Of a stretch of 40,024 nucleotides of DNA, positions 1 through 40,024 are shown one piece after another; the stretch's first letter is position 1; each line of letters opens with the position of its first letter. The stretch is from Rhizobium sp. Q54. GTDB taxonomy: Bacteria; Pseudomonadota; Alphaproteobacteria; UBA2966; CAIVPW01. A model generated the notes under the pieces. That model was not told the origin of the DNA, ran no database searches, and saw only the letters and a program-made list of their open reading frames with translations. The DNA lies in assembly GCA_945889645.1 (NCBI GenBank), contig CAMDCA010000015.1, forward strand, positions 1 through 40,024, written 5' to 3'. The position numbers were made by a program, and so were the translations under genes.

Positions 1-155
1 GCACCGCTGCGCAGCAGCTGGCGCAGCTGCAGAACATGGAGCGCACGGACACCGGCTACACCGATCCGAACGAGTTGCGGGTCGAGGACATGGTCCTGAC
101 GCTCGGCGCCCTACAGAAGGTCACCTTGCCGGACAAGGAACTCGCAGCACCCTAG
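1..155 (+). CDS. C-terminal end of an unidentified protein (partial)
   Basis: Reading from base 3 gives about 50 codons that end at the TAG at 153-155. The start lies outside the window. The visible tail is hydrophilic, with a Gln/Ala-rich stretch followed by a mixed helix-like end, and it has no cysteine, histidine or membrane segment. It is followed within 30 bases by a strong terminator, so it is probably the last gene of its operon. I do not recognise the family. The frame is open to the window edge and codon use matches the neighbouring genes, so I take it as real coding sequence. Confidence 0.55.
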   Translation, partial: TAAQQLAQLQNMERTDTGYTDPNELRVEDMVLTLGALQKVTLPDKELAAP

Positions 156-184
156 TGAACGTCGCGCCAGCCATGCGCGCTGTT

Positions 185-222
185 GAGAGCCGGCCCTGGG
201 AGGGAGCCGGCTCTCTTGATTT
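185..222 (+). terminator. Rho-independent terminator
   Basis: A perfect 10-bp stem (GAGAGCCGGC at 185-194, GCCGGCTCTC at 206-215) is followed by a T-rich tail (TTGATTTTGATT). It lies 30 bases after the stop of the partial gene and ends that transcript. Confidence 0.85.
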
Positions 223-280
223 TGATTCCCCCGCACCCGCCCAGGCTTGCAACACCCGTGCGCGGGGGGGGGCCACTCGC

Positions 281-318
281 CTTCGTCATTGCGAGCGAAG
301 CGAAGCAATCCAGGGCTG
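281..318. repeat. Dispersed intergenic palindromic repeat (CATTGCGAGCGAAGCGAAGCAAT type)
   Basis: The core ATTGCGAG-CGAAG-CGAAGCAAT at about 289-309 is a well-known mobile intergenic repeat, seen in many proteobacterial genomes as the reverse form TGGATTGCTTCGCTTCGCTCGCAATGACG. ATTGC/GCAAT arms flank the GAGCGAAGCGAA centre. It sits just past the 3' end of the minus-strand cytochrome gene, the usual place for such repeats. Function is unknown; it may act as a transcript 3' end or as a REP-like element. Confidence 0.6.
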
Positions 319-324
319 CGGGCT

Positions 325-759
325 CTACTTCAGACCTTGGATGGCGCGGATGTAGCCGGCGATGTCGGCGTTGCGCATGTACTCGAGGACGTACTCGCGC
401 TGCGTTTCGTTCGGCACCTGGAAATCCATGCGCGTGCCGAGGACCATGTTGCCCGGGCCGCGCAGCCACTTGTCCATCGTGGTCTCGGTCCACACGATGC
501 CGGACGCCTTGAGTTCGGGCGTGTAGTCGTAGCCGGGGGCGGTGCCCGCGACGCGGCCGAACACGCCCCACAGGTTCGGTGCCTTGCGTCCCGGTCCGGC
601 GCCTTCGGCAAAGTTGTGGCAATCGCGGCACTCGCCGAACAGCGTCTCGCCCGGATACATCTCTTCCATGAACTGTGCGCGAGCCGCGTTCGGTGCCAGC
701 AGCCACGCCGCGATCAGCAGACCGAGGGCTGCGGTGGTACGGGGTCGCGCGCGCTTCAT
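325..759 (-). CDS. Class I c-type cytochrome, exported
   Basis: A 144-residue periplasmic cytochrome c. Residues 1-28 form a Sec signal peptide with a basic start (MKRARPR), a hydrophobic core and an Ala-rich cleavage site. The haem site CRDCH is at 44-48. The later GTRM motif gives Met111 as the likely sixth ligand, in the same context as GTKM in cytochrome c2 and mitochondrial cytochrome c. APNLWGVFGR, shortly after the haem site, is also class I-like. The frame allows upstream starts (ATG at 777, GTG at 780); I chose 759 because it gives a standard signal peptide, but no ribosome site is clear. It is divergent from the NosR-like gene with only about 37 bp between them. This suggests shared control and an electron-carrier role for the redox proteins nearby. 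The partner enzyme is not visible. Confidence 0.88.
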   Translation of the reverse strand: MKRARPRTTAALGLLIAAWLLAPNAARAQFMEEMYPGETLFGECRDCHNFAEGAGPGRKAPNLWGVFGRVAGTAPGYDYTPELKASGIVWTETTMDKWLRGPGNMVLGTRMDFQVPNETQREYVLEYMRNADIAGYIRAIQGLK

Positions 760-796
760 TTCCCGTGCTGCTCGCATCACGCTACGCTAGCGCATC

Positions 797-2869
797 ATGT
801 CGCGTTGGTTGCGCATTTTCCTGCTGGCCGCACTGGCGCTGTCCGCTCCGTCGCTCGCGGACGCCGCCGGCCTGCGCACGCGCCTGACGCCGGCGCTGAT
901 CCAGCAGGTGTTCCCCGGTGCGGAAGACGTCGGCCCGGACGAAGGCACACCGCCGGCACTGCCGGTTACGATCGGCGGCGTTGTCGCCGGCTACATCTTC
1001 TCGACGCGCGACACGGTCAACGCCACCGGCTACGCCGGCACAGCGTTCGACCTGATCGGCGGCATGGCGCTGGATGGGCACATCACCGGCGCGGCGCTGC
1101 TGGAAGAACACGAGTCGATTCTCGATCGCGGCGTCGGGCGCGCCGTCATGGACAAGTTTGTCGCCGGCTTCGCCGCCGCGACGTTGAACGACTGGCGCGC
1201 GGTGCGTGCCGATCAGGTCAAAGGCGCCACCACCAGCGCGCGCCTGATGAAGAGCGGGATGCAGGCGGCGGCGCGCGTCGTGGCCAGCGACCGGCTGCCG
1301 CAGGCACCCGCGGAAGTACCGACTCTGGACCGCGTCCACGTCGAGACCGCGACCGTTGATGAACTGATTGCGCGCGGCGCCTTGATGCGTTGGCGCGTGC
1401 CGATGCGCGACGTTGCGCGCGCGTTCGTCGCGGCCGGTGGTGACGGCGCGGCGCCGCAGCACGCCCGCGCTGATGCGGACGCCGCGTTCCTCGACGTGCA
1501 GTTGGCGTTGCTGACGCCGCCTGCGATCGGGGCCAACATCCTTGGCCTGCAGCGATTCAACGAAGCGATGGATCGCCAGGGCGAAGGTGGCCTCGCCCTC
1601 TGGATGGCGAACACCGGCACGTTTCCTTATGCCGCCACGGGGCGCACGCAGCTCACTACCGGGTTTTTCGAGGACACCGTAAGCCTGGTGCAAGGTGGCC
1701 TGACCATCCGCCTGCGTCCCAGCATGGTGCGCGGCATCCGCGCCACCGGCGGTGACGGCCCGCTCGACGACATCGATGCGGCCGTGGTGTTCCTGCCGCC
1801 GGATGCCGGCCTTGACCCCTTGCAGCCTTGGCAGCTGGTCGTTGCGGTGCCCGGCCGCAGCGCGAACGGCGCCGCACTGTCGGTGCCGTTCGCGCTGACC
1901 TACTCGATGCCGGCGCGCTACATCGTCCAGCCGCCGCCGTCGCCGCCTGCGCCGCCGCCAGCGTGGGTCGAGCCGTGGACCGAGCACCGCATCGACATCG
2001 CCGTGCTGGCGGTGTTACTCGTCGTCGTCACGGCAGTGTTTCTGTCGCAAAACGTACTGACTCGGCGGCCACGCCTCTACGCCGCGACGCGCGTCGCGGT
2101 GCTGGCGTTCACCCTCGGCTGGCTCGGCTGGTACGCCGGGGGGCAGCTGTCGATCGTCAACGTGCTGGCCTACCTGCAGGCGCCGGTCACCGGAACGCCA
2201 CTGACGACGTTCCTGCTCGATCCGATTCTGGTGATCTTGTCGGCGTACGTCGCGCTATCGTTGTTGATCCTCGGCCGCGGCGTCTATTGCGGCTGGCTGT
2301 GCCCGTTCGGCGCGCTGCAGGAACTCAGCAACAAGGCGGCCGTGGCACTGCGCATTCCGCAATTGCGCGTGCCGGTGGCGGTGCAGGAGCGCCTCTGGGT
2401 GGTGAAGTACCTCGCCGCCGCGGCGATCATCGGCCTGACGTTCTTCGCCGTGGACTTCGCCGACAGCGCAGCGGAGGTCGAGCCGTTCAAGACCGCGATC
2501 AGCGTCCGCTTCGACCGCGAGCTGCCCTACGTCCTGTACGCGGGTGCGCTGTTGCTGATTGGGTTGTTCGTCGAGCGCTTCTACTGCCGCTTCCTCTGCC
2601 CGCTCGGCGGCGCGCTGGCGGTATTCGGCCGACTGCGCATGCTGCGCTGGCTGCGGCGGCGGCCCCAGTGCGGCACCGAGTGCCGCATCTGCGAGTCGGC
2701 CTGCCCGGTCGGCGCCATCGCGCCGTCGGGGGCCATCAACATGAACGAGTGCCTGCAGTGCCTTGATTGCCAGGTCGCGTACCACGACCCTGGCATCTGC
2801 CCGCCGCTGCGGGCGCGGGTCCAGCGGCGCATGGCGCCCCCCACCGGAATTACCGTAATCACAGTGTGA
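797..2869 (+). CDS. NosR/NirI-family membrane flavo-iron-sulfur protein
   Basis: This 690-residue protein has the NosR/NirI layout. A signal peptide (1-24) precedes a periplasmic FMN-binding domain (about 60-165) with KGATTS at 142-147. That fits the GAT-type site where ApbE attaches FMN to a threonine. A long periplasmic region follows, then several membrane segments (about 400-600) carrying two CxxxCP motifs (498-502 and 597-601). The cytoplasmic tail carries ferredoxin-like cysteines: C625, C629, C632 and C636, then C652, C655 and C658, with C668 near the end. In denitrifiers NosR feeds electrons to N2O reductase and NirI acts in nitrite reduction. No nosZ or nir gene is visible here, and the neighbours are PQQ-catabolism types. 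The family is clear but the partner is not. An apbE gene at the far end of the cluster could supply the flavin. Confidence 0.88.
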   Translation: MSRWLRIFLLAALALSAPSLADAAGLRTRLTPALIQQVFPGAEDVGPDEGTPPALPVTIGGVVAGYIFSTRDTVNATGYAGTAFDLIGGMALDGHITGAALLEEHESILDRGVGRAVMDKFVAGFAAATLNDWRAVRADQVKGATTSARLMKSGMQAAARVVASDRLPQAPAEVPTLDRVHVETATVDELIARGALMRWRVPMRDVARAFVAAGGDGAAPQHARADADAAFLDVQLALLTPPAIGANILGLQRFNEAMDRQGEGGLALWMANTGTFPYAATGRTQLTTGFFEDTVSLVQGGLTIRLRPSMVRGIRATGGDGPLDDIDAAVVFLPPDAGLDPLQPWQLVVAVPGRSANGAALSVPFALTYSMPARYIVQPPPSPPAPPPAWVEPWTEHRIDIAVLAVLLVVVTAVFLSQNVLTRRPRLYAATRVAVLAFTLGWLGWYAGGQLSIVNVLAYLQAPVTGTPLTTFLLDPILVILSAYVALSLLILGRGVYCGWLCPFGALQELSNKAAVALRIPQLRVPVAVQERLWVVKYLAAAAIIGLTFFAVDFADSAAEVEPFKTAISVRFDRELPYVLYAGALLLIGLFVERFYCRFLCPLGGALAVFGRLRMLRWLRRRPQCGTECRICESACPVGAIAPSGAINMNECLQCLDCQVAYHDPGICPPLRARVQRRMAPPTGITVITV

Positions 2870-2925
2870 AACAGGCGAAGTCAGGCTTTCTGCGGGGAAT
2901 GCGGGCACCGGACGGAGTCCCGGAG

Positions 2926-2944
2926 ACCGGCTCTGGTAGCCGGT
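2926..2944 (+). other. Hairpin after the NosR-like gene
   Basis: Perfect 7-bp inverted repeat ACCGGCT-CTGGT-AGCCGGT, 57 bases after the stop at 2869. There is no T tract, so it is a poor intrinsic terminator. It may be a processing or 3'-protection hairpin, or an operator upstream of the DUF1800 gene. Confidence 0.35.
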
Positions 2945-3030
2945 TCCAGCCCCTATGCCTGGTATAGGGTGCAGCCACAGGGCGACCACCGCACATTCCG
3001 CCCAGGTTTTTTCTTGGGAGGTACTTATCC

Positions 3031-4878
3031 ATGACGATTCGCTTGCGCGGCCTAGCCGCACTCGCGGGGGCGGCCGTGGCTGTGGCCATGACCGGTGCGG
3101 CCCTTTCCGCCAACCCGGGACCGTGGTCTCCGGGCCCGGCGAACTGGAAGGGCGATCTCTCGCCCATCACCGCCGCCGATTGGAACTACGACCGCGCCGC
3201 GCACCTGCTTTCGCGCGCTGGCTTCAGCGGCACCCCGGAAGAGATCGCGCGCCTGGCAGCGATGACGCCGGAACGCGCCGTTCGCTCGCTCGTCTACTAC
3301 GAGACCATCCCCAACCCGAAGCTGACGCCGTTCATCGAGTCGGGCTTCTGGGATCCGTCTCTGACCTATTTCCCCGATAGCCGCCCGGCAGCCACCGACA
3401 AGGCGCTCAAGGATGGCGGCAACATCGGCGTGATGAACAAGCCGGACGGCAACCGCGCCGTTCAGCCGACGTCCGACCGCTTCTTCTACTGGCTGCGCGC
3501 CACCGACCTGGAGTCGCGCCGCGTCGGTCAATGGTTCGCCGAGCGCATGCTCGACACCACGCATCCGCTCGAAGAGAAGATGGCGCTGTTCTGGCACGGC
3601 CACTTCGCCACCGCCGAGGGCAAGGTCCGCGACTATCGCAAGATGGTTCAGCAGATCGACATGTTCGAGAAGTACGCCACCGGCAACTTCGCGCAGCTCG
3701 CCATCAACGTCGCCCAGAACCCGGCGATGCTCTACTTCCTCGACGCCGGCGTGAACGTTAAGGGCGCGGCCAACGAGAACTTCGCCCGTGAGGTGATGGA
3801 ACTCTTCACCATGGGCGTCGGCAACTACATCGAGAAGGACGTCCGCGAAGCCGCGCGCGCCTTCACCGGCTGGAACTTCGACAACCTCGACTTCGTCGTC
3901 GACAAAGAGAAGCACGACGATGGCGTGAAGACGTTCCTCGGCCGAACCGGCAACTTCAACGGCGTTGAGGTGCTCAAGATCATCTTCGAGCAGCCGGTGA
4001 CCGCCAACTACATTGCCGGCAAGGTCTACAACTACTTCGTCCGCGACGACATCTCGGCAGAGCAGAAGGCCCAACTCGGCAAGATTCTGCGCGACAACAA
4101 CTACGAAATGAAGCCGCTGCTCCTCACCTTGTTTATGTCGAAGGACTTCTACTCGGCAGCGTCCTACGGCTCGCACATCAAGGGCCCGGTGGAGCACGTC
4201 GTGACGATGATGAAGCAGCTGGGCGCGCCGGAAATCCCCGGCATCCCGGACTTCACCTTGACCACGACCGGACTCGGCCAGACCCTCCTGAACCCTCCGT
4301 CGGTTGCCGGCTGGGCCCAGGGCAAGTCGTGGATCACGCCGGCGATCGTCATGGAGCGTGGCAACATCGCTCGGGACTATCTGTTCCCGAACATCGTCAG
4401 CTTCCGCGATCCGAACCTCCTCACCACGAACACTGGTACGGACGGACAGATCGGTGACCGCCTGCGCAAGGGCGCCGACTACACCCAGGCCACGGCACTT
4501 GCCGACCCGGGCATGATGGGCGCGTTCGACATGGTGGCGCGCGAGCGTGACGAACTCTTCAACACGCGCGTGTCCGGGTACTACGCGTGGGAGCTCGCCT
4601 ATCGCAAGCTGATCCCGACCCCGCGCGGCGCGGCTCGCGTCGACATCACCGACATGGTGGTCGGCTCCGGCGTCAAGACAACGTCGGAAGCGGTCGACTA
4701 CATGCTCGGCCGGTTCCTGCGCGTCCCCGCTTCGGCAGAGATGCGCAATGCGCTGGTGGCGTTCCTCAACACAGAGCTCGGCACCACCGACATGGTTCGC
4801 GCCCGCACCTACTCCGAGACTCCGCTGCGCATGGTCACGCACATGATCATGAGCACGCCGGAATACCAGATCAACTAG
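3031..4878 (+). CDS. DUF1800 domain protein, exported
   Basis: A 615-residue protein. Residues 1-27 form a Sec signal peptide, and the rest matches the DUF1800 pattern. Marks are AAHLLSRAGFSGTPEEI near the start, KMALFWHGHFAT, NENFAREVMELFTMGVGNY, AARAFTGWNF, and a C-terminal part with PPSVAGW. The biochemical role of the family is unknown. It is nearly always paired with a DUF1501 gene, as here (29-bp gap), and I take the two as one operon. GGGAGG eight bases before the ATG fixes the start. The length is typical for the family. Nothing suggests truncation. The gene sits between the NosR-like gene and the ABC cluster, which says little about substrate. Confidence 0.9.
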   Translation: MTIRLRGLAALAGAAVAVAMTGAALSANPGPWSPGPANWKGDLSPITAADWNYDRAAHLLSRAGFSGTPEEIARLAAMTPERAVRSLVYYETIPNPKLTPFIESGFWDPSLTYFPDSRPAATDKALKDGGNIGVMNKPDGNRAVQPTSDRFFYWLRATDLESRRVGQWFAERMLDTTHPLEEKMALFWHGHFATAEGKVRDYRKMVQQIDMFEKYATGNFAQLAINVAQNPAMLYFLDAGVNVKGAANENFAREVMELFTMGVGNYIEKDVREAARAFTGWNFDNLDFVVDKEKHDDGVKTFLGRTGNFNGVEVLKIIFEQPVTANYIAGKVYNYFVRDDISAEQKAQLGKILRDNNYEMKPLLLTLFMSKDFYSAASYGSHIKGPVEHVVTMMKQLGAPEIPGIPDFTLTTTGLGQTLLNPPSVAGWAQGKSWITPAIVMERGNIARDYLFPNIVSFRDPNLLTTNTGTDGQIGDRLRKGADYTQATALADPGMMGAFDMVARERDELFNTRVSGYYAWELAYRKLIPTPRGAARVDITDMVVGSGVKTTSEAVDYMLGRFLRVPASAEMRNALVAFLNTELGTTDMVRARTYSETPLRMVTHMIMSTPEYQIN

Positions 4879-4907
4879 GCCCTAGAGGCTAGGAAAGGAC
4901 TACTCCC

Positions 4908-6155
4908 ATGCGTTTCAACCATCTCTGCGGCGACGCCGGCGTGTCGCGCCGGCAAGCTCTGAAGGCGGGCGCGGCGGGCGTCGGTTTCAGCCTCGGCGCC
5001 GGTCTGGCTCCGTTGCCCCCGATCTTCGCCGGCATGAACAATGCGATTGCCGCGACCCCGGGCAAGATCCTGGTCGTGTTCGAGTGGTTCGGCGGCTATG
5101 ACGGCCTCAACACCGTCATCCCGTACGGCGACGACGCTTACTACAAGCAGCGCCCGAACCTTGCGTACCAGGAGAAGGACGCGCTTAAGCTGGGCGACAA
5201 CATGCACGGCCTGCAGAAGTCCATGGTCGGTATGAAGAAGATGTGGGACGAGGGCCAGCTCGCCGTCGTCCACGGCGTTGGCTACGAGCAGCCGTCGTTC
5301 TCGCACTTCTCGTCGATCTCGTACTGGCACACCGGCGCGCCGAACTCGGGTGACCCGTTCGGCTGGTTCGGCCGCACGGCCGACGCCATCGATCCGGCCA
5401 GCTCGCAGAACTTCCTCGTCAACGTGTCGACCAGCCAGACGCTGGCCGTGCGCGCCGACAAGCACGTGCCGGTGGTGTTCATCGACCCGAACTCCTTCGC
5501 GCGCGACTTCTACTATCAGCAGCGTCCGGTCGTTCAGGCGCTCGGCACCGGTGCCGCAGTCTCCGACACCCACAAGTACCTGCTCGACATCACCAAGAGC
5601 GCGACGTCGGCCTCGGCCCTCGTCGGCGAGGCGTGGACCAAGTACGGCCGCACCCGCAACCCTGACCTCAACCTGCGCGACCTCGACCGCGTCGCCGCGC
5701 TGATCGAGGGCGACTTCCCGGCCCGCCTGTACTACGTGCCGCTGCGCGGCAGCTTGTTCGACACCCACGTCAACCAGCAGAGCCCGCACGACCGCATGGT
5801 GCAGTACAACTCCGACGCAGTCTGGGGCTTCTACCAGGAGATGAAGCGCATCGGTAAGGACAAGGACGTGACCATGCTCGTCCACTCCGAGTTCGGCCGT
5901 CGCGTTCCGGAAAACACCTCGCTTGGCACCGACCACGGCGCCGGCAACACCGCCTTCATCATGGGCGGCGGCGTGAAGGGCGGCTTCTACGGCGAGAAGA
6001 TGTCCCTCACCAACCTCGTGCTCGACGACAACCTGCAGTACACGACCGACTTCCGTCGGGTGTACGCGACCCTCATCGAAGAGTTCCTTGGCTACAAGGA
6101 ATCCGAGAAGGTCCTGCAGGGCGTGAAGTACAAGACCCTCGGCATGTGGGGCTAA
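4908..6155 (+). CDS. DUF1501 domain protein with Tat signal
   Basis: A 415-residue protein. The twin-arginine sequence SRRQALKAG at 13-21 followed by an Ala/Gly-rich core indicates folded export by Tat, as is normal for DUF1501. The domain follows from about residue 50, with the marks VFEWFGGYDGLN, HGVGYEQPSFSHF and the C-terminal TDHGAGNTAFIMGGGVKGG. The fold is related to sulfatases and alkaline phosphatases, but the reaction is unknown. It is the usual partner of the DUF1800 protein upstream. AAGGA precedes the ATG by 12 bases. A strong terminator follows, closing the operon. Confidence 0.9.
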   Translation: MRFNHLCGDAGVSRRQALKAGAAGVGFSLGAGLAPLPPIFAGMNNAIAATPGKILVVFEWFGGYDGLNTVIPYGDDAYYKQRPNLAYQEKDALKLGDNMHGLQKSMVGMKKMWDEGQLAVVHGVGYEQPSFSHFSSISYWHTGAPNSGDPFGWFGRTADAIDPASSQNFLVNVSTSQTLAVRADKHVPVVFIDPNSFARDFYYQQRPVVQALGTGAAVSDTHKYLLDITKSATSASALVGEAWTKYGRTRNPDLNLRDLDRVAALIEGDFPARLYYVPLRGSLFDTHVNQQSPHDRMVQYNSDAVWGFYQEMKRIGKDKDVTMLVHSEFGRRVPENTSLGTDHGAGNTAFIMGGGVKGGFYGEKMSLTNLVLDDNLQYTTDFRRVYATLIEEFLGYKESEKVLQGVKYKTLGMWG

Positions 6156-6179
6156 CCACATCCGATCGTCTGACGAAAC

Positions 6180-6214
6180 AAAGGGCCGCCGGGAACCGGC
6201 GGCCCTTTCGTTTT
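6180..6214 (+). terminator. Rho-independent terminator
   Basis: A 13-bp perfect stem (6180-6192 with 6196-6208, core GGGCCGCCGG) has a three-base loop GAA and is followed by TTTCGTTTT. It ends the DUF1800-DUF1501 operon. Confidence 0.92.
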
Positions 6215-6544
6215 GCGCCGGTGCGGGCGTTGCGGCCGGCCAAATTTTCGCAGAATTCCGCGCCTCGCGGACCGTGGCCCTTGCCCTACGCCGCACGCCA
6301 ATGGCTGCCATAGGTTGATACTTCGCCCCCCGGCAGCGAGGTAAAGCGGGACGGCGGGGAACGTCCTGCCCGGACCCTTCGCGGACGCTGCCGCCTCACC
6401 GGCTTTTTGTGCGGGAAAAGTGGCTCTTTCCGCGGTGCAGCAATAGTGGGCAGCAGGGCGGGATGGTATGTTGTCTTCCGGACTCTGGCAGAGGCGCTTA
6501 CCCCGCATGGAATGCCCTCAAAGAACGAATTTAGGGAGACCAAG
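6215..6544. other. 330-bp intergenic region before the ABC cluster
   Basis: No convincing gene is present. Open frames here lack ribosome sites and do not look like proteins. An imperfect hairpin (GCGGGAAA ... TTTCCGC, about 6410-6437) could be an operator. I checked for GG-N10-GC spaced sigma54 sites and found none with good flanks, and no clear -35/-10 pair. The promoter of the downstream operon must be here but I cannot place it. Confidence 0.4.
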
Positions 6545-7570
6545 ATGACGATGTTGAGAAGGGCTTTTGTGCGGAAGGCGATTGTGTCGGCCGGCGCCGT
6601 GATGGCGATTGGGCTGATGAGCAGCAGCGCGCTTGCACAGGCAGCGCTGCCGAAGGTGCGCGTCGGCGTAATGGCCTCGGGCACCGTGAAGTGGGAGCTG
6701 TTGACGATGGCCGCGCGCGGCCTCGACAAGGCCAACGGCTTTGAGCTGGTGATCGGCGATTACGCCACCGGCGACGCGGCCGACATTGCCATCAACGGCA
6801 ACCAGGTCGAAGTCATCGCCAAGGATTTCATCGTCGTCTCGGCGCAGCGCGCGCAGGGCCTCGACTACACCTGGGTCCCCCATTCCGCCACGGTCGGCGG
6901 CGTCATCGTCAAGAAGGACAGCGGCATCAACACAGTAGCCGACCTCGCCGGCAAGACGATCGTCGTGTCGCCGAACGCGCTCGACAAGAGCTACATCCTG
7001 CTGCGCGCCTGGACCCAGTCCAAGCTCGGCAAGGACGTGACCGCGGTGGCGAAGGAAGTGAAGTTCGCTGCTTCGCCGCTCGCCAACGAAACGCTGACCA
7101 AGGGCGATGCCCAGGCGGCGATGAACCTGTGGAACTGGAACGCGCGCTTGCTCGCCAACCCGGACTACAAGCAGCTCATCGGCACCGAGGACATCCTGAA
7201 GGACCTCGGCGTCGAACGTAAGCTGCCGATGATCGGCTGGGTGTTCCACGAGGCATGGGCCAAGGCCCCCGCCAACGTGGCCGCCATCAACGGCTTCCTC
7301 ACGGCCAGCCAGGCCACCAAGCAGATCCTGTTGAAGGACGACGCCGCCTGGAACGGCCTCAAGGAGGCCATGGGCGTCGGCGCCGACAACAATCTGTTCC
7401 TCGCGCTGCGCGACCAGTATCGCCGCGGCATCGTAACGACCTACTCCGAAGACGACCGCAAGGCGGCTGCGGCGGCGTTCGCGATCCTGGCCAAGCTGGG
7501 CGGCGAAGACCTGGTTGGCAAGTCGCCCACCATCTCGCCGGGCACGTTCTGGGCGGGCTTCACGTTCTAA
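6545..7570 (+). CDS. NitT/TauT-type ABC transporter substrate-binding protein
   Basis: A 341-residue periplasmic protein. Residues 1-33 are a signal peptide ending SSALAQA. The mature part begins KVRVGVMASGTVKWEL and contains IVVSAQRAQGLDYTWVPHS and GINTVADLAGKTIVVSPNA, the two-lobed pattern of the SsuA/TauA/NrtA family (NMT1-like). The ATG at 6545 is chosen over upstream in-frame codons because AGGGAGA lies six bases before it and it begins a proper signal sequence. It heads an operon with a permease and two ATPases. The substrate is not readable from sequence: nitrate, sulfonates, aromatics or small organic acids are all bound by relatives. The context suggests a compound linked to periplasmic oxidation. 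Confidence 0.85.
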   Translation: MTMLRRAFVRKAIVSAGAVMAIGLMSSSALAQAALPKVRVGVMASGTVKWELLTMAARGLDKANGFELVIGDYATGDAADIAINGNQVEVIAKDFIVVSAQRAQGLDYTWVPHSATVGGVIVKKDSGINTVADLAGKTIVVSPNALDKSYILLRAWTQSKLGKDVTAVAKEVKFAASPLANETLTKGDAQAAMNLWNWNARLLANPDYKQLIGTEDILKDLGVERKLPMIGWVFHEAWAKAPANVAAINGFLTASQATKQILLKDDAAWNGLKEAMGVGADNNLFLALRDQYRRGIVTTYSEDDRKAAAAAFAILAKLGGEDLVGKSPTISPGTFWAGFTF

Positions 7571-7606
7571 CGAGTTGCGGTGATGTACGCGTAGAGTCAG
7601 CCACAC

Positions 7607-8512
7607 ATGACTGCTGAAGTTGGTGCCAGGGGCCGCGTGCGGTCCCTGGTTCCTTCCCGCGCCTCATTCCCTGGCTGGGGGGTGCGGCTCTTCTCGTTGC
7701 TGCTCCTGCTGACGCTTTGGCACGTCTCCGCGATGCGCGCCGACAGCCATTTCTATCCGACGCCGATCGCCGTCGCCAAAGCAGGCTGGGCGATGGCGCG
7801 ACCGGTGCAACAGACCCCCGGCTCCTACACCGTTCCGGTCAAGCGCACTGTCGGCGACGTGATCCGCGCCGCGACCATGATCGAGGTCACCGGCCTGAGC
7901 GTGCAGATCGGCGAACTGCCGTACCACATCGGCGTTACCTTGATCCGCGCCACCATCGCTTTCGTAGTCGCCATGATCCTGGGTTCGGTCGTCGGAATCA
8001 TGCTGGGGCGCAAGCCGATGCTGAACTGGCTGTTCGACAGCTGGATCGTGCTGGGGCTCAACATGCCCGCACTGGTAACGGCCATCCTTTGTTACATCTA
8101 CCTCGGCCTCAATACTTGGGCGCTGATCCTCGCCGTCGCCATCAACAAGATCCCGCTGGTCGCCGTGACCATGCGCGAGGGCGCCTCCGCCATCGAGCCC
8201 GAGCTCATCCAGGTCGGGCGCGCGTTCCGCCTCTCGACCATGCAGATGATGCGCAAGGTGTTCTTGCCGCAGCTTTACCCGTACTTCATGGCGTCGTGGC
8301 GTACAGGCCTCGCGCTGGTGTGGAAGATTGTGCTGGTGTTCGAGCTGTTCGGGTTCTCGAACGGCGTCGGCTTCGTGCTGCAGCTGCACTTCCAATTGGG
8401 CAACGTTGACCGCCTGCTCGCCTATGCGGTGGGCTTCATCGCCGTTGTCATGGTCATCGAGGCGCTGGTCACACGGCCGCTGGAGCGCCGGGCCACGCTG
8501 TGGCGCTTGTGA
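7607..8512 (+). CDS. NitT/TauT-type ABC transporter permease
   Basis: A 301-residue inner-membrane protein with about six hydrophobic segments. The coupling region VAVTMREGASAIEPELIQVGRAF is the EAA-type loop that docks the ATPase. LYPYFMASWRTGLALVWKIVLVFELFG is typical of SsuC/TauC proteins. It lies 36 bp after the binding-protein gene and 13 bp before the ATPase gene, so the three make a full importer. The N-terminal 20 residues are basic and cytoplasmic. The insert between the first and second membrane segments (about 45-105) is longer than in TauC, as seen in some aromatic or formamide-type relatives. Substrate unknown. Confidence 0.87.
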   Translation: MTAEVGARGRVRSLVPSRASFPGWGVRLFSLLLLLTLWHVSAMRADSHFYPTPIAVAKAGWAMARPVQQTPGSYTVPVKRTVGDVIRAATMIEVTGLSVQIGELPYHIGVTLIRATIAFVVAMILGSVVGIMLGRKPMLNWLFDSWIVLGLNMPALVTAILCYIYLGLNTWALILAVAINKIPLVAVTMREGASAIEPELIQVGRAFRLSTMQMMRKVFLPQLYPYFMASWRTGLALVWKIVLVFELFGFSNGVGFVLQLHFQLGNVDRLLAYAVGFIAVVMVIEALVTRPLERRATLWRL

Positions 8513-8525
8513 CGGGAATACGCTC

Positions 8526-9329
8526 GTGAACGTTCTCGACGTCGACATCCGGCGGAAGAACTTCGTCTCGTCCAACGGCGGCGAGTTCGTCGCCATCGCG
8601 GACATGAAGTTCGCGGTCCCGCGCGGGCAGTTCGTCTGCATCATCGGCCCGTCCGGTTCCGGCAAGACGACGTTCCTGCAGATCGTCTCCGGCCTCGACC
8701 CCAAGTTCGACGGCGAGGTCCGCATTGCCGGCCAAGCACCGGGCATGGGCCCGCGCCTCGGCTACATGTTCCAGAGCCCGCGCCTGATGCCGTGGCTGAC
8801 CGTGCGGCAGAACGTCGAGCTCGTCGCCACCCACCGCGCCGTCGGCCAGGGCATGCCGCAGAAGCTGCTGGAGCAGGTCGGCCTGGCCGAGTTCATCGAC
8901 TCCTATCCGAATCGCCTGTCCGGCGGCATGCAGCGCCGCGTCGCGCTGGCGCGGGCGTTCGTCAACGAACCGCCGCTGCTGCTGCTCGACGAGCCGTTCA
9001 TTTCGCTCGACACGCCGGTGGCCGACAAGCTGCGCGGCATCCTGCTCGATCAGTGGCGCGCTCGCGGTGCGACCATCGTGTTCGTCACCCATGACCTGCG
9101 CGAAGCGATCCAGCTCAGTGACCGCCTGCTGTTCATGTCGGCAAGTCCCGGCCGCGTCGTGCTCGACGTGCCGGTGCCGCTCGATCGGCCGCGGGTGCCC
9201 GAGTCGGCGGAGAGCGAAGCGTTCCGCGCGCAGCTGCTCGCCCAATACCCGGCGCTGCTCGCCGGCCTGGAGAAGTCGCGCTTGCAAGACGGCGAGGCCG
9301 TTCGTCCGGCGGCATTGGGAGCGGCATAA
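8526..9329 (+). CDS. NitT/TauT-type ABC transporter ATP-binding protein
   Basis: A 267-residue ATPase that energises the importer encoded just upstream. Walker A GPSGSGKTT is at 41-49, the Q loop is Gln83 (MFQSPRLMPW, the SsuB/TauB form), the signature LSGGM is at 131-135, Walker B LLLLDEP is at 151-157 and the switch His is 189 (FVTHD). I chose the GTG at 8526 because upstream in-frame codons run into the permease gene. The TAA stop is directly followed by the ATG of the next ATPase, so translation is probably coupled. All catalytic residues are present. Confidence 0.9.
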   Translation: MNVLDVDIRRKNFVSSNGGEFVAIADMKFAVPRGQFVCIIGPSGSGKTTFLQIVSGLDPKFDGEVRIAGQAPGMGPRLGYMFQSPRLMPWLTVRQNVELVATHRAVGQGMPQKLLEQVGLAEFIDSYPNRLSGGMQRRVALARAFVNEPPLLLLDEPFISLDTPVADKLRGILLDQWRARGATIVFVTHDLREAIQLSDRLLFMSASPGRVVLDVPVPLDRPRVPESAESEAFRAQLLAQYPALLAGLEKSRLQDGEAVRPAALGAA

Positions 9330-10097
<768 letters not shown>

Positions 10098-10201
10098 GGC
10101 GGGCAGCAGCGGCGCGCGGCTTTCCCCCTTGCGGGGCGGGCCTTGGCTGAGGGCTAATACGGGGCGCATCCCGCAGTCCCCAAGCGGGGCCGGAGGGCCC
10201 G

Positions 10202-11674
10202 GTGATCCGGATCTACTCGCTCAGAGGGCTGCTACTCGCCCACGATTTGGCGTTCTTGCTGCTGATCGCAGTGACGGGCGCGATGGGCTGGCTCGGCCTC
10301 AGCCTGCGGCAGGAGGCGGCGGAAGAGTCGCTGCGCCTCAACTCCTTGATGACGCTGGTGCAGGAGGCGCGCGCCGACGTCTATCGTCAGATGTCGGAAG
10401 TGTTCGACCACGTGTTCCTCGGTGAGCCGACGGCGGTCACCGAGTACCTGTCCATCGGCCAGCGCATCCAACGCACCTTCCTGCGTATGGATATTGTGGC
10501 CGAGGAAAGTGTCGAGCAGGCCGCGGTAGACGAACTGCGCGGCTCCTACCAGGAAGTGCGCGGCCGCGCCGATCGCATCATGTCGTCGCCTACGCGCGCC
10601 ATTCGCCAAGCCGACCAGCTGGCGGTGTTCGTCACCGGCGACCTGCAGATGTCGTGGGTCGGCGACTACGAGCGCGTGCTGAACGCCACCGACGGGCTGC
10701 TGCGAATCACCCAGGCGGCCGAGCAAGCGCGTGTTTTGGACCTCAACCGCAACGTTGGCATCGTGCTCGCCATCCCGATCGTTCTTGCGGCGCTGCTGCT
10801 GCTGACGTCGCGCGGAATTCTGCAGCGCGCGTTCGTCCGGCCGCTTGCCGGCCTGCTGCGCGGCCTGGAGGAATATGCCCGCGGCCGCCTCGACTACATG
10901 GTGCCGGAAGTAGGCTCGGCCGAGCTGGTGACGTTAGAGCGCGCGGTCAACAGCATGGCCCGCGATCTGGCACAAAGCCGCGAGGCGCAGATGGCGTCGG
11001 AGCGCCAGGCAGCGCTCGGTGCCCTGGTGCCAGTGGTGGCGCACAACATCCGCAATCCGCTCGCCAGCATTCGCGCCGTCGCCCAAGTGCACGAAGGCGG
11101 CACGACGCCGCCCGAAGTCAGCCAAGGCCTGCGCGACATCCGCTACACCGTCGATCGCCTTGAGCGGTGGCTGAGCGCGCTGCTGTCGTATCTCAACCCG
11201 CTGCGCCTGACGCGGGTAGACGTGCGGGTCGCCGATGTCGCCGAGCAGGCCGTGACGATGCTGGCGCCGCGGTTTGAGGCCAAGCATATCCCCGTGCATC
11301 GCGAGGGATGGGATCTCGCCGTTCTCGCCTTCCTCGACGTTCACCTGATGGAACAGGCGGTGTACGGCCTGCTGGTCAACGCCATCGACGCTTCGCCGGA
11401 CGGCGCGCCGATCGCGCTGACCGTCCGTCGCAGCGGTCCCTCGGTGCAGCTGGTCATCGCCGATCGCGGCACCGGCATGCCGTTCCGCCCGACGCCCGGC
11501 GATCTCAACCCGGGTCCGACAACCAAGAGCTACGGCAGCGGCCTTGGGATCCCGTTCGCATTCAAGGTTTGCGGCTTGCATCAGGGCATGCTTGAGTTCG
11601 CCGCCCGCGAGGGTGGGGGCACCGAAGTGATCGTGACCCTGCCGGCCGCCGAAGGCGCGCGCACCGCAGCCTAG
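10202..11674 (+). CDS. Membrane sensor histidine kinase
   Basis: A 490-residue kinase. Membrane segment 1 is at about 13-34, a periplasmic helical sensor spans 35-183, membrane segment 2 is at 185-203, HAMP at 204-256, and the phosphorylated His is 281 in VVAHNIRNPLASIR. The ATP-binding part has the N box Asn393 (YGLLVNAIDAS), G1 DRGTGMP at 421-427 and G2 GSGLGIPF at 445-452. No PAS domain is seen, so the signal is probably periplasmic. The GTG at 10202 is chosen from its GGAG-like upstream site and membrane-type N-terminus. The response regulator follows six bases later, so they form one operon. The sensed compound is unknown. Neighbours suggest an alcohol, metal or redox signal. Confidence 0.9.
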   Translation: MIRIYSLRGLLLAHDLAFLLLIAVTGAMGWLGLSLRQEAAEESLRLNSLMTLVQEARADVYRQMSEVFDHVFLGEPTAVTEYLSIGQRIQRTFLRMDIVAEESVEQAAVDELRGSYQEVRGRADRIMSSPTRAIRQADQLAVFVTGDLQMSWVGDYERVLNATDGLLRITQAAEQARVLDLNRNVGIVLAIPIVLAALLLLTSRGILQRAFVRPLAGLLRGLEEYARGRLDYMVPEVGSAELVTLERAVNSMARDLAQSREAQMASERQAALGALVPVVAHNIRNPLASIRAVAQVHEGGTTPPEVSQGLRDIRYTVDRLERWLSALLSYLNPLRLTRVDVRVADVAEQAVTMLAPRFEAKHIPVHREGWDLAVLAFLDVHLMEQAVYGLLVNAIDASPDGAPIALTVRRSGPSVQLVIADRGTGMPFRPTPGDLNPGPTTKSYGSGLGIPFAFKVCGLHQGMLEFAAREGGGTEVIVTLPAAEGARTAA

Positions 11675-11680
11675 GACCGC

Positions 11681-13138
11681 ATGAGCGAAGCAGCACGCAA
11701 GGTTGACGACTCCAGCGCCCCGCACACCGGCCCGTCGTGGCGTATTCTGGTGGTCGAGGACGAGACCATGTTCGCCCGCGCCGTGGCGACCTGCCTGCAG
11801 CGCGCGGGACACCACGTTTCCCTTGCCGGCACGCTGGCCGAGGCGCGCAAGGTCCTGGGCGCTGCGGCCGTACCGCCCGACCTGGTCATCCTCGACATGC
11901 GGTTGCCGGACGGCGAGGGCTTCGATTTGCTCACCGGATTTGGCGAGGCAGGCGAGGCCATGCCGACCGTCATCGTCGTCACCGCCTATGGCGACATCGG
12001 CCAGGCTGTGAAGGCGATGAAGCTTGGCGCCGCCGATTACCTGAAAAAGCCGGTCGATCTCGACGAACTCCTCGTCACCCTCGACAAGGTGATGCGCTCG
12101 GCGCGGCTGCGCTCGCATCTCGACTATTCGCGCACGCGCGAAAGCCGCAGCGCCGACACCGGCGCGCTGATCGGCACGTCCGCGCCGCTGCGCGAGGCAC
12201 GCAAGCAGATCCAGACCATCGCCGCCGTCACCGGTGAGAACCCGCCGACGGCCTTGATCCTGGGCGAAACCGGCACCGGCAAGGACGTCACCGCGCGCCT
12301 GCTGCACCGCCTGTCGCCGCGTTCCGACCGCCCGTTTGTGCATGTCGACTGCGCGTCGCTGCCCAAGGACATCATGGAGGCCGAGTTGTTCGGCCACGTG
12401 CGCGGCGCGTTCACCAGCGCCCACTTGTCGCGCGCCGGACTGATCGAGGCGGCCGAGGACGGCACCGTATTCCTCGACGAAATCGGCGAGCTGCCTTCGG
12501 AGCTGCAGGCCAAGCTTCTGAATGTCCTGGAGCGGCGCGTCCTGCGCCGGGTCGGCAGCACCCGCGAGGTCCCGGTGACCGCGCGGTTCATTGCCGCCAC
12601 CAACCGCGACCTCAGCCAAATGGTGGCGCGCGGCGAGTTTCGCGACGACCTGTTCTATCGCCTCAACGTCCTGACCATCACGCTGCCGCCGCTGCGGTCG
12701 TGCCGCGAAGACATTCCGCAACTGGCGCGCCACTTCCTCGAAGGCACTTCGCGCTCCTACGGGCGGCCGATCCCGGAACTGCACGACGATGCGGTGGCGG
12801 CCCTCAAAGCGTACCCGTGGCCGGGCAACGTGCGCGAGCTCAAGAACGTCATCGAACGCAGCGCCCTGTTGTCGGGCGAAGACGGCATCACCGCCGACAG
12901 TCTCGATCTGAGCGCGGTGACTGCGCCGGGGCTGTCGGCGCGCCGATCGACCCCGCCGCCGGAAAGCGGCGTCAACACGCTGGCGGGGGCGGAGCGTTCG
13001 CTGATCGAGACGGCGCTACAGGAGACCGGCGGCAACACGTCCGAGGCGGCGCGCCGGCTCGGTATCACGCGCATGGCGCTGCGCTACCGCATGGAGAAGT
13101 ACGGGATTCGCCCCGCCGACTACACGCGCGGCTTCTGA
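11681..13138 (+). CDS. NtrC-family sigma54-dependent response regulator
   Basis: A 485-residue activator. The receiver domain (20-140) has acidic residues VEDE at 25-28, the phospho-acceptor Asp72 (VILDMRLPDG), Thr101 and Lys122/123. The AAA+ domain (about 160-400) has Walker A GETGTGKD at 195-202, Walker B GTVFLDEIGE at 261-270 and the arginine-finger region RDDLFYRLNV. The C-terminal Fis-type helix-turn-helix is at 450-475 (GNTSEAARRLGITRMALRYR). The sigma54-contact loop reads GAFTSA (242-247) in place of GAFTGA. It is co-transcribed with the kinase. Two sigma54 promoters lie in the 499 bp directly downstream, so its first targets are probably the sRNA candidate and the small exported proteins. 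Confidence 0.93.
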   Translation: MSEAARKVDDSSAPHTGPSWRILVVEDETMFARAVATCLQRAGHHVSLAGTLAEARKVLGAAAVPPDLVILDMRLPDGEGFDLLTGFGEAGEAMPTVIVVTAYGDIGQAVKAMKLGAADYLKKPVDLDELLVTLDKVMRSARLRSHLDYSRTRESRSADTGALIGTSAPLREARKQIQTIAAVTGENPPTALILGETGTGKDVTARLLHRLSPRSDRPFVHVDCASLPKDIMEAELFGHVRGAFTSAHLSRAGLIEAAEDGTVFLDEIGELPSELQAKLLNVLERRVLRRVGSTREVPVTARFIAATNRDLSQMVARGEFRDDLFYRLNVLTITLPPLRSCREDIPQLARHFLEGTSRSYGRPIPELHDDAVAALKAYPWPGNVRELKNVIERSALLSGEDGITADSLDLSAVTAPGLSARRSTPPPESGVNTLAGAERSLIETALQETGGNTSEAARRLGITRMALRYRMEKYGIRPADYTRGF

Positions 13139-13151
13139 CGGCGGAACCAAC

Positions 13152-13169
13152 TGGTCGCGGACGCGACCA
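13152..13169. promoter_or_regulatory. Perfect dyad, candidate activator site for the first sigma54 promoter
   Basis: TGGTCGCGGACGCGACCA is an 8-2-8 perfect inverted repeat, 13 bases after the response-regulator stop. Its centre is about 98 bases before the predicted start at 13259, a usual place for an NtrC-type enhancer site. The half-site TGGTCGC resembles TGGTGGC in the dyads at 13414 and 14090, but its spacer is four bases shorter. Binding by the adjacent regulator is inference. Confidence 0.5.
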
Positions 13170-13232
13170 AGCAACGCACGGCCGACGACGGTACCGGTGC
13201 GCCGCGGCGCCGTTTGCCTAGACGCGTCCCGG

Positions 13233-13247
13233 TGGCACGCGCTTTGC
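13233..13247 (+). promoter_or_regulatory. Sigma54 (RpoN) promoter 1
   Basis: TGGCACGCGCTTTGC matches the consensus TGGCACG-N4-TTGC at every fixed position, with correct -24/-12 spacing. It lies 95 bases after the sigma54 activator gene, and the predicted start is about 13256-13260. No protein gene follows before the terminator at 13347-13380, so it points to a short untranslated transcript. Confidence 0.78.
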
Positions 13248-13256
13248 GACAAGGGA

Positions 13257-13380
13257 GCCCGAGTGCCCTCCTCCCTAGAGCGGGTGGCGGCGCCGGCCTT
13301 GGCCGGATGGTCGTTCCCGATGCAAATCGCACGGCACTTCCAAGAGAAAGGCAGCCCCAGGCTATGGGGCTGCCTTTTTC
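13257..13380 (+). ncRNA. Candidate sigma54-driven small RNA with anti-Shine-Dalgarno loop
   Basis: The region from the predicted sigma54 start to the terminator is about 120 nt and has no credible reading frame with a ribosome site. It folds in three parts. A 5' stem (GCCCG at 13257-13261 with CGGGT at 13281-13285) exposes CCCTCCTCCCT (13266-13276) in its loop. A second hairpin is CCGGCC-TT-GGCCGG at 13293-13306. After an A/C-rich single-stranded stretch comes the terminator hairpin. The CCUCCUCCC motif is the hallmark of the alphaproteobacterial cuckoo-type sRNAs, which expose it in loops. The arrangement kinase, sigma54 activator, sigma54 promoter, sRNA mirrors cbrA-cbrB-crcZ in pseudomonads. 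No homologue is claimed. The RNA itself is inference from promoter, fold and terminator agreeing. Confidence 0.6.
13347..13380 (+). terminator. Rho-independent terminator of the sRNA candidate
   Basis: A 12-bp perfect stem (AAAGGCAGCCCC at 13347-13358 with GGGGCTGCCTTT at 13366-13377), loop AGGCTAT, is followed by a T run (13375-13379). It lies 209 bases after the response-regulator stop, too far to be simply that gene's terminator, and about 90 bases after sigma54 promoter 1. Confidence 0.92.
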
Positions 13381-13413
13381 GTTTCAGTCCTTCGGCGGAG
13401 CCGCCATCCCAAG

Positions 13414-13436
13414 GTGGTGGCTAATGACAGCCACCA
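13414..13436. promoter_or_regulatory. Repeated dyad GTGGTGGCT-N6-RGCCACCA, copy 1
   Basis: GTGGTGGCT at 13414-13422 and AGCCACCA at 13429-13436 form an inverted repeat with a six-base centre (AATGAC). Its middle is about 118 bases before the predicted start of sigma54 promoter 2, a typical enhancer distance. A second copy with the same arms and spacing lies at 14090-14112. It is likely an operator; the adjacent sigma54 activator is the best candidate binder. Two more short dyads lie between it and the promoter (GACCA-ACTAG-TGGTC at 13450-13464, CCTGCC-AGTTT-GGCAGG at 13491-13507). Confidence 0.55.
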
Positions 13437-13516
13437 TGGCCCCGAGCGTGACCAACTAGTGGTCCTCGGCAGCGGAAAACGGCCGGATTCCTGCCAGTTT
13501 GGCAGGCTCCGGGTTC

Positions 13517-13531
13517 TGGCATAGGCTTTGC
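13517..13531 (+). promoter_or_regulatory. Sigma54 (RpoN) promoter 2
   Basis: TGGCATAGGCTTTGC keeps the -24 TGGCA and -12 TTGC elements at exact spacing, with one deviation from TGGCAC. The predicted start near 13543 leaves a leader of about 95 nt before the small exported protein gene at 13638. A repeated dyad is correctly placed upstream. The gene and site lie right behind a sigma54 activator gene, which makes chance less likely. Confidence 0.72.
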
Positions 13532-13637
13532 CAATGGGAGTCATCGGAATAGCCAATCGGCTGGGGCTCCGGTCGCGGGGACCCGGAAATTCCAGTCCTA
13601 GAAGCGCACATGCGCCGATATTGAGGGAGGCACACAC

Positions 13638-14051
13638 ATGAAGTTCTCACGTTCCATCATCGCCGCCGGATTGCTGGCACTTGGTCTCGTTGGGCCGGCC
13701 ACTGCCGCCGGCAACCTGACCACCGGCGCCACCGTCATCAAGATCGACATGGCCGCCAACAAGTTCAGCACCACCGCAATCGAGATGGAAACCGGCAAGG
13801 CCTACAACCTCGACATCACCAAGGTCGCCGGTGGCGAGTACCAGTTCCGTGCGCCGGACCTGTTCTCCAACTCCTACATCTTCCAGATCGCCGTCGACGG
13901 TAAGGAGATCAAGACGCGTCACATCGACTTCCTCGAGTTCGACGATGCGGGCACGATCCGCGTCAACCTGGTCCCGAACCGGATCGGCTCGTTCAAGTTC
14001 TGGGTGACCGGTCAGGAAGCGACCATGACGGGAACCATCACCGTCAAGTAG
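13638..14051 (+). CDS. Small exported cupredoxin-like beta-sandwich protein, paralogue 1
   Basis: A 137-residue protein. Residues 1-24 are a Sec signal peptide ending ATAAG. The mature part is strand-rich with ETGKAYNLDITK, FRAPDLF and a closing strand GTITVK, the pattern of cupredoxin-like domains. It has no cysteine and one histidine (in TRHIDF), so the Cys-His-His-Met copper site of true cupredoxins is absent. It shares AGNL, ETGK, APDL and GQE at matching places with the next gene, so the two are tandem paralogues. GAGGGAGG lies before the ATG. A sigma54 promoter is upstream. Possible roles are periplasmic ligand, lanthanide or redox-partner handling, but none is shown by sequence. Confidence 0.8.
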   Translation: MKFSRSIIAAGLLALGLVGPATAAGNLTTGATVIKIDMAANKFSTTAIEMETGKAYNLDITKVAGGEYQFRAPDLFSNSYIFQIAVDGKEIKTRHIDFLEFDDAGTIRVNLVPNRIGSFKFWVTGQEATMTGTITVK

Positions 14052-14080
14052 CGTCCGGTAGGGAAATCGCGAAACCGGTA

Positions 14081-14122
14081 GGGGTTGTCGTGGTGGCTGC
14101 GTATGGCCACCACGCCAACCCC
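14081..14122. promoter_or_regulatory. Repeated dyad copy 2 inside a 17-bp hairpin
   Basis: A 17-base stem (14081-14097 with 14106-14122, one mismatch) contains GTGGTGGCT at 14090-14098 and GGCCACCA at 14105-14112 around a six-base centre. This is the same core as the dyad at 13414. It lies between the two paralogous genes, 53 bp before the second start. It may be a second regulator site, or an attenuating hairpin (a weak TTTT lies a few bases beyond it), or both. A possible sigma70 -10 (TACAAT near 14153-14158) follows, without a good -35. Confidence 0.5.
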
Positions 14123-14174
14123 CACCTCGTTTTCTGACTCAACGCTTTCCTATTACAATCTGGGGAGATGGATC

Positions 14175-14603
14175 GTGAAGAAGAACGCACTGATTGCCGC
14201 CGCTGCGTTGGCGGCGGGCCTTATGTGGTGGGTGACACCAGCCACCGCCGCCGGAAACTTGGCGGCGCGGCCGGTGGACATCAAGCTGACAGTCGATCGC
14301 GACCTCAAGCCTTCCGACACCATCTACCAACTTGAAACCGGAAAGTACGTGCGGTGGACCATCCGCAACGACGCCCCCGGCGAGGAGATGCAGTTGATGG
14401 CGCCGGACCTGTGGCGCTACTCGTATTTGAATTACATTAAGTTCGGCGAGAACGAAGTGTTCCCGTTCGGCATCTACACCGTCGAAATCGACGAGGACGC
14501 CGAAGTGCTGATCTTCTTCATTCCGATCCAGCCGGGCGACTACGACTGGTGGATCAAGGGACAAGAATCGCGCGGCCTGAAAGGCAAGTTCATCGTTCGC
14601 TGA
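14175..14603 (+). CDS. Small exported cupredoxin-like beta-sandwich protein, paralogue 2
   Basis: A 142-residue protein. A signal peptide (1-26) ends TPATAAG. The mature domain is rich in Trp, Tyr and acidic residues (ETGKYVRW, LMAPDLWRYSY, VEIDEDAEVLIFF, DYDWWIKGQE). It has neither cysteine nor histidine, so it cannot carry a type 1 copper site. The acidic cluster could bind a hard cation, but there is no EF-hand. I chose the GTG at 14175: GGGGAGA lies six bases upstream and it opens with a normal signal sequence, whereas an upstream in-frame TTG adds 30 residues through the hairpin. It is the tandem paralogue of the previous gene and is placed just before the Ped-type propeller gene. A 7-bp hairpin (TGACGCG/CGCGTCA, 14601-14621) covers its stop. 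Confidence 0.78.
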   Translation: MKKNALIAAAALAAGLMWWVTPATAAGNLAARPVDIKLTVDRDLKPSDTIYQLETGKYVRWTIRNDAPGEEMQLMAPDLWRYSYLNYIKFGENEVFPFGIYTVEIDEDAEVLIFFIPIQPGDYDWWIKGQESRGLKGKFIVR

Positions 14604-14644
14604 CGCGCTTCGCTCGCGTCAATTCTCTGGGAGGAGAATCATCC

Positions 14645-15688
14645 GTGACCAGTTCGCTTTGGACTCCGAGCCGCCGCGGTTTGCTGCAAGCCAGCGCCGC
14701 TGGTGCGGCCCTGGCATCGGCACCGTTCGGCGCGCATCCGGCGAAGGCCGTCGGCACTGGCCGTGTCTACGTCAGCCACGAAAAGTCCCATGAACTGGCG
14801 GTGCTTGATGGCACCAGCTTCAACGTCGTCAAGCGCATCAAGACCTCGCGCCGTCCGCGCGGCATGGTGTTCAACCCGGCCCACACGCTGCTGTACGTGG
14901 CGTGCGGTGATGAGGACGTGGTGGACGTGATCGACGTCGCCAAGGAGGCGGTTGTCGACTCGATCCCGACCGGTCCGTCGCCCGAGGTTTTGACCATCAG
15001 CCCCGACGAAAAGACGATGTTCATCGCCAACGAGGAAGACTCCTCGATGTGGATCATCAGCATTGAGGACAAGGTGCTGCTGCACGAAGTCCCGTCCGGA
15101 GCCGAACCTGAGGGCGTGCTGGTGACGCCGGACGGCAAGACCGTCTACCTGACGTCGGAAGTCGCCGACATGATCCACAAGGTTGACGTCGCTAAGGGCG
15201 TCATTCTCGACAACGTCGTCGTCGGCACACGACCGCGCCGCATGCGCGTGACGCCGGACCAGAAGGAACTTTGGATCACCTGCGAGTTGTCTGGCGAGGT
15301 CTATATCGTCGATATCGCCACCTACAAGGTCAAGGACGTCATCAACTTCCTGCCGCCCGGCTTCCGTCAGGTTGACGTGACGCCGGTGGGGCTTGAGATG
15401 ACCGCTGACGGCAAGAAGGTGTGGGTTACGCTCGGCCGTGCCAATCACGTCGCTGTCGTCGACGCCGCGACGCGCAAGATCGAGAACTACATCCTGGTCG
15501 GCTCGCGCCCGTGGGGCATCACGTTCACGTCCGACGAGAAGACCGCGTTCGTCGCCAATTGCCTGTCCGACGATATGTCGATCGTCGATATCGCGTCGAA
15601 GCGCGTTCTCAAGTCGGTTCCGACCGGGCGGGTGCCATATACGCCGCTCGTCAACGATCGTATCGGCTGGGCACCCGTCGGCAACTAA
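14645..15688 (+). CDS. PQQ-catabolism-associated YVTN beta-propeller protein (PedA2-like)
   Basis: A 347-residue periplasmic protein with a Tat-like leader (SRRGLLQASAAGAALASA at 9-26). Seven YVTN-type repeats fill the rest; typical units are VVKRIKTSRRPRGMVFNP, DGKTVYLTSE and GSRPWGITFTSDEKTAFVAN. This is the pattern of the propeller encoded beside PQQ-dependent catabolism ABC genes (TIGR03866 by recall, not searched). The GTG at 14645 follows GGGAGGAG. That site is exactly complementary to CTCCTCCC in the sRNA candidate at 13268-13275. The next gene starts 23 bp later. It is a likely periplasmic accessory of the export or metal system rather than an enzyme; no PQQ dehydrogenase is in the window. 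Confidence 0.85.
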   Translation: MTSSLWTPSRRGLLQASAAGAALASAPFGAHPAKAVGTGRVYVSHEKSHELAVLDGTSFNVVKRIKTSRRPRGMVFNPAHTLLYVACGDEDVVDVIDVAKEAVVDSIPTGPSPEVLTISPDEKTMFIANEEDSSMWIISIEDKVLLHEVPSGAEPEGVLVTPDGKTVYLTSEVADMIHKVDVAKGVILDNVVVGTRPRRMRVTPDQKELWITCELSGEVYIVDIATYKVKDVINFLPPGFRQVDVTPVGLEMTADGKKVWVTLGRANHVAVVDAATRKIENYILVGSRPWGITFTSDEKTAFVANCLSDDMSIVDIASKRVLKSVPTGRVPYTPLVNDRIGWAPVGN

Positions 15689-15711
15689 GGCTGTCGCAGG
15701 AGGAGCGCGTC

Positions 15712-16974
15712 ATGACTCGTTTCGTCACCGCCGCGGCCGCAGCCTTGCTGCTGGCACTGGGTGCCGCTGGTGCCTGGGGCCAGGCGGCGGCGCCCGCGGC
15801 TCCGGCCGCTCCGGCTCCAGCTGCGGCGCCGACAACGCTATTCAAGATCGGCTACCTCGATATCGAGGATGATCCGCGTTACGAGCGCGAATTCGTCTAT
15901 CAGATGACGCTGGCCGATCGCACGCGGGTGGGCATTCCGGCAGTGCCGCGCTACCGGCCGATGCCGGGCGCGGTGCTGGGCATCGACGAGTCGAACCAGA
16001 CCGGCCGCTTCAGCGGACAAACCTTCGAGATGGTCCGCCATTCCGGCATCGACGCGGCGGACCTCACCGCATGGGTTGAAAAGACGCGCGCCGAGCAGGG
16101 CGTGAACTTCTTCCTGATCGACGCCAGCACCGACGTCATCCGCGCCGTGTCGCAGAGCGTGCGCGGGCAGGACGTGTTCCTCATCAACGTCTCGAACGAA
16201 GACGACCGTCTGCGCGGGCCATTGTGCGCCGCCAACTTGGCGCACACCGCGCCAAGCTACAACATGATGACGGACGCCGTGACGCAGTACCTGGTGTTCC
16301 AGGGATGGGTGAACATCCTGCTGCTCACCGGCCCGCTCGAAGAAGACAAAAAGGTCGCCGACGCACTGAAGCGTTCAATTCGCCGCAACGGCGCGCGGCT
16401 GGTGGAGGAGCGCAACTTCATCGCCTCCAACGATCCGCGCCAGCGCGAACAGAACAACACGCGCCTGCTGACCGGTGGCAACCGTGACTACGACGTCGTA
16501 TTCATCGCCGACACCGACGGCGAGTTCGCGCGCACGTTCCCCTACCAGACGGTGCGCGCCCGCCCCGTCGTCGGCGCCGCCGGCCTGACGCCGGAAGCGT
16601 GGCACTGGACCTGGGAGCGCCAAGGCGCGCCGCAGCTGTCCAGCCGGTTCCATGTTGCCAACAGCCGTTTCATGTACGGGCCCGATTGGTCGGCATGGGC
16701 GGCGGTGCGCGCGCTGACGCTGGCCCAGACGCGGGTGAAGTCCCTCGACTACCGCCAAATCCGGGAATACGTGCTCAGCGACCAGCTGCGCTTCGACGGA
16801 TACATGGGCAGCCGGCTCGATTTCCGCTCGTGGGACCACCAGTTGCGCATGAACGTGTTTCTGACCATGCCCAATGCGGTGATTGCGCGGGCGCCGTTGG
16901 AGAAGTTCGAGCACGCGACCAACGACCTCGATACACTCGGCGTCGATCGCCCCGAGACCACCTGCAGGTTCTAG
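15712..16974 (+). CDS. PQQ-catabolism-associated ABC substrate-binding protein (PedB-like)
   Basis: A 420-residue protein. The signal peptide (1-24) is followed by an Ala/Pro-rich linker (about 25-42), then a periplasmic binding domain beginning FKIGYLDIEDDPRYE. The remainder has alternating alpha/beta segments with FFLIDASTDVIRAVS, VFLINVSNEDDRLRG and DYDVVFIADTDGEF. It matches the binding protein found with PQQ-dependent dehydrogenases (TIGR03863 by recall). GCAGGAGGAG before the ATG is a strong ribosome site. It lies between the propeller and the ABC-2 permease in one operon. In Pseudomonas putida the equivalent system is linked to lanthanide-dependent growth; the ligand here is not shown. 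Confidence 0.83.
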   Translation: MTRFVTAAAAALLLALGAAGAWGQAAAPAAPAAPAPAAAPTTLFKIGYLDIEDDPRYEREFVYQMTLADRTRVGIPAVPRYRPMPGAVLGIDESNQTGRFSGQTFEMVRHSGIDAADLTAWVEKTRAEQGVNFFLIDASTDVIRAVSQSVRGQDVFLINVSNEDDRLRGPLCAANLAHTAPSYNMMTDAVTQYLVFQGWVNILLLTGPLEEDKKVADALKRSIRRNGARLVEERNFIASNDPRQREQNNTRLLTGGNRDYDVVFIADTDGEFARTFPYQTVRARPVVGAAGLTPEAWHWTWERQGAPQLSSRFHVANSRFMYGPDWSAWAAVRALTLAQTRVKSLDYRQIREYVLSDQLRFDGYMGSRLDFRSWDHQLRMNVFLTMPNAVIARAPLEKFEHATNDLDTLGVDRPETTCRF

Positions 16975-16982
16975 AGAATCCG

Positions 16983-17870
16983 ATGACGGCCCAGGCGACG
17001 ACCGACGTCCTGCCGACTGCGCGCCCGGCGCAGAAGTCCTCGACCGCGGTGCACTGGCTACTGGCGCTGAAAGCCATCAGCCAGCGCGAGGTCGGCAAGT
17101 TCATTCGTCAGCGCGGCCGCTGGGCGTCGGCGCTGGTGCGTCCGGTGTTGTGGTTGATCGTGTTCGCCGCCGGTATCGGGAGCCTGCTCGGCATTTCGAT
17201 CACGCCGCCGTACCAGACCTATGTGACGTATCAGGAGTACATCATGCCGGGCTTGCTCGGCATCGTGCTGCTGTTCTACGGCATGCAGTCGTCGCTCTCG
17301 ATGGTCTACGACCGTGAGATGGGCATGATGCGGCTACTGCTAACGGCGCCGCTGCCGCGTTGGTCGCTGCTGCTATTCAAGCTGCTGGGCGCGACGTTCC
17401 TGTCGGTGCTGCAGGCCTACATTTTCCTGCTCATCACCTACGGGTTCACCTTCATCTTTCCGCGCCTGACGGCGGCCCTGCCGTGGTCGGGATGGTTCTA
17501 TGTGCTGGGGCCGCTGTTCCTCGGCGGCATGATGCTCTCCGCGGTCGGCCTGCTGTTGTCGGTCTACATTCGCCAGCTGGAGAACTTCGCCGGCGCGATG
17601 AACTTCGTGATCTTTCCGATGTTCTTCATCTCGCCCGCGCTCTACCCGCTGTGGAAGCTGCGCGAGGTCGGCGCCGACGTCGTGTTCTGGGGTTCGCAGA
17701 TCAACCCGTTCACCCACGTCACCGAATTGATCCGCTATGCGATCTACGGCCAGTTCAACGCCGTCTCGTTCGCGGTGGTGATCGGCGTGACCTTGGCGTG
17801 CTTCGTGCTCGCGGCGGTCGGCTACGACCCGCAGCGCGGCATGATCCAGCGCATCGGCCGTTCTAACTAG
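16983..17870 (+). CDS. ABC-2 type permease, alcohol-cluster (PedC-like) type
   Basis: A 295-residue inner-membrane protein with six hydrophobic segments in the ABC-2 pattern. An N-terminal amphipathic helix (REVGKFIRQRGRW) precedes the first segment. GMQSSLSMVYDREMGMMRLLLTAPLPRW is the coupling region and FPMFFISPALYPLW lies late in the domain, as in DrrB/NodJ-like permeases. It is the typical permease of the PQQ-catabolism ABC set (TIGR03861, PedC, by recall). No ATPase gene is adjacent; the one at 9330 is the natural partner. It follows the binding-protein gene by eight bases. A transporter with a binding protein and an ABC-2 permease is unusual, and the direction of transport is unresolved. 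Confidence 0.87.
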   Translation: MTAQATTDVLPTARPAQKSSTAVHWLLALKAISQREVGKFIRQRGRWASALVRPVLWLIVFAAGIGSLLGISITPPYQTYVTYQEYIMPGLLGIVLLFYGMQSSLSMVYDREMGMMRLLLTAPLPRWSLLLFKLLGATFLSVLQAYIFLLITYGFTFIFPRLTAALPWSGWFYVLGPLFLGGMMLSAVGLLLSVYIRQLENFAGAMNFVIFPMFFISPALYPLWKLREVGADVVFWGSQINPFTHVTELIRYAIYGQFNAVSFAVVIGVTLACFVLAAVGYDPQRGMIQRIGRSN

Positions 17871-17988
17871 CGGAAAAACCTATATATTGTTGTGCAGGCC
17901 GGCGTTGCCGGCGGCCGTCCCACGTTGCCGCGAGTGTGGTACAAGATTGCGGCGCGGACAGGTAGGGACCGCGCCGGGGAGGGGTCTT

Positions 17989-19014
17989 ATGGGTACCAAT
18001 GTCAGGCGCAGTAGCGCGGGCACGCCGAGCCGGCGCCGCGTACTGGAAATCTTTGGCGCCGCCGCGGGGCTTGCGGTCGCGGGCGGGCTGCCGGGCCGGG
18101 CGCATGCCGATGCGCAACTGTTCACATGGGAAGGCACGGCGCTGGGCGCCGAGTCGACCATCACGCTGGCGCACACCTCGCGCGAAGCCGCCGACCGCAT
18201 CATTGCCATGGCCGTCGCAGAAGTGCGCCGCCTTGAGGCGATCTTCAGCCTCCAGCGCGCCGACAGCGAGCTCAGCCGTCTCAACCGGGCCGGCCGACTG
18301 ACGCGTCCGTCCGCCGACATGATCTACCTCCTGACCGAGGCCAAGCGCTTCGGCGAGATGAGCGACGGCGCGTTCGACGTCACCGTGCAACCGCTGTGGA
18401 CGCTCTATTCGGACCACTTCAAGCGCAACCCGGGCGACGAGGCCGGTCCCGCCGCGGCCGACGTCAAGGCGGCCTTGGCGCTGGTCGACTACCGCCGCAT
18501 CGACGTCAACCCGCTGTTCGCGACTCTTGATCGCAAGGGCATGGGCGTGACCCTCGATGGCATCGCCCAGGGCTACATCACCGACAAGGCGTCGGACCTG
18601 CTGCGCGAGGCCGGCATCACCAACGTGCTGGTCAACCTCGGCGAGGCGCGGGCGCTCGGCCAGCACCCCGAGGGCCGGCCGTGGGTCATTGGCCTCAAGG
18701 ATCCGAAGAATCAGAAGCGCATCGAGCGCAATATCGACCTCGCCAACAACTCGGTGGCGACGTCGGGCGGCTACGGCACGGTGTTCGACAAGGAAGGCCT
18801 CTTCCACCACCTGTTCGACCCGCGCACCGGCCGCAGCGCCACGCATCACATCGGCGTCTCGATCGTCACGCCGCGGGCGACCCATGCCGACGCGCTGTCG
18901 ACCTCGGTCTACGTGTCGCCGGCCAGCGAGACCGACCGCATCCTGCGCCGTCACGGCAACGCTGTCGCCTACGTGACCTATCCGGACGGCAGCCACCGCA
19001 CCTTTGGCGCCTGA
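17989..19014 (+). CDS. apbE: FAD:protein FMN transferase (ApbE family), Tat-exported
   Basis: A 341-residue enzyme that splits FAD and attaches FMN covalently to threonine in target proteins in the periplasm. The twin-arginine leader SRRRVLEIFGAAAG at 14-27 indicates Tat export. Family marks are LDGIAQGY at 189-196, VNLGEARALG at 216-224, ATSGGYGT at 257-264, FDPRTG at 276-281 and the metal-binding THADALST at 298-305. GGGAGGGG lies before the ATG at 17989. The only visible flavinylation target in the window is the NosR-like protein (KGATTS). In denitrifiers this partner is called NosX. It ends in a bidirectional terminator. Confidence 0.93.
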   Translation: MGTNVRRSSAGTPSRRRVLEIFGAAAGLAVAGGLPGRAHADAQLFTWEGTALGAESTITLAHTSREAADRIIAMAVAEVRRLEAIFSLQRADSELSRLNRAGRLTRPSADMIYLLTEAKRFGEMSDGAFDVTVQPLWTLYSDHFKRNPGDEAGPAAADVKAALALVDYRRIDVNPLFATLDRKGMGVTLDGIAQGYITDKASDLLREAGITNVLVNLGEARALGQHPEGRPWVIGLKDPKNQKRIERNIDLANNSVATSGGYGTVFDKEGLFHHLFDPRTGRSATHHIGVSIVTPRATHADALSTSVYVSPASETDRILRRHGNAVAYVTYPDGSHRTFGA

Positions 19015-19035
19015 TCGGCGCTTTCGCCAAGAACA

Positions 19036-19067
19036 AAAAAGGGCCGCCCCTCGGGGCGGCCCTTTTT
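19036..19067. terminator. Bidirectional Rho-independent terminator
   Basis: AAAAAGGGCCGCCCC (19036-19050) and GGGGCGGCCCTTTTT (19053-19067) form a 15-bp perfect stem with a two-base loop, with A and T runs on both sides. It ends the plus-strand apbE transcript and the converging minus-strand gene at 19084. Confidence 0.95.
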
Positions 19068-19083
19068 GTTTGGTCTCTGCCGT

Positions 19084-19689
19084 CTAGCGGCGGGCGAGCG
19101 GCTTGGGATCGAAGTTCATGCCGACCACGGCGCCGTTGCCGTCGAGGGTGAAGCGCGCGACGGTCTCTTCGATCTGGTCGTGCATCTCCAGCGTCGCGTA
19201 ATAGACCAGCGTCACGACCGGGTTCAGCTTCTCGACCTTCACCGAAACCGGCACGCGGTCGATCAGGTTGGTGGCCAGGTACTGGTGCACGTTGACCGTG
19301 TATTCGCCCTGCATATAGCCACGCATCGACACGGTTTCCTGGTTCAGCGGATTCTGAATCTTCACGCCGTCCACCGTGATGGTGTCGCGGAAATTACCGC
19401 GGTCGTCGCGGTCCAGGTGCATCAGGCCGGCCTCGCGGCCCTTGTACCAAACCATGCCGCCCTGCGGATCCTGGACGTACAGGTCTATGTCGTCCGGATG
19501 GTTGTCCGGCCACGTCACAGAGATGAGGAACTCAGCTTTGGGGTCGATCTTGGCGTCCTGTGCGACCGGATTGATCAGCATGAACGCGACCAGGAACATG
19601 AACGTGAAGCTCAACAGCGCGTTGAACAGCATGTCCTGGAACGGATAGAAGACCTCGCCCTCGTAGAAAAATCCGTCAGACGACCTCAT
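19084..19689 (-). CDS. Membrane-anchored periplasmic protein with ExbD/MotB-like anchor
   Basis: A 201-residue protein. One membrane segment at about 22-40 (NALLSFTFMFLVAFMLINP) follows a short cytoplasmic start, as in ExbD/TolR/MotB proteins. The periplasmic part contains WPDNHPDDIDLYVQDPQGGMVWY, which resembles the DUF2135/YfaP type beta domain, followed by a strand-rich end. No ExbB/MotA channel gene is adjacent, so the partner is missing or distant. The ribosome site AAGGAGGAG sits about ten bases before the ATG and inside a small hairpin. I cannot give a function. Similarity to ion-driven motor proteins rests on the anchor only. Confidence 0.7.
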   Translation of the reverse strand: MRSSDGFFYEGEVFYPFQDMLFNALLSFTFMFLVAFMLINPVAQDAKIDPKAEFLISVTWPDNHPDDIDLYVQDPQGGMVWYKGREAGLMHLDRDDRGNFRDTITVDGVKIQNPLNQETVSMRGYMQGEYTVNVHQYLATNLIDRVPVSVKVEKLNPVVTLVYYATLEMHDQIEETVARFTLDGNGAVVGMNFDPKPLARR

Positions 19690-19699
19690 GACCCGCGCG

Positions 19700-19714
19700 G
19701 CTCCTCCTTGGAGC
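19700..19714 (-). promoter_or_regulatory. Hairpin presenting the ribosome site of the 19084-19689 gene
   Basis: On the minus strand GCTCC-AAGGA-GGAGC is a perfect 5-bp hairpin whose loop and 3' arm are the Shine-Dalgarno sequence. It could tune translation. A similar arrangement precedes the peptide-binding protein at 27272. Chance is possible because the stem is short. Confidence 0.3.
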
Positions 19715-19820
19715 GGGGATCAAACAGGCAGCGAGGGCCGGATGCAAGGGCTTCGCGCAGGGTTGCGCCGTACGGCCCTCGGCCGCCCGCAATCCCTTGG
19801 AAATCGGCCAGATTCGGCGC

Positions 19821-21035
19821 CTAGACGCGGCAGCCGGACTGGGGTGCGATGACGCCCAGTTTCTCGACCACGCGCAATTGACCGGCTTCGGTGCGGGCGA
19901 TGTACATCTGCATGGCGACGTGGTGGTCGCCGGCGGCGATTTGGACGTTTCCGGTGGCGGTGGCCAAGGTCAAGCCAGCCATGCCGTTGACCGCCGCTTC
20001 GCGGCTGATCTCGCGTGATTTCTCCAGGCCACCCTTCAGCGCCATCAGGGCGTTGTAGTGCGAGAACACGTAGTGCGAGACGCCGGTGTTGGCACCATGC
20101 ATGGCGCGCACGCGGGCGACGAAGTCGCGCACGCCGGGCTCCGGGTCGCTGGCGACGAACGGCACGCCGGCGACCATGTTCTCGCCTTTGCCTTCGCCGA
20201 AGGCGCCCAGGTACGTCTCGCTGAAACCGAGGAACGCCACGGTGACCCGCTTCAGCAGGCCGAACTCTTCCGCCTGCTTGATGAAGGTGATGCCGGGTGC
20301 ACCGGGCAGGGCGAACAGGAGAATCTCGGCGCCCGAATCGGCGATCTTGCGGATGACAGGGACGAAGTCCTTCTCGTCGCCGGGGGTGTACTCCTCGGCG
20401 ACGACGGTGCCCTTGGCCGCAGCGATCATCGGCTTGGCGGCCTTGAACATGCTGCGCGGCCATACGTAGTTCTGGCCGAACATGTAGTAGCGGCTGCCCT
20501 TGTTGCTGGCCGTCAGCCACGGGATCAGCGGCGCGGTGTCCTGGTTCGGCACCGTGTTGAAGAAGAACAGGTAGCGGCCACATCCGCCGCCCTGGTCGGT
20601 GGCGCCCTCGTAGTTGGTGGCGTACAGCAGCGGCGTCTTCAGGCCTTCCATGATCGGGGCCATCGCTTCGCGCGACGACGACAGGATCTCGCCGGCGATG
20701 GCGATCGCATCGTCGCGTTGGATCAACTCGCGCGCGCGCTCGGCGGCGGTCTTGGGATCGGTCTTGCTGTCGCGATAGAGCATCTCGACGGGGCGGCCGA
20801 GAATGCCGCCGGCAGCGTTGATCTCGGCGCGCGCGAGTTCAAGGCCGAAGCGCGCCTGCTCGCCGAACAGCTCGAGACCGCCGGAGAACGGCAGCACGGC
20901 GCCGACCGGGATCGGCCGCGTCTGGGCGATGGCCGGAAAGCCAAACGGTGCGGCGGCCGCGACGATGCCGGCCGCACCGGCGCCAATGAGGAATTTCCGC
21001 CGGGTCGCCCGGAAAATGTTCAGAGAGCTTGCCAT
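19821..21035 (-). CDS. Urea/short-chain amide-type ABC substrate-binding protein
   Basis: A 404-residue periplasmic protein. ATRRKFLIGAGAAG at 10-23 is a Tat-like leader. The mature part begins PIPVGAVLPFSGGLELFGEQ and includes AEINAAGGILGRPVEMLYRDSKTDP, the LivK/UrtA/AmiC pattern (type 1 periplasmic fold). YYMFGQNYVWPRSM is close to the YFFGADYxWG region of urea and short-chain amide binders. It is divergent from a four-gene transporter operon with a 118-bp gap, so the two units probably share control. The substrate could be urea, an amide or another small polar compound; no urease or amidase gene is nearby. Confidence 0.85.
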   Translation of the reverse strand: MASSLNIFRATRRKFLIGAGAAGIVAAAAPFGFPAIAQTRPIPVGAVLPFSGGLELFGEQARFGLELARAEINAAGGILGRPVEMLYRDSKTDPKTAAERARELIQRDDAIAIAGEILSSSREAMAPIMEGLKTPLLYATNYEGATDQGGGCGRYLFFFNTVPNQDTAPLIPWLTASNKGSRYYMFGQNYVWPRSMFKAAKPMIAAAKGTVVAEEYTPGDEKDFVPVIRKIADSGAEILLFALPGAPGITFIKQAEEFGLLKRVTVAFLGFSETYLGAFGEGKGENMVAGVPFVASDPEPGVRDFVARVRAMHGANTGVSHYVFSHYNALMALKGGLEKSREISREAAVNGMAGLTLATATGNVQIAAGDHHVAMQMYIARTEAGQLRVVEKLGVIAPQSGCRV

Positions 21036-21153
21036 GGGTTTTCCTGGTCGTTGTCGGGGGTGTCCGGCGCTAGTCTCGGGGTTCCCCGGCGCTGCGGTGC
21101 CGCGAAATATAGCCTACCGAGCCAATCGGTCCAGCCGAGGCCACGCGACGTCC

Positions 21154-21858
21154 ATGGCGCTTCTCCAACTCACTGACGTGCGTCGATGGTTCGGCGGTGT
21201 GCGGGCCGTAGACGGCGTTGACCTGCGTTTGGAGCGGGGCGAGCTGCGCGCTTTGATCGGTCCCAACGGTTGCGGCAAATCGACGCTTTTCAACCTGATC
21301 AGCGGCACCCTGCGCCCGACGGCGGGGCACATCCTGTTTAACGACCGCGACATCACCGGCCTGCCGCCGCACCGCATCGCGCGGCTCGGCCTCAGGCGCA
21401 AGTTCCAGGTCGCCGCGGTGTTCGACGACCTGTCGGTTGACGACAACCTGCGGGTCGCCGCGCGCACCAAGCGTGCAGCGGTCAGCACCGACGCGCTGCT
21501 CGGGCGGCTTGGCCTGTCCGGGCGACGTTCGGTGCTCGCCGGCGTGCTGTCGCACGGCGAGCGCCAATGGCTGGAGATCGGCATGGTGCTGGCCGCGGCG
21601 CCACGACTCCTGCTGCTCGATGAACCGACCGCCGGCATGACGGTGCGCGAGACCGACGCCACCGTCGACCTGATCCGCGCCATTGCCTCCAGCGGCGACG
21701 TCGCGGTGTTGGTGATTGAACACGACGTCGGATTTCTTGAACGCCTTGACTGCGCGGTCACGGTGATGGCGAAGGGGCGCATCTTGCGGTCCGGCTCGCT
21801 CGCCAACGTGCGCGCCGATGAGCAGGTGCGCAGTCTCTACTTCGGCACTGCCGCCTGA
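21154..21858 (+). CDS. ABC ATP-binding protein, UrtD-like
   Basis: A 234-residue ATPase. Walker A GPNGCGKST, the variant signature LSHGERQWLEIGM and Walker B LLLLDEPTAGMT are the marks of UrtD rather than general LivG proteins. The switch His is in VIEHDV. The ATG at 21154 begins MALLQLTDVRRWFGG, a normal N-terminus; longer frames run into the divergent intergenic region. Its stop overlaps the next start (TGATG), so the two ATPases are translationally coupled. It is the first gene of the operon, whereas urt operons usually place the permeases first. Confidence 0.87.
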   Translation: MALLQLTDVRRWFGGVRAVDGVDLRLERGELRALIGPNGCGKSTLFNLISGTLRPTAGHILFNDRDITGLPPHRIARLGLRRKFQVAAVFDDLSVDDNLRVAARTKRAAVSTDALLGRLGLSGRRSVLAGVLSHGERQWLEIGMVLAAAPRLLLLDEPTAGMTVRETDATVDLIRAIASSGDVAVLVIEHDVGFLERLDCAVTVMAKGRILRSGSLANVRADEQVRSLYFGTAA

Positions 21859-22550
21859 TGCTCGAAATCCGTGATCTGCGCGCCGGCTACGGCCAGAGCA
21901 TGGTCCTCAACGGCGTCAACCTCGACATCGCGCACGGCACCGTCACAGCACTGCTCGGGCGCAACGGCATGGGCAAGACGACGCTGTGCCGCGTGCTGAT
22001 AGGCCTGCTGCCGATGACGTCCGGCACCATCACCCTCGACAACGACAGCATCAGCCACATGGCGCCGCACCGGCTGGCGCGCCGCGGCCTCGCCTACGTG
22101 CCGCAGGGACGCAGCATCTTCGCCCGCTTCACGGTGCAGGAGAATCTCGATCTCGGCCTCTCGGCACGCGGCGGGCGCATTCCGCCGCACATCTTCGAAT
22201 GGTTTCCGATGTTGGCGGAGCTGCGCGGCCGTCGCGCGGGCACGCTGTCGGGCGGCGAGCAGCAGATGCTGGCCCTGGCGCGGGCGCTCGTCGCCGAGCC
22301 CAGCCTGCTGATCCTCGATGAGCCGTCGGAAGGATTGCAGCCGTCACGCGTGACGGCGATCGGCGACGTGTTGCTGCGCATCGTCGCCGACAAGCGCGTC
22401 ACCGTCTTCCTGGTCGAGCAGAACCTCGCTCTGGTGCGCCGTGTCGCCGCCATCACCGCGTTTCTGGTCGACGGCGTGATCGCCGGCGGTGCGGCGGGAC
22501 GCGATCTATCGCCGCAATCCCCGCTCATCCAGCGCTACCTCGGGCTTTAG
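21858..22550 (+). CDS. ABC ATP-binding protein, UrtE/LivF-like
   Basis: A 230-residue ATPase that pairs with the UrtD-like one. Walker A GRNGMGKTT, LAYVPQGRSIFARFTVQENL (the LivF/UrtE Q-loop region), signature LSGGEQQML and Walker B LLILDEPSEGLQP are present, with FLVEQN in place of the usual switch His motif, as is normal for LivF/UrtE. Start overlaps the previous stop by one base. The permease gene begins two bases after its stop. All parts needed for ATP hydrolysis by a two-ATPase transporter are encoded here. Confidence 0.88.
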   Translation: MLEIRDLRAGYGQSMVLNGVNLDIAHGTVTALLGRNGMGKTTLCRVLIGLLPMTSGTITLDNDSISHMAPHRLARRGLAYVPQGRSIFARFTVQENLDLGLSARGGRIPPHIFEWFPMLAELRGRRAGTLSGGEQQMLALARALVAEPSLLILDEPSEGLQPSRVTAIGDVLLRIVADKRVTVFLVEQNLALVRRVAAITAFLVDGVIAGGAAGRDLSPQSPLIQRYLGL

Positions 22551-22552
22551 AG

Positions 22553-23410
22553 ATGGGCGCGTTCCTCACCTGGGCGCCGCTGCTGCTCGATGCACTGTCA
22601 TTCGTGCTGGTGCTTGCCCTCGTTGCCCTGGGCCTGGTGGTGATCTTCGGCCTGATGGGAGTCATCAACCTGGCGCACGGCGAGCTGTTCATGCTCGGCG
22701 CCTACACGGTCGTGCTGGCGGTGGGGTGGGGCGTCCCGTTCTGGCTTGCCGTCGTGCTGGCGCCGATCGCCGTCGGCGCGGTCGGTTGGCTGGTCGAGGT
22801 GCTGCTGATCCGCCGCCTCGCCGCGCGCCCGCTCGACACCATCTTGGCGACGTGGGGGCTGGCCATCGTCCTGCAGCAGGCGGCGGTCCTGGCGTTCGGT
22901 CCGGGCTCGCGCAGCGTGGCGCGGCCGACCGACGCAACGGTGACGTTCGCCGGGATTTCGTATCCGGCGTATCGCCTGGAGTTAATGGCCATCGCGGCGT
23001 TGGTGCTTGTTGCGACGATGGCCCTGTTCGCGCGTACCCGCGTCGGCCTGCGCGCCCGCGCCGCGATTGCCGATCCCGACATGGCGGCGGCGCTCGGGGT
23101 CAACGTACGCCGCGTCCGGGCACAGTCTTTCGTTCTCGGCGCGGCACTGGCCGGACTTGCCGGAGCGTTGGTGGCGCCCATCATCAGCGTCGATCCGCAC
23201 ATGGGATTCGGCTTCCTGGTGCCGGCGTTCCTGTCGATCCTGGCCGGTGGCGGCGTGTCGCTCGGCGGAGTCCTGGGCGGCGCGGCGATCATCGGCGGGG
23301 CCGACAGCCTGCTCGGTCACTGGATGTCGCCGGTGGTGTCCCAAATCGTCGTATTCCTGATCGCCATCGTCGCCATCCGCCTGCGCGCGGCACGCGCGGC
23401 GGGTTCCTAG
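22553..23410 (+). CDS. Branched-chain amino acid/urea-type ABC permease (LivH/UrtB-like)
   Basis: A 285-residue inner-membrane protein with about eight hydrophobic segments. GVINLAHGELFMLGAY near residue 40-55 is the LivH/UrtB hallmark. RTRVGLRARAAIADPDMAAALGVN is the ATPase-coupling loop, and the end LGGVLGGAAIIGGADSLL is family-typical. It begins two bases after the ATPase stop and ends one base before the next permease ATG region. It lacks the long N-terminal extension seen in some UrtB proteins. It transports whatever the divergent binding protein delivers. Confidence 0.88.
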   Translation: MGAFLTWAPLLLDALSFVLVLALVALGLVVIFGLMGVINLAHGELFMLGAYTVVLAVGWGVPFWLAVVLAPIAVGAVGWLVEVLLIRRLAARPLDTILATWGLAIVLQQAAVLAFGPGSRSVARPTDATVTFAGISYPAYRLELMAIAALVLVATMALFARTRVGLRARAAIADPDMAAALGVNVRRVRAQSFVLGAALAGLAGALVAPIISVDPHMGFGFLVPAFLSILAGGGVSLGGVLGGAAIIGGADSLLGHWMSPVVSQIVVFLIAIVAIRLRAARAAGS

Positions 23411-23411
23411 G

Positions 23412-24377
23412 ATGCGCGACGCACCCCTGCCCGTGGCGCTGGCGGTGTTCGCCGGACTGGGCCTCGTGCCGTTCGTGCTCGGCGACTACTGGACCGGCCA
23501 GCTTGCGCGCTACGTGCTGTTCGGTCTGTTCGCCATGTCGCTGGCGCTGGTATGGGGCCGCGCTGGCATCCTGTGCTTCGGGCAGGCGATGTTCTTCGGC
23601 ATCGGCGGCTACGCCATGGCGACCGTCACGCTCGGTACGTTTGCGGCGGTCCCGTTCACCGCGGCGTTGCCGGCGCTTGTGTTGGCCGTGGCCGTCGCGG
23701 CCGCAGCGGCGCTGCTGGTGGCGCTATTCCTGTTCTGGGGTGCCGGTATCGGCGGCGCCTACCTCGCCGCGGTGACGCTGGCGCTGGCGGCTATCCTCGA
23801 ACAGGCGGTGCGCGGCTGGTACGGGCTCGGCGCCGACAACGGGCTGTCGGGCGTGCCGCCTCTGCCGCTTGGCGACAATCCGTGGGATCCGCGACCGATC
23901 TACTTTGTGGTGCTCGCCGTCGCCGCGGCGGTCTACTTCGGCCTGCTCGCGCTGCTGGAGTCGCGGTTCGGAACGCTGCTGACGGCGCTAAGGACCAACC
24001 CCGAACGCCTCGCGCATCTCGGCTACTCGGTGGTGGCGCTGCGCGTTGCCGTCTTCACGCTGGGCGGCGCGATTGCTGGGCTCGCCGGCGCGCTGTTCGT
24101 GGCGACCGACGCATTCGCCTCGCCGAGCTTGATCGGCTTCGCGCTGTCGGCCGAGGTGTTGATCTGGGTCGCGCTCGGTGGCCGGTCGGTGCTGCTGGCG
24201 GCGTTCCTGGCGGCGATTCTCATTCGTGTTGCCGAGGCCTATCTGTCGGAAACGCTGGGGCCGTGGTGGCTGCTCACGCTCGGTACGTTGTTCATGGTCT
24301 CGGTCGCCGCCGTGCCGAACGGAGTGCTCGCGACTCCGTTACTGTGGCTGCAGGGGCGGCTCCGGCGCACCTCCTGA
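23412..24377 (+). CDS. Branched-chain amino acid/urea-type ABC permease (LivM/UrtC-like)
   Basis: A 321-residue inner-membrane protein, second permease of the same transporter, with about nine hydrophobic segments. ALVWGRAGILCFGQAMFFGIGGYA is the LivM/UrtC hallmark and LLTALRTNPERLAHLGYSV the coupling loop. DNGLSGVPPLPLGDNPWDPRP is the usual periplasmic insert. It is the last transporter gene of the operon; a TPR gene follows after 20 bp and may be co-transcribed. Confidence 0.88.
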   Translation: MRDAPLPVALAVFAGLGLVPFVLGDYWTGQLARYVLFGLFAMSLALVWGRAGILCFGQAMFFGIGGYAMATVTLGTFAAVPFTAALPALVLAVAVAAAAALLVALFLFWGAGIGGAYLAAVTLALAAILEQAVRGWYGLGADNGLSGVPPLPLGDNPWDPRPIYFVVLAVAAAVYFGLLALLESRFGTLLTALRTNPERLAHLGYSVVALRVAVFTLGGAIAGLAGALFVATDAFASPSLIGFALSAEVLIWVALGGRSVLLAAFLAAILIRVAEAYLSETLGPWWLLTLGTLFMVSVAAVPNGVLATPLLWLQGRLRRTS

Positions 24378-24397
24378 CGCCATGGTAGGCTCGGCTC

Positions 24398-25150
24398 ATG
24401 CGCCGCCTGCTTCTCGCACTCGTCCTTTTGCTCGCCGCCGCGCCGGCGATCGCGCAGACCGCGACCCAGGACGCGCTTGCCGCATTCCGTGCGCTGGGCA
24501 CCGGCGATTGGGAGCTGGCGGAATTCCTGTCCACGCGCGCGCTGAACGCCGGAACGCTGGCCCGGGGTGACCAGGCGGCCGTGTTCGGCTATCGCGGCGA
24601 CGCCCGCCGGCACCAGGACGACCACGAAGGCGCGATCGAGGACTATACCCAGGCGATCACCGTCGGCCTGGCGGCGCAGTTCGCCGCGCGCGTGTTCAAC
24701 AGCCGCGGCATCGCCTTCGTCGAGATCGGCGAATTGGAATTGGCGCTGGACGACTACACCCGCGCCATCCGGCTCGACCCGGCGTTCGGCGAGCCGCTCA
24801 ACAATCGCGGCACGGTGCACATGTTCCTGCGCGAGTACGATCTTGCGCTGGCCGACCACAACGCGGCGATCCGGATCAATCCGAACAACAGCCGCGCCTA
24901 CACCAACCGCGGCCAGGTGTACGTGCGCCTGAAGTTCTTCGAGGAAGCAGTGGATGACTTCACCACCGCCATGGATCTGGCGCCGAGCGAGCGCGAGGCA
25001 GTGGTGGCGCTGTTCAATCGTGGCATCGCCTGGGAGGGCCTCGGCGAAGAGGCCGAGGCGCGCGATGACTTTGCCTTGGCGTTTGAGCTGGCGCCGGACG
25101 AGCCGACCTACCGCGAAAAGTACCTGGAATACGGCCTGATCCGTCCGTGA
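24398..25150 (+). CDS. Exported TPR-repeat protein
   Basis: A 250-residue protein. Residues 1-20 are a signal peptide ending AIAQ. The rest is four to five tetratricopeptide repeats; clear ones are FNSRGIAFVEIGELELALDD, NNRGTVHMFLREYDLALAD and TNRGQVYVRLKFFEEAVDD, each with the Gly/Ala and Pro spacing of TPRs. It is a helical scaffold for protein contacts, probably in the periplasm. It lies 20 bp after the permease gene. Partner and role are unknown; being behind the transporter does not prove a link. Confidence 0.82.
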   Translation: MRRLLLALVLLLAAAPAIAQTATQDALAAFRALGTGDWELAEFLSTRALNAGTLARGDQAAVFGYRGDARRHQDDHEGAIEDYTQAITVGLAAQFAARVFNSRGIAFVEIGELELALDDYTRAIRLDPAFGEPLNNRGTVHMFLREYDLALADHNAAIRINPNNSRAYTNRGQVYVRLKFFEEAVDDFTTAMDLAPSEREAVVALFNRGIAWEGLGEEAEARDDFALAFELAPDEPTYREKYLEYGLIRP

Positions 25151-25244
25151 GGCGTGGCCATGGTTAACTGGTTAACGCTGGCGACCCTTGACGAATCCCA
25201 CAGCCTGGGTAGCGTTGTCGCTGCCGGGGGATGCCGTTAGGGCC

Positions 25245-25772
25245 ATGGTCGCCAGCCTTTACCAGTTCCGATTCGAGTACAGCGCGGAGGAGGACCGCGT
25301 CCTGTTTCGCGTCAGCACCACCGACCGCGCCGAGTACCTGATCTGGTTCACGCGCCGCTACGTGAAGATGCTGTGGCGCCAACTGCAGCAGTCTGTCGAA
25401 CTGCACCCCGAAGTCGTGCGCCACGCCAGCCCAGTGACGCGTAAGTCCGTCGCCGCGTTCCGCCGCGACACGGCATTGGCCAAGACCGACTTCAGCCGCG
25501 AGTACGAAGCGCCCAAGGTCGCCGACCGCCCGCTCGGCGAGCAGCCGATCGTCGCGGCGCGCCTGCGCATCTCGACCAACGCCGCAAGCATGAAGGTGAT
25601 GCACGTCTCGCCGCTGTCCGGCAAGGAGATCAGCGTGGCGCTGACCGACGAACTCTTGCACTCGTTCCTCCACATCCTCGGCCAGATCGTCGCCAAGGCG
25701 GAGTGGGACCTCGATTTCGCAGTCCCCGGCGACGGCGTCCCGGTCGAGATCGTTCCCGACCGATTGCACTAA
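25245..25772 (+). CDS. Conserved-looking protein of unknown function
   Basis: A 175-residue soluble protein with no signal peptide or membrane segment. It starts MVASLYQFRFEYSAEEDRVLFRV, then has TDRAEYLIWFTRRYVKMLW and near the end LHSFLHILGQIVAKAEWDL. The pattern is strand, helix, strand. I do not recognise the family. The frame extends up to a TTG at 25188, but the ATG at 25245 gives a more natural start. It converges with the minus-strand peptide-binding gene with nine bases between the stops and no visible terminator. Confidence 0.65.
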   Translation: MVASLYQFRFEYSAEEDRVLFRVSTTDRAEYLIWFTRRYVKMLWRQLQQSVELHPEVVRHASPVTRKSVAAFRRDTALAKTDFSREYEAPKVADRPLGEQPIVAARLRISTNAASMKVMHVSPLSGKEISVALTDELLHSFLHILGQIVAKAEWDLDFAVPGDGVPVEIVPDRLH

Positions 25773-25781
25773 CGAACGCAC

Positions 25782-27272
25782 CTACTCCCAGCGCATGGCG
25801 GCGACGTCGTTGATGAACATCGGCGCGTTGGTCCACAGGCCGCGCAGACCGGAACGCGCGACCGCGACGCGCGGCAGCTCGAACAGGAACACATTGACCG
25901 CGTCGGCGGCGATCTTGCGCTGAGCATCGCCCCAAGCGCGGTTCTGTTCGGCGACGTCGGTGGCGTGATTGGCGCGCGCGAGAATCTCGCGCATCTCGGC
26001 GTTGTCGTACTGGAAGTAGTAATTGGAGTTTCCGTAGACAGTGATGTCCATCGGCTCGACGTGGCTGACGATGGTCAGGTCGAAGTTCTTGCGCGTGTAG
26101 ACCTCATCGAGCCAGCGCGCCCACTCGACTTCGACGATGCGCGATGTCACGCCGACACGGGCTAGCTGGGCCGCAACGATCTGGCCGGAGCGGCGCGCGT
26201 AGTCGACCGGCGGCAAGGTCAGGGTGACCTCGAAGCCGTTGGTGAATCCCGCCTCGGTCAGCAGCGTGCGCGCCTTCTCCTGGCTCGTCGCGTAGACGTT
26301 GGTGAGATCGACGTAGGCCGGGTTGTGCGGCGCGAAGTGCGAGCCGATCGGCTGCGCCAGGCCCGACATGGCGCCAAGAATGATCTCGCGCCGGTCGATG
26401 GCGTACGACAGCGCTTGGCGCACGCGCAGGTCGGCGAGCGGTCCGCGCTTGTTGTTAATGGCGAGAATCGTTTCGCCCTCAGTCGAGCCGATCAGGACCC
26501 GGAAGCGCGTATCCTTCTGGAACTGCGGCGCCGCCTCGATGGCCGACAAGTTCGGGAAGAAGTCTACGTCACCCGCCTGTAGCGCCGTCACTTGGGCGGC
26601 GCCGTCGCCGATGAACTTGAAGGTCACGCGATCCAGCGCGACACTGGCGGCGGCGCGATAGCTCGCGCTTTTCACCAGCGTCACCGAATCTCCTGGGTGC
26701 CAGCGCTCCAACACGTACGGCCCGGTGCCGACCGGCTTGGTGCGGTTGGTCTCGGCGCTTTCGGGCGCGACGATGACCGAGGCGTTCTCTGCCAGGTTGA
26801 ACAGGAACAGAGCGCTCGGCTCCTGCAGCCTCACCACGACGGTGGCCGCATCCGGCGTCGCGATCGACGTCATCTGCGTGAAGTAGCTCTTGCGGCTGTT
26901 GGTGCTGTCGGGCTTGGCGTTGCGCTCGAAGGTGAATTTCACGTCGGCGGAGTCGAAATCGGTTCCGTCCGAGAACTTCACGCCGCGGCGCAGTTGGAAC
27001 GTGTACGTGCGCCCGTCGGCCGATACGTCCCAGCGCTCGGCAAGTCCGGGGAGCACGCGGCCCTGCTCGTCGATGCGGGTCAGGCCTTCGTAGATGTTGA
27101 GCTGGGTGATCTCGGCGATCGCGGCCGCCGGATTTATGGTCGGATCCAGCACCGGCGGTTCCAGCGCCAGGCCGATGACAACGCTGCGCTTCGCCTGGGC
27201 GAAGGCTTCGTGCATTGGGCCGGTCGCAACAAGGGCGACGGCGAATAGAATCAGAGCGCGAGTCATTTTCAT
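25782..27272 (-). CDS. Peptide-type ABC substrate-binding protein (SBP family 5, DppA/OppA-like)
   Basis: A 496-residue periplasmic protein. The signal peptide (1-26) ends HEAFAQ. Family 5 marks are VIGLALEPPVLDPT, LPGLAERWDVSADGRTYTFQLRRGVKFSDG and VRQALSYAIDRREI. It normally delivers di- or oligopeptides, or related compounds, to a DppBCDF-type transporter; no permease genes are here. The ATG at 27272 follows AAGGAGG. It begins 20 bases after a P1-family peptidase gene in the same operon, which fits peptide or beta-peptide use. Confidence 0.88.
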   Translation of the reverse strand: MKMTRALILFAVALVATGPMHEAFAQAKRSVVIGLALEPPVLDPTINPAAAIAEITQLNIYEGLTRIDEQGRVLPGLAERWDVSADGRTYTFQLRRGVKFSDGTDFDSADVKFTFERNAKPDSTNSRKSYFTQMTSIATPDAATVVVRLQEPSALFLFNLAENASVIVAPESAETNRTKPVGTGPYVLERWHPGDSVTLVKSASYRAAASVALDRVTFKFIGDGAAQVTALQAGDVDFFPNLSAIEAAPQFQKDTRFRVLIGSTEGETILAINNKRGPLADLRVRQALSYAIDRREIILGAMSGLAQPIGSHFAPHNPAYVDLTNVYATSQEKARTLLTEAGFTNGFEVTLTLPPVDYARRSGQIVAAQLARVGVTSRIVEVEWARWLDEVYTRKNFDLTIVSHVEPMDITVYGNSNYYFQYDNAEMREILARANHATDVAEQNRAWGDAQRKIAADAVNVFLFELPRVAVARSGLRGLWTNAPMFINDVAAMRWE

Positions 27273-27278
27273 GACCGC

Positions 27279-27294
27279 GAGCCTCCTTGGGCTC
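27279..27294 (-). promoter_or_regulatory. Hairpin presenting the ribosome site of the peptide-binding protein gene
   Basis: On the minus strand GAGCC-CAAGGA-GGCTC places the Shine-Dalgarno AAGGAGG in the loop and 3' arm of a 5-bp stem that includes the end of the upstream peptidase gene. Ribosomes finishing the peptidase would open it, giving simple translational coupling. The idea rests on the fold alone. Confidence 0.3.
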
Positions 27295-28324
27295 AACGTG
27301 TGCGGAAGGCGGGAATATCCCCTAAAGGCCCGGCCGAGTAAACCGCCCGGCCGATGGCGCGCTCGACACAATTTGCCGCAGCGTCGCCGATCTGGCTGAG
27401 TTCGGCCGCCTCGACCAGGCGCGGATTGCGGCCCGTGGCCAGGGCGAACAGGGTGTCGCCGTCGAACGGGCTATGGGCCGGCCGGACGGCCCGGGCGATG
27501 CCATCGTGCGCCATCAAGGCGACGCGCTGGGCCTGGGCCGGGGTCAGGGTCGCGTTGGTGGCGACTACGCCGATGGTGGTGTTGGCGGCCGGCTTTGGGC
27601 TTTGCTTGCCGTACGGGAGAGTCCAGTCAGGCATAGCGCGTGGCGGGCCTTGGTTGCCGAACTCGCCGTCCTGTTCCACGGCCCACGCCCACAGTGTGCG
27701 CGTGCCGGGGATGATCGGCGAGCCGACTGCGTTGGCCGCGACCAGCGCGCCCACGACAATTCCGTTCGGCAGGGTCACGGACGCGCTGCCCAAGCCGCCC
27801 TTTACCTCGCCAGCGACGGCGCCGAGTCCGGCGCCGGTGTTGCCGACGGCAAAGTCGCGGCTGATGGTTTCGCACGCGCGCAGGCCGAGGGCACGATAGG
27901 GCGCCTCGGCGCCCCATGCCTTGTCGCCGCCGTTCAGCAGGTCGAACAGGATGGCGCCGGAAACGATCGGCACCCGCACCGGCCCGACGGGGAAGCCGCG
28001 GCCCGCTGCCAGCAGCCAGGACGACACGCCGCTGGCCGCTTCCAGCCCGAACGCCGAGCCGCCCGACAGGACAATGGCATCGACGCGCTGCACCAGCGAG
28101 GTCGGCGCCAGAAGGTCGGTCTCGCGTGTGCCGGGTGCGCCACCGCGCACGTCCACTGCGGCGACGAACGGTTCTTCGGCCAGTACGACGGTGACGCCGG
28201 AACGCGCGCGTGCGTCCTCGGCGTTGCCGACCCAGATGCCGTCGACGTCGCTGATCAGGTTGCGTCGCTCGGAAGCAGCGCCGGGCGCGGTCGCGCTAGT
28301 TGACGAGGTCGGGGGGTGGCGCAC
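27293..28324 (-). CDS. P1-family peptidase (DmpA/beta-aminopeptidase type)
   Basis: A 343-residue N-terminal-nucleophile hydrolase. Family marks are LISDVDGIWVGNAEDA at 23-38, VLSGGSAFGLEAASGV at 85-100, VGNTGAGLGAVAGEVKGGLGSAS at 160-182 and NTTIGVVATNATL at 248-260. By analogy with DmpA the chain cuts itself before a Ser/Thr nucleophile; here Thr249 is the likely one. Relatives cleave N-terminal residues from small peptides, D-amino acid amides or beta-peptides. GTG at 28324 is used and lies inside the upstream lipoprotein gene (29-base overlap). No signal peptide is seen, so it acts in the cytoplasm. Confidence 0.88.
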   Translation of the reverse strand: MRHPPTSSTSATAPGAASERRNLISDVDGIWVGNAEDARARSGVTVVLAEEPFVAAVDVRGGAPGTRETDLLAPTSLVQRVDAIVLSGGSAFGLEAASGVSSWLLAAGRGFPVGPVRVPIVSGAILFDLLNGGDKAWGAEAPYRALGLRACETISRDFAVGNTGAGLGAVAGEVKGGLGSASVTLPNGIVVGALVAANAVGSPIIPGTRTLWAWAVEQDGEFGNQGPPRAMPDWTLPYGKQSPKPAANTTIGVVATNATLTPAQAQRVALMAHDGIARAVRPAHSPFDGDTLFALATGRNPRLVEAAELSQIGDAAANCVERAIGRAVYSAGPLGDIPAFRTR

Positions 28325-28586
28325 GCAACCAGCCGGGATCCGGACCGAACCGCACCGGTTCGGCGTAGCAATCGACGCGCGCTAGGGTTTGGTAGCAAAA
28401 GCGCTGCGGCTCAACCCGGACCTGGCGTTCATAGCAGAGCCCGTTGTCGGCGATGTTGCCTTGCAACTGACAGCGGACATCCAGAACGCGATAGCCGATC
28501 CGTTCGTAGCCGACGCAGCCGGACAATGTTGCCGACGCGACCCAGGCAAGGATCGCTATTAACCATAGGCTGCCGCGGCTACGCAT
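28296..28586 (-). CDS. Small Cys-rich lipoprotein
   Basis: A 96-residue protein. The start MRSRGSLWLIAILAWVASA leads to the lipobox TLSGC, with Cys24 the lipid-bearing residue. Four further cysteines (in VRCQ, GLCY, RFCY, VDCY) are spaced so that two disulfides could form. The C-terminus is Pro-rich. It overlaps the end of the histidine kinase gene by eight bases and the start of the peptidase gene by 29, so all are one tightly coupled operon. It may be an accessory of the kinase at the membrane surface. I do not recognise the family. Confidence 0.68.
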   Translation of the reverse strand: MRSRGSLWLIAILAWVASATLSGCVGYERIGYRVLDVRCQLQGNIADNGLCYERQVRVEPQRFCYQTLARVDCYAEPVRFGPDPGWLRAPPPDLVN

Positions 28587-30093
28587 CGGGAATCTCCAGC
28601 CGGAACTGCGTGCCTCGCTCGTCGCTACGAACAAGATGAATGTCGCCGCGATGGGCCCGCGCGATGTCCCGTGCAATTGCCAGGCCAAGGCCGGTGCCGC
28701 CGGCGCGGGCGCTGCCGGCGAATGGCTTGAACAGGGCCGCGCGCGCTTTGGGCGGCAGCCCGGGTCCTGTGTCGATGATGTCGATGGTGATGTGGCCGTC
28801 GGTGCGCTCGGCCCGCGCCACCACTTGGCCGTCGCGCGTTGCGTCGCTGTCCAGCGCCTGTACGGCATTGCGCGCCAGATTCAGCAGCGCGCGGAACACC
28901 TGCTCGCGGTCGGCGCAAATAGCGAAGCGTTCCGGCACCTCGTTGCGCCAGGTGACGCGCGCGTTCTGCCCGACACCGGCCGAGCTGCCGACGTCGTCCA
29001 TCAGGTCGTGCAGGTCGAACTCGCTGCGCTGCGGCGCTGCTTCGTCGGCACGGCCATAGCGCAGGGTTTCGTTGGCGAGCGTTGCGGCGCGATCGATGGA
29101 GCGCACCAGGGTCGGGGTCAGCCGTTGCACTTCCGGATCGTCGATCGAGGCGATGCGATCGGACACCAGCACGGCGGTGGCGAGAATGTTGCGCAGGTCG
29201 TGACTGATCTTGCTCACCGCCTGGCCCAGCTCGGCGAGGCGGCGGTTCTGGCGCAACGCCGCGCGCAGGTCGGTCTGCATGGTGGCGAGCTCGCGCTCGG
29301 CGACGCCGATCTCGTCCCGCCGATTGCGCGGCCGCGCCACCGTCCACGGGTTCGACGGGTCGTGGCGGAAGTCGACCATACTTTGGGTGACACGGGCCAT
29401 CGGCTGCACCAGGCGCCAGTGCAGGCTGACGTAGACGAGCACGGCGGTGAACAGCGAGATGACGATCGAGATGCTGAGAATCTCGCCAGCATAGGCGTGT
29501 AGGTGGGCCACCAACGGTCCTTCGTCCATCACCACTTCGATGAACGCATCGGGCGCCTGGCGCGACGGGGCGATGACGCGCAGCATGCGATTGTCGGTCC
29601 GCACCAGAGCGATGAGCGCGTCGCGCACGCTGCCGAGCAGGGTCTCGTCGCGCATATCGAGGGTTGCATCGAGCGCGGCCGGCATGGCGTCGGCAAGCAC
29701 GAGGCGCCGCGTCTGGCCGCCGCGATAGACGATGCCGTGCACGCCGACCGAGTCGAGGATCTGGCGCGCAAGCTCCGGCGTAACCATGTTGTTGGGAGTT
29801 TCCTCGAGCGACAGGGTCGCTAGGTCGGCGTCCATCACGGTGGACTCGAGGAAGCTCAGGCGCTCGCGCGCCACCGACGGCACAAAGATGAGAACCTCGG
29901 CCAGCATGACGAACAGCACGGTCAGGAACAAAAGCTGGGCCGACAGGCTGCGGTACCACGGTACCGCCGGCCCCGCCTCGGCGGTCGCCGGAGCGGGTTG
30001 GGCCGAAACGGTGGCTGAGGCGAGGTCAACGCCGACCCGGTCCGGCCGGCTGGTGCCGGCAGGCGGGTGGCCGGCACGCGGATGGCCGCTCAT
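28579..30093 (-). CDS. Membrane sensor histidine kinase without adjacent regulator
   Basis: A 504-residue kinase. A Pro/Ala-rich cytoplasmic lead (1-48) precedes membrane segment 1 (about 53-72), a periplasmic sensor (73-203), membrane segment 2 (204-224), HAMP (225-277) and a dimerisation helix with His298 (KISHDLRNILATAVL). The ATP-binding part has LLNLARNAVQAL, IIDTGPGLPP and GGTGLGLAIARDIARAH. All catalytic boxes look intact. The ATG at 30093 is used; an in-frame TTG at 30141 is possible. No response regulator is in the operon, which continues into a lipoprotein, a P1 peptidase and a peptide-binding protein. It may sense peptides or envelope state. Confidence 0.88.
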   Translation of the reverse strand: MSGHPRAGHPPAGTSRPDRVGVDLASATVSAQPAPATAEAGPAVPWYRSLSAQLLFLTVLFVMLAEVLIFVPSVARERLSFLESTVMDADLATLSLEETPNNMVTPELARQILDSVGVHGIVYRGGQTRRLVLADAMPAALDATLDMRDETLLGSVRDALIALVRTDNRMLRVIAPSRQAPDAFIEVVMDEGPLVAHLHAYAGEILSISIVISLFTAVLVYVSLHWRLVQPMARVTQSMVDFRHDPSNPWTVARPRNRRDEIGVAERELATMQTDLRAALRQNRRLAELGQAVSKISHDLRNILATAVLVSDRIASIDDPEVQRLTPTLVRSIDRAATLANETLRYGRADEAAPQRSEFDLHDLMDDVGSSAGVGQNARVTWRNEVPERFAICADREQVFRALLNLARNAVQALDSDATRDGQVVARAERTDGHITIDIIDTGPGLPPKARAALFKPFAGSARAGGTGLGLAIARDIARAHRGDIHLVRSDERGTQFRLEIPDA

Positions 30094-30182
30094 GGGCAGG
30101 GACTCTAGTCCTTTGGAAGGTGGGGCAGCAAACTGCCGCAACTCGTATTCCGGCCGTTAGAATTCCTGCCCAGGGGGGAAGG

Positions 30183-30212
30183 TTGACGACCTTTGCGCCC
30201 TCCCTGTATTAG
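30183..30212 (+). promoter_or_regulatory. Sigma70-type promoter of the rpmH operon
   Basis: TTGACG at 30183-30188 and GTATTA/TATTAG at 30206-30212 are spaced by 17-18 bases. They lie 120 bases before rpmH in the 239-bp gap that separates the divergent kinase gene. No other good pair is seen in this gap. Confidence 0.6.
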
Positions 30213-30332
30213 GTGCCGGCCCGCCCGCCGGAAAGCGGCCGTCCTCTTGGACGGTAGCCACCCCGCGAGCGGCACGGTGCGTTACGAGCGCGCGCCCGCC
30301 ATCAACAAGCGCAAGCTTCTGGGAGAATTGCC

Positions 30333-30467
30333 GTGAAACGGACCTATCAGCCGAGCGCTTTGGTGCGCAAGCACCGCCACGGCTTTCGCGCCAGAATGGC
30401 TACTCCCGGTGGCCGCAAGGTTCTGGCACGCCGCCGGGCCAAGGGACGCAAGAAGCTCTCCGCCTAG
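30333..30467 (+). CDS. rpmH: Ribosomal protein bL34
   Basis: A 44-residue very basic protein, [20 protein letters not shown] at the start and ending [11 protein letters not shown]. It is the full length for bL34 and is a part of the large ribosomal subunit. GTG is the start, with GGGAG eight bases upstream. It is followed after 25 bases by rnpA, the near-universal order. Confidence 0.97.
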
Positions 30468-30492
30468 ACGGCCCAGCGGCTCTCGGGCTCCA

Positions 30493-30924
30493 ATGACTGC
30501 GCTGCCGCACGCCGGGCGTACGGCAGGGAATCCAATCCCGGTCGGGACAATCCGCGTCGGGCGGCTGCGCAAGCGCGCCGAGTTTTTGCGCGTTGCCGCC
30601 AGCGGCAAGAAGGCCGCGGCGCCGGGGGTCATTGTGCAGACCCGTCGCGTTGATGCCGCCGTTCCCCACCTCGATGCTGTTGCCGACTTGTGGCTCGGCA
30701 TTACCTGCAGCCGAAAAGTTGGCAACGCCGTGAAGCGCAATCGCGCGCGCCGTCGCCTGCGCGAGGCGGCGCGGGTCGTGCTGCCGCGCGTCGCCGCATC
30801 TGGACAGGACTACGTGCTGATCGGCCGCGTCGAGACACTGACCCGACCGTACGCCGCACTGATTTCCGACATCGAGGGCGCCCTGCGCCGCCTCGGCGTG
30901 GCGCAGACCGGAGAGTCGCGTTGA
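30493..30924 (+). CDS. rnpA: Ribonuclease P protein component
   Basis: A 143-residue basic protein that binds the RNase P RNA and helps mature tRNA 5' ends. The family signature is [24 protein letters not shown] at about 68-91. [11 protein letters not shown] at 24-34 is the usual N-terminal helix. The ATG at 30493 gives about 20 residues before that helix, common in alphaproteobacteria. Its TGA overlaps the TTG start of yidD. Confidence 0.95.
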
Positions 30925-31169
30925 GCCCGCTGGCGCGGGTGCTGTCGGTCGGCGTGTACGCGTATCGCTACACCCTTTCGCCGCTGCTAGGCCCCGCCTG
31001 CCGCTACGAGCCGAGCTGTTCAGCCTATGCCCTTGAGGCCGTGCGCCTGCATGGGGCCGTTCGCGGCACCTGGCTGGCGCTGCGACGCATCGCACGCTGC
31101 CATCCGTGGGGCGGTTCGGGCTATGACCCGGTGCCGCACGCGGTGGCCCACAAAGGACACCGGCACTAG
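30921..31169 (+). CDS. yidD: Membrane protein insertion efficiency factor YidD
   Basis: An 82-residue protein with an amphipathic membrane-surface helix and the family core [20 protein letters not shown] followed by [17 protein letters not shown]. It assists YidC-dependent insertion. The TTG at 30921 overlaps the rnpA stop (TTGA), and yidC begins four bases after its TAG. Longer frames upstream would lie inside rnpA. Confidence 0.92.
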
Positions 31170-31173
31170 CCGC

Positions 31174-32892
31174 ATGGAACAACGCAATCTCATCCTCGCC
31201 ATCGTTCTGTCGCTGGCGATCCTCGTCGGCTTCCAGTTCCTGTTCCCGCCGCCGGCACCCGTTGCGCCGGTGCAGCAGCAGACAACGGAGGAAGCTGCCA
31301 CGCCCGCCGCTGCTCCGGCCGCCACGGGCGTGCCCGCTGCGGCGCCGCCTGTGGCGCTTACGCGCGACGAAGCGCTGACGCGCGGCCCACGCGTCGCCAT
31401 CGACTCGACCCGGCTCAGTGGATCGCTATCCCTCCAAGGCGGCCGCATCGACGACCTGCAGCTGCGCGACTACCGCGAGACCCAGGTACCAGGCAGCCCG
31501 CAAGTTGTGTTGCTGTCGCCGCCGGGTACGCCGAACGCGTACTACGGCGAGTTCGGCTGGATTGCCGGTGCCGGCACCGTGGTGGCACTGCCTGGACCCG
31601 ACACGGTCTGGACCGCAACCGGCGGCACGCTGGGCCCCAACGCGCCGGTTACGCTGATGTGGGACAACGGCGCCGGCCTGCGCTTTGTGCGCACGGTGCG
31701 GGTGGACGAGAACTACCTGTTCACGATCAACGACAAGGTCGAGAACACCACCGGCGCCGCTGTGACGCTGTATCCGTACGGCCTGGTGTCGCGCTCCGGC
31801 ACGCCCAAGACGCTGGGCTACTACATCCTGCATGAGGGTCCGCTCGGTGTTCTCGACGAACGCCTGGTCGAGGTGGACTATGGCGACCTGCAAGAAGGTG
31901 GCGCCCAGACCCAGCGCAGCACCAAGGGCGGCTGGCTGGGCATCACGGACAAGTATTGGCTGGTTGCCGCCATTCCCGACCAGACCGCGCCGTTCGAGGC
32001 CGCGTTCCGCTACGCGCCCGTACCGGTGGACAAGTACCAGACCGACTTCCGCCGCGACGCGACGATGATTCCGGCAGGCGGAAGCGCCGAGGTTAAGCAC
32101 ATGCTGTTCGCCGGCGCCAAAGAGGTCGCCACCCTCGAGGCGTACCGCGACGATCTCGGGGTCTCGCGCTTCGACCTGGCGATCGACTGGGGTTGGTTCT
32201 TCTTCCTCACCAAGCCGATCTTCCTGGCCATCGACTACCTGTACCGGGCGATCGGCAATTTCGGCGTGGCGATCATCGTGTTCACGATGTTCATGCGCTT
32301 GCTGTTCTTCCCGCTCGCCAACAAGTCGTTCAAGTCGATGGCGGGGATGCGCCAGATCCAGCCCGAAGTGGTGCGCGTCCGCGAGCTGTACGCCAACGAT
32401 CGCGAGCGCCAGACCCGCGAGATCATGGAACTGTACAAGCGCGCGAAGGTGAACCCGCTGTCGGGCTGCATACCGATCCTGCTGCAGATCCCGGTGTTCT
32501 TCGCGCTCTACAAGGTGCTGTTCGTCACCATCGAGATGCGCCACGCGCCGTTCTACGGCTGGATCAAGGACCTGTCGGCCCCCGATCCGACCAACCTGTT
32601 CAACCTGTTCGGCTTGATCCCGTGGGATCCGCAGATCTCGTTCCTGCACGTAGGCATCCTGCCCATCATCATGGGCATCAGCATGTTCGTGCAGCAGAAG
32701 CTGAATCCGGCGCCGCCCGATCCGATCCAGCAAAAGATGTTCATGTTCCTGCCGGTAATCTTCACCTTCGTCCTGGCGGGCTTCCCGGCCGGATTGGTCA
32801 TCTACTGGACGGCGAACAACATCCTGTCGATGGGCCAGCAGTGGATCATCATCCGCCGCACCGAGGCAGCCTCGCCGCCGCCCAAGACCTGA
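31174..32892 (+). CDS. yidC: Membrane protein insertase YidC
   Basis: A 572-residue insertase of the inner membrane. An N-terminal anchor (about 5-22) is followed by an Ala/Pro-rich linker, a periplasmic beta domain (to about 350) and the conserved five-helix insertase domain, starting AIDYLYRAIGNFGVAIIVFT, with the functional Arg in FTMFMRLLFFPL. NPLSGCIPILLQIPVFFALYKVL and the C-terminal GLVIYWTANNILSMGQQW are family marks. The ATG at 31174 is used. The length is typical of Gram-negative YidC. Confidence 0.97.
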   Translation: MEQRNLILAIVLSLAILVGFQFLFPPPAPVAPVQQQTTEEAATPAAAPAATGVPAAAPPVALTRDEALTRGPRVAIDSTRLSGSLSLQGGRIDDLQLRDYRETQVPGSPQVVLLSPPGTPNAYYGEFGWIAGAGTVVALPGPDTVWTATGGTLGPNAPVTLMWDNGAGLRFVRTVRVDENYLFTINDKVENTTGAAVTLYPYGLVSRSGTPKTLGYYILHEGPLGVLDERLVEVDYGDLQEGGAQTQRSTKGGWLGITDKYWLVAAIPDQTAPFEAAFRYAPVPVDKYQTDFRRDATMIPAGGSAEVKHMLFAGAKEVATLEAYRDDLGVSRFDLAIDWGWFFFLTKPIFLAIDYLYRAIGNFGVAIIVFTMFMRLLFFPLANKSFKSMAGMRQIQPEVVRVRELYANDRERQTREIMELYKRAKVNPLSGCIPILLQIPVFFALYKVLFVTIEMRHAPFYGWIKDLSAPDPTNLFNLFGLIPWDPQISFLHVGILPIIMGISMFVQQKLNPAPPDPIQQKMFMFLPVIFTFVLAGFPAGLVIYWTANNILSMGQQWIIIRRTEAASPPPKT

Positions 32893-32896
32893 TCCC

Positions 32897-33535
32897 TTGG
32901 CAGAGCCGCGCACGCCTGAGGAGATCGAGTCCGGCCGCATCCTGTTCGCGCAGAAGTGCACGTTCCTGCGCGCCGCCGGCAGCATCGATGAATTGCCGCC
33001 CGACGACCTGCCCGAGGTCGCCTTCGCCGGCCGCTCCAACGTCGGCAAGTCGAGCCTGCTGAACGCGCTCATCGGCCAGAAGGCGCTGGCCAACGTCTCC
33101 AACACGCCCGGCCGCACGCAGCGCGTGACGTTCTTCGACCTGGCGGAGCGCATGCGCCTGGTCGACCTGCCGGGATACGGTTACGCCAAGGTGTCGAAGC
33201 GCGCCGTCGATGCCTGGACCCAATTGATCGAGGACTACCTGCGCGGCCGTCCCAGCCTGCGCCGTGCCCTGCTGCTCATCGACAGCCGCGTCGGCATGAA
33301 GGACAGCGACGAGGCCGCTCTTACGGTGCTGGACGAAGCGGCCGTGGCGACGCGCGTCGTCCTGACCAAGATCGACAAGCTGCGTCCGGGCGAGGTGGCG
33401 GAACAGATCGCCGCGGTCACCGCCCGTTTGAAGCCGCACGCGGCCGCGTTCCCGGAAGTGTCGGTCACCAGCTCCTCCACCGGCGTCGGCATGCCCGAGC
33501 TTCGCGCCGATCTGAACGAACTGCTGAAGTCCTAG
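32897..33535 (+). CDS. yihA: Ribosome biogenesis GTP-binding protein YihA/YsxC (EngB)
   Basis: A 212-residue GTPase for large-subunit assembly. G1 GRSNVGKS is at 45-52, Thr73 (NTPGRTQ) is in the G2 region, G3 DLPGYG at 90-95 and G4 TKID at 157-160. TTG at 32897 is used, four bases after the yidC stop. It converges with a degraded GGDEF gene six bases beyond its stop. Confidence 0.95.
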   Translation: MAEPRTPEEIESGRILFAQKCTFLRAAGSIDELPPDDLPEVAFAGRSNVGKSSLLNALIGQKALANVSNTPGRTQRVTFFDLAERMRLVDLPGYGYAKVSKRAVDAWTQLIEDYLRGRPSLRRALLLIDSRVGMKDSDEAALTVLDEAAVATRVVLTKIDKLRPGEVAEQIAAVTARLKPHAAAFPEVSVTSSSTGVGMPELRADLNELLKS

Positions 33536-33541
33536 GGCGCG

Positions 33542-33808
33542 TTAGGCCGCGAACACGCGGTTGCGGCCCTCTTCGTTGGCCCGATAGAGCGCCTTGTCGG
33601 TGCGCGACATCGCCGACTCGACCGTGTCGTGCTCCGGATCGAACTCGGTCATGCCAAAGCTCGCCGTCACGTTGAACCGGCACGAACCCGACTCGATGGC
33701 CGTCGAGGCCACGGCGCGGCGCAGGCGCTCGCACACCGCCTCGGCGCGCAGCGGTTCGGTCTCGGGCATCAGAACGGCGAACTCTTCGCCACCGACGCAT
33801 CCATCCGC
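33542..33808 (-). pseudogene. C-terminal remnant of a GGDEF (diguanylate cyclase) gene
   Basis: The minus strand reads DGCVGGEEFAVLMPETEPL and continues through VTASFGMTEFDPEHDTVE to SRTDKALYRANEEGRNRVF, the second half of a GGDEF domain with the active-site GGEEF. Upstream of the motif the sequence stops resembling the family (RQRRGGEGTNA) and meets an in-frame TGA near 33870. The first half of the catalytic domain and any sensor are missing. About 90 residues cannot form the enzyme, so this is a decayed gene. It lies between yihA and argB, which are usually close in alphaproteobacteria. Confidence 0.8.
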
Positions 33809-33952
33809 GTTCGTACCCTCACCGCCGCGACGCTGCCGGGCGCATCTTAGAGAACCCGGCCCGTCACGGGGGTTTCATCGCGTGACAGCTTCCGGCCGGG
33901 CGGCTATACGGGGGCGCCCGCGGGCACCGTTCCTGCCGCTTCGGAATTCGCC

Positions 33953-34873
33953 ATGCCGATCAAAAAGAAGAAGGCCGCCGTCCCTCTCCGCAGCCGCGAG
34001 CAGTGGTTGGAGACCGCCAAGACGCTGTCCGAGGCGCTGCCGTACATGCGGCTGTTTTCGGGCCAGACCTTCGTCATCAAGTTCGGCGGCCACGCGATGG
34101 GGGACGACACCCTCACCGAGTCGTTTGCGCGCGACGTCATGCTTCTCAACCAGGTCGGCATCAACCCGGTGGTGGTGCACGGCGGCGGGCCGCAGATCGG
34201 CGACATGCTGAAGCGCCTCGGCATCGAGAGCCGGTTTGAGCGCGGTCTGCGCATCACCGACAAGGCAACGGTGGACGTGGTCGAGATGGTGCTGGCAGGC
34301 TCGATCAACAAGTCCATCGTCAGCGCCATCGAAGAAGCTGGCGGCCACGCCATCGGCATCTCGGGCAAGGATGGCAGCCTGGTCGAGGCGCGCAAGCTCA
34401 AGACCAAGCGGCCGCCGCGCGGCAGCGCCGAGAAGGCGATCGACTTCGGCTACGTCGGCGAGCCGACCAAGATCAATCCGCACGTCCTCGAAGTGCTGAT
34501 GAGCACGGACGTCATCCCCGTGGTGGCGCCGATCGGCATCGGCCCCGAGGGTGAGACCTACAACATCAACGCCGACACGGTGGCGGGCGCTATCGCCGCG
34601 GCGATGGGCGCCTCCAAGTTGATCCTGCTGACGGACGTCGAAGGTGTGCTCGACAAGAACAAGAAGCTGTTGCCGCGCGTGACCGCCAAGGACGCCAAGG
34701 CGATGATCGCTGACGGCACCGCCACCGGCGGCATGATCCCCAAGCTCGAAACCTGCCTGACTGCGTTGGCGGGGGGCTGCAAGGCCGCTCACATTCTCGA
34801 TGGCCGCCAGCGCCACGTACTGCTGCTCGAAGTGTTCACCGAGCTCGGCATCGGGACGATGATCTCGCGCTAG
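33953..34873 (+). CDS. argB: Acetylglutamate kinase
   Basis: A 306-residue enzyme that phosphorylates N-acetyl-L-glutamate in arginine synthesis. Marks are FVIKFGGHAMGD at 40-51, VVVHGGGPQIG at 73-83, YNINADTVAGAIAAA at about 203 and LLTDVEGVLD. The N-terminal helix (about 10-35) is typical of arginine-inhibited hexameric ArgB. The ATG at 33953 is used. It follows the GGDEF remnant by about 145 bp and converges with the DUF2336 gene. Confidence 0.96.
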   Translation: MPIKKKKAAVPLRSREQWLETAKTLSEALPYMRLFSGQTFVIKFGGHAMGDDTLTESFARDVMLLNQVGINPVVVHGGGPQIGDMLKRLGIESRFERGLRITDKATVDVVEMVLAGSINKSIVSAIEEAGGHAIGISGKDGSLVEARKLKTKRPPRGSAEKAIDFGYVGEPTKINPHVLEVLMSTDVIPVVAPIGIGPEGETYNINADTVAGAIAAAMGASKLILLTDVEGVLDKNKKLLPRVTAKDAKAMIADGTATGGMIPKLETCLTALAGGCKAAHILDGRQRHVLLLEVFTELGIGTMISR

Positions 34874-34885
34874 ACGCGCGAACGC

Positions 34886-36235
34886 CTAAGTCGCGGCCGC
34901 TTCGACGTGCTCGCGGAAGTAGGTCAGGAACCACTCCATCTCGGCGTCGGACAGGGCGTACTTCACGCCGTCGCGCGCGTGGATCATGGCGTTGGCCGGT
35001 ACGCGCGCCGCCAGCTGCTGCAGCTTCATTGCGCCACGCGCCGACAGGCCGGCCTTCCACGACACAGCCGTGGTCGCCTTGCCAGAGCGCGACTCGATCA
35101 TCTTGTTGACGGCGGCAACGGGGATCTCGGCCTTGAGCGCGAGGGCCTCGGCGACGAAGCCGCGCTGGCCCTGCTCGGCGGCCTGCACGATGGCGTCTTC
35201 AGTAAGCTTGCCGGCCTGTTCCAGTTTGACGACCTTGGCCGCCGCGGTCTCGACCTGCTCCGGGTTGGTTTCTTCGTCGCGCAGCCGCTTCTTCACCGCG
35301 TTGTTGACGACTTTGGCGGTTTCCTCGTCCAGCGCGTGCTCGTGCTGCATCACCTGCAGGATCGCCGCGCTGACGAACCCGGCGATGCGGCGGATGGCGC
35401 CGACCGACAACTCGGCGCGGCGCGCCAGGGGTTCGTGCAGCGGCTCATTTTGCTCGGCGACATCCACCACCCGATCCAATGTCTCAGGCTTCAGGCGCAC
35501 ATTCGGATTGGCGAGCAGGGTCGCGGTGGCGGCGATGTCGTTGGCCTCGACGATCGCCTGGGCCAACTTGGGGCTGACCTTGTTGCGCTTGGCGATCGCC
35601 GACACGCCGCCTTTGGTCGAGCCGACCGAGATGATCTCCATCAGCTCGTGGTCGCTGAGCAGCGGCGAGTATTCCAGGATCGGCGCCGCGACGATCAGTT
35701 CGACGTCGCGCGCCAGCTTGCTGATGATCTGTTGCGGCACCTGGGTGGCGTGTTTGATCTCTTCGGCGATGATGGCGCGCACGCGCGGCAACTGGTCGCG
35801 CGCCAAGACCTGCAGCACATCAAGCGTCACCTCTTGCAGGCGTTCGTTCGCCATCTGCGAGATGCCGGGAATCAGGCGGCCGATTTTCAGCGCCAGGTCG
35901 CAGCGCACCTCCTCGTCCCGGTCGCGCGCCAGCACCAGATCTGCTTGGCGCGGCGTAATGCTGTTCGCCGCCACGCTGCGGCGCACGTCGGCTTCTTGGT
36001 CCTCGGCCAGGAAGTACAGCAGTTCGGGCTGCACGTCGTCGCGCGAAGCGAGTTCGGCGCGCACGTGGCGGTCCGGCGCCCGCGCCAGCGTCTTCGCTTC
36101 CTCGTACGTGATGTCCTGCGGGATCAGCTTGCGCCGCGCCGGCGTGGCGGCAGACTTCTTGGCGCCGCCCGGGCCAACGCGCTTCAGCGCCGTCGGCGGT
36201 TCCTTCCTGCGCCCGAACAGGCCGAACAGGGCCAT
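34886..36235 (-). CDS. DUF2336 domain protein
   Basis: A 449-residue cytoplasmic protein made almost wholly of helices. A basic lead (1-37) is followed by HEAT-like repeats (ELASRDDVQPELLYFLAEDQEADVRRSVAAN and several alike), the DUF2336 pattern common in Rhodospirillales and other alphaproteobacteria. The function of the family is not settled; some members lie beside c-di-GMP or chemotaxis genes. Its start is three bases after the stop of an EAL-domain remnant, so it was once the second gene of that operon. Confidence 0.87.
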   Translation of the reverse strand: MALFGLFGRRKEPPTALKRVGPGGAKKSAATPARRKLIPQDITYEEAKTLARAPDRHVRAELASRDDVQPELLYFLAEDQEADVRRSVAANSITPRQADLVLARDRDEEVRCDLALKIGRLIPGISQMANERLQEVTLDVLQVLARDQLPRVRAIIAEEIKHATQVPQQIISKLARDVELIVAAPILEYSPLLSDHELMEIISVGSTKGGVSAIAKRNKVSPKLAQAIVEANDIAATATLLANPNVRLKPETLDRVVDVAEQNEPLHEPLARRAELSVGAIRRIAGFVSAAILQVMQHEHALDEETAKVVNNAVKKRLRDEETNPEQVETAAAKVVKLEQAGKLTEDAIVQAAEQGQRGFVAEALALKAEIPVAAVNKMIESRSGKATTAVSWKAGLSARGAMKLQQLAARVPANAMIHARDGVKYALSDAEMEWFLTYFREHVEAAAT

Positions 36236-36238
36236 CGC

Positions 36239-36397
36239 CTAGCGGCCCCCGGCCGTGGCCAGTTGGCGCGCCGGCACCACGCCCATGCCGGGTTTGCCGA
36301 ACAGGTAGCCCTGGCCGTACTGCACGGCGAACGCGAAGGCGACGAAGCGGTCGCGCTCGTACTTGATGTCGGTGGCGGCGGGCGCGCTTTCGCCCAT
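36239..36397 (-). pseudogene. Internally deleted EAL-domain gene (52-codon scar)
   Basis: The short frame reads MGESAPAATDIKYERDRFVA, then FAFAVQYGQGYLFGKPG and a short tail. ERDRFVAFAFA resembles the N-terminus of the EAL phosphodiesterases that accompany DUF2336 genes in Rhodospirillales. VQYGQGYLFGKP resembles the last helix and strand of EAL domains (GxDYGQGYLFGxP). The several hundred residues expected between them, with all catalytic residues, are gone, and the join near residue 24 keeps the frame. It is therefore a likely relic of an in-frame deletion. It could also be a short real protein, but no such family is known to me. Confidence 0.6.
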
Positions 36398-36459
36398 ATG
36401 CGGTCCTCGGCGGTCGGCGGCGACCGGTAGCATAGTGTAGTATCCGCCCGCGACTCAGT

Positions 36460-37230
36460 ATGAACCCCGACCTCGCCCCCCCGCCGCTCGCCGCCGCCCT
36501 CGCCCATGTCGATACCTGGGTGTTCGACCTCGACAACACGCTGTATCCGGTGACGTGCGGGCCGTATCCGCAGATCGACCAGCGTATCCGGGACTTCATC
36601 GCCCGCGCTCTCGGCCTCGATGCCGACGAGGCCCGCCGCCGCCAGAAGCACTACTTCCATACCTACGGCACCAGCCTGCTGGGGATGAGCCGCGAGCACG
36701 GCACCGAGCCGCGCGCATTCCTGGACTACGTCCACGACATCGACCTCACGTGCATTCCGGCCGACCGCGAACTCGACGCCGCGCTGGGCGAGCTGCCCGG
36801 CCGCAAGATCGTCTTCACCAATGCGGACACGGCGTATTCGGAGCATGTGCTCGCGCGCATCGGAATCCGCGCCCATTTTGAGGCGATCTTCGACATCGAG
36901 GCGGCGGACTACCTGCCCAAGCCGCACCGCGCCACCTACGAGCGCATGCTGGCGCAGCACCGAATCGACCCGCACCGATCGGCGATGGTCGAGGACCTGC
37001 CACGCAATCTCGCCCCGGCCACCGCTCTGGGAATGACTACCGTGTGGATCCGGAACGACGGCGAATGGGCGTCGCGCGACTTGCGCGCCATGGGCGCGGA
37101 GCGCCCCTCCGAGGCGACGCCGGATGACCGCAAGGACGCTGTGAAGCGGCAGTTCGCCTCGGACGGCGCCAGTGCCCAGCACATCGTTGACCACCTGCCG
37201 AGCTGGCTGCGGCAGATTTCCGTCCGTTGA
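36460..37230 (+). CDS. HAD-family pyrimidine 5'-nucleotidase-like hydrolase
   Basis: A 256-residue cytoplasmic phosphatase of the HAD superfamily. Motif I is VFDLDNTLYP at 21-30, with nucleophile Asp23 and acid/base Asp25. Motif II is KIVFTNAD, motif III the Lys of LPKPHRATY and motif IV MVEDLPRNL. The Phe-Asp-Leu-Asp-Asn-Thr-Leu-Tyr form is that of the pyrimidine 5'-nucleotidase subgroup (SDT1/PHM8-like). It stands divergent from the EAL relic and 54 bp before dapD. Its last 40 residues are less conserved. Confidence 0.88.
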   Translation: MNPDLAPPPLAAALAHVDTWVFDLDNTLYPVTCGPYPQIDQRIRDFIARALGLDADEARRRQKHYFHTYGTSLLGMSREHGTEPRAFLDYVHDIDLTCIPADRELDAALGELPGRKIVFTNADTAYSEHVLARIGIRAHFEAIFDIEAADYLPKPHRATYERMLAQHRIDPHRSAMVEDLPRNLAPATALGMTTVWIRNDGEWASRDLRAMGAERPSEATPDDRKDAVKRQFASDGASAQHIVDHLPSWLRQISVR

Positions 37231-37284
37231 CACCCCGCAGGCTGTGTCTATGTTCGCGCAGCCGCACCTGACAGGAGCCCTGCC

Positions 37285-38154
37285 TTGAGCCCGGACCGCC
37301 TGGCCGCCGCCATCGATGCGGCGTGGGAGAACATCAAGTCGATCACCCCCGGCACGCGCGGCACCGCCCGCGACGCGGTGGACGAGGCGCTCGCCGGCCT
37401 CGACTCGGGCGCCTTCCGCGTCGCCGAAAAAATCGACGGCAAGTGGGTCACCCACCAGTGGCTCAAGAAGGCCGTGCTGCTGTCATTTCGCCTCAACGAC
37501 TCGGTGATGATCCCCGACGGGCCCGGCGGCTCGTCCTGGTACGACAAGGTGCGCCCTAAGTTCCAAGGCTGGGACGAGAAGCGCTTCCGCGACGCCGGCA
37601 TCCGCGTGCTGCCGGGCGCTCAGGTCCGCTACCCAGCCTACATCGCGCCCGGTGCGGTGCTGCTGCCGTGCTTCCTCAACATGGGCGCCCGCGTCGATGC
37701 CGGCACCATGATCGACACATGGGCCACCGTCGGCAGCTGCGCTCAGGTTGGCAAGAACTGCCACATCTCCGGCGGCGCCGGCATCGGCGGCGTGCTGGAG
37801 CCGGTGCAGGCCGGCCCGGTCATCATCGAGGATGACTGCTTCATCGGCGCGCGCGCGGAGGTGGCGGAAGGTGTCATCGTCGAGCAGGGCTCGGTCCTGT
37901 CGATGGGCGTCTACATCGGCGCTAGCACCAAGATCGTTGATCGCACCACGGGCGAGATCCACATGGGCCGCGTGCCGGCCTGCTCGGTCGTCGTCTCCGG
38001 CACCCTGCCGGGCAAGCCGATGCCCAATGGCGAGCCAGGCCCGGGTCTGTATTGCGCCGTCATCGTCAAGAAGGCCGACGCCAAGACGCGCTCCAAGACG
38101 TCGATCAACGAGCTGCTGCGCGACGAGACATACCCGCACAACGCGCGACCGTAG
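37285..38154 (+). CDS. dapD: 2,3,4,5-tetrahydropyridine-2,6-dicarboxylate N-succinyltransferase
   Basis: A 289-residue enzyme of the succinylase branch of lysine and diaminopimelate synthesis. The N-terminal helical part includes [17 protein letters not shown]. The left-handed beta helix follows ([27 protein letters not shown]-like [22 protein letters not shown]). A C-terminal part with [22 protein letters not shown] completes it. TTG at 37285 is used with AGGAG upstream. Length is normal. It is followed after four bases by dapE, the enzyme two steps later. Confidence 0.95.
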
Positions 38155-38158
38155 AGAA

Positions 38159-39304
38159 ATGCAGAACGCCACCGATCCGGTCGCGCTGACCCAGGCATTG
38201 GTGCGCTGCGCGTCGGTGACGCCGCAGGACGCGGGCGCCCTCGACGTGCTCACGGCCGCGCTCGAGCCGCTCGGATTCACCTGCACCAAGCTGCCGTACG
38301 GCGAAGGCCTGGAGCGCGTGCCGAATCTGTTCGCGCGCCTCGGCAGCGGCGCGCCGCATTTCTGTTTCGCCGGGCACACGGACGTCGTGCCGGTCGGCAG
38401 CGCCGCGCAATGGCGCTTCCAACCGTTCGAAGCGCGCATCGCCGACGGCATCCTGTACGGCCGCGGCACTGCCGACATGAAGGGCGCGGTGGCATGCTTC
38501 GTCGCCGCTGCCTCCCGTCTGCGCGCCGAAGGTCTGCCGAGCAAAGGTTCTATCAGCCTGCTCATCACCGGCGATGAAGAAGGCCCGGCGCGCAACGGCA
38601 CGCGGCGCGTGCTGGAATGGATGCGCGCCAACAACCACGTGCCCGACGTCGCGCTGGTGGGGGAGCCGACCAGCCCCGACCGCGTCGGCCAGGCAATCAA
38701 GATCGGGCGCCGTGGGTCGATGACCGGCCGCCTGCTGGTGCGTGGCGTTCAAGGCCACGTCGCCTATCCGCATATCGCCGACAATCCGCTGCCGAAGATC
38801 GTTCGCATGCTGGCCGCCCTGACCGAGGCGCCACTCGATCGTGGCAACGAACGCTTCGAGGCGTCGAATCTCGAAGTCACGACGGTGGACGTCGGCAACC
38901 CCGCCGCCAATGTGATTCCGGCCGAGGCGCGCGCGACATTCAATATCCGCTTCAACGACAACCACACCTCTGCGGCGTTGGAGAAGTGGATGCGCGGCCG
39001 GCTCGACTCGGTCGGCGCGACGTACGAGCTCAGCGTCGAGGTTTCGGGCGAGGCGTTTGTCACCAAGGCCGGACCGTTCACCGACCTGTTGCGCACCGCC
39101 ATCGCGGCGCAGTTCGGCACTCCGCCGGAGTTCAGCACCTCGGGCGGCACGTCCGACGCGCGCTTCATCAAGGACTACTGCCCCGTGGCGGAGTTCGGTC
39201 TCGTCAACCGCACCATTCACAAGGTCGATGAGCACGTCGCACTCGCCGATCTCGCCGTGCTCACGGATGCCTACACGCGCATCCTGCGCGGCTACTTTGC
39301 CTAG
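38159..39304 (+). CDS. dapE: Succinyl-diaminopimelate desuccinylase
   Basis: A 381-residue M20 metallopeptidase-family enzyme that removes succinate to give LL-diaminopimelate. FAGHTDVVP at 70-78 gives the zinc ligand His73, GRGTADMKG at 101-109 gives bridging Asp106, and TGDEEG at 137-142 gives the catalytic Glu140 and zinc-ligand Glu141. The lid domain starts near [13 protein letters not shown]. The last zinc His is in [11 protein letters not shown]. It begins four bases after the dapD stop. Confidence 0.96.
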
Positions 39305-39310
39305 GGTGCG

Positions 39311-39868
39311 ATGACGCGCGTCGAAATCGTGCGCGCGGTCACCGGGGCGGCCCGGCTGGCGCGCTTCGATGCGCGCGGCATGACGTACTTCGATGTCTCG
39401 GCCGATGGGTTCTGGAACTCGTTCTTCGCCGCGGTGCTGACGGTGCCGTTCACCCTTTACTGGGTGGCGATCGACTATCCCGAGAGCGAGGCCGCGCTGG
39501 CGTGGGTCATCACCGTGGAGATGGTGCGCTACTGCGTCGGTTGGGCGCTGTTCCCGCTGGTGATGATTCCCATCACACGCGCGCTTGGACTGTCGGGATC
39601 CTATGCGCAGTTCATCATTGCCTACAACTGGTCGATGGTGGTGCAGGCCGTGCTGTACTTCGTCGTCACGGTGATTAGCCAGACGGCCCTGGTGCCGCCG
39701 GACCTGTACTTTCTGGTGAGCCTTGCGACGCTGGTCTACACGCTGGCGTATTTCGTGTTCATCGCCCGCACCGCGCTCGGCGTGTCGATCCTTGTCGGCA
39801 CGCTGCTGTCGTTGCTCGACTTCTTCCTGTCCTACGCCCTCATCCTGCAGAGCGACCGGCTTCTCTAG
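39311..39868 (+). CDS. Multi-spanning membrane protein of unknown function
   Basis: A 185-residue protein with about five hydrophobic segments (near 38-52, 62-88, 98-122, 130-150 and 155-180). After a polar lead FDARGMTYFDVSADGFWNSFFAA, charge is low. It begins six bases after dapE, so is likely co-transcribed with it. I do not recognise a named family. The stop TAG (39866-39868) is at the very edge of the IS630-type element that follows; its last base may belong to the element, so the native end of this protein may have been longer. Confidence 0.7.
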   Translation: MTRVEIVRAVTGAARLARFDARGMTYFDVSADGFWNSFFAAVLTVPFTLYWVAIDYPESEAALAWVITVEMVRYCVGWALFPLVMIPITRALGLSGSYAQFIIAYNWSMVVQAVLYFVVTVISQTALVPPDLYFLVSLATLVYTLAYFVFIARTALGVSILVGTLLSLLDFFLSYALILQSDRLL

Positions 39869-40024
39869 AGCATTGTGCGATCACGTTGTGACGTATCCGG
39901 CGTGGTGGATGTAGTTGACGCACTCTGCTGGCGTGAAGCGATCGAGTAGCTGTCCGACTCGCTGCCAAAGGCTTTCGGTGGTTCGTTCGGCGGCGACGCG
40001 CAGTAGGGACTTGAGCTTGGCGAA
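39869..40024 (-). mobile_element. IS630-family insertion sequence, one end (partial)
   Basis: From about 39868 the sequence changes to an insertion element. Its end reads GAGCATTGTGCGATCACG and stands next to TA (39866-39867), the dinucleotide that IS630/Tc1-type elements duplicate on insertion. A transposase C-terminus runs inward on the minus strand. The other end and the second inverted repeat are outside the window, so the boundary is inferred. Confidence 0.65.
39881..40024 (-). CDS. IS630-family transposase, C-terminal part
   Basis: The minus strand reads FAKLKSLLRVAAERTTESLW, then RVGQLLDRFTPAECVNYIHHAGY, ending at TGA (39881-39883). This is the conserved C-terminus of IS630-type DDE transposases, close to the common form FAKLKALLRKAAARTVEDLW ... 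FTPAECANYF. Catalytic residues lie beyond the window. Only 47 residues are visible. Confidence 0.82.
   Translation of the reverse strand, partial: FAKLKSLLRVAAERTTESLWQRVGQLLDRFTPAECVNYIHHAGYVTT

Follow-up and report, generated by a model that had tools for sequence, protein, structure and literature searches.

What lies between the gene of a sigma54-activating response regulator and the operon that follows it, what would switch it on and what would it do? The window, i.e., the whole stretch of 40,024 nucleotides that was analyzed, is an entire contig (G000:C15) of a 2.3-Mb alphaproteobacterial draft genome, whose closest public relatives are metagenome-assembled genomes, several of them apparently derived from lakes. 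Pfam and NCBIfam matches identified, on the forward strand, a sensor histidine kinase (HAMP, HisKA and HATPase_c domains; 10202..11674) and an NtrC/AtoC-type response regulator, a sigma54 activator with receiver, AAA+ and Fis-type HTH domains (11681..13138), which has orthologues in genomes of the same genus and family. The best model for this regulator is AtoC (378 bits), the LuxO model giving 319 bits for a cut-off of 800. Upstream of the kinase lies the gene of an ABC ATPase of a PQQ-dependent alcohol dehydrogenase system (TIGR03864). Downstream of the regulator, the operon encodes two secreted proteins, the first of which (13638..14051, +) is cupredoxin-like by inspection and has no Pfam or NCBIfam match, and then (14639..17870, +) a PQQ-associated beta-propeller (TIGR03866), a binding protein close to TIGR03863 (402.8 bits for a cut-off of 413.6) and a PedC-type ABC permease (TIGR03861). 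The predicted RNA gene sits between the regulator and this PQQ/alcohol-oxidation operon. The genome encodes RpoN (PF04552, E 2.6e-65) and only three genuine sigma54 activators, the regulator and two NtrC/NtrX-like proteins on C27. A NosR-like membrane protein is also encoded near the PQQ cluster (797-2869; 511 bits, the curated cut-off of 1000 not being reached).

A Predicted Sigma54-Driven Small RNA Gene

Judging from its sequence elements, the region 13233-13380 very probably encodes a small RNA transcribed by the sigma54 RNA polymerase. The −24/−12 element of sigma54-dependent transcription units (TGGCAC-N5-TTGC) was found at 13233..13247 on the forward strand (TGGCACGCGCTTTGC). Its sequence, TGGCACG-CGCT-TTGC, is the only exact match to TGGCACGN4TTGC in the 40 kb, for 0.03 expected by chance, which agrees with the consensus RpoN promoter reported in the initial annotation. 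The RNA is predicted to start at about 13259 (±2 nt) and, as also proposed there, the 5′ arm of a hairpin is located at the right distance from the promoter: AGTGCC (13262..13267, +) forms a closing stem, P1, with GGCACT (13333..13338, +), with pair probabilities of 0.89-0.95 in the predicted fold. The predicted RNA (13259..13380, +), delimited from the promoter spacing and the terminator, is about 122 nt long. The strong intrinsic terminator expected about 120 nt downstream is present, with a 12-bp stem and a T tract (13347..13379, +), and consists of AAAGGCAGCCCC-aggctat-GGGGCTGCCTTT at 13347-13377 followed by T's up to 13379. Near the 5′ end of the RNA, 19 nt after the promoter, lies an anti-Shine-Dalgarno (anti-SD) motif, CCTCCTCCC (13267..13275, +).

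The lack of any credible reading frame was also borne out: a GTG frame of 53 codons extends across the terminator and is absent from the three other copies of the RNA described below, and neither a frame nor a start nor a ribosome site is conserved across the four copies. An own promoter, an own terminator and no conserved reading frame, as in an intergenic trans-acting small RNA, were thus all found. The Rfam scan of the window returned no family at or above its gathering score, and for three of the four copies the body has an unremarkable folding energy once its terminator is left out.

A survey of sigma54 sites indicates how far this arrangement departs from chance. It covered 83 strict sites (TGGCAY-N5-TTGC) from five genomes of the same genus, among which the clear cases mostly lead to flagellins, cold-shock proteins, secreted proteins or the operons of the regulator. 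A strong terminator, defined by a score of at least 40 within 260 nt of the site, follows four of the 83 sites, the next best score being 33. CCTCC occurs 16-22 nt past TTGC at all four terminator-bearing sites compared to one of the 79 others (Fisher p = 2.7e-6), and this single exception is a cold-shock mRNA leader of G004, which was not counted as a copy. As a background, about 2% of random windows have a terminator scoring that high, and CCTCC turns up in about 1% of 27-nt slots. The pattern itself, with a raw count of about one per genome, is little more frequent than CCTCC would be by chance, and the evidence is instead the coincidence with the terminator. The coincidence of promoter, motif and terminator exceeds chance. 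The G004 cold-shock gene (L205, G004:C29:8989) is itself sigma54-driven, its leader carrying CCCTCCC adjoining the ribosome site; sigma54-driven cold-shock genes are present too in G000, G001 and G002.

Copies and Orthologous Loci in Relatives

The RNA gene was found in four of the five species of the genus (G000, G001, G002 and G003). The G002 copy has the same position as in the window and follows a small lipoprotein-like gene, the G001 copy follows the gene of a regulator paralogue (70% identity), and the G003 copy is on a different contig and faces an ABC transporter gene in convergent orientation. In G001, G003 and G004, the orthologous locus contains the regulator and the operon promoter and lacks the RNA gene. 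The persistence in close relatives expected in the initial annotation is observed for the parts, which recur in four of five species, but not for the orthologous locus of these three genomes. Outside the genus, the exact combination of promoter and CCTCCTCCC was detected in one of about 380 genomes of the class, a case taken up below.

Similarity between RNA bodies exceeds that of shuffled sequences for the G001-G003 pair only (0/1000 shuffles), on which ground sequence homology of all four bodies was rejected; the MAFFT alignment misaligned the G002 copy. Common ancestry of the four rests on their parts and position, since bodies beyond G001-G003 are not alignable above chance. In all four copies, the nucleotides immediately preceding the motif pair with those immediately preceding the terminator (AGTGCC/GGCACT, GAGTGCA/TGCACTT, GGGTT/AACCC and AGGGTTC/GAATCCT). 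These pairings resemble compensatory change, which is suggestive but weak: taken singly, each is weakly significant (shuffle p of 0.025 for G000, 0.014 for G002 and 0.035 for G003), and that of G001 is not significant (0.53).

In several relatives, the gene of the regulator, or that of its paralogue, is immediately followed by a small lipoprotein-like gene of no family recognizable by inspection (L031, ~7470-7743; L032; L033; L119, ~9164-9484), which is missing from the window. A further one in G007 (L035, 7533-7875), which has 61 codons and is sigma54-driven, is followed by a terminator whose loop reads TCCTCCC and possibly gives rise to a 3′-UTR anti-SD RNA.

Control of the RNA Gene

Two elements of the locus had gone unmentioned in the initial annotation, whose description of a kinase, an activator, a sigma54 promoter and an RNA in a row was correct as far as it went. 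A second sigma54 promoter, TGGCATAGGCTTTGC (13517..13531, +), conserved in relatives of the same genus, drives the operon. Between the two promoters lies a palindrome, TGGTGGCT-N6-AGCCACCA (13415..13436), and in the relatives the same palindrome precedes sigma54 promoters by about 100 bp. More generally, the regulator-type sigma54 promoters of same-genus genomes are preceded, at a distance of about 100 bp, by TGGTGGYT-N5/6-ARCCACCA or a close variant, and this distribution suggests that the palindrome is the binding site (UAS) of the regulator. The palindromes between the two promoters score 27.9 in G000 and 27.5 in G002, for a background maximum of 10.1. They lie beyond the RNA gene, 182 bp (G000) and 148 bp (G002) downstream of the first position of the RNA promoter, and precede the operon promoter by about 100 bp. 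The binding site of an activator is usually upstream of a sigma54 promoter, but sigma54 enhancers act from either side, downstream included. Therefore, one palindrome could serve both promoters, and the regulator bound at 13415-13436 would do so. The palindrome TGGTGGYT-N6-ARCCACCA would mark a small regulon of the regulator that comprises the PQQ operon and a second beta-propeller gene on C31 (G000:C31:4385-4406; L155), with a sigma54-driven cold-shock gene on C3 as a member carrying a variant palindrome.

The adjacent kinase and NtrC-type regulator would thus most likely activate the RNA together with the PQQ/alcohol-oxidation operon, and from the sequence we consider control of the RNA by this regulator moderately likely. 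The main alternative is that the RNA is genuine and sigma54-driven but depends on another activator (NtrC, NtrX or one encoded on missing contigs), its linkage to the regulator being incidental. None of the four RNA promoters has a strong regulator palindrome upstream, and the G003 copy, unlinked to the regulator, has none on either side. Furthermore, the −12 element continues as TTGCGA in three of the four RNA copies compared to TTGCCWAT at the regulator's own promoters, and NtrC and NtrX homologues are encoded at G000:C27. However, the RNA gene adjoins the regulator in G000 and G002 and its paralogue in G001, an enhancer can work from downstream, and only three genuine sigma54 activators were found in the genome, so that few other candidates are available; we regard this alternative as rather unlikely. 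A perfect 8-bp inverted repeat, TGGTCGCG-GA-CGCGACCA (13152..13169), 81 bp upstream of the RNA promoter, is at a suitable distance for an activator site, but repeats as good occur in 25 of 500 random stretches (5%); it is a possible but unsupported site that may be due to chance. Overall, the "dedicated" two-component/sigma54 switch that had been put forward is putative, control by the regulator being plausible; the palindrome lies downstream of the RNA gene and is common to the next promoter, and three orthologous loci have the regulator and no RNA gene.

Proposed Mode of Action

The sequence CCUCC(U)CCC is complementary to Shine-Dalgarno sequences. Exposed near the 5′ end of the RNA, it would pair with the Shine-Dalgarno regions of target mRNAs and block their translation, as for Qrr, NfeR1 and SisA; such anti-SD pairing is reasonably likely. 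The 5′-end position of the motif suits a pairing seed, although the folds predicted for the G000 and G002 copies engage part of the motif in base pairs (in G000, it is only about 62% unpaired on average in the folding ensemble). When the 35 translation starts of the window were crudely ranked by seed-only duplexes, no specific target stood out among them: the kinase start (GGAGGGC, 10202) comes second and the first operon gene seventh. The kinase start as a target would provide a feedback as in NfeR1-ntrB, to which we attach no weight, since the C-rich seed matches many starts.

The RNA could instead titrate an RNA-binding protein, in a CrcZ-like way, rather than pair with mRNAs. Its layout is identical to that of cbrB-crcZ, and a short C-rich motif leaves little room for target specificity, but the A-rich Hfq/Crc sites used by CrcZ are absent here, and the motif, a complement of Shine-Dalgarno sequences, acts by pairing in other alphaproteobacteria. 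This makes titration improbable. We infer the transcription of the RNA, the identity of its activator, its base-pairing and its targets; the whole explanation, i.e., a sigma54-driven small RNA, switched on with the operon by the adjacent kinase and regulator and blocking Shine-Dalgarno regions, appears fairly probable.

Two further explanations concern the nature of the transcript. The terminator, located 208 bp past the regulator stop codon with no other gene between, might merely end the regulator mRNA, any small RNA being a processed 3′ UTR, of a kind common in alphaproteobacteria, and the sigma54 match being fortuitous. This is quite improbable, since a perfect, correctly spaced promoter recurs together with the motif in three other genomes, in one of which it does not lie behind a regulator. 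Least probable by our estimate is a short mRNA or a leader peptide gene, as might be suggested by G007, where a sigma54 promoter at the equivalent position drives a small lipoprotein-like frame, and by the G004 sigma54/CCTCC site that precedes a cold-shock gene, since the four copies share no frame, start or ribosome site.

A LuxO-Linked RNA in Another Alphaproteobacterial Family

A second arrangement of this type occurs in another alphaproteobacterial family (f103), where five genomes share it. At the loci of G309 and three other genomes, a sigma54 promoter is followed by a hairpin (AGGACAC-loop-GTGTCCT), CCTCCCCC and a terminator. The RNA carries CCTCCTCCC and, in G309, G396, G412 and G413, adjoins the gene of a sigma54 response regulator in convergent orientation, e.g., at L233 (RNA at 1501-1600, +; LuxO-like regulator at 1782-3047, −), with further instances at L234-L237 and L240; the fifth copy (G386) adjoins a different gene. 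The regulator gives 524 bits with the LuxO model compared to 356 bits with the next one; the LuxO score, obtained with a fragment that lacks about the first 50 residues, is below the curated cut-off.

This LuxO-linked RNA resembles luxO-qrr1. It differs from the RNA of the window by its hairpin, located before the motif, and by its convergent orientation, and has no sequence similarity to it. The two RNAs appear independent, since none of the four RNA loci in the genus of the window is matched significantly by a covariance model of the f103 RNA (R1); the only match with a low E value in the window (19022-19149) is another terminator. This case weakens the claim that the arrangement is unique, strengthens the claim that it is functional and, as an independent example, is maybe easier to test. 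A repeated evolution in alphaproteobacteria of a sigma54 regulator with an adjacent sigma54-driven anti-SD RNA, AtoC-type and PQQ-linked here and LuxO-like elsewhere, with one enhancer firing both operon and RNA in the present case, so that one phosphorylation signal would turn on one gene set and silence others at the level of translation, is possible rather than probable.

Comparison with Known Systems

Sigma54-activated small RNAs are textbook knowledge in Vibrio, Pseudomonas and enterobacteria, as are anti-SD small RNAs in alphaproteobacteria. Our literature search found no paper joining the two in alphaproteobacteria. A small-RNA switch of this kind, known from Vibrio and Pseudomonas, apparently has not been described in Alphaproteobacteria. 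The novelty claimed in the initial annotation holds, apparently, for the combination in this class, but has to be tempered by the LuxO-Qrr precedent of Vibrio and by the f103 case. The hosts are uncultured freshwater bacteria in which the RNA lies beside the switch for alcohol-oxidation genes; if confirmed, it would provide a post-transcriptional arm for PQQ-linked metabolism and an example of an enhancer shared from inside a promoter pair.

CrcZ sequesters Hfq/Crc via A-rich sites. The CbrAB-CrcZ system of Pseudomonas likewise has a kinase, a sigma54 regulator and a sigma54-driven RNA gene in tandem, and the resemblance noted in the initial annotation is real as a layout. A CrcZ-type sponge was rejected, with no repeated A-rich Hfq/Crc sites on reading the sequence. 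Furthermore, the inferred site of the regulator is palindromic here, unlike the binding sequences of CbrB (PMC8871633). In enterobacteria, the two-component sigma54 activator QseF (GlrR) drives the small RNA GlmY (PMC6075780). The present proposal shares with it such an activator and a small RNA. GlmY is a protein-binding decoy, and the two RNAs have no anti-SD motif in common.

The cuckoo/alpha-r14 RNAs of Rhizobiales, which include NfeR1, share the anti-SD motif CCUCCUCCC with the RNA described here. They have at least three hairpins, each carrying the motif (PMC3927594, PMC10746234), and NfeR1 silences the two-component gene ntrB by motif pairing at its start (PMC10746234). Unlike the RNA of the window, NfeR1 is activated by LsrB, repressed by NtrC and not sigma54-driven. 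Membership of this group was rejected, one copy of CCUCCUCCC being present instead of at least three hairpin loops, with no Rfam match. Thus, the loop that had been read as a cuckoo core does hold a C-rich motif, but in a single copy, and with no Rfam family at the gathering score the cuckoo link is unsupported. The alpha-R8 RNAs also share a C-rich core, UUUCCUCCCU, whose pairing silences several mRNAs, and a close variant of the motif in SisA acts by pairing with ribosome-binding sites (PMC12559287). With a single UUUCCUCCCU stretch and an intrinsic terminator, alpha-R8 RNAs (MmgR, SisA-D) are comparable to the present RNA, but their gene often adjoins that of an N-formylglutamate amidohydrolase. 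The Rfam family suhB (RF00519), which we take to be alpha-R8, has no match in G000, nor at the RNA locus. Membership was rejected on this ground and on that of the architecture, a weak hairpin followed by a single-stranded UUUCCUCCCU and the terminator in alpha-R8, whereas the motif of the present RNA lies at the 5′ end, ahead of the hairpin. BcKCsr2 (RF02883) was likewise rejected: a full-length match is weak (24.7 bits for a gathering score of 40), with none in the other three copies.

Vibrio provides the classical sigma54-activated base-pairing RNAs, with qrr1 adjoining luxO. Membership of the Qrr RNAs was rejected, the linked regulator matching AtoC best and staying below the LuxO cut-off. 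The regulator is AtoC-like here, the RNA has no sequence similarity to Qrr, and its neighbors are PQQ/alcohol-oxidation genes, no quorum-sensing genes being seen. LuxO-Qrr is nevertheless the best working analogue: a sigma54 response regulator switches on a short non-coding RNA, which base-pairs with mRNAs at their ribosome-binding sites, as proposed here.
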